Source: Agarophyton chilense
Lineage: Eukaryota; Rhodophyta; Florideophyceae; Gracilariales; Gracilariaceae
Length of the DNA: 64,000 bases
Direction of reading: 5' to 3'
NCBI GenBank assembly: GCA_030374765.1
Contig: JARGXX010000071.1
Span: 2,232,001-2,296,000 of the forward strand
In this document: positions 1 to 64,000 of the stretch, piece after piece
Position numbering within the stretch: the stretch's first letter is position 1
Layout of the letters: each line of letters starts with the position of its first letter
The notes under the pieces: generated by a model
Told to the model about the DNA's origin: nothing
Seen by the model: the letters and a program-made list of their open reading frames with translations, nothing else
Databases searched by the model: none
Position numbers and translations under genes: made by a program

Positions 1-365
1 TGAGCATTCAGTCCGTGCAACGGCGGAGGCATCACCAACGCTAGCTTTGCGCGTAGTTGTGCTGCTGCTCTCCACGATCTGTAGGAAGCTCAAGCCACAC
101 AACAAAATTTCTTTCGATATTGACGCGTACTATCCGCCATCACGCTGTATGTTGACTCCATAGCTTGGTGAAAGTCAACCGGGCCGGTGATCGAGTCTTC
201 CACAGAGGCCACTACCTTTCAGGCTTTCAGGCAATTGCAAACGGCACATTCTCCAGCTTTACTAGAATCACCAGCCGCATCGGGTAGGAGGCGAACTCGC
301 CTTCTTTCACTCTCCTTCTTCAATTCCGTACAGCGGAACAAAGTTTTCTTTTTCACTAACGAATC

Positions 366-1604
366 ATGTCGCCAGTAGAATCTTTCAGCAGTGACGAAGT
401 CGACAAGCTCCCTTCCGTGCCACGCATTCGACGCAGCAGCGGTGCAAAGCCCCCAGTTCCACGTAGTAGTCGATCGGGCAGTAAGAGCGCTAAACGAGGG
501 TCATCAGTAGCCGAGAAACAACCTATTCGACAGTCGTCGCGCCGGCGAATTGGAAAGAAGAGCCCGCGAGAAGAAGTTTTCAACAGCGAAGACGATGGGA
601 ATGACTCATCGAGCGTTGTGGTCCGGCGCACGTCGCGTCGCACCCAGAAAACCCGTAAGGTCATCGAAGATGACGACGAAGATGACGAAGACGGCGATCA
701 CGGCGGGACGATGGCAGATAATGACAGTAAGGACGAGTCCTCCGTCAAAGACGAGAATGAACTAAACGTGGAAATGAGCGGAGAGGAAGAGGATGACGAT
801 CCTATGGATGACGATGGCAGCGAATCTAAGAATGCGTCTTCTTTTAATTCGCACGTGAAACGAAGGAAGACGATCAAAGAAAGCAGTAGCGAGAGCAAAG
901 ATGACGACGGCGAGGACGAAGGCGTGGACGACAGCAATGACGTCAATGAAGACAGCAACTATTTTACAAATGACAGTGGTGATGGCGAAGGCAATGAACT
1001 CATCAAAGAACAGAGAGATATGCTGGCGAAGCTCGAAGCTGAAGTGAACAATGATTCAGAGGACCTTAGAAGTGAATCATCAGAGGAACTGAAAGCCGGC
1101 AAGTCGAGAAGGTTAACGAGCAGACAGAGAGCGATGCAGGGCGAAACCGTGGAGCTGGAATACACCAAGCTCGGTTCACCGAAAACCAAGAAAAAAGATG
1201 TACAACAAGAAGATTGGGATCACGACGAGGAAATGGAACTCAAACGACAGCAGAAGGCGAGACTTCGACAAATGGTGTCGGAAAAGAGGAACAGGGAGAA
1301 AAGGGCAGCGATGGTAGATAAAGTTTTGAGAGGGGTGACTTCCAAACGAAAAAAGTTTACTCTGGCCACGGAAGCAAGGGCAGCCCAAGTCGAAGTGCGT
1401 TTGACACAAAACGAGATGCGAGATGGATGTCTGCGATATGTGAGCAACAAAAATGGTTCTTCCCTGTCAATACCGAAAGATACGGTCGCACCACCGTACC
1501 TAAGTCGGAGTCTCAAAGCATCTTATCCCCCAATATGCAAACGGGATCCGAAAACGGGGAAGAGAGTGTTTCCTAATATGTCAACCTTAACTGTGACGGA
1601 ATGA
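366..1604 (+). CDS. INO80 complex subunit B / Ies2-like protein (PAPA-1 domain)
   Basis: 412 aa, ATG start, TGA stop. Residues 1-215 are low-complexity, with basic Ser/Arg patches followed by long Asp/Glu runs, typical of a disordered nuclear protein. Around residues 250-340 an LTSRQRAM motif is followed by a Glu/Lys/Arg helix ending near a VDKVLRG motif, the layout of the PAPA-1 region of Ies2/INO80B. The tail (LRYVSNKNGSSLSIP, then SYPP and RDPKTG) matches the end of plant INO80B proteins, where a HIT zinc finger normally follows. Here the metal-binding cysteines are almost all absent. INO80B is a nuclear chromatin-remodelling subunit that stimulates the INO80 ATPase. The gene is convergent with the next one, with 10 bp between the stops. 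Family call fairly sure; loss of the finger is seen directly. Confidence 0.8.
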   Translation: MSPVESFSSDEVDKLPSVPRIRRSSGAKPPVPRSSRSGSKSAKRGSSVAEKQPIRQSSRRRIGKKSPREEVFNSEDDGNDSSSVVVRRTSRRTQKTRKVIEDDDEDDEDGDHGGTMADNDSKDESSVKDENELNVEMSGEEEDDDPMDDDGSESKNASSFNSHVKRRKTIKESSSESKDDDGEDEGVDDSNDVNEDSNYFTNDSGDGEGNELIKEQRDMLAKLEAEVNNDSEDLRSESSEELKAGKSRRLTSRQRAMQGETVELEYTKLGSPKTKKKDVQQEDWDHDEEMELKRQQKARLRQMVSEKRNREKRAAMVDKVLRGVTSKRKKFTLATEARAAQVEVRLTQNEMRDGCLRYVSNKNGSSLSIPKDTVAPPYLSRSLKASYPPICKRDPKTGKRVFPNMSTLTVTE

Positions 1605-1614
1605 CCGGTTGCAG

Positions 1615-2313
1615 TCAATTGATAGTTTGTGAGCAATTCTCTAGTTCTTTCATACAAAGTGTAAATGAGTTGCCAATGTTGTTTGTCAAGTCTTGTGATG
1701 TGTCAACCTGTTCTTCTGTCTGTCTGTTCATCTCAGCAAGCATGGAGTGCCGTTCTGCCGCAATCTGCTGCAGTTTATCAATTTCTTTCATCTTTTGCGC
1801 CATGAGCTGTTCTGTGAGCTTGAGTTGAGGATTTGAGCTACATGGCAATGTGATATCCCCATTCATAGTCGCAGCCAAGGCCGGTGCTAAGGTAGCATAG
1901 CGATCTATGATTTCCCATTTTCGTGGCATATCATGTTCCCGCGACCACTGGTCTGTTTTCTCAAGGGCTTTCGATAGAACCATTTGGGAAAAATCGGAAA
2001 GCACGCTCTCAGATGTCTCATCTGTGGGATTGAGGCTTGCGCAAGCTTCCATCAGCTTGTTGCGCGCTTCTTCCGTTTGAAAAGTGTCATGAATGCATGA
2101 GGTGATAGCGGCCTCTAACGCCACTTTTCGTGCGAAAACCATGTCTAGGTTGTTGATTTCTGGACGTGAGAAGGGAAGGTTGAGCGAAGATGGGGGGCGG
2201 ATAGCTGATGGTGGTGCAGGTATGTGCACAATCTGCACGGCTTGTGAATTCGGCTCGTACCCTTGTACAATGGACAGATTTTCGAGGGACGCAGCACTTA
2301 AATTTAAATTCAT
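1615..2313 (-). CDS. hypothetical coiled-coil protein
   Basis: 232 aa from an ATG at 2313 to TGA. I do not recognise the family. Residues 55-130 look alpha-helical; residues 165-215 form a likely coiled coil (KLTEQLMAQKMKEIDKLQQI and following). There is no signal peptide or membrane segment. A helical core followed by a C-terminal coiled coil recalls small kinetochore proteins of the Nnf1/PMF1 kind, but no diagnostic motif is visible, so that is only a suggestion. Convergent with the INO80B-like gene. Normal base composition and an uninterrupted frame argue for a real gene. Confidence 0.6.
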   Translation of the reverse strand: MNLNLSAASLENLSIVQGYEPNSQAVQIVHIPAPPSAIRPPSSLNLPFSRPEINNLDMVFARKVALEAAITSCIHDTFQTEEARNKLMEACASLNPTDETSESVLSDFSQMVLSKALEKTDQWSREHDMPRKWEIIDRYATLAPALAATMNGDITLPCSSNPQLKLTEQLMAQKMKEIDKLQQIAAERHSMLAEMNRQTEEQVDTSQDLTNNIGNSFTLCMKELENCSQTIN

Positions 2314-3340
2314 TTGGTATTCCCCCTCTAATTGCCTCTCGAAATCTCATCTCCATGACACGTTGTCACCGCACAACACTTGTGAAAGGTGGAATGGTCC
2401 TCTTTCCAACTTTCGACAAGACGACTGGCGTAGCACTTTCTTTAAGGACTGCAAACGTTTTTGACTGTTATGGGGGATTTGTGAGTAAAGAATGAGCAGT
2501 ATATAGAAAAAGGAAGTCTCACATACGTCTGTGCCCCAAAGGTGTTACAACCATAGTAGCCACCCATCAAAGGATTTTATCGCACCTTCGTTTCCAAATA
2601 GTGGTCATGGCCGCGGCGAGGTAGGATATTGTTCTTTAAACGGCTGCGGTATATCGGTGCTGAAGTGCAAGGGCTTCTGGCAGGCCGCAACCCAGTAGTT
2701 CTGACTGGACATGGTCGAAAAAGACCAGTTCGTGAAGTTTGGAACAAAGATGGTGTTTGGTAAGGTTTGGTAAATTATGCGATACATGATGAGAAGCTCA
2801 TTAATTGATTTCTACCCTCTGCTTCCTAAGATTGCTTCCCGATCTGAGAAACAAGAAGAGATCTACCTGTAGTTATCGTAGCTTTTCAGAGACAATATGT
2901 CTTGCTCAGGTTGCAAGCCAAAACATATAATACGGTCAACTTATGAGCATACTACAATACAGCGGTTGTGCTTGTTAAAATGCAGGTTTCATGTGCGCAG
3001 CAAAATGTGGTCAGACAAGATTCTCACAAATTTGGCTCGAAAATAAGGAATCCGTCCCATCCCGCCAGTCAGCTGATCTCTGCCACGAACTTTGCAGATG
3101 TTCTGCACAATTGTTCCTGTAGAAGCTAAGGTCATAGTTGCCTGCTCACAGCATAATATAATCATCAGGTCGCCTTCCTCGCCTTGACTGCACCAGCTGT
3201 GGCGAGTTTTCCCCACCACTTCCTCTCTTCGAAGCAAGCCTGTTCATACTTTTCAACTCAACATGACGGCAGCGCCAGAGTTTTAGGAACCACGTATCTC
3301 GCGAAAGGCCTCTTCGCAAAAAGTGTATTATCTGGCCGAC
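2314..3340. other. intergenic region
   Basis: About 1.0 kb upstream of both the coiled-coil gene (minus strand) and the helicase gene (plus strand), so it should hold both promoters. No TATA box, repeat or RNA gene could be supported, and the short frames inside have no protein-like character. Confidence 0.5.
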
Positions 3341-6300
3341 ATGGAACTTTGCTTTTGCTCCACTAATTTAGTTTCACCAATCCTACTCAGGAGGTCTCAT
3401 CTTGCGTGGAGGTCCGCCGCTCGAAGAAGTTCCTCTAGTCTACCGAACCCAGTTGGAATTGTGCTATGTCGTAGTCTTGAAACTTCTGCTTTTCTTCAGA
3501 GAAGGAAGCATGGCTCGAGTAATGAGCTCCATCCAACGTCCCTTTCAAGCGGTTTCTTGGGAATGCGTATACCCAACCACCAATTCTGCTCGACAAACTC
3601 CTGGTGCTGGAAACGTCGTTTGAATATGGGTCCTACCTCGCAGCTCGTCGTATCTGAGTATAATGCAAAGAAAATAGACCCGGAATCAGCGATTGTTCAA
3701 CTTCGTTCACAGTTCGACAATATCAGAGGAAACCCGAGTGTTACTGAATCAAACGATGTCGCCAGGTTGGTTGAGAACGCCTTTAACTTCAAACTTGACC
3801 GTTTCCAATTAGATGCTCTTCGGGCGTTATGTAATGGAAAAAGCGTTGTTTTATCAGCTCCGACAGGGGCTGGAAAGACAATAATCGGCGAAATCGCCAT
3901 TTATCTTGCTCTCTGTCGAAGAATGAGGGTATTTTACACCACTCCGCTGAAAGCCCTTTCCAATCAGAAATTCTATGATTTCAAGAATCAGTTCGGTAAA
4001 GATCGAATAGGGTTGCTAACAGGTGATGTCACCGTGAACAGGGACGCAGACATTGTGGTCATGACGACTGAAGTGTATAGAAACATGCTTTACGCGGAAT
4101 CAAATGAAGCCCGAGATTCATCGCCTCCTACGGATTCGCTCTTCGCTGTGGTTTTCGATGAATTTCACTACCTGAATGACCAAGACCGCGGAACAGTCTG
4201 GGAAGAGAGCGTTATTCACAGCCCGGAACACATTCTCCTCGTTGCACTTAGTGCCACTATGTCAAATACTGGCGATCTTAAAGACTGGTTCAATAATGTT
4301 CAGGGGCCGACGTCGTTGATAACTTCTGATGTTCGGCCAGTACCTTTGAAATTTGGATACTGTGACTCCGAGGGACTAACACCGTTGTTCGCTGAAGGGC
4401 AGGGAAAAGGCCAGGACTCAAAACGTAAGAAAGGATTCGCTAAGAAGGAAAACGCCCGAAAGAGAAGCGCCGGGAATGATGTTAAGATGCATCCAAAGCT
4501 GTTGCGTCGACTGAAAGAAAGCAATGAAGGCACACACGGAAAAGTTTCTAGAGGGAACCGTAATTCAAAGTACGACGAGCAAGACGAACTGCAAAGCGCC
4601 CGAGCGAAGTATCGGGATGTAGTTGAGAGAAACAGAGGTAGACGTCAATCGCGATTCACCGAAATCCCTTCTTTTCCATACATCGTACGTCTGTTGAAAC
4701 GACGAGACATGCTTCCTTGTATCATATTCATTTTTAGTCGGGCGGGATGTGATAGAGCTGCTGACTCTGCCTCTCACAATCGGGAAGGTTTAGTCACAGC
4801 AGAAGAGCAGGACGCTATCCGGAGGAGACTCGATTCTTTCTCAGCAAATCATCCAGGTTTGGTGAACAATGACCGTCTAAGTCTAGCAATGAAAGGAATT
4901 GCGAGCCATCATGCAGGACTTTTGCCACTTTGGAAAGTAGTTGTAGAAGAGCTCTTTCAGGATGGTCTCATCAAGGTGGTATTTGCAACTGAGACCTTGG
5001 CGGCTGGAATCAACATGCCGGCGAGAACCACGGTGATTTCAGCCTTATCAAAGCGAGCTGGTGAAGCTGGATTTACGGATTTGACAACCAGTGAAGTTCT
5101 TCAAATGGCTGGGAGGGCAGGGCGTCGAGGGAAGGACACTGTTGGGCATTCAGTTATTTTGCGGAGTCGAAATGAAGGAGCGCTTGAAGCGTTCAAGGTT
5201 TTGACAGCAGGCGTAGGTGCATTGGAATCAAAGTTTGCTCCCAATTACGGCATGGTTCTCAATCTTTTATCGAACAGACCCTTAGTTGAAGCTAAGAAAC
5301 TTGTTGATAGATCCTTCGGTAACTTTATAAGAGAGAGTGAATCAATCCAGGATTCGAACAATAGGTCCTCGTTTTCGGAAGAAGCGACACAAACTATTTT
5401 GCGAGAGAAACAAGCTCTTGAATATGTGCTTGCAGAGGCAGAGTCTTTAGTTGAATCTGTCACTGAGATAGAGCTTCGATCTTATGTCAAACAACTCGAG
5501 CGTGGAAAGGCTGAAAAACGTGCGCTCGCATACCTTGTGCAACAAAGCGTAGCTATTGATGCGTCGATGATCGAAGATACCCTCTCTTTTGCGCCGACAG
5601 GTACTAAGCTTCTGCTGAAGGACCGAGGAGAAACTCCTTCTTCAGGTGCAGATAGACGACAAAAGAGACGGGATTATTCTGCTGCACTCAAAGCTGCTGG
5701 GGATGGGGACTTAGGGGAAGAGCTGAAATCGTTCTACTTTTCGCTAGCAGATTCAGATCTTGAAGATGTTTCAGCGGAAGAGGGAGAGGAAGAGCAGGAC
5801 ATGGTTGAAGCCATATTTCTGGACCTTTATGATGGAGCTGAAGGTGGTTTGCCGATGTTCTTGGCTGTGGATGCCCACGGCAACTTACGAATATTCAGCC
5901 ACACTGCTGTTGCGAAATTGTTTTATGACGAAGAGCCCGTGGTAGTAGAAAACTATGCCAGTGAATGGTTTGATGCATCGCTACCCGGGCGAGCGCAATG
6001 GAGATCAATTGCCTACGATCAATACAGCGCCCCTTTGCCTCTGCGATTGGAGGGTCTCGTGCCTATCGCAAGAGAGTGGCGTGGTGAAAGAGCGAGAAAA
6101 GAAGGTGACAGTTCAGAAACGGAAACTTTGTGTGGACTTGCTGACTTGAACCGACCAGAGATCTTGGCACAAAAAGAGCGTGTCCGCAATGCAAGGGCCA
6201 CGATTTTGCAACATGAACTTCACTCAAAGGATGACATACGAGCAATCATATCTGCTAAGCGTGCAATTCCAAAGATCAAAGGAATTCTTGATGGCACACT

Positions 6301-7027
6301 CGACCCATACGGTGTGAAACGCAGAAGAGGAAAAAAGTCATCTCGTTACTCGCCCGGAGGGGCAGATGAGAATTATAAAAACGGCGAACGCTTGACGCAA
6401 CGTGTGCACAACACAAACTGGGACGACTTCATAAACTTGAGTTCTGTCCTGCAGCACTATGGCTTCCTGGACGACAACTACAACGTGACGAGCCTTGGGA
6501 GCCTTGGGGCAAAAGTTCGCTCAGAAAATGAGTTGTGGACCAGTTTGATGTTGTTGGAACCATCTCTGGGTGACGTATCTCCCATGCACCTTGGTGCTGT
6601 CCTCGGAGCAAGCTTGATAGAAAATAATCGATCAGACGTCCATATCGGTCATGAAGTCTCCGAAGAAGTTCGGGATTGCCTAAAAGGAGTGGATGCTGAG
6701 CGAGTACGACTAGTAGCTGTGCAAAACGAATTTCAAGTTGAAACACCTGTGTATCTAGATGCTGAATTAATGGGCCTGGTAGAGATGTGGTCATCGGGTG
6801 TCAGTTGGGTTGGGCTACTTCGGAACACGACGCTTCATGAGGGTGACGCGTGCAGAATTTTGAGAAGAGTCCTTGACCTTCTCAGACAAGTTCCACATCT
6901 TCCAGTTCTGAGCGAGAAACTCAAGCGGAATGCCAAGCGAACAGTTGCCCTCCTTGATCGTTTCCCAGTGACTGACGACAGGACGTACGTTGTTAGAAGC
7001 GAAGAGAAAGAATCTTATGAAGCATGA
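3341..7027 (+). CDS. ISE2: plastid DExH-box RNA helicase, ISE2-like
   Basis: 1228 aa. The frame is open from 3323, but the first ATG is at 3341. The first 80 residues are rich in Ser/Arg and poor in acids, fitting a plastid transit peptide. Ski2-like helicase motifs are present in order: SAPTGAGKT (Walker A, about residue 172), TTPLKALSNQKF, DEFH (Walker B, about 273), SAT (about 304), FATETLAAGINMPART (about 548) and QMAGRAGRRG (about 588). A basic insert lies between the RecA domains, and the C-terminal half ends in a DSHCT-like helical domain. ISE2 of land plants is a chloroplast RNA helicase of similar length needed for plastid RNA processing. The close match of the core motifs and C-terminus makes ISE2 more likely than exosome MTR4 or SKI2. 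Uninterrupted, no intron evident. Confidence 0.85.
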   Translation: MELCFCSTNLVSPILLRRSHLAWRSAARRSSSSLPNPVGIVLCRSLETSAFLQRRKHGSSNELHPTSLSSGFLGMRIPNHQFCSTNSWCWKRRLNMGPTSQLVVSEYNAKKIDPESAIVQLRSQFDNIRGNPSVTESNDVARLVENAFNFKLDRFQLDALRALCNGKSVVLSAPTGAGKTIIGEIAIYLALCRRMRVFYTTPLKALSNQKFYDFKNQFGKDRIGLLTGDVTVNRDADIVVMTTEVYRNMLYAESNEARDSSPPTDSLFAVVFDEFHYLNDQDRGTVWEESVIHSPEHILLVALSATMSNTGDLKDWFNNVQGPTSLITSDVRPVPLKFGYCDSEGLTPLFAEGQGKGQDSKRKKGFAKKENARKRSAGNDVKMHPKLLRRLKESNEGTHGKVSRGNRNSKYDEQDELQSARAKYRDVVERNRGRRQSRFTEIPSFPYIVRLLKRRDMLPCIIFIFSRAGCDRAADSASHNREGLVTAEEQDAIRRRLDSFSANHPGLVNNDRLSLAMKGIASHHAGLLPLWKVVVEELFQDGLIKVVFATETLAAGINMPARTTVISALSKRAGEAGFTDLTTSEVLQMAGRAGRRGKDTVGHSVILRSRNEGALEAFKVLTAGVGALESKFAPNYGMVLNLLSNRPLVEAKKLVDRSFGNFIRESESIQDSNNRSSFSEEATQTILREKQALEYVLAEAESLVESVTEIELRSYVKQLERGKAEKRALAYLVQQSVAIDASMIEDTLSFAPTGTKLLLKDRGETPSSGADRRQKRRDYSAALKAAGDGDLGEELKSFYFSLADSDLEDVSAEEGEEEQDMVEAIFLDLYDGAEGGLPMFLAVDAHGNLRIFSHTAVAKLFYDEEPVVVENYASEWFDASLPGRAQWRSIAYDQYSAPLPLRLEGLVPIAREWRGERARKEGDSSETETLCGLADLNRPEILAQKERVRNARATILQHELHSKDDIRAIISAKRAIPKIKGILDGTLDPYGVKRRRGKKSSRYSPGGADENYKNGERLTQRVHNTNWDDFINLSSVLQHYGFLDDNYNVTSLGSLGAKVRSENELWTSLMLLEPSLGDVSPMHLGAVLGASLIENNRSDVHIGHEVSEEVRDCLKGVDAERVRLVAVQNEFQVETPVYLDAELMGLVEMWSSGVSWVGLLRNTTLHEGDACRILRRVLDLLRQVPHLPVLSEKLKRNAKRTVALLDRFPVTDDRTYVVRSEEKESYEA

Positions 7028-8302
7028 CATCGTGTTACAAAGCCTTCAGCGTGGAGTAAGAGAGCAACCTGCAGGCCTTGTTCTCTGCTGCTCTTCAGCT
7101 GCCTATTCGACTTAGATCAATGGTTTACTCTCACATAACTATCAAAACCAATAATGCTCTGGTTCAAGCGATCCTGGCAAAGACCTTTGCTGTGCAACCT
7201 ATTTAGGAATGAATTACTGCTGCAGTTTCTGCGGCTGATTGCTACTGCTCAGAGAAGTCGCGATCTCGATTGTCTGAACATACAATGGTTGCAATCGCGT
7301 TTACCTTGTCTCGAAAAAGCCAGTAATCTTTCTGATTGATTGCTTGGAGTGTTTTGACACGGAATACTTGGATCCGGCCCTTCAAAAGACATAAAGAATA
7401 GCTCACAATGGCAACTTTTTTCCCCAACTTCAAGACCTTTAAGACCTTGCTGTTCCGTGATGCACCTGCGGGTTCAGGGTCCACTTCCAGTTCATGGCTC
7501 CTTCAGGACCAGCCACTATGCTTCGTGCGTAACAACAGCACTCCACTATGCATCCGGAGACGAATTTATACTTGTCAAAGAACAAACACATCCACACTGG
7601 CCTTCCCACCTCCATCGTCTTGTCCACAGACTGCTTCCTCTGTCTCTTGTTCACGCTGTCCCCACATCCTACTCCAGCGATAAGAAAGAATTCAGCATTT
7701 TCCAAGACTTATGACAAGCCAGCTGAAGTAGCACAAAAGAATCATGAGATACCCTCAGCTCTTCAGGAATACTACAGAGCTGTGTTATTCAAAGCTGAGA
7801 CCACAAAGATGTACATACTAACTAAAATACCATTCCAATCCACCGAACGAGGTCTACCGAACCATGACCGTGTCCTGTTCGGTCCGAAAAGAGGAAGTCT
7901 TCCTCAAACGAGCACCCTGTGCTTCCAGCATGCAAAGCGTACATATTCTGCTCTCAAGTACATCTATCCCGCCAAACACTGCCGGAAGTGATAATACTAG
8001 AAAGCTAGCACTCTCAAATGATTTCGAGAACTCTCCTTTCCACTGCGTGCAAATCAATAGCCTTTCTTGCATTGTAACACAAGGGCTGCAAATGATTTCC
8101 CATTGCGAGAGAGAGAGCGTCTTCCACCCGGATCTGCACCTACTATAAAACGCCTCCCACTCCACTCTTCCATAGCTCTTTCCATCCTCATCAGCACCTA
8201 CATCCGCCTGCCAGTCGCATCTGACTCATCTCGTCTCCAAGACCTGCTGCAACCGCTTTTCACACCATTCTCTCACCTGCCGTACACAACCGCTACCCCG
8301 CA
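7028..8302. other. intergenic region
   Basis: 1.27 kb between the helicase stop and the next ATG. Frames inside are short, mutually overlapping and lack protein character. The right end carries the promoter of the secreted repeat protein (TATA box at 8144) and a short GA run near 8107-8118. Confidence 0.5.
8144..8150 (+). promoter_or_regulatory. TATA box of the secreted repeat-protein gene
   Basis: TATAAAA lies 153 bp before the ATG at 8303, with no competing ATG immediately upstream of the start. The expected transcription start is near 8175, giving a 5' leader of about 125 bases. Confidence 0.55.
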
Positions 8303-9997
8303 ATGAACACCGCCATTCGGAGCTTCAGTACCGTTCTCCTGGTCGCGGCCGCTCTGTTCTCCGTCGCCCACGCTCGTGCCTTCTGGACGACGCCTCATGC
8401 CAGTGCCATCAGCGACTCGGCCCCCGACTCGGCCCCCGACTCGGCCCCCGACTCGCCCCCCTCTGCACCCTCCCTGCTCACCTCGCTCCGCTCCGCCGAC
8501 GCCTCTCTTTCCCGAATCAAGTTTTCCGTCTACGGCGGAGAGGCCGCGCTTTATGTGAACGGGGTGCAGATGGAGACGGGGTCTGGGCCTCAACGAAAGG
8601 CTGACGCCCCCCTCAAGAAGAACGACGTCGTTGCATTCAAGTGCACGAAGACCCGTAGTCACAACGTCGGCCTGATGGCCACCATCGCCTACAACGGCAA
8701 GCTGTACCGCACCGGCATCAATCGCTTCACCACCCGCGAAGGCTTTTCAAAGTGGAACAAGTGGGAACAACAAGGGTGGAATGCCGTCAGCGAATTCAAG
8801 GACAACAGATCCGGAAACAAACACGACTTTTGCCACTGGAAGAAGGCAGACAGGATCAAGATGTCGGCCGCCAAGTTTGACAAAAAGGCAGCCTTCATCT
8901 GGAGATTGACTGGAAAGACCAACAAGGAAATGGCCGACACTGTGTTTATCCGCTTTGTTATCGGTGGGGAGAAATGCTCCGGCAAGCCGAACGACAGGGA
9001 TGCCGATGGGGAAGGCAAGGGCAAGAAGGGCAAGAAGGGCTCCAAGGGTGATGATGATGATGATGATGACGACGACGACAGCAAGAAGGGCAAGAAGGGC
9101 AAGAAGGGTGACGATGATGGTGACGACGACGACGACGGCAAGAAGGGCAAGAAGGGCAAGAAGGGCAAGAAGGGTGATGATGATGATGACGACGACAACG
9201 ACAGAAAGAAGGGAAAGAAGGGCTCCAAAGGTGATGATGATGATGACGACGACGACAGCAAGAAAGGCAAGAAGGGCTCCAAGGGTGACGGTGATGGTGA
9301 CGACGACGACGACAAGAAGGGCAAGAAGGGTGATGATGACGACGACGACGACGACGACAGCAAGAAGGGCAAGAAGGGCTTCAAGGGTGATGATGATGAT
9401 GACGACGACGACAGAAAAAAGGGCAAGAAGGGCTCCAAGGGTGGTGATGATGATGACGACGACGACAGAAAAAAGGGCAAGAAGGGCTCCAAGGGTGGTG
9501 ATGATGATGACGACGACGACAGAAAAAAGGGCAAGAAGGGCTCCAAGAATGACGATGATGATGACGACGACGACAGAAAAAAGGGCAAGAAGGGCTCCAA
9601 GGATGACGAAGATAACAAAGACGACGACGACGACGATAAGAAGGAATCTTCTGGCAGAGTCCCGCGCCCGAAAAACGACGACTACGACAGCACCACCACC
9701 AAGTATGGCTCAAATGACGGCTTGGCCGGACAAAACGATGATACCAAGCCGGACGGTTTCTGTGCCTGCAGGCTCTCCGCTCGCAGGGGCGGCGAGTGCT
9801 ACGACATGGAGGACGCTACCTCTACTTCCGGAAGGTGCAAGCCGCGCGCATGCGAGCCCAAGTTCGAGTGCGTCGCCTCAGGCGAAACCATGTGTGTCAA
9901 ACGTAGCGGCGGCAGCAAGGTGGTCATGGTGTCACCGAACAGCTGCAAGGTCGAACCCGCCGACGATGTCGAGATGCTGCTCCCTTATGAGGGATAA
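8303..9997 (+). CDS. secreted protein with Asp/Lys block repeats and a cysteine-rich tail
   Basis: 564 aa. An N-terminal hydrophobic signal peptide (TVLLVAAALFSVAHARA) is followed by a short PDSA repeat. Residues 70-230 form a compact domain containing KFSVYGGEAALYVNG, probably a beta-sandwich of the kind seen in extracellular binding modules. Residues 237-450 alternate blocks of 7-10 Asp with KKGKKGSKG-type blocks. The last 80 residues carry eight cysteines, consistent with four disulfides. There is no membrane anchor. Function unknown; the charge pattern fits binding of calcium and sulfated polysaccharide in an extracellular matrix, which is inference. The long open frames on the other strand and in another frame here are shadows of the repeat. 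Confidence 0.75.
   Translation: MNTAIRSFSTVLLVAAALFSVAHARAFWTTPHASAISDSAPDSAPDSAPDSPPSAPSLLTSLRSADASLSRIKFSVYGGEAALYVNGVQMETGSGPQRKADAPLKKNDVVAFKCTKTRSHNVGLMATIAYNGKLYRTGINRFTTREGFSKWNKWEQQGWNAVSEFKDNRSGNKHDFCHWKKADRIKMSAAKFDKKAAFIWRLTGKTNKEMADTVFIRFVIGGEKCSGKPNDRDADGEGKGKKGKKGSKGDDDDDDDDDDSKKGKKGKKGDDDGDDDDDGKKGKKGKKGKKGDDDDDDDNDRKKGKKGSKGDDDDDDDDSKKGKKGSKGDGDGDDDDDKKGKKGDDDDDDDDDSKKGKKGFKGDDDDDDDDRKKGKKGSKGGDDDDDDDRKKGKKGSKGGDDDDDDDRKKGKKGSKNDDDDDDDDRKKGKKGSKDDEDNKDDDDDDKKESSGRVPRPKNDDYDSTTTKYGSNDGLAGQNDDTKPDGFCACRLSARRGGECYDMEDATSTSGRCKPRACEPKFECVASGETMCVKRSGGSKVVMVSPNSCKVEPADDVEMLLPYEG
9012..9645 (+). repeat. in-frame tandem repeat encoding Asp and Lys blocks
   Basis: About eleven units of acidic (GAT/GAC) and basic (AAG/AAA-GGC) codon blocks. 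The last four units are very regular at 54 bp (18 codons), with identical starts at 9411, 9465, 9519 and 9573; earlier units vary in length. The recent regular copies point to ongoing slippage or unequal exchange. Confidence 0.9.
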
Positions 9998-12454
9998 AAA
10001 TACAGTTGGGAACTAGGATGCCACATGGTTCTCTGCGTATGTGTGCGGCACACCGTACCCGCATTGCTAGTTTTAATCGATAGCAAACATTAAACCACGA
10101 TTCTCTCTCTCTTTCTCTGTAGGATGTGTCTGTTTTCGATGTCCACCGGAACGCAGATATCCCTGTATGCCTTCCTTCAGAACAGTGGTATCTTTCTTAC
10201 CTGTAGGTTCAGTTGTCGACAATTTGCTGTCAAATGCTAGGCGATACGCGTCATGGAAAAAAGGATCATTCCAAGCTGAATTCAAGCACTACAAGAGTGC
10301 TAGTTCTTTGTCAATTCCCAAGAGTCGGAGAGGTTAATCGATATCAAAAACGGTCTTTTGTGTCCGTAGTTGGCAGATACCAAAGAGGGCGGCATTCCAA
10401 ACAATATGACACACGCACCCGAATTTGGAGCGATCTTCGCAGCTGGATCCCACCCTTGGTCGTGTCCGCCGCAGACCCAGGTATATTGCGCGACCCCGTT
10501 GTGCTTCACATCGCTTCGGAAAGAGTTGCATATTGGCCTATTGTGATGACAGAGTGGGCAATCACAAGTCGGTATTCCTGAGGACAACTCGATCGCTGCT
10601 ACAGGCCTCCTCAGCGCCTCGTCGATAGTTCACGCTCTGCGATTGCACGTTGCCAATTGCTCGGGCGATGCGCGGAGCCACGATGCCATGACTTTCCGAT
10701 TGGTGTGAGTTTTTTTGAACGCTTTCTACGCTTCCCGCAGTGGCCAGTTTTGGAGGAAAAAAAGACGACAAATATTGATCCGGGGTCACTCTGGAGCCAG
10801 ACGGAGAGAGAAGAGAGAAGAGAGAGGAGAGTTGTACCTGGTGACTCATCGTTAATGACCCTCGTACGTGTTACACAATTCCACTGCCACGGTACCCACG
10901 AAAACCGTCCTCCCTGTTCATAAGATCAGAGGAGCATTGTAGTGTACGGGTTAGCTTCGTTGACTTTGGGATGAGAAAGAACGGTCGGCAGTAATGAAGC
11001 CCACCCGACGCCCAGTGTGCGCCGTCATCGCTTTCAAACTAAAGATCCATTGGCTTGCCCGTGCCTGGTGAAACACAGTCGTTTAGATAGTTCTAGCTGT
11101 GATCTACGAAAGAGCTCCATAGTATGAAGAAAGATACCTAACGTTGTGAGTGTGCAATACAGAGCAAGACAGATGTTTCGCTTTTTTATACCACGCTTCC
11201 CTGCTCCCCTGACAAGTACTATAGTTCATTTCGTTAACGGCTCCCTGGACCGCACAAGTACCACAACCACACCGTCATGGAGTTTGCCGGATTCACCAAG
11301 GTCTTTTAGAAGAGATAGGGACAAGTGCTTTAATCGGCAAGGCTCCCACAGTCCTGGAAGAAGTGCGGATTGATAAGTATGGTGGGAGATATGGGGAGAT
11401 ACGCGGGACGTTGAAAGCACGCTTTCGCGCTGTATTTACTGTGGGAAAAGCCGCATCGCGATTGTCGCTGTCGGTCAGAGTTCAGAAGAGGTGAAAGATC
11501 CGCTGCTGCTCTGTCTTTTTTCCGGTGAACGCTCCCCGTGGAGCTGTTCGGGACTTGTGCCTCGTCCCAACCGAGCCTCGACGATGGTTGGTGTACTGCG
11601 ACTCTGACGACCACTGTCTGGAAGGTTGCAACTGAATATTGAGTTGAATTCGGGTTATCTTTCAGTAAACACCGCGATTCTACTACGTTTCCAACCGTCT
11701 CTACAAGAAGGTGTTGTGGACCATATGAGAGAAGAAGGAAAAAAGAAAGAAAGCTCCGGATCTTGAAGCAGTCGTTGGGACAGGATCCCGCGACGTACAA
11801 CGTGGTCTGGCCAAGTCGAAATTTCGATCCAACAAGTTGCCCTGTACTTAAGTTGAGCTAGCTAGCTGAAGGCACTGCACCCGTAGTACAATACGTGTGA
11901 AGAGTGAGGCATAGCAGAGGGTGTTATCAAATTGTTTCGAGCTAATCGGCTCGCTTGCACTTGCACTTGCACAATGAGGTGAACAAGTTTTTGAAACACA
12001 CACGGTGTGCACTTTTCTTTTCTGGGACTCGCCCGGCTCTGTCTCCTGGTTCTCTGTTCAGCTGCGTGAAAAACAAAAGTCAACAAAAAAGCCAAACTTG
12101 TTTTGCGTTTTACGGTTGTATACAATGTTGTACGTGAAAAAGTTGTCGGCTTTCTTGAACACTAAATGATCAAGCTAGTCGTGAGGTGGCCAAACAAGAC
12201 AGAGTGAAAGTGCAGGACGGCAGAGCATACATTGATGTTCATGGAGATGCTTTCCCGATTGCATGATTATTTAGTTACCCTGTTCTCGTGATTGCCGGGG
12301 GGGAGGAAACTCTACTTAAGCAGCGTATCCTAGTTGTGGTGCCTCTACTCACCGTCACCCCCATCGACCCAGCAGCCGCCTCCCCCCGCTCCAGTTCCCA
12401 GACAGCCTCTTGAAATCGTTTCCTGCACTTTTATCGTCGTAAACCGCCAACAAC
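9998..12454. other. gene-poor interval
   Basis: 2.46 kb with no convincing gene on either strand. It holds a pure purine microsatellite (10803-10831, GA/GAGAA type), a short TTGCAC triplication near 11955-11972 and a run of seven G at about 12298. Frames here are below about 160 codons, overlap one another and lack recognisable motifs. Confidence 0.5.
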
Positions 12455-12925
12455 ATGGTCAGAAACATCCGCCTTACTCTCCTGCTGGCAGTCATTGTGG
12501 TCTTGTCAACGACGGCCGCATCTGCCCGCATTCCGGCGTTCAAGGCCAGCCGGCAGCGCAGGTTTTCTCAGACAAGTGGGGCGCTGAAAGAGATTGGGCG
12601 AGACGCAGAGCAAATCAAACCTCATTCTGGGCGTGAAAACTCAGTTCGTTTGTCAAACTGGCCGGATAAACCTTTGAAGGATATCTGTGAGCCGGTGATC
12701 AAATGCATGTGCAACGTGGTGCCCGCAGAATTCAAGACTCTGGAGATGTTGGAAGCGTGTAAATTTGAAGGAGTGATTGCCGACGACGTGTGTTTTTCGA
12801 CTGATGAAGCTAAGTGCTTTCATAGTTGGTGGCTAGGACAGAATAACAAGTCATGCGATAACCTGGCTCGCGATTGCGTGCCGTACATGTTTTATCATTT
12901 TGAATGGGAGTTCACACGCCGTTAG
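12455..12925 (+). CDS. small secreted cysteine-rich protein
   Basis: 156 aa, ATG in the context AACATGG, stop TAG. The N-terminus is a clear signal peptide (LTLLLAVIVVLSTTAASA). A basic, possibly cleaved stretch of about 40 residues follows. The mature C-terminal half holds eight cysteines, with C-x4-C-x-C at the start, so four disulfides are plausible. No family is recognised. With the gene at 8303 it is the second secreted eight-cysteine protein in 5 kb, though the two sequences do not obviously align. A secreted structural, enzyme-inhibitor or defence role would all be guesses. Confidence 0.6.
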   Translation: MVRNIRLTLLLAVIVVLSTTAASARIPAFKASRQRRFSQTSGALKEIGRDAEQIKPHSGRENSVRLSNWPDKPLKDICEPVIKCMCNVVPAEFKTLEMLEACKFEGVIADDVCFSTDEAKCFHSWWLGQNNKSCDNLARDCVPYMFYHFEWEFTRR

Positions 12926-13840
12926 GCGTAGTGTGGACTCCACACAATGGAGTATCCTCGCCGTTCAAATGCTCTGTCAAAACTATTTGCACATCTTCAA
13001 CTAGTTCATCGCGAGACATTTTATGCCCATTCCTTACCACAAACCGCACGGGCTTTTTTACATACGAGAAACCAGTTATACTTGTTAGCTGGCCGTCTAG
13101 ATAGTTGTGTTTGAATTTGCAAACACTCTCTCCAATAGAATAGACTGCTCCTTTTCTTTTCTTATTCTTTACTGTGGACTCCCTCTTCAGTCGGTGATTT
13201 CTTGATTTCAAATGGCATTTTGGGAAAACATGCCGTCGTGCCGACTTGGAGATCGTTTTTGTCATACTCCAAAACCCTCCCCCGTCACTATTTAAATCTC
13301 TACGTTCCCGTTTGACCCATAATGTCCACACCACATTCGCTATAGTTTGACCACTCATCTTACGACGTACCCGCCACCGCTGTTGACGCACAGCTAGTAC
13401 TTTCTAGTTCTGGAATATTGTTGCACATTCAGCAGAGACATTATAATGGAAACGAGGAAACGCGTTACAATAGATCCAAGTTTTTCTCGGGGGGAGAAAC
13501 AGACGGTTTTATTTGCTTGTGGTTCATGTAACTCTCGAAAAACAAGCAAACTCTTTCCGTTCATGCCGACACAGTGACAGAAGCGTGCAAAAGTCGATAC
13601 ATATCTCATTACCTAACCAATTCTGTTCATTCGACTGCACGATATCGCAAAACCTATGGCTGTGCAAATATTTTTGTGATGATGAATACGGTTGGCATGT
13701 TATATGCAACAGCAGAACGTATGGAAAGAGAAAATCGAGACGATCACTACGTTCTTGGATCAATTGGTGCACTATATTCAACTAGGAATACATAAAACAT
13801 GATTGTTACACCTGCAATTATATAAACAAAAATATAAGAA
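12926..13840. other. intergenic region
   Basis: About 0.9 kb, AT-rich towards the right. An interrupted palindrome (GTGTGGA-C-TCCACAC) lies just after the stop of the cysteine-rich gene, near 12932-12946, and could act in 3'-end formation. No gene is supported. Confidence 0.4.
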
Positions 13841-14239
13841 ATGGAAAAAATGCAGCTTGCTGATATCTTCAGACCAGACGCTCGGAATGCCTCTCGCGAC
13901 TTCAAATTTTACAAAATCATGGCCCTGGAGCCAAGATTCGTGGATGTTTTTCTAGCAGAATACAGTCGACCTTCTAGATGCTCTGCAAATGATGTAAGTA
14001 ATTTATTTATCGATCCAAGTAGCACTACCTTGTGCTATCTTAATATCAATCACAGTAGATACGCGCGTGAAGCTGCTATGCGAAAGAGAGACTTTGAAAG
14101 AAAAGGAACAATTCGAATATGTGTGTTTGAAGGGAATGGTTGTACAAAAGGCGCGAAGCAAAATCTAAGACTTTGGCGCATTTCAGTTTATAATTTAAAC
14201 AAGCTAAAAGATGTCGAAGATTTCTCTCAAAAGGAGTAA
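13841..14239 (+). CDS. hypothetical protein
   Basis: 132 codons from an ATG (AAGAAATGG) to TAA. It looks protein-like (FYKIMALEPRFVDVFLAEY; RIC and WRISVYNLN near the end) but matches no family I know. Composition is more AT-rich than the host genes to the left. It may be an exon or remnant connected to the interrupted frame at 14430, which is in another frame; no clear splice sites were found. Confidence 0.3.
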   Translation: MEKMQLADIFRPDARNASRDFKFYKIMALEPRFVDVFLAEYSRPSRCSANDVSNLFIDPSSTTLCYLNINHSRYAREAAMRKRDFERKGTIRICVFEGNGCTKGAKQNLRLWRISVYNLNKLKDVEDFSQKE

Positions 14240-14429
14240 ACTGTGTCTATGCACAGCAACAACTGTTTACACGCTTTAGATATAATGGGAACTTTGTGAT
14301 GCAGTGACTGGTGCATCCCGAACTCTGGATCGCAAGGGCCGTAAACGAGAAGAAAATGATTACGGGGAGATTCAAACTCGTCTGTTACAGTATGATCGAA
14401 AATCATGACAGTGGAGAACAGTTTCAAGA

Positions 14430-15170
14430 ATGTTGCATGTGATGCGAGAAGCAGGTTTCTTATTTACAACACATCTTGGTATAGAATTGGTAACCAATGT
14501 GTTCTGCCCTCCGCCCAGCCTTCTTAACATAGCGGAAGACCTGGAAGAGATACTAAACGTAAGCCAGAAGGGAGAGAAAACATCTCAGCTTTATTTATCT
14601 GTAGTGTTCCGAGAAACATTTGGTAAGCTCACTGATGAAGAACGAGAGCTGTATTTCAATGGAAAGAAACTTAGGGAGTGGAAAAGGGCTAGAGCAGTAA
14701 TAAGACCTTCCCAATCACTACGAAAACAAAAATGGTTCGTACGATTACACGACGCCGAAGACGAAGCAGAGGTATATAGCTTGAAGGGCCAACTATCTTC
14801 TCCAAAGCGACCAAAAACAATAAAAGCCTTTACAAAGCTAGTACAGGAGTGCACGCGAAGGATTTAGAAGATGAAGGACTCACTGCATTTCGAAGAACGA
14901 CTAGCGATACGTGAGAAAAACATGGAGTACTTACAAGAGGTTATGCGCAGATGGGATAGGTTACACCATAGCCGATACTTGATATTCCCATTTGCTGACT
15001 GTTTATTGGACCAAAACGGGAGATTGAACCATGGCTCAAAGTCAAGATTTCTGAAGTACTCCGTTCGCGACAATAGAGATATCCTCTATTCCTTGAATGA
15101 TTTATCGAATCTTGACCTAGTTGGTGGTTCCGAAATTCAAAGTAACTTGAACGAAAAGTGCGTGTCCTAG
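14430..15170 (+). pseudogene. hypothetical ORF interrupted by one in-frame TAG
   Basis: Two frames of 145 and 99 codons lie in the same phase and are separated only by TAG at 14865-14867. The first part is charged and helical (LTDEERELYFNGKKLREW); the second continues with similar character (EYLQEVMRRWDRLHHSRYL). No family is recognised. Either a single nonsense mutation split one gene of 246 codons, or the parts are unrelated. A third same-phase frame (15222-15425) follows after two more stops and may be chance. Confidence 0.35.
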
Positions 15171-15482
15171 AAGTTTTACTAAATCGGCCTCAGCCACTAC
15201 TACACGTTACAGGTAGACATTATGAATGCCCTTCATTATCGGGGCGATACTGGAGGGAGAGTAACCTCCCTTTTTAATGTTGTCACTTCGAAGATGAAGT
15301 CTGTGTTGAGAAAATGGGTAACAGGCCCGCACACACGCAAGTTCCATCAAGTTCACTTGGATATGGACAATGCAAGTCTCGTACTCAAGCAGAAATGCGC
15401 TGAGCAGAGCAGAAGGGATCATTAGTGAGCAGGGAACTCAAATGTTCTTCATGGTGGTGCATGCAAAACAGAATATCTTTCG

Positions 15483-15505
15483 CGTCAGTGTTCTCGGAAT
15501 GCTAG
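15483..15505 (+). repeat. left terminal inverted repeat
   Basis: The repeat reads cgtcagtgttctcggaatgc followed by tag. It differs from the reverse complement of the right end at only two of 23 positions (5 and 11). AGTG matches continue a few bases further in. CAGTG at position 4 recalls the CAGTG/CACTG starts of several DDE transposon groups. Confidence 0.75.
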
Positions 15506-15997
15506 TTCAGTGGTCAAAAAAGGACGAATTGAAATGACCGAAAACCCCGTGAATTTATCCAAATTTGGAGGTGTTAATTTCCGAAAATATTATCATTCGT
15601 TCATTAGTGCTAGTTTGTATGGGAAGGAAAACTAGCACATATCTGCAGTTTTTCTAGTTTTGATGGAGGTAAAACTAGCGTGAATCTTTCTGTCGCCGCA
15701 GTTTAAAGGTAAAAGTAGAGAAGTGGTGCAGGAGCAGATTCAATCTTTGTGCGCTCTAGATTGACAGATTAGTACAAACAACCGGTCCCAAAATGGACCT
15801 CAAAATAGAAATTGAGCATTTAGTACCATCCATATCAATCGCAATAGAATCGCAGCCCGACCTGGCAGACCTCACGTGTCTTGCATTCTATATTATTCTC
15901 CACCGCCCTCCCCTGTCACGTGCCCTGTGTGCGCCATACTCTCTCTCCGTCTACGCCCCCTACCAACTTCTTTCCCACCACCTCTCCTCCACCCACC

Positions 15998-18900
15998 ATG
16001 CCTTCCTGCTGCTTCAACGGTTGCTCCTTCTTCGCCCGAGAAATCCCCGCCCTCCAGCGGCACCAGAGAAGGTGCCCTCATCGCCTCTCCGCCAACAAGT
16101 GCTTCCTCTCCCCTGGCGGAAATGAACCCAACTTCCCCCCCCGCACAAAACGCCACAAGTCCACCTCACAACTCCCCCCTCATCCTCCTCCCTCACATCG
16201 CCCTTCCGACAACGTCCCTCTCGCACACCATGACTCCTATCTCCAAGACCAGCTCTCTCTCTCCCTCCACACCCAGGACGCCATCCACGTCGCCACTGCC
16301 CCTCTCGGTTCCCCCTCCTCTCTCGCTCTCTCCCCCCTCCCTCGTTCCACTCCCCCCCTCGACAACCCCCACCTGAAGAAAATGGTCCTCTACATCTCCT
16401 CCATCGCCTCCAAGCTTGGACAACGAAAGGCTGACGAACTCATCACTCTCCTTAATGATCCCCACTTCTCCGAATCAACATTCCGGAACTCAGTCTCCTC
16501 CGCAAAGCAATGCCTCGAGCTCCAGGCAGACCCCTTCTACCAGAGAATCAGGTCCATTGGTTTCGCCCCCTCCACCATCTTCGATCCCCACAAACGCTTC
16601 TCCGCAACCCTCTTCCAGAAAGACGCAATCCATGTCCTCAAACAACAGCTCGCCCTCGCACACTTCAAGAACACCTTTTCCCACCCCATCTCCCAAACAT
16701 CCGCCTCCGGCTCCCCTGCCTTCGCACACCCCATGGCAGCCACCCTCGGCTCAAAAGTCGTTCCCGCACTCAAGACCGCCATCATGCAGTCCACAAAAGA
16801 TAACATCGTCTGGCATCTCCCTCACTCCACCGGTATCGACTCCTTCATCGGCCTCGTCCAAATCTACTCCGACAAGTCCTCTACCTCTCTCAAATCTTCT
16901 TCCATCACCTCCTACCCCCTCCACATCACCCTTCTCAACTTCTCCGACTCCTTTCGCCGCAAATGCATCTCCGACAATCTCACACTCCTCGGCTATCTTC
17001 CCACCTCCTTCACCCCAATCACTCCTTCTCCAGATGCAGATATCATCACTCATTCCTCCTCCATCCCCCGCCAAACAAAAATGGAACTCATACAGCAGAC
17101 CATCTCCTCCTTCCTTCAACCTCTCTTCTCTTCCGCCCTCCCCGGTTTCCCCTTCCGCGACGCAGACGGCGTTCTTCGTCAATGCCACCCCATCATCGCC
17201 AGCTACTGCGCAGACATTCCCGAGGCAAAGGATATTCTCGCCATCTCCCACGGCACCCGCCCCCAGAACCCCTGCCACAGATGCTCTGTCCCTCGCTCAC
17301 AACTCCACCAACACTCTCACGCCCATCCCCCTCGATCTCTTCCCCTCACCTTTGCAGCCCGCAACAAACACTTCTCCCTCCTCAAGGACTCCGAAGCAGC
17401 TCTCCTCGCCCGCAAGCCAAGAGTCTCGCGCAACTTCAAGGAACAAGCTCTCCAAGCACTCCACTCCCTCTCCCTCGCAAAATACCCCTCCCTCTTCGAG
17501 TCTTACCCCCTTTTCAACATCACCCCCCTCCTCACCCCATACAACATCTTCCCCTTCGAATCCCTCCACAACTTCCACCTCGGCGTTTCCAAACTCATCA
17601 AGCTCGCCGCCATCGAACGTCTCAGATCAGAACACCTCTTCACCACCATCAGCTCCACAAACTCCCGCCGTTCCTTCCACTCCGTCCGCACCTCCATCAT
17701 CAAGCACTCCAACTTCATCCTCACCGCCATCGAAAATCATTCCCCAGCTACCGGCCTCCACATCGACTTCTCTACTTCCGAAAGCGGGCAGTCCCTCAAC
17801 GGCTTCTTCACAACTGACAGCGTCCGCGGCATGCTAGAAGCAAAAGACTACCGCGCCCTCGACATGGTCTTCCCCTTCATCGGCGCCTTCTTCGACCGCT
17901 GCTGTGACGAAGCCAATTCCGCTCCCATCACAACCGTCTTCTCCAAGTACACAGACCTCCTCCTCACCTCCATGTGCTACAACTCCGTCCCCGAATGGAC
18001 CACTTCTCGTCTTGCCTAACTCGCCTCCCAAATCCATTCCTTCAAGCACAGAGCTGTCGATGTTCTCGGTCCATACCATACCTCCAACCTTGGCACCCTC
18101 AAATTCCACCTCCTCGATCACATCTTAGACGACATTAGACGCTTTGGGGGTCTCCACTTCAACGATGCAGGCATCTTCGAACAAGCCCATACCCTCTTCA
18201 AAGCACATTACTCCCGAACCTCCAAGCGCAGAACCACCGCGCACAACGAAACCATCCGTGCCATCGAACGCTCCGATGCCGTCAACAATTGGATTTCTCT
18301 CTCCGCTGATCCTTCCGTCACCTCATCCTCCCATGCCCCTCCTCCTCCCTTCCAAGCCCGCAAACCAGGTTTCGTCCGTGATGGCAAGCACACCTCCTTT
18401 TCCGATCTCATCACCGCTCACAAATTCCTTCGAGCAAACCCCCACTCAACAATCTCTTCCCTTCAGGACCTCTTCTCCCCAGACACTATCGCCATCATCT
18501 CACAGATTGGAACCCTCGCACTCCCCTCCTTCGTCACACTCACACTCGAAACACTAGCTCTCAACCAGGACTCCCCCACTCTCCGCCAAACCCGTCTCAC
18601 ATTCGTCAATTCCGCATACGTCGTCGGCGGCTTCACCCCAACCCTAGACGACTACATTGCCGATCGAAACGAGCTCGCCGTCAAAGATCCCCCTCTCCCA
18701 CTCATTCAACGTATCTTCGCTGCTCCCTCCTTCGGTCCCTCTAAAACCCCAAAGTTCTCCCACATCCTCGTTGCCGGTTCCAGCTTCTCCAACCCCACTC
18801 CCACCGCCTGGGTCTGCAAGCTCAACTCTCTTCTTCGCTTTACCACCCCTTCTTCCCCTTCCACTCATAACGAGTTCGCCTTCGTTCAGTTCCTCGAACT

Positions 18901-19093
18901 CGTTCCACCCCAGGATCAAGTCGATATCTCTCTCAATTGCATCTGCCTCCGATGGGCAACAGACGACGAACAAAACCACACCGCCCACCCCCTTCCTATC
19001 TCAAACACTTCCAACTCCGACAACGTCTCCCCCTGGTTCGGCCTCGTACCATCCTCTTCCATTCTCGGCCCCGTTCATGTACTTCGCCAATAA
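15998..19093 (+). pseudogene. Plavaka/KDZ-like DDE transposase, split by one TAA
   Basis: The likely ATG is at 15998 (CACCATGC); the upstream extension lacks an ATG. The frame has 1,031 sense codons, broken once by TAA at 18017-18019. An N-terminal Cys/His finger (CCFNGC...HQRRC) comes first. Then IYSD in a context like the Plavaka catalytic block (D at 16871, followed by SYPLHITLLNF), ADIPEAKD (second D at 17213) with PCHRC, and HNFHLGVSKLIK. A FRRFGG-like block with FEQAH (E at 18179) lies after the stop. The end (ICLRW...GLVPSSSILGPVHVL) matches the C-terminus of these transposases. Coding-strand composition is extremely pyrimidine-rich. Family call from motif order; assignment between Plavaka, KDZ and CACTA is less sure. 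Confidence 0.7.
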
Positions 19094-19348
19094 TACCCCG
19101 CACCCCCTTTCACCCCTCGATTGCACTGGCGCTTCCATCGATTTTACCTCAACAGATTCTACCGAGACCCAACTGCCAAGCCCTACTTCTCCAACACCAC
19201 CACTGGTGGCACAACACCACCACTGGGTGGCACCCATAATAATACCTCCCAAGGCACATGATCCAATAAAATAGTCACCGCTGCTTTTCTTCCATAGCCG
19301 ACCCCCATCTTGCTCCACCTCCTTACCCCCTTATCCCCCCGTACCTTA

Positions 19349-22007
19349 TCACTCTCCCACTCCTTGCCTACTCCCCAACGCTAAGCGCTTGAACCGTGGT
19401 TCTTCTGGTCCACATGACGCTATATAGCAATCTAACACCGCTCCAAGTCTTCTCGTGAGATTCTCCATGAAAAACTCCTCCCTTATCGCCAGATAGATTT
19501 TCTCTCTCGACGGTATCCATAGCCCAACCGTCGCGATTCTCTCCTTATTCCCACTCACATCTCTACGATTCCCTCCACAGAATCCATCATTCTCAAACTC
19601 CTCAGCATACTCATCCTTCACCATGTTCCAGGCAACCCTCAATATGTCCTCAACAGCCAGTGGCAGAAACCTCCCAAACAGCGTCGAGAACAAAAGTTGC
19701 CTTTGGCCTCCCCGCCCAACGTCTCTATCCATCGTGGTCACCACACATCCAATCCATGCATCAAGTCGCGCAAGATGCATCACCGTCCCATCCACATACT
19801 GCCTTTCTCCATTTCTGTGACTCTCTACCGCGTAGCCCATAAACTCCTCCAACACTTTCAACGACACCTGATTTCGAAAATACATATCTGCCTCACCAAA
19901 GTCCTCCAAGTTCTCAGACACTTTCGATCCAGAATAAGTAATATCTTCAATCGCACTCGTTCTCCACGCACACAGCTTACTTCTCCCATCCTCCCCCGAC
20001 CACATCAACTTCTCCTGCGCCTCCTCAATCTGCTTCTTCAACTCCGCCCAAAGCTCCGTCCCTTCAGTCACCTTAGCTCGTTTCGCGATCAAATCATATC
20101 CAAGCATGGAAAACAGCTTATCACGCGCTGCTCGCTTCCGCACCCCAACCACATCGCTCAATGCTTTCTTCATCCTCTGTCTCAAGCACCGATCCGCACT
20201 TACATTTTCCACGCACTCCTCTCTCCTCCCCGCTTCCCTTATCGACTCCCATTTCTCTCCCATTAACTCAGTCTCTACCACGTGCTTGAACAACAAATGG
20301 CTCCCGCCCTCTGTCGACGGCGTATATGGTCTCCTCTCATATGCAACCTCAATTGGACATCTCGGAACCATTTCCTTCTCTCCCACCACAAACATACTTT
20401 CCTCCCAACTCTCCCCAACCGCCTCACTTCTATTCTTCCAGCTTCGACCCACATTCTCGGTGTCGAAGCAAAGTTCCGATGCCTCCAGTTTTGCACAATG
20501 AAGAATCCTATCATACACACGACGTGCAAATCCATAAAAGCATTCCTGCACTCCAATGTCATACTTTCGTCGCCGCGTCACGCCTCCCTCCCCCCTCCCT
20601 TCCCCGGCGATTCTACTTTTCAACGCCTCCCTCAAACTCTCAATCAGCACATTCTGCTGCTTCATTTCCTCCCTCGCCCGATCCAGCTCCGTTTGGGTCA
20701 TTTTCAAACTCACCATCACACTGTAGCTGTCTTCCTTCATACGTCCCATTTGTCCCTTCAACACATTCATCTTCTCAATTAGCATCGATCGCGGCAACAA
20801 ACCTATGTCATCATCATTTGCTTCATCTTCCACTATACGGACGGCCTTCTCCACGACATTTAAATTCGCATTCTCTCCGTTATCATTATTCCTTGTGAAT
20901 ACAATGTTTCTCCTTACTCGCATACCTTCCGGCGTCCTTCGCCTTGCGTTCACCTCAAACCCTTCAACTCCCAAACCCACCCCTCTCCTCGGTGGCAAAC
21001 GCTCGACATCTTCTCCCTGATGAGAAAGAACTGCTGCTCTTCCATCGCCTTTCTCCCCTGAACCACGTGTTCTCCCTCCAGCAAACCCCCTTCTCCCCCC
21101 CTCACTGACATGCACTTCTCTGCTTTCCCTTTCGTCTATCGCTCTTCTTCCTGTAATTCGAACACTCCCCATTCTCTCCCTTGCACGCTCTCTCCTTTCT
21201 TCCACGTAATCCAAGTTCGCCCCCTCCCATCTTTCCGCCTGTTCCCCCGCGGTAACTCCAACACTCTCTCCTTCTGTTCTCTCTCGAACGACTCTTGCGC
21301 GCGCGATTAGACCACTACTGGGTCCACCTATTCTACCCTTTCCACCAACCACGGCTACTCTCTATTCTCCCTTTCTGTATCTCATCATCACCGTCCTCTT
21401 CCCTCATACCGGTAAACGATGCCCCTGCTTCTTCAACGCCTCTGAGGCGGGATCCACGTTCTCCGATCATTCTCTCTCCCTCCTTACGCCCCTTCGTCCT
21501 CTCATTCGGAATCTCTCCACCTCTTTCAGGTGCAGAGCATGGATTTACCGGCTCCACATCAGCTGAAGACGTGAGTACAGCACTTAGAGTCCGCTCGGAT
21601 GCATCCCCTCTCCTTGTCCTCCCTGGAGCTCTGCTTGCCCTCCCCCGCAATCCACTTCTAGGTACACGCGTGCGGTTGCTTCGCACGCCATCCCGTTTTC
21701 CATCGCCGCTCCGCACCATCTCTCCCGTAGGCGACGTGATTTGCTCCGTACGCGACGTGATTTGCTCCGCACTCTCCTCCGTCACCGTCTCCTTTGCGCG
21801 AATAGCCTTTCCTTTGCCCCCACTCGCCTCTCCTTCCCCACCATCTTGCCTTGATCTACCTCTCAGGCGCACGCCTCCCTTCTCTCCACTCGCGCCCTGG
21901 ACCCTACGCCCCTTGTCCCTTCCGCCCTCCGCATCCCCTCCATGCCGCCGTGATTTTGTACCGCGCCCGCTAGTGTTCTCGCTTCTCGATTTGCGCTTCG
22001 GAGCCAT
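19349..22007 (-). pseudogene. large Arg/Glu-rich coiled-coil protein of the transposon, probable frameshift
   Basis: From ATG at 22007 (AACCATGG) a basic, Arg/Gly/Glu-rich frame runs to a stop at 21333. A 667-codon frame of the same style begins in another phase at about 21361, has no ATG near its start and ends at 19349. Removing one G from a GGG run near 21335 would join them into about 900 residues. The first 300 residues are disordered and basic, starting MAPKRKSRS. A coiled coil follows (SVMVSLKMTQTELDRAREEM), then a globular domain of about 380 residues that I cannot place. It may be a second transposition protein, as many large CACTA/KDZ elements carry. Convergent with the transposase, 255 bp apart. 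Confidence 0.5.
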
Positions 22008-22331
22008 GGTTGAAGAGAGAGAGAGCGATCGTGGTATGGTCTTCCACGCGTTGCAATGCGATGGATGGGAGAGAAGCTTCGAAACATTCTGCTTCCAAAA
22101 ATATACCTCCACCCTTTTCGTGTTCTCAGAAAACCCCCAAACTTTTCAGATTTTTTAAATATGCGCTCGAACGCACCAGATATTGGGAAAGTATTCTCCT
22201 TCGGTGTACATGACTTTCCTTTAGCATATGTACTACGTCACGCTTTGACGTTACATGTAGCGACAAACATAGTAAAAGCCCACAATATCTGGTACACTAC
22301 AATGAAGTAAAGTAACAAAAGCGATGCACTT

Positions 22332-25300
22332 TTAATCGATTACTGTGACTGGCGTGTTATTCATACTCCAGATATACTCTGTCCCCTAATCCGCGAACAG
22401 CTCCTCTCCTATTTCTATATCTCGAATTGCTTGCACAGAAAGCAATCTATAGTCTCTCAACTCAAATGGGTCCGCCCCGTCCCCGGAGTTCTGATGACCC
22501 GAACATTTGCAGTTCGGCGTCTCATTAACCCGTCTTCAACCGCATCTTTGTCCCTATCCCCTTCCACATACTTGGGGTCGTTAATTGTTCCCACCAAGCA
22601 AAATGGAGCAGGGACAATCCACACCGGAATAAGAGACACCTCACTAATTCTTCCTGGTAGCTTGTGAAACACTTCCCCACGGACGCTTATCTCCATCGCG
22701 TACTGCCGAAAACGATCAGCAGTCGCTTTCAATAGCCCCCCTCCGTATGCCTTATGAACTTCCTTCCGCTTTGAAAGATTATGTTACAACAAAGTCCCGT
22801 AAAAGTAACAAACAGTCTCACCTTGTATCACCCGGCGTGTTGTGTACACACCAACTCCAGCATTCGGGTGCCTTATCGTCGACTTTGCAATCCGACAACC
22901 ACATACTGTCGCCTCCACTGCCAGAATAGCATTCCAATCCAACAGTGACATCTTTCCTTGAAATCTTCTTGGCCACTCATACAGCGCCTGCCGTCCCCCA
23001 ATCTCCGGTATATTCTTATCCTGCCACATGGAGGAGAGAAAATCCACGATGTGGGGTGGAAACATCTGATGCTCGGGAAATCCGGTAGGTGTTTTCCAGG
23101 ACTTCGAACGCTTCATGACGACGTCTGGAAACAAGCATGTCACTCGAGTCACAGCGTTCCGAACATCTTGCGTTATATGAATGTCCGTCTCGTTGTTCCG
23201 CATGCATGACGCAAATTTCACTGTAGCGGCGTGCTTCGCATGAACAAAGCACTGCGGATCTGGCTCACACCCTAGAAACTGACGGTGCTTTTCCAGTTCC
23301 ATGCATTCCATGGCCGTTGAAAATGTTCCGGCGAAGAGGTCCACCACTATGTCTCCCGGCTGAGAAAACCTGCTGATGAGCTCCTTCAGCAAAGCGCGTG
23401 ACTTCTGTTCCGCCCGCACTTTCTGATACGTAACTGTTCCTTTGGCATTCTTCCTTCTCCATAGAAGTGTTTCACCATTCGACATGGGAGGCACTTGGTC
23501 AATCACGCTATGGTAACCCGGATATCGCGATGGTACATAGCTGAAGTTCTCATAGTTCACCATGCCATGTTGTTCGGCGTAGGACAACCAGCTGCAAACT
23601 CCATGAATGGCGTACTCTGTTCCGGGAAACAGGGAGCACTAACTACGTCCGGGATTACGCATCGGATTGCCTTGAGAGCGAATGAAGTGCAGCTGGACCT
23701 TGTACACGACAAACGACCTGCTCTTCTGTCCATTCTCATCCTTTGCACCAATTCGACCCAACACTTCTTTCCATTCGTTCACCTGCTCAATCGCGCAGAA
23801 TATAACGAAATGCCCTCCCGGACGCAGAAGTTTAGAGATGAGCTTCGCCGTCTTCACCATGTCTTGCCGGTTAAGAACGTCGTACCAGCTGTTTTTCCTG
23901 TTCTTCTTCGCACGTATATTATACGGCGGGTCCGTGAGAACCAACTGCACTTTCCCTATCGGAGAGACCCCATTGCTGCGCAATGTCTCGTCAATCTCCA
24001 CCAGGTTCTCGAAAGTACAATTGTACATTCGGCAGTGCTTATCCATCTCCGACTCGCACTTTTGGAGAGACATTATATCATCCAGAGAGGTAAGGTCGTG
24101 AGGCGGCAGAATATCCACCGACTCAGATTCGACCGACCTTGGTCCAGCTGTGGAAGAATGCTGACCAACACCCATGTTCTCTTCCTCATTCCCGGTCCCA
24201 CCCTCCACTCCCTCTCCACCCTCCACCGCCGGAGCCTCCGAATCTTTCTCAGGGGGTACAACTTCTATCTCGTCTTCTTCCATAACCATAGTAGGTTCCG
24301 CCTTTGTCGCAGCCACCACTTCCACCTCCACACTCCCTCGCAGCTTTAATGGCGATATGTATTCCGAGATGGTAGAGATAAGAGAGTTCGAGAAGCAGTC
24401 GAATCTCTCCGCAAACACTCTAGGCAAAGTGTATGTAAACGGTTTTAGAACGTCCCATCTTTCCGGAGCTGATATAGAGTAAAGCTGCTCATTCACCACC
24501 ACTTTGTGCAGGTCAGCGAGAAAATCTTTGGCCAACATACGAAGTGGAGTGTCAACGTACTACGGCAGGTTCCACGCCCATGGGATGACATCCTCCTCCA
24601 ATAAAGTACGGTTTCTACCAGGAAGCAGTCGTTGGGCCATGTCCTTGTGAGAGAACCCATCCCTTCTGTTTCCGATTGCCTGGAACTGCATATCAGAATG
24701 TCGTAGATGGATAAAGGGCAAAACCATGAATTCCACGCCAGGGAATCCCAAATACTGGGCGAAGCTGTCCCACGCGTTATTGACGAGCTGCACACCAAAG
24801 CCCACACGCTGAGCTACTGGTTTGTCATAAATCGCCACCTTCGAAAATGGCGTATCGCAGGTTCTGTCCCGCTTTCTTCGCTTACGGGAGACTCTTCTCT
24901 TCTCCATAGAGACCGACTGAATACAAATGAGGAACAGCAACCTCTGGAACATTGTCGGGAAGTCGGTCGCGAATGGAGCCCGGCTTTTGCTCGCCTTCTT
25001 TCGGGTTGTATCCAGACCTTTGAAGAACTCTGTCAAAGTGACATTCTTCGGGATGCCCTTGAACTCCACCGCCTCGTACGCGTTCCAAAAGTCCCTCACG
25101 CGCCTATCTGGGTCCCCATCCGTTATATCCAGCAACCTCGCCGAGAAATAATTCTGACAGTTCGAGCCCCTCATTCCTACAACTCGGAGCTCATCTTCTG
25201 TGTAATTGGTGTGATCGGGACCTAGGAGAGTGTAAAAAACTTCGCGGTCTCCGGTAGGATGTGGCGATTGGCAATTGCGAAATCGATGAATGCAGTGTGC

Positions 25301-25461
25301 CCCACTTTTCGCGGCTCATCTTCCTCCCGCCTCGTTAATGCGTAACGATCACGCAAATCCAGACACACCCTGATAACTTCATCCCCCGTACCAAACAGTT
25401 TACCCATTTCGAAGGTGTCTGCCGCAGGCGATGAAGAAGTTCTCGTGGGTTCTGGAGCCAT
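22332..25461 (-). pseudogene. DNA adenine methyltransferase (beta-class order) fused to a SET domain, broken copy
   Basis: ATG at 25461. An unrecognised N-terminal region of about 400 codons is followed by methyltransferase motif IV, DPPY (23921-23932), then a long spacer. A motif X-like helix (RALLKELISRF) and motif I, DLFAGT (about 23327-23341), come next. The IV-X-I order is that of bacterial beta-class amino-methyltransferases, and DPPY favours N6-adenine. After it a SET domain starts (GVGVYTTRRVIQGETVCYFYG) and continues with GTINDP, ANVRV and RDIEIGEELFAD. Lesions: TAG 24560-24562, TAG 23639-23641, TAA 22784-22786, TAG 22386-22388, and one-base losses in a T run (25234-25239) and a G run (about 22481-22484). 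A DNA plus histone methylation role is inferred from domains. Confidence 0.7.
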
Positions 25462-25531
25462 TTATGTACATGTTCAAACAACCTCACGGGCGGTCGTTAC
25501 GAGAGCCTGAGTGAAAGAGAGCAGCGGAGGC

Positions 25532-25549
25532 GGGTGGGTGCGGGTGGGT
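25532..25549 (+). other. G-quadruplex motif
   Basis: GGGTGGGTGCGGGTGGG: four G3 tracts with loops of 1, 3 and 1 bases, made by a tandem CGGGTGGGTG unit. Confidence 0.6.
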
Positions 25550-25657
25550 ACGGAAAGATTGTGAGTACGGTTGAGGAGCGCGCACGGAAGAACGGTTGTT
25601 GCGGAACGACTTCGTAGCTATCCTGGTTGCATTCTGTCGGCCGTCAGAGGTGCGCTG

Positions 25658-25686
25658 GGACTTCATCGGGACCCCCGATGAAGTCC
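25658..25686. repeat. perfect 13-bp inverted repeat with 3-base loop
   Basis: The arms GGACTTCATCGGG (25658-25670) and its exact complement (25674-25686) flank the loop ACC. There is no U-run, and it sits 220 bp before an ATG, so it is not a terminator. Confidence 0.8.
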
Positions 25687-25906
25687 AAGCCAATAGGCGT
25701 GTTTGTGATGGAAAGAGACAAGGAGTTTCCTGAGTTTGAAACTAAGCGGACGTAGTTCACGCTGATTGCAACGAACTGCTCTCGGGAGTGTTCCGGATAG
25801 TCGCCACCAAAGGAGCTCGATCTAATACGTCTTAGTCTGTATACCATAAAAGGCTCAAAGCGCTCTGCGACCATTTGCAACCTCGACTGACTACGATCCG
25901 ATTCAA

Positions 25907-28900
25907 ATGATGACTCGAGGCAAAGCGAAAGCGAGGGGTACTCCGCAGGGTACTCCACGCGCCACTCCGCGAAAAGCTACATCGGGAAACAATCTGGCTG
26001 GTGGGGATAGGGTGGCGTTGTTCCTGGCTGATGGGACAGGGAAAAAGAAGGGTACTATGGTTGGCACTGCGGAGTTGAGAGGCGTTGGGGGCAGTGGAGC
26101 GGCCGGGAAGGCGCTTTGCAGAGCGATGCATGGCCATTCGTTGCGCGAGTCTGCGAAGCCGGGAAAGGACTTGGTGGCCATCTGGAGGACTGAAATTAAG
26201 GAGGGGATCAACTCCAAGTATCCGTACTCCTTCAAGGGAGCAGAGGAGCCGCCGGAGTTGCTGAAGGATATGGTGTCGGCAGGTATATACGCATGGGATA
26301 CCTCGATGATGACACGCGTCTCCTCTGTGCTGACTCCAGGGCCTGCTCGGCCGGAGACTCCCAAAAGCGCGACCCCCTCGAAGGAGTCTGCTACGCCTTT
26401 GAGGGGGAAGAGGGCACAGCCAACAACAGTGCCGCCGGCCATGAAGCAACCCGTCAAGCCGAACAAGAGGGTGACGATAGTGGATGATTCTGATGAAGAT
26501 GTTGTGGAGGTGGGGTCAGCGGTGAATGTACGCGGGGATTCGCACACCGGTCCCGAGTTGGAGTTGTTCGATGACGGCGATGCCGTTCCTTCGCAGGAAG
26601 TGGATAGGACTCTCGTGGAAAAGAAGATCTCTGCTTCAGACTATGACCAGTGCCGCTTGATTGTGGACATAGATTACATACAAATCCCCGAGAAGACTGT
26701 CAGAAGTGTGAATGCGGAACACAAGGCGGCGACGATCGCAAAGTGCAAAACGTTTGGCTGGCTTGCGTCGGCAGGGTCGATTGCTGTTGCCATCGTCGGG
26801 GGAATGGAATTAGATTTCAGTGAAATTGTTCACAATGGGAGGGTAGTGGTGCCTGTCATACTCATTGACGGTCATCACCGCGTCTTGGTTCTGCGAGATC
26901 TGAAGAATGATCCCTCTGAAGGGAGAAAGTGGTTGGAAATTGTGCGGTCTCTTGATGTCGTTCTTTGGAGACGAAAGGACCGGAAGCCTTTATCGCTGAA
27001 CGAAGTGCTTGGTCTTGGTAATGTACTCAATGAAATGAGTTAAAATGTGTTAAACATGAGTTTCGCCGAAAAGGTTCATTCGACAGTGTCCTTCATTTGC
27101 AACTTGATTGACGATAAGAGAACCAAGTTGGCTGACCTTACTCCGACACGGATAGCTGGGGCGCTGAAGACGAGCGAAGCTATACGAATCTACAGCTTGC
27201 GCCACTTGAATCGCTATGCGACTCTTGGGTTGAAATTCGTCAGGAGCGAAGGTCTCCTGGAGTTCTTTGAGAACGTATGCAAGGAGGGTCCAGTGCTAAC
27301 GCTTGCGCATGTGTCGAGTGACTTGTTGTGAGGACTCGAAGACGAAATATTCCGTTTCGCAATCCGTTGTTTGCAGCTACATGTGAGGGTGAGGATGGGT
27401 TCTACGGGGAATATGGGACGTTTCCAGGAGACGCGAAAGCAGTTCTTCCAATGCGCCATAGGAATGTTCCAACTATGCGAAAGGGCGGGAAAGGAGAAGG
27501 GTCTGACGGCGGGGAAGGTTCTAGACAGCACAATTGTGATGGGAAAGAACGAGGTGTCTTTAAGGGAGTACCTTTTCATGCAAACGGCGAAGATGGAGCT
27601 CAGTGGTCCGAAGCGGTTGTGGCCGGGGTTGGTGTCGAAGAGGATGAAAATCGCACAAAGGCGGATTGAAGGCGGTCTGAAAGTGAGTCTGGCGTCCCCA
27701 AGTGCGGAGAAGGATGTTGTGGAGGTGCCACCTTCTGTGAATGTTCCTTCGTCTAGTGCTGGGGAGTCTGTACCCCACCAGGAAACCGTGGTTCCCAGAC
27801 GCATCACACGAACTAGAAAAGGTACTGAGCGCGGGCTGGATGCTGCGGTTGAGAGGGTGATGGAACCTAGACAGAGAAAGGGGAAGAGAAAGGCTGTGGT
27901 CATTAATGATGATGAACGCGAGTATGAACAGCCTTTAAAGCGGAAGATAAAGAGGAGAAAGACGGTGGGCACATCTGCGGCTCAAATACTGGCTGACGTG
28001 GTGGATGTGTTCAAGAAGATGAGCAGGAAAGAGCTGAAGCGCTTCTTGAAGGAACATGTACTCAATGTTTTCTCATCGAGTGAGGATGAACTGGATGATG
28101 ACGGGGGGCAGGGTGCATTTGTAGGGGACGAATAGGAGGAAGGTGTGCAAATGCGTGGCTTCGAAGACAATAATCCGGAGGGTGTTCCGAAGGGGCTGAA
28201 GAGGGCGGGACCGTATGCGGGGGGGTCGGGTATGTCGTGGGTGTACTTGGTGAATGCACTTCCGAGCGAGTGGCCGGCGGGTGAAAATGGAGTGAAGCAT
28301 CAGCACCTCTGGATGCAGATGATTTACCTACGGAACAAGCACAGAGCGGAGTGCTTGAGGGTAGAAGACTTGAAAAGTGTGCACCATGCGGTTTATTGGC
28401 GTGCTGCTCATAACAGGCACAAGGAACTGGGTTCCACGAAAGAACCGGTTCTTGGGGTGATTCTACCGACGAAGAACCACCCTGTGAATGAAGAGCAGGC
28501 GATATGGATGGCAGCAATGGAGAGGGATGACTTGGCCCGCGAGTACTTCGCGACTAAGAGAAGTGAGCTGATGGAGAAAGGATTTTGTGTGCTGGAAGAG
28601 TTTGCCACGGACGAGGGGATAGCGGATGAGGCGAAGAAGAGGGGGGTAAACTTCGATGGGGATTTGACTGGGACTTTGCTAGAGTTCTTCCAGACGGATT
28701 TCTTGAACCAGCCGGACTTGACGATTGAAGGGAATAGAAAGAAATGGGACCCTATAATCAACGCTGGTGAGGAGAGAGACGCTGGAGATAGAATGAAGGG
28801 AGTTGGGCGGTACATTACGACGAAAGTGGGGATTGTGGATTCTGTGGAGGGGGACGAGAACAACGTATTAATGATGAGGAAAAGGGCATTGTTGGATGCG

Positions 28901-29593
28901 AGGTTTGGACAGATTGCGGCCGCTCTTCGGTTGTGCAACAACAGGTCGGGGAAGAAGAGGATGTATGCCCCCGAAACAGGGGGGCGAGTGCTGTGTACGG
29001 CGGAGGGCTGTCCAAGGCAGGTGTTACATACAGACTTTCGAGGACTGACCGATGCCGAGAAGAACGTCGGAGAGGTTCCAGGGTTCTTCATGATGGCGTC
29101 GGGAGCGAGTTCGTTTATGCTTTGGGTTTGTGAGAGGTCACATAACATGTACGTGCCCGACGACAGGAGCTTGAAGCGGCTGTCTCGGACGATGGTAGTG
29201 AGAAAGTTCAGGATTCTGCCGTACTCCATTTTTATTGGAAGAGGAGATGTGTTTCATGCTGGAGCTGGATACGAGGATGCATTGGTTAAGGAAGTTTGCA
29301 TGAGGTATCACATGTACTTGGTACCGGATGGGTACAAGCTACCGGACGCAGTGCATAGGCAACCAGCATTTCGGCCTAAGTTCGAAGAGGATGATTCCAA
29401 CAAGGGTCATGATGAAGACGTCCAGGTAGATGAGGATGAGGAGTTGGATGAAGATTATAAAATGGAAGTTGTTGAAAGTGGGGAAGAGGAGTATGAAGAA
29501 GAGGATGATGAACCTGGGATGGGTCTCAACTCGGCTAACACAGATGGAGACTATGAAGACGGCGGTATGATAATGGATGACGACGACGACTAG
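25907..29593 (+). pseudogene. ParB-like domain plus 2OG-Fe(II) dioxygenase, one frame with three stops
   Basis: Starts at ATG 25907. One reading frame runs for 1,229 codons and is broken only by TAA 27041-27043, TGA 27329-27331 and TAG 28133-28135. Residues 1-220 are basic and Thr/Pro-rich. A ParB/sulfiredoxin-like core follows, with ILIDGHHRV (26861 onward). The middle is helical, then a long basic and acidic linker. The last part has dioxygenase features: QVLHTDF (His 29027, Asp 29033), FIGRGDVFHAGAGYED (His 29255) and RYHMYLVP (Arg 29303), with an acidic tail. Such enzymes oxidise methyl groups on bases or proteins; TET/JBP relatives are known from KDZ elements. Alternatively these are four separate proteins, but the shared frame and sensible sequence across every stop argue for one. 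Confidence 0.6.
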
Positions 29594-29674
29594 ATAGTAT
29601 CTGTTACCCATTGAACAATAAAGAGTACAATTTGAGGTAATATGTGGAGTAGTCCCCTTTTCTTGTCATAGTGA

Positions 29675-30514
29675 TCAGTCGTCTTTCAGTAGAAACTCCT
29701 GAACAACTGGATTGAAACGCGTGAGAGTAGCACTTGCTTTCTCTTTCTCATAGTGAATGACAACTGTCGAAGATATCAAGATTACGACATCCACTGTGTT
29801 ACCAAGCAGTATAAAAACACCAGGTCCCTCAATGCGAGAGGTGGAGAAGGCGGTTGAAGAGAGTGCAGCGAAAGTGCATGCCGAAAGCCTCATACCGAGT
29901 AGTCGGAAAATTACATCCGGACTGGATATGAATAAAGCCTGTTGAAAAGAGTGGGAGAGGGCGCCAAGCACGAGGTTCATAAAAGAGGTTCTCCGTGGTT
30001 CCGGGGTCATTGTGAACTTTGTGTTAAGATAGGACTCTGGAAAGAAGGATATAGAAACAAGCTGGAGAAGATATGCCAAAGCGCCAACTGCGGCCCCTCC
30101 TGTGGAGAAGGCGATACAATTTGTCTTCACGTCTGATGAAAGCGTACCGCTGACTGGAATGAAGCGGTGAACGAGGAAAAGTATGGCGTTGAGGGGGATG
30201 AGTAGAGTAAGGAGTAGAGCCCCGAATTCCAGAAAGGCTCGTTTCTTCCAGGTATATCGCTGGTTTGGATTGAACGGCGTAGTTTGTAGAGACCCGTATA
30301 ACGCGTTTATACATTGTACGCCTCCTTCGATTATGATAATGTGTAGCAGGCCTTGGATAGAACAACTCAATAGCGTTATGAGAATGAACCGAAGGAGAGA
30401 GTTGAATCTGAATGGAAGCGTATATTGCAGAGCTGGGTCTATAACTCCGAAGAGTGTAGTTAGTGTGATTGTGGACGTTAAGGTCGATGTGAAGAGTGTT
30501 TGCTAGCTGAACAT
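29675..30514 (-). pseudogene. multi-pass membrane protein with a TAG at codon 4
   Basis: The only ATG heading this frame is at 30514, and its fourth codon is TAG (30503-30505). After that the frame is open to 29675, about 275 residues, with no later ATG before the first membrane segment. At least four hydrophobic segments are visible (FILITLLSCSIQGLLHIIII; FLEFGALLLTLLIPLNAILF; GGAAVGALAYLLQLVSISFF; VILISSTVVI). No family is recognised. The start lies directly behind the stop of the small upstream gene. Either a broken gene or one using a non-ATG start. Confidence 0.45.
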
Positions 30515-30515
30515 C

Positions 30516-30860
30516 TTAGTAAAGGCGTTCTGATTTGCTAGTCTTCCTTGTACGCTGCACATAGGTAACGATATGATACCGCTCTTTGAACAGTTGTTTC
30601 AGAGTATCTTGCTGCTGTAGGGAGTTGCGAGTGGGGAGCCTCCTGGTGGTCGTACAAATGTCACGAATCTCGTCCATGAGCTCGTCGGTGATATGATTCT
30701 GGAACCCTCTGACTTCGACCACATTCTGGGTGGTTGGAAGTTTGATTTGAAGGACTTCGTCGATCGTGATAACCGTTCGTTGTGGAAGAATATCCACAGC
30801 TGCTGAGCATTGGACAGAAGAACCAGGGGGTAGGGAAAGACGTGCTTCGTAGCGCTGCAT
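30516..30860 (-). CDS. small hypothetical protein of the transposon
   Basis: 114 codons from ATG 30860 to TAA. The frame is open up to 31142, but that upstream part has no ATG and is Ser/Asn/Tyr-rich low complexity, so the shorter form is preferred. It contains RTVITIDEVLQIKLP, EVRGFQNHITDELMDEIRDI and a basic C-terminus. No family recognised. One base separates its stop from the ATG of the membrane-protein frame. Confidence 0.35.
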   Translation of the reverse strand: MQRYEARLSLPPGSSVQCSAAVDILPQRTVITIDEVLQIKLPTTQNVVEVRGFQNHITDELMDEIRDICTTTRRLPTRNSLQQQDTLKQLFKERYHIVTYVQRTRKTSKSERLY

Positions 30861-31275
30861 GCTTGAGAAGGAGAGGAGAGTGTTGTGTAGAAAGGTATTT
30901 GTGAGGGACTGGATACAGTATGTTGAGCGCAATGAAGTAGGGTGGTCATCGGTGGATATATATATGTATTGATCAAAGTAGTTGTTAGGTTGTTGCCGTA
31001 TCTCTGTCGCGGAGTATGAATAATTGTTATGAATGAAAACCTTTGATAGGCTGTAGGAGCGGTTATTGGGTACAGACTTAATTGAAAAGTTGGAAGATTT
31101 ATGAAGAGTGGTTGTAGTGATGATTTGTGATGTACGAAGCAATTCTTAATATCGTTTCATATATTTTGACGTGGTGTCGTGCGGATAGCAGTATTTATCG
31201 AGGCAGCGAAGGAGATGGACATATGCTTTAGAAAGGAGGACTTGTTTTTATTGGAAGGGGTATATGAATGAAGTA

Positions 31276-32100
31276 CTAACCATTGAGGAGGACGTTCAAG
31301 AAGTTCGTATGGAAAGGGGTGGGGTCACGGTTTCCAATGGATTTTTGGGCGTTAGAAACGTTGTAGAAGTAGACGTTCCGGAACTCAAAGTCTGAGAACG
31401 AGGTGGGGAACTGTGTAAGTGTTTTTCCGTGGGCCAGAAGTTTTTGGAGTGTTTCTGTTGTATTGTATGCGATTCCTGTTTCGGATGTGACGATGGCGAG
31501 GAGCTCTTTCATTATGGTTGAAACGACTGTGCGGTGTTGTACTGCAACTTCGAGCATTGTGATAAAGCCATAAGAGGAGCCGACGAGATTAAAAGCTGAT
31601 ATCCATACGAGTTTTTCGTAGTAAGCTTTAGAGAAGGAGGGCTGATCGACGACATGATAAGTGAGGCCTGCGGTACTAAGGCGATTGGCGAGTACGGGAG
31701 CCCATTTGCCGGTGGCAGTTGTGAGACCATGGGGACTGAGAAGGGTGACACCGTCCTCGGGGGGTGCGTTAAGGGAGGGGACGGCGAGGAAGAGAACGGC
31801 TTTGGTGCAGTTTTGGAGCCCATAGGTTGAAAGAAGTGGGAGAATGTTTCCGTTCTGAAGGAAGACCAGATCCTCTCTGCGGGAGGAAAGGCAGAATTGA
31901 ATGACGTCTTCGAGTGAATGATTTCTGCCGCAGAAGAAAATGGGGCCGTCGGGGATGTATTGCGCGGAGATGAATTCTTGAGTTGAGAGAAAAGCATCTT
32001 GTGCGGTGCCGTTGTTGCGAAGCAAAGTGCCGATTCGGCCTCTGCCGACAATAACGGCTGGGTCGGAGGTGCAAGGGATGGCAGTGAGAGAGTCGGTCAT
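31276..32100 (-). CDS. ketopantoate reductase-like (PanE/ApbA) oxidoreductase
   Basis: 274 aa, ATG to stop, uninterrupted. The N-terminus has a Rossmann glycine motif (AVIVGRGRIGTLL), later VFLQNGN, then a helical C-terminal half with a conserved-looking Lys/Asn block (YEKLVWISAFNLVGSSYG). This is the plan of 2-dehydropantoate 2-reductases, which use NADPH to reduce ketopantoate in pantothenate synthesis; the family also includes less specific reductases. It is one of few intact frames in the transposon, and its coding strand is C-rich like the rest of this half. Why a transposon carries it is unclear. It could be captured host DNA. Confidence 0.5.
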   Translation of the reverse strand: MTDSLTAIPCTSDPAVIVGRGRIGTLLRNNGTAQDAFLSTQEFISAQYIPDGPIFFCGRNHSLEDVIQFCLSSRREDLVFLQNGNILPLLSTYGLQNCTKAVLFLAVPSLNAPPEDGVTLLSPHGLTTATGKWAPVLANRLSTAGLTYHVVDQPSFSKAYYEKLVWISAFNLVGSSYGFITMLEVAVQHRTVVSTIMKELLAIVTSETGIAYNTTETLQKLLAHGKTLTQFPTSFSDFEFRNVYFYNVSNAQKSIGNRDPTPFHTNFLNVLLNG

Positions 32101-32711
32101 GTTGATTGCGAAAGGTGTTTGGAGTGCGGTGTGCTTGGAATTGAATAAGTGGTGGGGGTGGCGAGTGTGGAGATGTGATTAAATAGAGAAGGAGTATGGT
32201 TGTGGAGGAATGGGTGTTAGGGGTTTTTGGGAAGGAGGTTAGATTTATGTTATTGAATGGTGTTTATTGTGTTAAAAGTGTAGGAGTGTGTGTTGTTATG
32301 GAAGTCATAACGGGAAAGAGGGCTTATGAGTAATCGGCGGTTTGTGTTACGAATGAGTGTGATTTATTATAAATGAGAAGGCTATGAAATTGGGAGTAGT
32401 GAGGGAGCGCTGAACATGATAGAAGGTGTAGGAATATGGATGGGAGTGTGTGAGTGAGCAATGAGTGGGGTGAAGGGCATCCGGAGCGTAGATGCAGGGG
32501 TGTACGAGGGTACTGAAATTGGGCGAGCGCGCGCGAAAAGCGGGTCAAAAAAAGGAGATAAAAGGCCAGAGGTGGGCGAGAGGATTTTCGAGGGGGGGTG
32601 CTGTGTGGGAGGCTGCGGGTACTACTGGCCGCACTAAGATGACTGCGCTTGCGCTTGCGGTGGCTCTTGTCGATAGCTTTCGCGGGCGTTGGCGATGTCG
32701 AGCGGATCCCC

Positions 32712-33143
32712 ATGGGGCTGGAGATGTGGAAGCTGTGGAGGGCGAATGAGGAACTGAAGAGGCGTGTGAAGGTGTTGGAAGTGCACATGGAAGGGGTGGG
32801 GGAGATTTGGGGTGCGCGGAAGGTGTTGAAGGAGGTGGGAGAGGAGAGGAGGAGAGCGAAAGGGTCGCCGGTGACGCCAGGGAGACGCGGGGAGCCGGCT
32901 GGGATGAAGAAGGGGAGAGAGGAATGGAAAGGGGGAGGAGTTGGAGAGAGTCGGCTGAAGAAGAGGAGGGTTGGTAAGGATGTGGAGAAGAAGGGTGGGA
33001 ATGTGTGTGTGGTGGGGCAGCCGGGTGTGAGGAACTTGAGCAGTGGGGAGGTGGACGAGGTTGAGAATGCGGTGGTGGACTTCTTCAACCTCAAATACCC
33101 TCCCGGTGGAACGCTGGAGCCTAGTAAGCAAAAGGGCCAGTAA
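32712..33143 (+). CDS. small basic coiled-coil protein
   Basis: 143 codons from ATG 32712; the frame is open further upstream without an ATG. It begins MGLEMWKLWRANEELKRRVK, a short coiled coil, continues Gly/Lys/Arg-rich and ends with a VENAVVDFFNLKYPPGG motif. A 291-codon frame on the other strand overlaps it but is Ser/Pro/Thr-rich and looks like a shadow. Last gene before the right TIR. Function unknown. Confidence 0.35.
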   Translation: MGLEMWKLWRANEELKRRVKVLEVHMEGVGEIWGARKVLKEVGEERRRAKGSPVTPGRRGEPAGMKKGREEWKGGGVGESRLKKRRVGKDVEKKGGNVCVVGQPGVRNLSSGEVDEVENAVVDFFNLKYPPGGTLEPSKQKGQ

Positions 33144-33372
33144 TGAGGTAGAAGGTACTGACGACTGCCTTGGTATGGATCTCCACCTAGAGCAGTCAAA
33201 AGTGACCAGTAAACTGCAAATGCAGATTAAACTGCATTAAGTGGTCAAAACACTAAGATGCATGGAGTTCTTATTTCCAAAATTTTTTTTCAGGTGCCGA
33301 ACTAGCGCAATCGGCAAAATTCTTAGATTTTTTGGTTTTTTATTTACAAAACTAGCTATCTAGCACACTTAT

Positions 33373-33395
33373 CTAGCATTCCGAAAACACAGACG
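33373..33395 (-). repeat. right terminal inverted repeat
   Basis: Its reverse complement matches the left end at 21 of 23 positions. The flanks just outside (CGTCAGTG on the left; CAGACG then tagaat on the right) show no convincing direct duplication. Confidence 0.75.
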
Positions 33396-33607
33396 TAGAA
33401 TCCGTTCTCGGACTTTTGGGTTGGTCATCCACGTGTTGGAATATCTCTTGGAAGAGGAAGCACCGTCGTGAAGATTTGTTGTAGTGGTCCCCTTTGGAAA
33501 GGGTGGAATTGGTTTTTATTTTTGTTTTGTGTTACGTCATCCGTTCTCCGGGAATCTCATGATCGAATTTCATCGTTACCCCGAATCGTCGGTGTCGTGT
33601 CTGCAGC

Positions 33608-35638
33608 ATGTCGCCGCCTACCCGTGGTTCCAGGACTGGATCGAACCGTCAAGCGGATTCAGTGCCCCCGTCCCCGCCTAGGTCGAGGAGCTCAATTCCC
33701 GAAGGTCGGAACGATTGCGGTATCGATCCGGACACTCGGAGAGCACCCTCAGTGGTTTAATATCCTCGAGAGGTCGTGGCTGTGGGCCCAGCTCCAGTGG
33801 TGGAGACCCCCTCAGCAGCACCCCGAAGTCGGGCCGACCCTGAATTACAGCGCCTGGAGACTCGAATCGATATCGCCAACGCTGCTCACGTCGAGCTCCT
33901 TCAGGAGGTTACTACCCTCCGCCTCAAGGTGGAGGACGCCCAGGTGCGGGGAGTCGCCGATGACCTTCGTACCCTGAGGAGGGATGTGAAATCCCTTTTG
34001 GAAAGCTTTGGTACCCCTGGGGTCTTTATCCAGGAGTACCGGAGCTCCATGGAGGAACACCGCGTGCAAGCGGAACGCTTCCGAGCTCGGCTGGACACCC
34101 TCGAGGCCATTATCCGTATGGACGGAGACACAGAAGCCTCGAAGGATAAACACGACGTTTCGGAAGACGAAGAACACCGCTCCGCTAAACGGGACCGCCG
34201 CAAGTCCAAGAAGAGGGTTCACCTCCAAGAGGATTTATCGGATTCCGATCCCAATCGCTCGTCATCGAGTTCGTCCTCCGAATCTACGGATGGTGAAGAT
34301 GGACGCCAGTCATCCCGGGCGACTCGGTCGAAGGCTACTTACACCTCTAAAGGGGCAATCCGTACCCGGAAGAAGGGTAGGAAACACCTTGGATTAAGGG
34401 AGCTGAAGCCGACGAATCCTCTCTATCGGAAGCTGCTATCGTACCGCTATTACCGGTTGGATAACCCTTCGGGAGATCGAACATTCCGCGGAACGGGTAA
34501 GGTCAAGGACTACATCAAAAGGCTGAGCATCACCCTACAGAAGAGGGAGTTCACAGGAACAGACCCAATTCTGGTGCTCGATTTCCTTGCGAGGTTCATC
34601 CAGGAGGCTGACATCCTCGGTATGAGTGAAGCGCAAGCGTACTTTGCATTACCCTATTTCTTAAAGGGGATGGCTGAAGACCAGTTCAACTCCGTCCGTG
34701 GATCATTCCAAGCCTCGGAAGGGGGAGTCACGTGCTGGCCCGAAGCGGTGCAGTACCTCTTGAGGTCATACGCTACTGGAAATGCGATTCAGGAAGCAAT
34801 CCTTGCATTAAGGGATACGCGGCAGAAGCCGATGGAAACCGAAACGGTGTATTCAACTCGCTTGAATAAAGCGTTTCACCGATGCGGGAATGTATTCCCC
34901 GCCTACGAGAGATGCACCATGTTTGTGGATGGTTTGGACCCCTCGGTAAGGGCATTGGTTGCCCGACATCGGGAAGAGAAGCGCAAGCTGACCTACTTGG
35001 AACTGGTTCAGTACGCCCAGGTTAAGGGGGATACTCTCCGTGCACGGCAGAACCGAAAGAGTCGGCCGACACGTGCACTCCTCGCCGATGGAGGTAACTC
35101 GTCTTTGTCACTCGCAGGAGGCCCTGCCCCTGTGGGGGTCAATGATAACATTCACTTCATGGGAAGTAACCCCGAATCTATGGGTACGTCTGAGTTGCCG
35201 TCGACATCCGCTCCGACTACGGATGAAGACCCTGCGCTCTATACCCAAGGACGGAGGGTGCCAGCCGCATCGCTACCTTTTGCGAATACCGCTGCTCGGT
35301 TCTTTCGCCCCAGATGGAGGGATACAGCACCACGTCGCGTGGATTCACGTCCACAACCGAACCCGGCAGAGCTGATTTGCTATTTGTGTTACCTCCGTGG
35401 TCACAAAGCACCAGACTGCACATTTCCCCTGCGGGAGGGTTCACGAATTATCGCTCAGTACGAGGCTCTGACCCCTGAGGAGAAAGCTCGAGTCCCGAGT
35501 AGGTCCTATGAGGAACAAAGGATACTCCGAGCTCACCTTGCTGACAGGGATACAGAACTTGTACCGGCGAACGGGGAACAACCGGTCCCCTGCGAGGCAG
35601 CTGCACCGAATTCGGTGGGGTCCGCTTCGAAAAACTAA
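33608..35638 (+). pseudogene. gag: gag of element 1, early in-frame TAA
   Basis: ATG 33608, then TAA at 33758-33760 (codon 51), then open to TAA at 35636. Contains a coiled coil, an acidic/basic Ser-rich linker and a capsid-like retrotransposon gag domain (FTGTDPILVLDFLARFI). A CCHC knuckle is seen at 35378-35419 (CYLCYLRGHKAPDC). The pol frame is -1 relative to gag and already open across the gag end, where GAAAAAC directly precedes the stop. Confidence 0.75.
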
Positions 35639-35682
35639 ACTTCGGAGTCTCCCCTGCGGGAGGGGCGTCTTCTAAGCCGGAG

Positions 35683-38600
35683 TTGAAGACGCCCGAGACG
35701 CTCCAGCTTCGCTCCCCAGCTGTGACTATCCTTTCAAGGAGAACGGCTGACACCGACGTTAACTCGGGATACTTTAGTGTCCTCCGTCGCCCGTGGATAC
35801 GGTCCCGTAATCTCCGTATTCTGGATCGAGTTATGGTAATGTCCAAGCGGAATTATAAAGTATTCGCCGACTTCGGCCTGTCCAACCAGTTTATGGTTCG
35901 TCAAATATCTGTCCTGGATACAGGAGCCGCTCCTAAATTAATTCATGTTGAATTGTTACCCCCGCTGCTCCGGGTTCAAGTTCGTACCGGTCCACGTTTG
36001 GATATCGCCGATGCGAACAACAACCCGCTACGGACACTGGGTACAATTTCCCTCATGGTGATGTTAGGCTCCTATCTCGTTCAGCTAGAGTTTATTGTAT
36101 GCAAGTCACTTGCAGCACCAGTCATACTGGGTTGTGACTTTTGCGACCGCTTCGTGGAAGCCATCTGTCCTCGGAATAGAACTGTGGAACTCGAAGACGG
36201 GTCTACGATCCCAATCGTTCGTAAACCCTTACAGGGAGCAGCGCGAACACGCGTTCCTCTCCCTGTCGCGCAGGAATCTGTGAAGAAGGACCCGGTGTCT
36301 ACAAGGGTAAAGGTTGCGAAGTCAGTGGCTATCCCGCCAGAAACCCAGGTTTGGGTCACAGTTGTTACCAAGCAAATTGGTGTGCATGTGATACAACCGA
36401 ACCCGTCTCTGTATACGCGGCGTCAACTCGCCCTTGCGAATGGGGTTGTCTCCGTGGAACCGGATAAACCTTTCAAGGTTATGGTAGCCAACTTTGGAAA
36501 GACAACGCAGCATTTTGTCAAACACCAGATCCTGGGTTCTGTTCTTCCACACCCGCATGCGGTCGTACCTACAAAGATCTCTATCGCAGAGGTCCTTGGT
36601 GTGGCGGACCCTAAGGAGGGGGAGGACACTGCCGAAATCGCGGAAAACGGTGAGCATACGACTGCAGTTCCACACGCTGAACACTTTAAACCTCAGGAGG
36701 TTACGGCCTTTATCACAGGAGCAGACCAGGCGGATCCTGTTCAGGAATTGGAGAAATAGGATCTCAACCATGTACCCGCATCTCATCGGGAGAGGCTGAG
36801 GCACATGCTTCGTGATTTTACCCCCATGTGGGATGGTTCCCTTGGAACTATTGGGATTACAGAACACTGAATCGACTTGTTACCGAACACTCGGCCTATT
36901 GCCCAACACCCTTACAGGGCTGGACCGAAAGCTCGGGAAGAGGAGAAATCTCAGGTGGAGAAGATGCTTAAAACGGGCGTAATTGAACCTGCCCAGTCCG
37001 CTTGGGCCTCACCAGTGGTGTTTGTTCCGAAACCGGATGGATCGTGGCGTTTCTGCATCGATTACAGACGCCTGAACCAGGTAACCATTAAGGATGTGTA
37101 CCCGATTCCTCTGATGGACGAATACATCGACTCCCTTGGGAGCGCTACTGTTTTCTCTACCCTCGACGCCAATTCGGGCTACTGGCAAGTCCCTATTAGG
37201 GAGGAAGATCGAGACAAAACGGCTTTCGTGTGTCATCAAGGACTTTTCCGATTCCGGAGGATGCCTTTTGGGTTGACAAATGGCCCCGCAACGTTTTAAC
37301 GGGCGATAGACATTCTGTTGGCTCCCTTCAAGTGGAGGACGTGTCTAATGTATTAAGACGACATTATTGTCTTCTCCAACAACCTGGATGACCACCTCGA
37401 ACACGTCAGAAACGTAATGAAGATACTCCGCGACGCGGGAATCACCTTGAAACTCAAGAAGTGCGAGTTTTTCACCGATTCGGTTAAGTATCTGGGTCAT
37501 ATCACCCGTCCCGGACAGCTTTCAATCGATGATGTACGAGTGAAATCCTTGAAGGAAGCAAAACACCCGAAAACTCAAACGGAGTTGCGATCCTTCTTAG
37601 GTCTGTGTAACGTGTATCGCCGAATCGTCCCGAACTTTGCGGATATTGCCACCCCCCTCAACAGGCTCCTGAGGAAGGGACAACCAGTTGAACTGGAACC
37701 TTTTGGCGACGCGGAAGCGTCTGCCTTCACGGCACTGGTGAATGCCGTAACATCACCGCCAATCTTGGCTCTACCCAATCCTGGGCTCCCTTACGAAGTG
37801 GACACCGATGCTAGTGCAAACCAAGTAGGGTGTGCACTGTTCCAATCCTCTGAGGATGGTGAACGTCACCCTATTGGGTACTGGTCACGTTCCCTGAATG
37901 TCCATGAAAGGAACTACTCGGTCTCCGAGAAAGAATGTTTAGCCGTTGTGTGGGCCTTAGCTACACTTCGCCCCTATCTGATGGGTACTCGTTTCAAAGT
38001 CCATACGGACCACGCATGCTTGCGTTGGCTCCTGGAGATCTCCGAACCCTCGGGCCGCCTTATGCGCTGGCGTCTCCGACTGTCGGAATTCGACTTTGAG
38101 ATCCTGTACAAGAAAGGGAAGCTGAACACCCAGGCTGATGCACTATCCCGCTTGGGAACCACAGCGGAAACGGAACCCTACGAGGACGATGACATCCCAT
38201 GTTTTATGGTATCGGACCTCGAGGGAGGAGCTCAACCGCTGACGGATGATGTTTCTGACGATATACTCGTCAATGAGAGTCTGGATTCGCCGACCGGCTC
38301 TTTTATACCTATCTCTCCAGAGGAGATGATACGTGAGCAACAGCTCGACGCATTCTGTACACGGATTCGGGCTCGACTTAACGGAGGATTTCAGTTACCT
38401 TTCGAGGACGACGATCAGGGTTACCTAATCAGGACCGTTGGACCTCGCCCGAGGATAGTGGTGCCGTACACCCTACAACAGAGGGTATTACACCTCACTC
38501 ACTATGTGAAGGTTGGCGCCCACCCCGGGGGAAGAAAACTGTACCTCACGTTGAGAAGGGACTTTTACTGGCCGGCAATGGCATTCGATTGTTACGCCGT

Positions 38601-40173
38601 CAGACGGGCCTGCGCCAATTGCGCCAAGAATGACGTCAAGCATCGGAAGCACTCTAAGAAGTTGACGCTGTTCCCGGCACGGGCTCCACTCGAATTCGTG
38701 GCCATAGACATCCTAGGGGAGTTTATCAGGACGCCCCGAGGTCATCGGTATCTGCTTGTCATTTCTGACAGATTCTCTAAGCTAACGAGAACTGTGCCGC
38801 TGAAGCGGATCACCGCCGCTACCGTCGCGCAAGCGTTCGTGACCCATTGGGTGTTCGTTTATGGACCGCCGGTGCAGTTGTTATCCGACAACGGAGGGCA
38901 ATTCGCATCAAAGTTCTTTCAGGATGTATGTCGAATCCTTGATGAAAGGAATTTATTTGTTACTACGTATCACCCTCAGGGAAAGGGCCAGGTAGAGAGG
39001 TTTAACCGCACGATACTCAACGCTTTGAGATCGTATGTTGCGGATCAACCCAAAAATTGGGACTTGTACACAGACGCTATCACGTATGCATACAACACCC
39101 AGGTACATCGGGTTACATCGTTATCACCATTCGAACTGGTACTGTCGAAGACACCGCCGCCGGTCGCCATTGAGGCTCAACCGACGCTGTCGACGTACCC
39201 GCCACTGGGATTGTACCGAGAAGCCTGGAAGGAGTGGCTTACGAAGATGGTGCCAATAGCCCGGAAAGCAATGGACAAAGCTCAACGCGCCTACAAGAAG
39301 GACTTTGACAATCGGGTTCGCAAACCTCTACCTCAGGTGGAGCCCGACGACTTCGTCTTCCTTCGAAAGGAATACTACAATCCTGAAAAGGAACGTAGGC
39401 ACAATCTTTCGCCAATTGTGGACGGACCCTATCGTGTGGTTTCTGTAGACCCGGACACGGTGGTATTGGATATCGCTAACCGCCACGAACGGATCTACAG
39501 GGACCGCATCACACGAGCGCCGAACCCAAATGTGGAAGTGGTGTCGGCACCAACGCCCTCCACAGGGGATGATTCAACGGAAGTTAACCCGTCAGGCGGA
39601 GATTCGAACACCCGCTTCGTTATACTTCCGCACCCGGAACGTGGTTTAACCGACCTAACGGAAACTTCGGATACTCCCGAACCTAGGCCCGGTCCCTCAA
39701 GGGCCCAGTCAACGAACTCTTACAGAGTTACTCCCCCACCGGAGGTAATCAAGCCTCCTGGCTCTCCGCCTAAGGAGGGGGAGGAGGACTTAGTTCCTTC
39801 GCAGGACGATGCTTCGGCGTCAGCCAGTCGCTCTAACAGGGAATCTAGGTCTCACAGTGAGACGGCGAGCCCGACCGAGCCGGTGACAGAGAAGTCACAA
39901 CCCCAGCGTATGGGTAGCGACATCACCGCCGACCCAGCCGAGCACGACGTCAGAAAAGATGACGAAACCCCGCCTAGGGAGAGTCGTGTGGAGAACTCCG
40001 CACCCGGAACGCCTACAGAGCCGACGATCACCCGCCGCCGCGAACAAGACACTGAGGTGTCGCACACTCAAACCCCGCTTTCTCGGGAACGAGCTGTGTC
40101 AGCGGACCCGAACGGGGAAGATCTCGACAACGAGGTTGACCAAATTTGGCTCTCCGTTATGGAATGGGAATAG
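35683..40173 (+). pseudogene. pol: pol of element 1 (protease, RT, RNase H, integrase), four in-frame stops
   Basis: One frame throughout. Protease active site LDTGA about 80 codons in. Reverse transcriptase with LDANSGYWQVP and MPFGL; the YxDD box (37351-37362) has its second codon changed to TAA. RNase H has DTDASA and TDHACLRWL. Integrase has an H/C finger and D-D-E residues (AIDILGEF, LSDNGGQF, KGQVERFNRT). A 200-residue Ser/Pro/Glu-rich tail follows. Stops: TAG 36757-36759, TGA 36868-36870, TAA 37297-37299 and TAA 37354-37356. No frameshift is needed to align the domains. Inactive copy. Confidence 0.8.
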
Positions 40174-40723
40174 GAAATCCTATGGAGACACTGGAACCCT
40201 CAGGAATGGGAAAGAAATGAGTGAGACCCGTCGGGGACAGCTCAGGAGAGTGCTAGCGCGTGTCGAAAGCGCCACCTCACATCCGCTTGCGGAGTGGCAA
40301 CCGGCGCCCGCGCATTTATGTGGCACACGTCGAATGGCACCGAGGCAATCAAAAGGCTCTGACGACCAACCGTCGCGCAAACCGCCTCCGTCGCACGGCG
40401 CGTTGCACGGGAGCAACCCTCGTCCCCGTAGCTCGGGTTGACGTTGAAGTCTTACCCCCCTGAGAGTGGAGACGCTACCGCGTCGCGGTTTCTCAACCGT
40501 CACTGAATCTAAGAACACCGTTGTTATTGGGGAGATCTCAGCTTTAAGAAGAACCCAAAACTGGGCCGTTTTGACTCCGTAGACGGAAGTTACAACGTAG
40601 CCCACAGGCCACTCGGCGCCGTTTGGACGAAGTGCTGAGATCCGCTCGCAACACGGAAAAGAACCCACCGGGGTGTGTCTAGACCCTACGTTGACACCCT
40701 CAAGGGAACTAGAGCGTTCCAAG

Positions 40724-40963
40724 ATGGAAGAGAATCCCGAACAGGGAAAAGTGTACCCGCAGGAATTCGTTATCGATCGCATCGTGCGTCACATCTACAC
40801 CCCCGAGGGAGAAGTTCGCTACCAAGTCCGATGGTACGGATTCTCGCCTGATGAGGATACAGTTGAACCCATCGAGCACCTTCCGAGGTCTAAGGTTTTA
40901 TCCTATCACCGACGCGCTCGGGTAACCTTGCCTCCAAATCTGGATCGTGCCCAAGTCGGGTAA
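40724..40963 (+). CDS. chromodomain frame of element 1
   Basis: 79 codons from ATG 40724. FVIDRIVRHIYTPEGEVRYQ and VRWYGFSPDEDTVEPIEHL form a typical chromodomain, the module that steers chromovirus integrases to marked histones. In elements 2 and 3 it is fused to the integrase; here it stands 550 bp downstream in another phase. Either displaced by insertion or translated separately. The 40174-40723 gap holds no gene but contains a 34-bp repeat of the antisense-ORF region. Confidence 0.6.
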   Translation: MEENPEQGKVYPQEFVIDRIVRHIYTPEGEVRYQVRWYGFSPDEDTVEPIEHLPRSKVLSYHRRARVTLPPNLDRAQVG

Positions 40964-41134
40964 GCCACCACAGGAACTGGTGTGGATGCGACCTCGAAGT
41001 GAGGAAGATGTTGGACCTCTGAAGAGGAATTGAGGAGAGTATCCCGAAGAACACGTATTGAGAGGGAATGTCTACTGGCCCTCGGCCTAGCGCCGTTAAC
41101 CGGGGAACACAACACCGGTTATCGGGACAGTTTA

Positions 41135-41290
41135 TGATGAAAAAGGAAAAGAAGACCCACGAAGTGGAGAAGAAGATTAAGAAGAAGATTGGACCCTAGG
41201 AAGGGAAGAAGATGAAGAAGATCCTAAGAAGGAATGAAGAAGATGAAGTAGAAGTTAGGATCCTAGGAAGGAAGAAGAAAAGAAGTTATG
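41135..41290 (+). repeat. long purine-rich tract
   Basis: About 155 bases almost entirely of GAAGAA/AAGGAAG units, between pol and the end of the antisense ORF. Two copies of GATCCTA(G)GAAGG occur inside. Resembles an internal polypurine tract. Confidence 0.6.
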
Positions 41291-41352
41291 CAAATATCAG
41301 AAGTTTACTATTGTCGCCAAGCTATGGACTCTACAATTGCCCGAAGGCGGAA

Positions 41353-43209
41353 CTACGGAAAGCCAGAGGAGGGACCCGCCCCACCGTTGGGATTCTGACC
41401 CTGATGGTACGCCGAGGCGAAAGCCAACATCTGGCTCACATCCGTCATAACCTGGGGAATCGGAATGCCCGCGTTCACGAGGCCTTGTCGCACACTATCC
41501 GCTTGCGGAGTGGGGACCGGCGCCTGCGCAAGGGTGTTCACACCCCACGCGGGGGGAGCAGATGGACAGCCACCGGATGCATTCGCCGCCGCAGCTGAGG
41601 TCGTTCCCACTGGTTGGAAGGGTGCAGATGGCTCCACAGGGAGTACTCCACTAGGAGCTGGCATGTCGTTATCCAACGCTGGATCGTCCAGATCTACTGG
41701 AGGCTCGTACTCGTAATCGTCGGTACAAATGAACCCCGTCGGGTGTCCAACCGGCATCGGTCGAGGCGAGTCAATCAGCGCCCGTGCTTGTGCCGCGCTG
41801 ATGCGAACCCCTTCGAAGGGATTGTCATAGACCCAGTTACCGGAGCCCGGATCGTACCGGCCAGGAGACTTTTCTCGCGCGGATCCTTCCCCTGCGGGCT
41901 GATTGTCCACTGGAACTCGATCCCATTGGGTGTTGTCGATCACGTCCAAGATTGGATACAAGTCCTGCACGTTGCTGACCGAACCCAACGCTGGGACAAG
42001 GTCGATCTGACGCATGATGGTCCGTAGCATCGGAGGAATATACCAGATACGGAAATGGTCATGAGCATCCCAGAGAAGATGCGCCGCTACGCGGGCTGCC
42101 CACTCGGCTGCAACGAGGGCCCAGTATCCCAAGTTCGGGTCGTGCATCAAACGAGACCCGATATAGTAGATGCACGGGGGCAGTTCAGCAAAGCACCCTC
42201 GGGGGACCTCGACCTTACTCCACCAAGCTGGAAGGGGCACGAATCGCCCAACCTTCGCCGTGTTACGGATACGCTCCAGTTCCACGGGAGGATACGGGAC
42301 AAGGAACCCGAAACGGGAGCGCGAGCGGCGCTCGAAGCGCACGCGTCGATCGAACCCATACTGGGTAAACTGCCGTTGAAGGTACCTGAATTCAGCCCGA
42401 GGGATGGGACGACTCCATTGGAGCATATCTTCTCGGAGAGGAAAACTCGGTCCGCAGAACTCGGCTTCGGGAAAGGCTGCCAGGTTATTCCCGTAGGAGA
42501 CCTCACCGTACGTGCGGTAATAGGCGACATCGAACCCGTACTCCGGGGGAACCAGATGGTCAAAGCGTGACCTCTCCAATCGCTGGTAGGCCAGAGCCGC
42601 CATCGCTGCGCGCGCCTTTTCCAGGGACTTCCCGCGACCGCGGTATAGATACTGAGGCTCTATGGCTACCGGCGCCCTCCAATCGGGAGAACGTACAACC
42701 TCGACAGGTAGGCCACCCAGCAATAAGCCGTCTTCCACGTAGGAGTCGATGAGCTCATCGTCGCGAACCGCTGTCGGATGGAACCACGGAGCGCGGGAAT
42801 ATATCACCGGATCGGTAAGGGGACTCCACCTTCGAAAGGATTCGTTTGAGATCCAACCTCTGGAGTTTGCTACCAAGGGCATCGCATGAGCGGAGTTCCA
42901 CGCCACCGCGTTAATGTCCAAATCCTCCTGAGGATGTCGGTTGCTCGCCGAGGCGGAAGGTTCGGTACCTGACGGAGCCGCATCCAAACCGGAGAAATAT
43001 CCACCCTGCTGGGGAGCTTCGTTGTCCGCCGGCGCGGAGGTCGACGGCCCCGAGAGTGGGCTGATGACGTATGGGTTCATTCCCTTGAGAGGGCTGGTTG
43101 AGACTGCTGTTGCGAGAAGTTGCTTATCGCCGAAAGTCGGAGGAGTAGAAGAAAGTTGTACCGATGTGCCGGTTTTGTGGCGATCCTCAGAAGTGGTGAA
43201 GGACCCCAT
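41353..43209 (-). CDS. antisense ORF of element 1, function unknown
   Basis: 618 codons from ATG 43209 (an upstream GTG in phase adds 13), no internal stop, reading against gag-pol between the chromodomain and the 3' LTR. The N-terminal 100 residues are Ser/Pro/Thr-rich. A central region rich in Arg, Tyr and Pro follows, including RFGFLVPYPPVELERIRNTA. A hydrophobic stretch (GYWALVAAEWAARVAAHLL) and an Ala/Pro-rich tail come next. No known family. If the TATATATA at 43221 is its TATA box, transcription would begin inside this frame and the ATG at 43080 would be used. Similar-position frames exist in elements 2 and 3. Confidence 0.55.
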   Translation of the reverse strand: MGSFTTSEDRHKTGTSVQLSSTPPTFGDKQLLATAVSTSPLKGMNPYVISPLSGPSTSAPADNEAPQQGGYFSGLDAAPSGTEPSASASNRHPQEDLDINAVAWNSAHAMPLVANSRGWISNESFRRWSPLTDPVIYSRAPWFHPTAVRDDELIDSYVEDGLLLGGLPVEVVRSPDWRAPVAIEPQYLYRGRGKSLEKARAAMAALAYQRLERSRFDHLVPPEYGFDVAYYRTYGEVSYGNNLAAFPEAEFCGPSFPLREDMLQWSRPIPRAEFRYLQRQFTQYGFDRRVRFERRSRSRFGFLVPYPPVELERIRNTAKVGRFVPLPAWWSKVEVPRGCFAELPPCIYYIGSRLMHDPNLGYWALVAAEWAARVAAHLLWDAHDHFRIWYIPPMLRTIMRQIDLVPALGSVSNVQDLYPILDVIDNTQWDRVPVDNQPAGEGSAREKSPGRYDPGSGNWVYDNPFEGVRISAAQARALIDSPRPMPVGHPTGFICTDDYEYEPPVDLDDPALDNDMPAPSGVLPVEPSAPFQPVGTTSAAAANASGGCPSAPPAWGVNTLAQAPVPTPQADSVRQGLVNAGIPIPQVMTDVSQMLAFASAYHQGQNPNGGAGPSSGFP

Positions 43210-43220
43210 TGGGAGAGAAG

Positions 43221-43228
43221 TATATATA
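43221..43228 (-). promoter_or_regulatory. possible TATA box for the antisense ORF
   Basis: TATATATA lies just upstream of the antisense ORF on the minus strand, 62 bp inside the 3' LTR boundary. Confidence 0.35.
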
Positions 43229-43277
43229 GTGACCGGAAAGCGAGACACCCGCGGCTGGGAATGTTCTTCCTCGTCTT

Positions 43278-43290
43278 AAGGAGGGGGGGA
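43278..43290 (+). promoter_or_regulatory. polypurine tract of element 1
   Basis: AAGGAGGGGGGGA immediately precedes the TGTAG start of the LTR, the primer site for plus-strand synthesis. Element 2 has the equivalent TAAGGAGGGGAG. Confidence 0.75.
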
Positions 43291-44212
43291 TGTAGAGCAC
43301 CTCCAGTTAGTGGATACTTGAAGATGCAACTCATAGAATGAGGATTGAACCCTCCCAGGGTCATGACTATGATCCCCTCTAAGGTGTGCTGAGGTGGCAC
43401 TGTTTTCTGGTTAGAGTTAGCCTATGAAGTGAAAATTCGGATGGCCCATGGTTGGATTGGCCCCGTGATACACGTGGCTTATTTTTGGCACCGATTTTCG
43501 GATATTTGTTAGAACGTTGGACTTTTGGGCCCTGACAGTGGGATCTCCACGTGTATGGCCCTGAGCAGGTGTGCACTACTGTAGAGTCTAGTTAGTGGGC
43601 CCTACTTAATGAGACGAGATCTGACAGTCCGAAGCTCGGAGTAAAATGGTAACAAGGTTGGTCTTCGATACCTTTAGAGGTTCTTCGTCGCCATCGTTTC
43701 GGCCTTACAACCCGGAACGGGCTCTGGTTAGCAACGCCTGCGTAGGGACACGACTCCACTTGGAGAGTGCCCACGTTTGGGTTCCGTGAAACCACCCCCT
43801 TGGGACCGCTCAGACGACCTGCGTGCACGATACCCCGTGGGGTTTCTGCTTACTTGTTGCGTGCTTTTTGTGTTTCCTTTCGAGGACAGGTTTTCGCCCC
43901 TGTATTGGGTTTCTTTTGTTGTTTCGCCCCTTTTCTGGTTCTCGGGTCCGGTGCCTGTTAGTGCCCGACCCCCGCCCCGTTTTCCCTCTTCGCCGGATTT
44001 TCCCCCATTCTTTGGGATACCCATACCCATTCCCGATCCAACGGTTTCTACCCCTCACCTCCGTCGGTACTGCCGGAATCCCCCGTGGGAGTTACACCCC
44101 ACACTACGGGTGGAACGGAGGGCTCTGTCTCTAAGTCTGCCTCCCCCATGGAGCAAGGCTTCGAACACCTTGAGAGCACTTCCCGTCGCCGGGTTTTGCT
44201 CCACATGTTACA
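43291..44212 (+). repeat. 3' LTR of element 1 (right border approximate)
   Basis: Starts TGTAG, as in element 2. The best right border is ...ATGTTACA at 44212, giving about 920 bp, but no second copy exists here to confirm it. The 3' half is C/T-rich, like the other LTRs. Confidence 0.5.
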
Positions 44213-47200
44213 CCATGCAAATATACCAAAGGATTGAAACATGTAACGCTTCGGCTTCGGATGATCCCGGGAAGTAGAATCTGTTGGTTCATAAACAGAA
44301 ATTACCAAGCGCGGGCGGTAATTAGCAATTGCCCTTCACAAACCAGGCTTTCTATATGTTTGACCATTTTATATCGCTTCCCAAGAGCTAAAATCACAGG
44401 GCGACAATATGGTTTTGAACGCTGCACACCGTTTTCAAAAGAATGGATAAGCTTTTCAATGAAACATACATCAAACAGAGGGTTTCCGGCACCTCCTTCT
44501 ATTCTTTCCCTTTCAGATTCCTACGCCTCAGAACTACTGAATGCTACATTTGCACTGTCCGAACTACAGTACGACCAAACTATTTCACCTTCATTGAAGC
44601 AATCTGCAAAATGTTCAGTAGAAACTTGGCTTGTTAGCTACCAGAGCTTGTAAAAACTAGGCGGGGCGATCCATGAAGTAATTATGTCGTTGCGCACTTG
44701 TTTACGGTACAGTTCAGTGCACACTTCTGACAAGAAAAGATCATAGTCCTCTCCCGGCATAGAATCGGCAATGCATTTGTTTGCACCAGTAATGTCCTTC
44801 ACGCCCGCCTGTTTGTCTTCAGTATCCAGAGGTGTAGAACAGTGGATGTATATCTTCCCTAAGCGCATGGACAACGCTTGAGATAATGAGAACGTTCGTG
44901 TCTGTGAGGCATTGCATGCCGGTATTTGCACTCTGTAATAATTTGATGTCGTTTGAAAGCCTTTTAATCTGCTGCTAAATAACCAGAACTCTGATGGTTC
45001 GAGTCGTTCTCCATTAGAACGTTAGTGTCAGAAATGGGTTGTTGGTCGTAGAACTGCATAGCGATGACGCAAGCGACCTTACCTACACCGCACGTTAGAG
45101 GTCATCAGATGGTATTGGTTGCTAATTATAGCCACAGAGCAAAGTATTGACGAAGAATGAAGCTGTGGAATCATCTTCATGCCTGTGAAGGTGATGTTGA
45201 CGCACAGAAACTTGTTCAGTCGCAAAAGACAAACATGATATGGACAGGGCACTTTTCAGCAGCACATTGAATGGATTTGCACTTAGCAGTTCTTACACAG
45301 AAGTACAACTCTAAGAAGAGGGGGGTTCGTAGGGTAGAGACGAATTTTCCCAGTCGCGGGACCCTTATCGGCGATGACATGACCGTTTGCACTTGCGGTT
45401 TGGGTCACGAGTGTCCGAGCTCCTCCAAATATAGTTTCATTTCAGCAGGACGAAATGCCTCAAATTGCAACAAGTTTTAGCGATATTTCAATAAATATTT
45501 CGAAACACGCAGCATTTCACCGACTTTATTTTGATTGTGTTATCTGCATCGCATAGAAAGCATCCACGTAGGCAACCTTTCGATTTGCGTATGAAGAACG
45601 GTACATGTGGTCTAATGTGTTTCTTCATAGAATTGCAGCGTTGCGTGCAACTTGTGTTTCATACAGTGCATGGTGCTGAAATATTCGAACAGAATTTGGT
45701 TCTTGGAATAATGGGAGATGGAAGAAGCAAGATAAAGTGAAAACCGCAATGTTTCGAGAAAGAGTGAAATTGACTTTGGTTGGCACGCGCAATCCATGCA
45801 ATGATTGACCCTTTTCTTGATAACTAAATGTATCTACGAAATGTCATTCTACTGCAAGTTGGTTCTCGACTTTGGAGAGCCAGTGCTTGGAATTTGAACG
45901 AAAGAAAAACTCGGCCGCCACGCAGTGCATCCCCCTACAGTTAAGTCTCGAAGTAGAATTGTTAGACCCCAGTCAGCACGATGATGTCTGACATGACAAA
46001 TAAATGACAAGAGGTCAAGTAATGGATATACATCAACAACGACTATAGTTTAAAAACACCGAGAGCACTCAAACTCGCTGAGTTCGCCAAAGCAATGAAT
46101 CAGAGAAGACGATATACAAGAGCACGAGGACTAAACGCAGTGTAGACTTAAGAGCAAAAAACGCGGAGCAAGAAAATCATAGAGGTAGAGAGAAAACATG
46201 AAAAGAAAACAGAAGAGCAACAATCCCTTTGGTACCTACATAAAACCAGCTGGGATGTATTGTCCTCTGGCAAGTGCCGATACTCTTTGCCTACGTTTCA
46301 TATTCTTTACGCCAGTCACTTTGAATGTGTAAGGACACTCGTAGATCAGTATAATAGACAATACCGTAATTTTAAACAATACCTTAGTTGGGTCGCTAGT
46401 GTCTATGCGTCCAAATAATTGGAACCAATATGACCTCATATGATACTAAAATTATCTAGATAAATAGAATTCACCCAGTATTCAAAGGTATAAATTTAAA
46501 GTGGTTATGGAGCATGTGAGTCTTCAACAAAAATGAAACAATTTTTTCTTTTTTCTTTTTGTCAATCCACCGAAAAGGCCAAAATGGCCGCTAATGTCTA
46601 CGAAACAGAGAACTTGACCTCATTTGAGGCCAAAACTTCTCAAAACAAGTAACTGAAATTCATTCAAGACAGAAATTCTCAAATTTAGCGCAGAAAAAGG
46701 TAAACAAAAATAAAAACCATACATCGTTCTCGTTGACAAAAATCCTCGGGAATCTATTCAAACAGGGCTTTAATATTTTTCTTCAGAACGATATACTTTT
46801 GGTGAAGCAAACTTAAGTAGTCGCAAGAAAAGAAAACAAACAAATATTTTTGGCCTCAAACGATTCAAAAAATGACATGTCGAAAAGAAATATCACTTTC
46901 AATCAATTAGTAATGCATACTTCAAATGTTGAGGCAATCAAAGGAAGAGTGTTTTGTAATTTGTTCCGGTTATGTAGAGCTTGTAGATTGTACTTATTCC
47001 TTAATTACAAAGAAATAAAAAAGGTCTCGTGCGAGGCCAATTGAACTCACATGAGACCATCAGCCGTATAGACACTATATTTGAACCAATTATTTCTAGT
47101 ATTCAGCATCTGTCTGCCTGGATTAGGTAGAACAAGACTGATCCCCCAACCACTTCAATAACCATCATGATGACACGTGCGGAAAACATATTGTAGTACG

Positions 47201-48992
47201 ATGCTCGCTGAAGATGTCGGGGCATTCAGGTGCAAGAACGTAAGCCCTCTTTTTAAGAAGCCCTCTATCTGCGTCGCATCAGAACCAGTTATGCATGTAA
47301 TTATTTCACTGTTTTCGTGCCCTCACAGCGGCTATAAACCATTACGAAGGTACAAGTATTTAAAAGTAAGGAAAGCGGCTGATATAAAAAGCAAGCTGGT
47401 GATCTTGACGATTTCGGACAATCTGCCTTCAATATTGTAGACAACTGGCGATACCGCCCGTGTGTGGATCAAAAACGAGAGCTATTTTTATGTGATGCGC
47501 ACAAAACAGTTATAGCTGGCTTTACTTTGCATTTAGTTTCTTTCATTTTCATAATCAAATCTACGCCAAACAAAACTTACACACATCAGCACGTCGAGCG
47601 TGCAATTTTCCAAGTGATATAGCGTCGGCTGGATAATTCGTCAGCGGGGGAAGCGGGTGAGCGCACAAGCGGCTGTCCGAACAACGCAGAACAAAGGAAG
47701 GAATACTTAGACCACACGATCAAAATAAGGACCTGTCATCTCCATATCTCCGTTGATCACCTCTCCTATTCGCTCCAAGCAGACATCCAAAAAATTTCCT
47801 AGCAAAATTTGTTCTAAATGTTCACGGATCCTGTAAATTGCGACATATATTTTTCCCTGGTGGAGATTTAACACTGAAAGCATGATTGATTACAACGTGT
47901 TAGAGCACTCCTGGTTGTCTTCATATGCGAAATGATTGCTCTCATCGTGGAGACCGAAAAAACACGTATGGCGACGCCGTCCCAGACTGAATCGCTACTA
48001 TGTATCACCAGAAGAAAAAACACGTTTCATCTGCGAATACCGAACAAACTGCACTACGCTTCCCGACTTGACTTTGAAGACATTTAGGCGCGCAACATGT
48101 ACTTCGTGCGTTCCTTCGACGTTTAACACGAGAAACGACGTAACTCAGCTCTCCAACTGATCATCAAGCCAAATCGCAAACAGGACTATCGCACAATCTT
48201 TCAGAACAGCAGTAGAAGTCGTATCCAAGCCGAGGCTTCAGATTGCCCTCAAAACTTACGCTGGAACGAGACAACGTATCTCCGTTTTCGCAAGCTGCCG
48301 CTTCTCTCAACGAGCCAAAGCTCGAACTATGTGCTATAGGAATACATAATCCGGCACTTATCTTTCTTTTAGCGCTAGATACATTTGACGAACCGCGCTA
48401 AAGTATTGCGGCAAGTACGTGCTACTCACATTGCGCATTCTTGCTTTACGTTCTGAACTAAGCCATCCGACGGATGCCATCATATAGGGCTCCAACACTG
48501 GAAGAACTGGGCGAGTCTCTACGGTACTAAATTCTACCCAAGCTCGTCACTGCGACTTGCAGTCATACGACCACTCCACGCCTAATCTGCAACTATCTTC
48601 GCCGAACGGAGGATACCTTTAGTTGCTGGCATGGAGCCAAGTCTTGCCATGTGAAGGCATGAATCTTGCCCCTATCAGAGAGCATACTTGCCCGACGCAT
48701 GCGAGGTGTTCACATGTGCTCCAAGCATTGCTGGTTACTTTATATATTTTATTATCTACGTTATTTTTATCAAGGTAGGAAGTTTACTGTAATATTCTAC
48801 ACTATACAGTGGCTCGGCGATCTCGCCATGGCACTCAGTAAAACTTCCATAACCGGGATCTTTTAGCTACTATTCTTTTCTGGTTTCGCGTGATACGACT
48901 TTCTTCGGAAGTTGTGCGGTGTTGTCCACGGTAGATTTACACATCTAGCTTCTCCAAGAGAAGAACTACCACGGTTTGCGTGTGTATTTATT
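44213..48992. other. gene-poor, AT-rich interval
   Basis: About 4.8 kb with no frame longer than about 140 codons and none with recognisable motifs. The sequence is AT-rich in 45.4-47.6 kb. No tandem array, inverted repeat or RNA gene could be supported. The U3 part of element 3's 5' LTR probably occupies the right end. Confidence 0.5.
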
Positions 48993-49330
48993 ATAAAACG
49001 TATTCTGCCACTTTACAGAGTTGTTCTTATTCATTTTTATAGCTACTGTGCTCTAGACCCCGCTCGACCCTACGGGGTGACCACCCTTTCCTTTTCCCCC
49101 ACTCTCGTGGCTGACTACCCCTTGGAACCAACTATACTGGACTTCCTACTTCCACTCCCCTGTTCCCGCTTGTCGTGCTGGGCTGCCTCGGGCTTAGAGC
49201 CCGACTTCGTCGCGCATTCCCGGAAAGGCTCCGTTGCTTGGATACCCCCCCACCCCCGCACCCCCGCCCCCCCTTATAGAAAAGATACTGAAAGTCTTCG
49301 TGTTTTTTGGTCTTCGGATCTTGCACGTCA
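48993..49330 (+). repeat. partial 5' LTR of element 3 (TATA box to end)
   Basis: TATAAAA at 48993-48999, then a pyrimidine-rich stretch with a C-run block (49245-49273) and an end ...CACGTCA three bases before the primer-binding site. Left border and partner copy not visible. Confidence 0.4.
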
Positions 49331-49333
49331 ACG

Positions 49334-49349
49334 TGGTCTCCCGAATTAG
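49334..49349 (+). other. primer-binding site of element 3
   Basis: TGGTCTCCCGAATTAG starts with TGG, the complement of a tRNA CCA end. It differs from element 2's site at one base. The tRNA is not identified. Confidence 0.6.
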
Positions 49350-49506
49350 AATACGTTAAGCCTATCTTTGAATTTTGGTCTACAAGGTGGTCTCTACGTA
49401 TATGTTTCAGTTCTCAGTGAGATTTTTTCCCGATTTCAGGGACGGTTAGCCCATCGTGGAAGTATTCTGTTACGCGGATACCGGTGGAATTGTCTAATTT
49501 TCTAAT

Positions 49507-52500
49507 ATGTCACAATGGCCGTCGGATGCTGACACCGCCCAAACCCGGAGCAGTTCTGTCGCTGACGTGACACCCGCCACGGGTGTCCATACTTCGAAGA
49601 GGTTCGTCACTGGTCCTCCTACTAAGGTTAACTCCAACCCCAAAGGTAAGGGCCAGGGCTCTACAAAGAGTCGAAATCCACCGTTAAAAGCGTCGAATGA
49701 AGGACCCATTACAGGTGACGCACCAGATCTTGTCGAGGACACGCACATACCCGCAGATTCTCCAACGCCCGAGGAGGGAGAATTTCATAATGAAAATGAT
49801 GCAGCCCTGCGAAATCAGTTCGCTGAGATGCACGAAGCTCAAAATGCCCTTGTGGCGGAATTTGAAGTCTTGCGTGTCGGGTTCGATACCTCTTGTATGA
49901 AGGAGTTGTTCGATGGCGTCCTTTTTTGCGGCAGATATGATCACATTGCTGGAACGTTTCGTTTGTCCTGCTGTTTATGTTGAAAACGACGAAATCCGAT
50001 TCGATCTTGTCAGTTCTTGTCTGCAGATGTCGGAACAAACCATCTTGATGAAGGATAACGACCCATTACAGCTGGTATCTGTTTCGCAAACCGCAAAGCA
50101 CAAGAAGAAGGATAAAAACCATCGTAAGCGTAAGAAGCAAAACAACTACGATTCCTATTCCTCGGATTCCTCCCGGTCTCCACGGATCTCTCTCCATTCC
50201 ATTGGGTCGACCTCATCATATATCACATCTGATGATGGTCTTCGAAGGTTTCCGTCTCGTTTTGAATGGTCGTCTGCCATCCAAGGTGTATTTTGTGGTC
50301 GTACTAAAAGAAAGAAGCACACTGGTTTGTAGGAACTGAAGGGCACTAACCCCCTGTACACAAAACTGGTCCCATAAAGATATTATCGGCTGGAGGACTT
50401 CTCTTTGGATCGTACAACCGGTGGTACGGGTGAGGTGAAGTACTGCATACAGTTTATGCACCTTTTCCTCATTAAGCATTCCTTTTCTGGAGACGAACCC
50501 ATCCTGGTGTTGGATTTTCTAACACGCTTTATTGCGGATGCTAAAACAGTTGGTATGAACGAGGTTCAGGTTTATACTGCTCTAGGGCACTGTTTACTTG
50601 TAATCGCCGAGGATCATGACAACTTTGAAAGAGGCTCATTCTGATCCTCCGAAGAAAAATTGACGTGATGGCCCGAAGCCATGGAATATCTCTTGAAGTC
50701 CTTTCCCACTAATAAAGCGATTCAGTCGGCTGTTCTCGATCTTTGCGACACCCTCCAGAAGCCTGCTGAAACAGAAACCGAATTCTCGGTAACTCAGCAT
50801 ATGACTCTCCATCGTTGTGGTGATGTTTACTCTGATAGAGGGTGCTTCACCATTTACATCGATGGACGGGCTCGAAGACGAGTACTGCAAGGAAACGTCC
50901 CGATCGGTAGGAACACCTCGATGCATATTGGACTACGACCGATTCAGACTATTGTGTCGCCGCTCACCACTGGATGGCGCACTCCAACGGATAGTACCAA
51001 GGTCACTGAGGGCGCGATTCCTTTACCTCGCCCATTTCTCTCGCTTGCCTGGTCACCATGGAGGCTGACGAATGTACCAGGCCTTAGGGAAGTTCTTCTA
51101 CTGGTCAATAATGGCGCAGGACCTATGGCGAACCGTCTGGAACTGCTCTTACTGCGCCCAAATCCAAGGGTCTCGCGCAAACCACCAGGCCCAAGTGAAA
51201 CTTTCCCCCGCCGCCTGCTCGATGGAATTCGTCGCAATGGATATACCTGGGCCTTTGCCCAAGTCGTCCCATGGGAAACGGTTTGTCTTGGTAATAACCG
51301 ATATGTTTACCAAACTTACCCGAGCCCTACCTCTAGGAAAGACAACAGCCATGAATGCTTCCACGGCATTCTTGTCCCACTGGGTACATCCCTTTGGCAT
51401 GCAACTCTACATCCTCACGGATAATGGCAGCCGGTTTGTATCCAAATTCTTTTCGCACGTTTGTGCTACATTATGTATCAAACATGTAAACACAACGGCA
51501 TACCAGCGGTAGACCAATGGCCAAGCTGAACGCCTCAATCGTACCCTTCTGGATCGATTGTAACAATATGTATCGGAGAAAAAACTGCACTGCGACGACT
51601 ACGTTGAGCCACTGGTTTATGCCTACAACACGCAGGTATACGCTTCCAAGGGGACAACATCTTTTGATTTAAGGATAACGAGATCGCCATCGCCGATAGC
51701 TGTTGACATTCAGGAGTCTATTATACTCCAGAACATAACCGAAGAAATGACTCCGACTCAGGCGAAGTGATACTCGCGCCGACGCATCGACAGAATTATC
51801 CAATCAGCTAGAGCTGCACTTACCAAAGCCCCACGGCACTACAAGGCCAATTACGAAATAATCGTCTGGAACACACCTACTTTCGGAAAAAGAGAATTGG
51901 TTTACCTGGACTGGCCACCGAAAGACAGTGATGACCTCGAAGATACTACGCAGAATCTCCTACCCGGCTCGACGGGACCATGTAAAGTCCTTAAGACCAT
52001 TCAACACACAATTACGAAAGTAATTGACGGCCTACAGGACAACGTGTCAATTGATCGGGTGACACGAGCTCCCGGATCCTCCGGACCACCAATATCCCAG
52101 CCCCTTGGTTTAACGGAATCATCACGACCTCATGTCGAGGTTCAGGTCCCCACAGCTCCTAAGGCAATATCCGAGGACCCGAATATCGCCACGGACCCAT
52201 TATTCAACGCCAATGACGATGACCCATCTCTCCCCACCAACTCCAATGAATTCGCCCCTCTAGACCACACTCTCCTTCCGGAGAAAGAACACCGGCAAGA
52301 ATACGTTATTGAACGAATCATCTCCGCCGGTTGGGGAGAAGATGGAATAATGCGCTATCGCGTCCGTTGGTATGGCTATTCTCCCCAGGAGGACAGTTTT
52401 CAAAAACCGCAGACGATTACGGCTACTTTTATCGCCCGCTATTGGCCCAGAATCGGCAGCATGGAGTGCAGCCTTCAGAAAAGGGTAACTATTGGCCCTA

Positions 52501-52676
52501 ATGAGACCAAAACGCCTCCCAAAACGCCTCTCGAAACGCCTCTCGAAGCGCCTCCCGACACGACGGTTCGCCGCAGCTCTTTCATCAGGAAACGAAGTCA
52601 GTCTTCAGGCGACACCTTAGGAAGACCTGAGGAAGCTCTCAAGGTTTGGACGCGGTTTGGGGGCAAGCAAATTTGA
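49507..52676 (+). pseudogene. gag joined to integrase of element 3, internally deleted
   Basis: gag starts at ATG 49507. It shifts phase near 49,950 and holds the gag core (GDEPILVLDFLTRFI) and ALGHCLL, with stops near 50330 and 50375. Near 50,880 the reading passes straight from gag (CFTIYIDG) into integrase sequence (CRRSPLDGALQR, 50950 onward) in another phase. Integrase residues follow (FVAMDIPGPLP, LTDNGSRFVSK, TNGQAERLNRT) with stops at 51510 and beyond. A chromodomain (RYRVRWYGYSPQED) ends the frame at 52676. Protease, RT and RNase H are absent. Dead copy. Confidence 0.7.
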
Positions 52677-52720
52677 GGAATACAGGAGCAACTTCGGGAA
52701 AGCACAAGCATGAATTTATT

Positions 52721-52725
52721 TGACG
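52721..52725 (+). repeat. target-site duplication, left copy (TGACG)
   Basis: Identical TGACG stands at 61964-61968, directly flanking both LTRs of element 2. Confidence 0.9.
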
Positions 52726-53294
52726 TGTAGTACAATGGGCCTAAGGACGGTAGCGATGTGGAGTGTCGGACGAGGAGTCCCAAAGTGGTGCGGCGGTCGA
52801 GCACCAAAGTACGCGCACGGCAGGAGCAGCGGTTGGCAACCCCACCCAGTGGCCACGTGGAGATATGCACACGGGAGCAGGAGATCAGACCGGTGACCTC
52901 CGGTGGACCTGGCACTGTAAGGCAGTGCGCCCAGAGGGAGTAGGATATTTTATTTAATTTTTTAGGGTAGTTTACCAGTGGACCTGAGCGCCTCGCCTAC
53001 TATATTAGTGGCTTGAGTGCAGCCGGCCACTGAGGAAGTAAAGGCAAGCACCACCTCCGTCTTCACCTTACCCCAAAGTTCCAGAGGACACGGGCTTCCA
53101 AGCCATCGTTAAGAGTGCCACCCGACCTGTAGGGTCCTCAGTTAACGCCCGCCCATTGCGCCCGCTTGTCAAAAGGTGCCCACGACTCAAGTAGACGCCA
53201 GTGGATTATCACCCCCAGTGGCTGGACTCTACCGCCGCTACCCTCGGTACATACTACTTCCCCACTCGGCCATTGGTGGTAGTATAGTACTACA
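52726..53294 (+). repeat. 5' LTR of element 2
   Basis: 569 bp, TGTAG...CTACA, aligned end to end with 61395-61963. A TATA-like TATATTAG lies near 53001. The first 225 bp are identical to the other copy; all eight differences lie in the rest. Confidence 0.95.
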
Positions 53295-53296
53295 TC

Positions 53297-53312
53297 TGGT
53301 CTCCCGACTTAG
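53297..53312 (+). other. primer-binding site of element 2
   Basis: TGGTCTCCCGACTTAG, two bases after the LTR. TGG complements the CCA end of a tRNA; the tRNA is not identified. Confidence 0.65.
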
Positions 53313-53421
53313 AAGCCTACAGGACAGCCGTTTTGGAATCTCGAGACCGAAGGAATTGGAATAGGACTTCTACCATTGGACTACTTGTCGCCGTTTTTGA
53401 CCGCAAAACAACCCCGACCTT

Positions 53422-55605
53422 ATGGATAACCAACCCACAAACCCCCGACACGAAGACCCACAAGGATCCCCGGCAGCCGCCGCGGCCCCCTCGGCCACAC
53501 CCGCATCACTCCCTGTACCAAAGGACAGTGAAAGTGACCGGAGGAGCACGCGCAGCCGCACTGGTGGACGCACACTTGACCCTGTGGACGACCCTGAAAG
53601 GATCACTCGAGAATCGCCATTGGTTGCTCGCCTCCGTGAGAGGATTCATCAGTTAGACCAACGGAACCCCCGTAGGAACACCGCACTGAATCCGCAGGAC
53701 TTAGCTGCAGTCGCCCCCCCTGCCCATATGGTGGACGACGTCGCCGCTCTCCTGTGGCCGCAACTCCGCACCTGGTGCGAGACCGAGGTGGAGTCATTCC
53801 TAGAGGACCGTTTGGACCGGGCACTACGCGAACGCCTCTCCTCGTTGGCCAGCGATCTCATTCCTCAGGTGGTACAATGAGACGTCCTCGTGGAGTCGAT
53901 AGCTACGACCATTCAGGGGGAAATCACCCGCCAGGTAGGCCCAACGGACAGCCATCGGGCTGTCTCTCAAAATATACCATTGGTTAACCATCGGTCGCAT
54001 CCAGCCGGACACCCGGGAGCAGGCTCTGTAATAGCCCCTCGCCTGGTGCGCCCACAAGAAGACCCATTGGACTATCAACCGCCTGAGGCAAGCAGACCTC
54101 AGAGGCAGAGAGGCCGCGCGGGTGATGAGACCATTGGACAATACGGCAGTCGGTACGCCGTCGAGGACCATCGGGTTAGTGAAGAGCCTTTCCCGAGGGC
54201 CCAAGGAAGTGTCGACGACCAGAGGAGGAAAAGGAGAAACCGTAAGGCCAAGAGGTCGAGCCGTCGGAAGAGAGACCACTCGGACTCAAGCGATGTTGAC
54301 CATTCGGACTCCTCCAGCACCTCTGACCCCAGTGAAGACGAGGCAGACGTTTGGCGCCTCAGACCATTGGTCACGACTAATGAGCTGTTCCAGAAGGTCT
54401 TAGACGTGAGCACGTACCGCCTGTTGGATCGGTCCGAGCGGTACACCTCTTCGGTCGCCAAGAACATTGCCAGGTGGGCCAAGAGGATGCAAGTGACCAT
54501 CCAGGACAAGTTTTCGGGGAAGGACCCCATTACAGTCCTTAGGTTCTTGAGTTTTTTCCAAGTGGCCTGTGACCAGAATGGAATCCATGAGGGAGCTGCT
54601 ATGTACTTATTCCAGTTTTTCCTCACGGGTCAGGCGAAGGACCATGTGGTTGCGAAGATTTCAGGCTCCGCTAATCCAGTGGACGCCCGAGATCGGGAAC
54701 TCCTGAGGACCTATCCGGAGGTTGTCCATTATTTGTTGGAGACGTACGCCTCCGACGACTACATAATGGACGCCTATCAGGACGTTATTGGATACTGTCA
54801 AGGTTCCAATGTGTCCGAGACGGACTATGCCGACCAATTGTGGACACGTGCCCGCCGCTGCGGGAACGTTTTTTCCGAAGGTCGACTCAAGCGATACTTT
54901 ATCGCTGGTCTGTTGCCCGCTATACGGAGTCACGTCCGTAACAACTACACTGCCCATTCGGACTTATCACTACGTCAGCTCGTGACATATGCCGAAGGAT
55001 ACGGGAAGACCTATAGGACCTCCCGCCGCATGGGAGATGTAGACACCAGGGGACGCGCCAGACCCCTGCTGAAGGACAGCAGTGCCCATTTGGTCGAGTC
55101 GCACACCGATACGGACTCTACCATCGGTCACTCAGAAGCCGCCGATGCGTTCGCGGTTAGCTTCCATTCGGCCCCATCTGGTGCACCATTGGTTCTGACC
55201 CTAGGGACGACAACTCCATCGGCGCCGGCTACCCCGAAGTATTCCCCAGTGGCCCCACGGAAGGACGTCTTTACGAAGTCCAGTCAGGCCTGTCACATTT
55301 GCTTGTCTATGACTCGCCCGTGTGACTGTATTAAATTCCTACCTGAGGACGCCCGTAAGGCGCTCGTGGCCCGTAGGGAGGAAAACTATCAGGTGCGCCG
55401 CGCAGAGGGGTACTACCGTAGGCCCATTACCCCGAGGACCGCAGGGACCGCAGGGAGTTCGAACTATGTAACTCCGTTGGCTACTCCCGTGCAGCGACGT
55501 CAGGTCAATTTGGTAGAGGACCCTATGGACGAAGTCGATCACCCTACCCGAGAGGCCGATGGAGTGGCTGAGGAGCCACAGGAAAACTACCAGAGGGACG
55601 CATAG
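53422..55605 (+). pseudogene. gag: gag of element 2, one in-frame TGA
   Basis: ATG 53422 to TAG 55603, with TGA at 53878-53880 interrupting the same phase. The N-terminus is disordered, followed by an Arg/Asp/Ser-rich linker and a gag capsid domain (FSGKDPITVLRFLSFFQ; WTRARRCGNVFSEGRLKRYF). A cysteine cluster near the end (CHICLSMTRPCDC) replaces the usual CCHC knuckle. The pol frame is -1 relative to gag and opens at 55572, overlapping the gag end by 34 bases. Confidence 0.8.
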
Positions 55606-55685
55606 AGGCGTGCCGTCCCTCTAACACCAACTGCCTCAGTACACCAGACACGGAGACCCGAGAGGAGAAGTTAAAGTCGAAACCA

Positions 55686-58600
55686 ATGGACGAAGTGTAT
55701 CGGGACCCGAGTCAGGTGTACGCCGTTGACCAGTGGGAAGACCTCGAGGACGCTGTATGCGTCCTGAGGAAGGACAATTATAAAGTGCACGGGACCCTTG
55801 GACTGCGTGCGAACACGACGCGGACTTTAACGGCCGTGTTGGACACGGGCGCAGGTCCAAACCTCGTACATCCTAAGGTCTTACCATTGGGCTGGGAACG
55901 GATGGTACAGGAGAGGAAGTCACCGAAGGTGACAGACGCTTCGAGGCGGCCTATGGACATTCGCGGAATCATCCCGCTTTATATCCAATTGGGTCACCTG
56001 AAGGTCAGGACTTGGTTTCTTGTATGTCCGAACCTGGCGGCAGAAGGTATCCTAGGGGCGAGTTTTATCGATAGATATGTCAAAGCTATCTATCCTGGGC
56101 AAAGGAAGGTGAGTTTTCACCGAGCATCCCCATTGGCCATTGTTGGATCACGCCCGGGACCCGAAGCCAACCCCACGAGGCCGAAGCTGCCGAAACAGAC
56201 TGTGTCCAACAAGGTCCGTTTGGCTAAGGCGATAGTAATACCGCCGATGACCCAAGTGGTAGCCCCAGCGGTTTGCGAATCCTCAGGTCTTGTGTCATTG
56301 CAGAACCACCCCAAGCTGGTCACCAAGCATTTAGCTCTAATGGCCAATGGAGTGATGAACGTGGTACCCAGTAGGCCCTTTGCGGTGACGCTAAGCAATT
56401 TCCGCGATAGACCCACGACGCTGCCCAAAGGTACGGTAGTTGGAATCACACTACCTGCCCCAGTGGCCATAATGGAAATCCAGCCTGGAATCCTGCCGTC
56501 GGGCGCAGAGCCAGTGGCCAATTAGGAACGCGAAGTCAACCTCGGGGAGGAATTTGAGCCCTACAGGACGAAAGTTATCGAGCTCTTGAAGGACTTTGCT
56601 GACATGTGAAGCGGAAAATTAGGCGAGATCGATGCGACGAAACATTGCGTTGACCTCAAGGAAGGCGCCGCCACGCAGTACCAGTACCCCTATAGGACAG
56701 GCCTTAAAGGACAAGAAACAGTGGCGCAAGAAATCGTGAAGATGAAGAACGCTGGAGTTATCGAGCGAGCACCACCCAACGAGGCCGAATGGGCAAGCCC
56801 TTTTGTCCTCGTGGCCAAGAAGGATGGGACGGTTCGGTTTTGCATTGATTACCGTAAGCTAAACGCAGTGACCAAACGGGACAGTTACCCTATCCCCAGG
56901 ATGGACGACTGTCTGGATTCATTGGGTGAGGCCCAAGTTTTTACCACGTTGGACGCTAACTGCGGCTACTGGCAGGTACCAATGGACGACAAGGCCAAGG
57001 CGTTGAACACCTTTACGACCCACGAGGGACTGTTCCGGTTCACGCGAATGCCCTTTGGTCTTATGAATGCGCCGGCGACTTTCCAACGGGCAATGGACAT
57101 CGTCCTTTCCAGGGTCAAATGGAAATTTGCCCTGGTCTACTTAGATGATGTTATCATCTTTTCGAGGTCCATTGGTGAACACTTCACTCATGTGAAGGCT
57201 GTCCTTAGGTTGCTCCAACAGGCCGGTGTCACACTGAAGCTGAAGAAGTGTTTCTTCTTTCAGCCCTCGGTGGACTATCTTGGCCATGTGGTCCTAGCGG
57301 GCAAACTCCAGGTGGCTAAAGCTACAACTAAGGCCATACGGAGTGCTAAACCCCCGCGGACCCATAGGTAATTGCGTTCCTTTTTAGGTCTCTGCAATGT
57401 TTACCGTCGGTTCGTCCCTGGGTTTGCCAAGATTGCATCCCCCCTCAACGAGATGCTTAAAAAAGGGACCCCTTCGGAGTTCGATAACCTTACGGACGAA
57501 CAATTTGAAGCCTACCAAGGCCTCAAGGACCACTTGGTGAACCCACCAATATTGGCGTTACCAAAGGCCAATAAACCGTACATCCTTGACACGGATGCGT
57601 CGGCGACCCAAGTGGGATGTACGCTCCTGCAAGAACAGGACTCTCCAAAGGACTATCGACCCATTGGTTACTGGAGCCGCTCCCTCACGAAGGCCGAACG
57701 GAACTACCGTACGTCCGAACGGGAATGTCTTGCTATCGTTTGGTCAGTGCTACACCTAAGGCCCTACCTGGAAGGCGTGCGTTTTACCATCAGGACAGAC
57801 CATACGTCCCTCCGATGGCTTCTGAATATGACCGACGCGTCGTCCCGTTTGGCCCGTTGGAGACTCCGCTTGGCCGAATTTGACTACGAGCTGACCTATA
57901 GGCCTTGGTTGAAGCATCAGGCCGCCGACGCCCTGTCACGCATTTTGACCGATGGGTCTGATCAAACTCCTCTGGACGATGATATTCCCACCATAGGGGA
58001 TGGACCACGGGACCGGGACGAGGACGAGTACGTCGGAGACCTCATAGGCGAAGTGTCCACTAGAACCACTAGTGGTGAAGCCCCAACGGTCATGACCTGC
58101 ACGATAGACTGGGAGGACCCGCCATTGGAAGTCCATGTGGCCGACTCGGAGGTGGAAGACCTCACTCCGATTACCTTCGAGGAATTCCTTGTGGCCCAAG
58201 GTAAGGATGAGCAATGCGCCCAGTGGGCTAAAGCCGTGGGGACCCCAGGGTCGTTGTTTGATTATGACCGACACGGTATTCTCTGCCGACGCTCACCATT
58301 GGACGGAGCATTGCAACGCGTCGTACCAAAGGTTCTGCAGGCGAGACTTTTATATCTCGCCCACTACCCCCGTATGGCCGGCCACCCTGGCGGGACAAGA
58401 ATGTATCAGACCTTAAGGAGATTCTTTTTCTGGCCCCTCATGGCCAACGATCTCCTGGAGACCGCACGGAATTGCGCCGCTTGCGCGAAAACCCGCGGGA
58501 CACGGGCCATCCACCAGGGGAAACTTAAACTATTCCCTGCGGCCGGGCCTTTGGAATTCGTCGCTATGGATATCCTGGGGCCGTTTCCTAAATCGACCCA

Positions 58601-59837
58601 TGGGAATGCCTTCATCTTGGTCATAACCGATAGGTTCTCCAAGATGAAAAGAGCCATCCCCCTACGGTCGACCACTGCAACTGACGTTGCAATGGCTTTC
58701 CTGGTCCATTGGGTATATCCCTACGGTCTCCCCCTCTTTCTCCTGACGGACAATGGGCCGCAGTTCACCTCAAAGTTCTTTGAGCATGTCTGCTCGGCCT
58801 TAGGTCTGAAACACCTCCTGACCACCGCCTACCACCCGCAGACCAATGGACAAGCGGAACGCTTTAATCGCACCTTGGCCGCGAGGTTAAGCCACTATGT
58901 GGCGGAGCACCAATTGGACTTGGACGACTATGTCCAACCGTTGGTCTACGCGTACAATAACGAAGTCCATCGGTCCACCGGTACCACGCCATTCGACCTT
59001 ACTCTGGTTCGCGCCCCGACGCCCTACATGGTCGAGCTTCAAGAGCTCTCTACCCCTCAGGACATCACGGGCGACATGACCCCGACACAAGCCAAAAGGT
59101 ACTCGCGAAAGCGCATCGACGCTATCCTCAAGGCCGCCCAGACCAATCTGGACAAAGCGCAAAATCGCTACAAAGCTAACTTCGACAAGGCCATATGGTT
59201 TACGCCGAAGTTCGCCCCTGGGGATTATGTCCACTTGAACCGACCGCCGAGGGAAAAACACGAGGCCGAGGACATCGCGCGCAAGCTACTTCCGCACTCC
59301 ACTGGCCCGTATCGGGTTATCAAGACCACAGGGAACACGGTCACCATTGACCACGATGGCCTTCAGGATACCGTCTCCGTTGACCGCGTCTCCCGGGCGC
59401 CTAGCCCTCCAGTGGACCCCGCTGCCTCATCGTCCTCCGAGCCTGCCGCATGCCCAACACGTCCTGCGGGCAGCACTCCACGCGCCACGCCGGTGGTCTC
59501 CGCCGATCCAGATGGCCCCACGCCCCACGCGCACTCTCCCAGAATCACGCCCCCCGGTACGCCTCCCGCCCCGCACCAACGCGACACAACGCGGGAGTAC
59601 GTCGTTGACCGCGTGGTCTCCGCTGGTCTGGAAGAGGATGGCGAGGTGCTCTACAAAGTACACTGGTATGGCTACAGCCCCAAGGACGACCAATGGCTAC
59701 CCGCGGAAAATATCCCACGTAATTTTATTGCCCGTTATTGGTCAAAAATGGGCCACACGGAGCGTGACCTTAAGGAGGGGAGGATTCCTAGCCATAGGTT
59801 CGTCACACGCACCCTGCGTTCCGCCTCCCGCCAATAG
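55686..59837 (+). pseudogene. pol: pol of element 2 with chromodomain, three in-frame stops
   Basis: One phase from 55686 (open from 55572). Protease LDTGAGPN. RT has LDANCGYWQVP, RMPFGL and an intact YLDD. RNase H has DTDASA, SERECLAI and RTDHTSLRWL. Integrase has an HHCC finger (HYPRMAGH...CAAC) and DDE residues (AMDILGPF, LTDNGPQF, NGQAERFNRT). A C-terminal chromodomain follows (REYVVDRVVSAG...KVHWYGYSPKDDQW). Stops: TAG 56523-56525, TGA 56607-56609 (where FADMW is expected) and TAA 57369-57371. No frameshift. Confidence 0.88.
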
Positions 59838-60301
59838 GCAGCTGCACGGCCCGCCGAGCGAACCGCCGCCACGGGCACCGCTCGCTGTTCCTTCCCCGCT
59901 TGGCCGGTGTGGTGCGTCGCGAAGAAGACGGCGGTTCCCGACCAACGGATGAGGGTGGTAGGACGAAGCCTCCACGGGTCTGACGAGCGCAAACCAACCT
60001 CTTGGACCTACGGTTAGACCTCCCGAAGGAGGGACCACGGGAATCGATTGTAGTGCTAGGGCCCAACGGACGGACTTCTCCGCGGGAACTCACCCAGTCC
60101 CCACCGATGGCCCAAGGAAACGCGCCCTGACCACGCTCAATAGGGCAGGTGACCTCACAGACCTCCGGGATGGACCCTGCAGAGGGAGAACCGCCGGACG
60201 GCAGCGCAACGCCAAGGCCAGAAGGTCGAACATGGCCACGTCAAACAGCAATTGACCTACCAGGGCATTGAAAAAAAGGAGCTAGACCCCTGGGAAACCC
60301 T
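59838..60301. other. spacer between pol and antisense ORF of element 2
   Basis: 464 bp, no gene; contains GGGAGG-type purine patches. Confidence 0.4.
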
Positions 60302-61164
60302 TTATTGGACATTCGTGCTAGCCCAAAAGGACGACGGACCACTGGAAGGACCCATGCGGGAGCGTTTGTGGAGGGGGCTGTGACCCGAGGCGGTCGAGTT
60401 GGCCGAGAAGTTCTCGGTGTCCGTAAGGCTCAGTCCGAAACGGTTATCCATATGGGCCGCTACGGAGTTCGAGAGAACCTTTGCGTTCTCCTCCAGGATG
60501 GACGCCAATGCCTTTTTGACCTCCTGGTTCTTACCCACGAGGGAATCTACCGCGACGCCCAACACACCTACGATTGCGCGGCCTTCAAGACCTCGACAAC
60601 TCCAATGGCCTCGGTGGCCCCGACGGCACGGCAAGCGGCGACGAGCTCGTCGTATGCTTGCGTTACGGCCATAGGGAAAACATGCGCGCGAGGAATCACA
60701 GGAGCGACCGAGGGAGTAGCAGCAACGGTGACCGCAAAGGACGTTCCGGGATCAGTACCAGCGGCCGGTGGACTGTTGAACGACTCGTGAAGCCCGACCG
60801 TCGGAGGTTCCATGTAGGGCGTCCATGAGGACGCTGGTTCAGGCACCACAGGGGCCCCGAAGATCTGAGGCCTGAGGCAAGTGACGTCGAACCCGATGGC
60901 CGGAGGATAGCGATCCGCGATGTCGCGGCAGGGAACGTCCACGGGAGTAGCCAACAGAGGCTTCGCGCCATAGGTCTTGCCATCATCACGGCCCAAAGGA
61001 CGCGCTGAAAGGAAGACCAATTGTGAGGGAACGCGGCTGGACGAATGAAAGCGACCGACGGGATCCGGCTGTACGCGGCCCCAGGAAGAAGGTACCAATT
61101 GGTCATGGGCACCACGCGCCCGATCGGACGGATAGATGCAACTGCCCATTGGATCCGCACGCAC
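60302..61164 (-). pseudogene. antisense ORF of element 2, frameshifted
   Basis: Two overlapping minus-strand frames (60568-61164 and 60302-60634) align in order with the element-3 antisense region. Shared features are YPPAIGFDVTCL against YPKAIGFDPLCF, ACRAVGATEAI against VCRTVGITASM, and NRFGLSLTDTENFS against ARYGLNLSYREAFQ. One frameshift between 60568 and 60634 separates them. The protein family is unknown. Confidence comes from this conserved order. Confidence 0.55.
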
Positions 61165-61380
61165 GGCACGTAGCCCCGTGGCAGAGAAACCTCCGCGTGC
61201 GCGCTAAAGGGGCCGGTGACCAATGGGAATGCCATGGGACGCTCTCTGCAGCATGGTACAGTCTGGGCGACGCTATACGCGGCCGTAAGTCGCTGACACG
61301 ACCTACCAGAGGCGTTTCTTGGGGAAGCAAGTCCACTGGCATCAACCGCATGGACGTTGGTCGGCCGAGACGGCCGAATC

Positions 61381-61392
61381 TAAGGAGGGGAG
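61381..61392 (+). promoter_or_regulatory. polypurine tract of element 2
   Basis: TAAGGAGGGGAG, two bases before the 3' LTR. Confidence 0.75.
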
Positions 61393-61394
61393 TC

Positions 61395-61963
61395 TGTAGT
61401 ACAATGGGCCTAAGGACGGTAGCGATGTGGAGTGTCGGACGAGGAGTCCCAAAGTGGTGCGGCGGTCGAGCACCAAAGTACGCGCACGGCAGGAGCAGCG
61501 GTTGGCAACCCCACCCAGTGGCCACGTGGAGATATGCACACGGGAGCAGGAGATCAGACCGGTGACCTCCGGTGGACCTGGCACTGTAAGGCAGTGCGCC
61601 CAGAGGGAGTAGGATATTTTTTTTAATTTTTTGGGGTAGTTTACCAGTGGACCTGAGGGCCTCGCCTACTATATTAGTGGCTTGAGTGCAGCCGGCCACT
61701 GAGGAAGTAAAGGCAAGCACCACCTCCGTCTTCAACTTACCCCAAAGTTCCAGAGGACACGGGCTTCCAAGCCATCGTTACGAGTGCCACCCGACCTGTA
61801 GGGTCCTCAGTTAACGCCCGCCCATTGCGCCCGCTGGTCAAAAGGTGCCCACGACTCATGTAGACGCCAGTGGATTATCACCCCCAGTGGCTGGACTCTA
61901 CCGCCGCTACCCTCGGTACATACTACTTCCCCACTCGGCCATTGGTAGTAGTATAGTACTACA
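61395..61963 (+). repeat. 3' LTR of element 2
   Basis: 569 bp, same length as the 5' copy, eight substitutions, no indels. Confidence 0.95.
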
Positions 61964-61968
61964 TGACG
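61964..61968 (+). repeat. target-site duplication, right copy (TGACG)
   Basis: Matches 52721-52725 exactly. Confidence 0.9.
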
Positions 61969-62073
61969 AACTAGCAGAGACCCAACAGCCCTTGCCATGA
62001 CTTCAAGGTTCACGAAAGCGCTCCAAACACGAACAGGACTCTTTGGGGGCGGCGCAAAAGCAGCTCCGTCGTT

Positions 62074-64000
62074 CTAATTGGAACTTGCTGGAGCGTAACC
62101 GGGGCTAAGATCACAGGAGGAGCCAACTGTACCAATAAGGCCGGCACCAACGATCCGAACACGCTTCTTCGGAGAATAATCACCTGAAAAACTATTGTCA
62201 TCCTGGAAAGCCTCTCTATAGCTCAAATTTAGACCATACCGAGCACCCAAGTCGGCAACAACCCTCTCGGACGTCATTTGGGCACTCTGCTGTAGGAGAT
62301 TGACCATAGCGGTCTTCAGGTCTTGACCATGTTGAAAAATCGAGGCGTAACGCGCCAGGCGACGCTCCCAAGAGCAAGCTTCTCTCAGGACTATAGCGAT
62401 GTACATCGAGGCAGTAATGCCAACGGTACGGCAGACATGACAGAGATCCGCGGCTGCAGCCGTGACCGAAGCGGGAAAATGCGGCGATGGAGAGGACGGA
62501 GCGATGTTGACGCCCATAGAGGACGTCTGGGCCATCGCATCACCTACAGGACTAGCGGCTTTGACAGTACACTGTGCGGGAGGGATGTCCTATTGGGCAA
62601 CGGGCGGCTCATACGAATTTTCATCCTGAGAAGCAGCGCCCGGAGAATCTGAAAGAGGGGAAGCGGTCAGAAACACAACAGCGGACTCGATCGGAGGATT
62701 GACGCCCTCTACGGGTAGGATGAAGGGATCTTCACCGAAGGATTCGGCATCGAGCATACCAGCGGGAACCAATGGCATGGCTTCTCAATCAGGCTTCAAA
62801 GCACAGGGGATCGAAACCAATGGCCTTCGGGTAAAATTCTAGTACATGACTGCTCGGAATGTCCGATGGTTGATTCCTCAAGGGCTTGGAGGGATAAGCA
62901 CGAGTGTCATCCAGACCCTGCGGATGTAGCGGAATCGACGTGAACGAGTCGGTATCGTGATCATACCAAAGAAACCCTGCAGTCTTTCCACTCCCCATTG
63001 AGAACATGATCCAAAAGGGCGTCGTTCTCCTCGATGGCGAACTGGGTCCCACAGACGATATTCTGGATGCCCAGGTTCCTCAGGAAACGGATCATGAAGT
63101 CCGGAAGCGGGATAAGATGACATCGAGGACCGGGTATTTGCTCGTCGTGCCCTACCCTCCAATCATTCAAACGGACATTACCACGGACTCCGTACTTCGC
63201 GGTATCCAGAAAGGCCATAAGGGACATCACGCCGAACCCAACAAAGAGTACCCCCCAGGACAACCAAGACCTTCGGTCATTGTCATTGCCCATGAGTTGG
63301 GACGAATGATACGCCACTACGGATGGCGTGGGAACCAAGAGAAGCGACGAGATACGCCAGTAGAATGCCCATTTTTTGTCTTCCACGCCGGGAAGGGATA
63401 GGTATGGGGGAGGACGTTTGTCTGCGCTCATGTCGTGAAACTCCACCTGATGCCAACAGAAGAAGAACTCCACAGATTGACGCAAAGGACCATCAGGCTC
63501 ATGTATCTCGTTCCAATAGACCCTATTGGACATCCAAAACAGGCGGTCGTAAGACATTCTGAAGCACATGAGTGCCAAGAGGTTGGGACCCGCCTGAGAA
63601 AATCTCACTTAAGGCGAAATGAAGCCCTCGTACAGGTTTGAGAAGAGTTTGCTAACTCTGAACTGGTACTCAGCTTCTTCCACACAGCGGACATACGGCA
63701 TATCCTATTGAATGAGGGTACAAAAGCGCGTCGCCTAACGAGGATCTACAGGACAATGTAACGAACCGTTATACCACGAGACGCTGCGCGCATTCTTATT
63801 TCCTCTCTGGAAATCGGGAATCATAGCAAACCTCCGGGCATCGAGATACGCGTGACAAAACTTCTAATGTTCTTCCACGGAGGTCAGCAGAATGGCATGA
63901 CGCATTGCCCGCGGGTTCCGTCCAATGGTATGGTTATAACGGTCCCCGGGGCGCTCATAAGCCACTTGGTATCCCGAGAAGCTCCCCGCTTAGTGTTTCA
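62074..64000 (-). pseudogene. antisense ORF of element 3, decayed, runs off the window
   Basis: Minus-strand reading ends at the stop at 62074 and can be followed leftwards in the protein to the window edge, with stops at about 63610 and three further upstream and phase changes near 62961-63052 and 62778-62789. It holds a hydrophobic segment (WLSWGVLFVGFGVMSLMAFL) and the blocks shared with element 2. Continuing past 63608, protein-like sequence (CHAYLDARRFAMIPDFQRG) persists, so the full ORF was long, as in element 1. The 3' LTR of element 3 must lie beyond the window. Confidence 0.55.

What the first reader, a model, noticed from the sequence alone, without database searches (positions are those of the whole stretch)
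15483..33395. A 17.9-kb DNA transposon carrying a chromatin-modification toolkit
Near-perfect terminal inverted repeats enclose a Plavaka/KDZ-like transposase with a DNA adenine methyltransferase-SET fusion, a ParB-like plus 2OG-Fe(II) dioxygenase frame and several unknown proteins. KDZ elements in fungi are known to travel with TET/JBP dioxygenases (established knowledge). An element combining a DNA-methylation writer, a histone-methylation writer and a candidate eraser in divergent genes is, as far as I know, not described. The set suggests self-silencing control or protection from host marks.
Basis: partly seen in the sequence, partly recalled or inferred. Interest (0 to 1): 0.95.

Follow-up and report, generated by a model that had tools for sequence, protein, structure and literature searches.

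The report
Red-alga transposon carrying chromatin-marking genes
A large jumping gene, present in dozens of copies in a red alga, carries an enzyme that looks able to mark DNA and perhaps histones, next to a bacterial-style DNA clamp joined to a possible mark-removing enzyme, and a related set of the same genes sits near what look like chromosome ends.

Summary
Confirmed: 15483-33395 is a decayed copy of an ~18-19 kb Plavaka DNA transposon with 23-bp TIRs (21/23 identical). Nine of ten other copies checked have 2-bp target-site duplications; the window copy has none. Copy C117 is 98.9% identical over the aligned length, with open intronless frames: transposase, a beta-class DNA amino-methyltransferase fused to SET, and a ParB-fold protein fused to a region with an HxD...H...R dioxygenase motif. 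Corrections: Plavaka, not KDZ; the host is a red alga, not a fungus, and no C5-DNA-methyltransferase match was found, so a 5mC eraser is unlikely. New points: (1) between the divergent writer and ParB-dioxygenase genes lies an array of seven 55-90 bp palindromes, lost from the window copy; (2) a related module (MT-SET, repeat array, ParB-dioxygenase, PanE-like gene) recurs near contig ends, two of them with telomere repeats, beside a RecQ-type helicase; (3) synonymous-site GC skew runs from -0.96 at the left to +0.83 at the right and changes sign beside the array, whatever the gene's strand. Best reading: a transposon-borne self-marking switch in which a ParB-type clamp spreads from palindromes. 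Parts and copies are shown; the biochemistry is inferred.

The parts
15483..15505 (+). left terminal inverted repeat, starts CGTCAG
   Evidence: the same sequence begins other copies
33373..33395 (-). right terminal inverted repeat, reverse complement starts CGTCTG
15848..19258 (+). Plavaka transposase gene; interrupted here, open (1137 aa stop-to-stop) in C117
   Evidence: (PF18759 80.5 bits); right limit by offset from the C117 frame
19349..22145 (-). basic, partly coiled-coil protein in two overlapping frames, no family match; possible accessory protein (inference)
22330..25461 (-). DNA amino-methyltransferase (beta class) fused to SET; broken into at least three frames here, open (1043 aa) in C117
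   Evidence: limits by offset from C117
25651..25693 (.). remnant of the central palindrome array (array is 10188-11020 of L039+L040; about 710 bp missing from the window copy)
25850..29590 (+). ParB-fold (N-terminal) plus dioxygenase-motif (C-terminal) protein; broken between 27040 and 28136 here, open (1247 aa) in C117
29678..31145 (-). two adjacent frames, one hydrophobic by eye, no convincing family match
31279..32178 (-). PanE/2-dehydropantoate-reductase-like gene (weak, below cut-off), with relatives in the subtelomeric module
32643..33143 (+). short charged frame near the right end, coding status unsure

Best explanation
Shown by sequence: a Plavaka-type transposon family of a red alga carries a fixed module, writer <- palindrome array -> ParB-dioxygenase, plus a PanE-like gene. 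Inferred: the MTase-SET protein places an amino-methyl mark (N6-adenine more likely than N4-cytosine, by structural ranking) on the element's DNA and perhaps a lysine methyl mark on its nucleosomes. The ParB-fold part of the second protein loads on the palindrome array, as ParB, Noc or KorB load on their palindromic sites, and spreads outward, carrying the dioxygenase along the element to remove or limit those marks. The divergent pair around one array would make a self-contained on/off or self-recognition switch that lets the element control its own silencing in a host that seems to lack 5-methylcytosine machinery.
Confidence: 0.45

Rival explanations
1. The module is a maintenance device, not a silencing switch: ParB-type protein plus palindrome array act as an origin- or partition-like centre for a transient free form of the element, and as a chromosome-end device in the subtelomeric relative; methylation times replication.
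For: GC skew at 4-fold sites is negative in 4 of 4 left frames and positive in 4 of 4 right frames whatever their strand, changing sign beside the array. Singleton changes in resident copies are close to strand-symmetric (C>T per C against G>A per G: 0.041 and 0.039 on the far left, 0.024 and 0.015 in the MTase region, 0.043 and 0.052 on the right), so residence in the chromosome does not seem to make the skew. The subtelomeric relative on C106 is G-rich on the strand running toward the near contig end and lies beside a RecQ-type helicase.
Against: No replication or ParA gene was recognised by Pfam in the element; no free form was looked for. Damage to exposed strands at the ends, or an old bias, could give the same skew. 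On the right half the gradient is not smooth (+0.50, +0.24, +0.39, +0.83). A/T asymmetry is small.
Confidence: 0.2
2. Anti-silencing only: the dioxygenase removes a host-placed mark from the element, as proposed for TET-bearing fungal transposons, and MTase-SET is secondary.
For: Precedent: TET/JBP genes in Plavaka and other fungal transposons (PMC12730594; abstract, section 3.2 and passages). [quoted passage not shown]).
Against: No C5 methyltransferase match in this genome; CpG observed/expected 0.92-1.00 in the three stretches measured; writer and dioxygenase are kept as a pair in two vehicles.
Confidence: 0.15
3. Passengers: Plavaka picked up a pre-existing subtelomeric module; the cargo does little for transposition.
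For: Short derivatives (5 examined) keep the ends, part of the transposase and array units without the MTase-SET or ParB-dioxygenase genes, and have multiplied.
Against: Short ones may be mobilised in trans. The tree joins the transposon MTase with P0004 and the subtelomeric one with P0005, both at 100/100, so both lineages look old. ParB-dioxygenase variants show constraint.
Confidence: 0.15

Closest known systems
PlavakaB transposons with TET/JBP genes (fungi; Kojima 2025, PMC12730594)
   Same: Plavaka transposase; similar ends (CATCA..TGATG there, CGTCA..AGACG here); 2-bp TSD; a dioxygenase-like gene on board
   Different: red alga; MTase-SET fusion, ParB fold and palindrome array; no Tet_JBP match; not placed in their tree here
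N4CMT of bdelloid rotifers (PMC8885841, passages read)
   Different: N4CMT has a chromodomain (reads) and serves host silencing; here SET (may write) on a mobile element
SET-bearing HarbingerS and MuDR elements of Phytophthora (named in the introduction of PMC12730594, passage; not otherwise seen)
   Same: DNA transposon with a SET gene
   Different: no DNA methyltransferase fusion or ParB-dioxygenase is mentioned in that passage
Bacterial ParB/Noc/KorB clamps with palindromic sites (function recalled)
   Same: fold; palindromes beside the gene
   Different: fused to a dioxygenase-like domain in a eukaryotic transposon; CTP use not shown
Subtelomeric telomere-linked RecQ helicase units (recalled from fungi)
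   Same: the related module here lies beside a RecQ-type helicase near contig ends
   Different: it carries MT-SET and ParB-dioxygenase genes

Membership tests
Plavaka DNA transposon | Plavaka transposase domain | tested here: met
   PF18759 80.8 bits, cut-off 26.3
Plavaka DNA transposon | TSD of 2 or 3 bp | tested here: met
   2 bp in 9 of 10 non-window copies; not in the window copy
Plavaka DNA transposon | PlavakaB termini CATCA..TGATG | tested here: inconclusive
   CGTCA at one end (CATCA in L016) and CGTCT at the other in most copies: similar, not identical
Plavaka DNA transposon | C(2)C and H(3-4)H motifs between catalytic residues | not tested
   named in PMC12730594 (passage)
KDZ transposon | 7 bp (Kyakuja) or 8 bp (Zisupton) TSD | tested here: not met
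   2 bp; sizes from PMC12730594
KDZ transposon | KDZ transposase | tested here: not met
   Plavaka is the only Pfam match at E up to 1; PMC12730594 says Plavaka has no similarity to the KDZ groups
Beta-class DNA amino-methyltransferase | N6_N4_Mtase domain with DPPY before the FxG motif | tested here: met
SET lysine methyltransferase | SET domain | tested here: met
   PF00856 23.4 bits, cut-off 22.4: marginal; 21 of 38 relatives carry PF00856
SET lysine methyltransferase | NHSCxPN motif and catalytic Tyr (recalled) | tested here: inconclusive
   IND and RxxNV instead; Tyr of the DYG stretch in 30 of 35 rows
ParB | ParB N-domain fold followed by a DNA-binding part | tested here: met
ParB | CTP binding and loading at a palindromic site | not testable with these tools
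   needs biochemistry
2OG-Fe(II) dioxygenase | HxD...H...R | tested here: met
   invariant in 5 of 5
2OG-Fe(II) dioxygenase | double-stranded beta-helix fold | tested here: inconclusive
   model pLDDT under 50 there
TET/JBP | Tet_JBP domain | tested here: inconclusive
   no Tet_JBP match in the protein or genome (controls silent); PMC12730594 reports a divergent PE type found only by structure

The most novel reading that the evidence does not exclude
A ParB-type sliding clamp fused to a dioxygenase, loaded at a palindrome array and paired with a double DNA/histone writer, is a eukaryotic self-marking and maintenance system used by two vehicles: a transposon and the chromosome ends. The V-shaped strand bias records a phase in which the element's DNA is replicated or exposed outward from that array.
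Probability: 0.25. Interest if true: 0.93.

Novelty: new variant of a known kind. Interest (0 to 1): 0.8.

Why it matters
It would put a DNA-methylation writer, a possible histone writer and a candidate eraser on one mobile element, with a cis array between the two genes, in a eukaryote that appears to lack 5mC machinery. A ParB fold in such a setting suggests a testable route for spreading chromatin changes from a nucleation site. The sharing with chromosome-end units links transposon biology to subtelomere structure.

Tried and rejected
Fungal host and KDZ label: dropped. Viral origin: the IMG/VR scan with the ParB-dioxygenase alignment found no relative among 75 pattern matches. Phage tblastn of the dioxygenase part found nothing. 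The single-sequence search with the ParB-dioxygenase protein found 3 relatives, with only the 7988 candidates sharing most words scored; the five-row alignment search, which also scored only its best 7996 candidates, found none, not even those three, so 3 is a lower bound. VIA lists for both models are filled by one domain, so absence of SET or dioxygenase structures there shows nothing. No Rfam match in the element. C68:1691236-1710962 has facing TIRs but no similarity to C117. Cytosine deamination as sole cause of the skew: AT skew at 4-fold sites stays small. Heavy CpG mutation: C>T and G>A singletons are 1.2- to 1.7-fold enriched in CpG. In one search six rows that repeat C117 or the window were dropped before counting, and codon variants with two or more changes were left out; MT-SET and ParB-dioxygenase were covered only in part. 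G>C and C>G singletons are few (6 and 11 left, 13 and 3 right) and settle nothing.
Full report
WHAT IS THERE. The element runs exactly from 15483 to 33395. Its ends are 23-bp inverted repeats, 21 of 23 identical. The window lies in a 79.76-Mb genome of 135 contigs. The TIR core occurs 411 times there, against none for the reversed control. Copy C117 matches the element from end to end at 98.9% of aligned bases, apart from about 710 bp missing in the window copy. Of 29 adjacent facing TIR pairs among the first 100 listed sites, 12 hold transposase, MTase-SET and ParB-dioxygenase together; 17 lack one or more of them. The MTase search gave 137 matched stretches; the best 60, at 92-100% identity, belong to this family and include the window itself, and there are further fragments. 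Two-base duplications flank 9 of 10 other copies. The window copy has none and its frames are interrupted, so it is a decayed copy.

HOST. Nine matches to light-harvesting proteins and 13 to phycobilisome linker domains, 6 of them outside contig C39, point to a red alga (inference from the known distribution of these families). No C5 DNA methyltransferase match was found (controls rang in 10 of 14). This is a six-frame search, and one red seaweed is reported with around 8% methylation (PMC8566409, passage), so absence is likely but not proven. Tet_JBP also gave none, but all its controls were silent.

THE ARRAY. Between the two divergent genes C117 has seven palindromes of about 55-90 bp with inner core GACTTCATCGG...CCGATGAAGTC and outer TGTCGGCCGACA. 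The core, one mismatch allowed, occurs at 255 sites in the genome. The window copy kept one remnant. Five short derivatives examined, of the 7 pairs under 6.5 kb, keep array units, both ends and part of the transposase, but they share junctions and so count as one event.

THE SUBTELOMERIC RELATIVE. Thirty-two MTase matches at 46-48% identity form a second family. Of seven stretches read at or near contig ends, the two from C95 (one at each end) carry telomere-type repeats; the other five (C106, C103, C96, C116, C98) show none. On C106 the order is RecQ-type helicase, MT-SET (1141 aa), seven 773-bp repeats, ParB-dioxygenase (1316 aa). MT-SET and ParB-dioxygenase diverge in the same way at 12 of 13 places where matches to both lie within 20 kb; C31 differs (my reading). 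The helicase, taken from C106, was found in 3 of 3 further stretches read (C95, C98, C96) at 99.8-100%; a genome-wide count did not complete. PanE-like relatives lie on 6 contigs that also carry a subtelomeric ParB-dioxygenase match: facing it on C92, C95, C31, C76 and C63, but on the other side of the MTase on C32. The tree joins the transposon MTase with P0004 and the subtelomeric one with P0005, each 100/100. P0004 and P0005 are only 50% and 41% identical to the transposon protein; if they come from other species, which I infer but cannot see, the two lineages predate this host species.

THE STRAND BIAS. At four-fold sites the + strand skew is -0.96, -0.78, -0.49 and -0.39 in the four left frames and +0.50, +0.24, +0.39 and +0.83 in the four right frames, whatever the coding strand. 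G is 1.3% of such sites in the transposase. Cumulative skew has its minimum at 9953 of C117 (-1994; lowest of 200 shuffles -674) and at 25410 of the window, next to the array. Singleton changes in resident copies are close to symmetric. I have no proven cause; replication outward from the array and damage to exposed strands at the ends are both open.

LITERATURE. Ten searches of CC-licensed PMC papers listed nothing whose title or abstract describes this combination; only listings were seen for most, and subscription papers and Repbase reports were not searchable. Seen: PMC12730594 abstract, section 3.2 and passages; PMC8885841 and PMC8566409 passages. The original KDZ/Plavaka paper of Iyer and colleagues is recalled, not seen.

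VERDICT. Element and gene content are secure (about 0.97, my estimate). The switch mechanism is the best reading at 0.45.

Noticed in passing
window 15483-33395; L039+L040: Extreme V-shaped GC skew at synonymous sites, independent of gene strand, changing sign beside the central array; apparently not made in resident copies.
   Followed up: partly
L059, L060 (C106:340001-360000) and other contig ends: Related module in subtelomeres with a RecQ-type helicase and 773-bp repeats; + strand G-rich toward the near contig end on C106.
   Followed up: partly
G000 whole genome: No C5 DNA methyltransferase match in this red-alga genome.
   Followed up: partly
L068, L069, L070, L137, L138: Amplified 3.0-5.9 kb internal-deletion derivatives keep ends, part of the transposase and array units.
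   Followed up: partly
window 33761-35638: Gag-like frame of a retroelement begins close to the right end of the transposon (label from the look of the sequence, not from a search).
   Followed up: no
L073+L074 (C68:1691200-1710980): A 19.7-kb facing TIR pair with none of the element's genes and no similarity to C117.
   Followed up: no
G000:C25:775041-775799: A lone PanE-like relative (39%) away from both families, with one stop.
   Followed up: no
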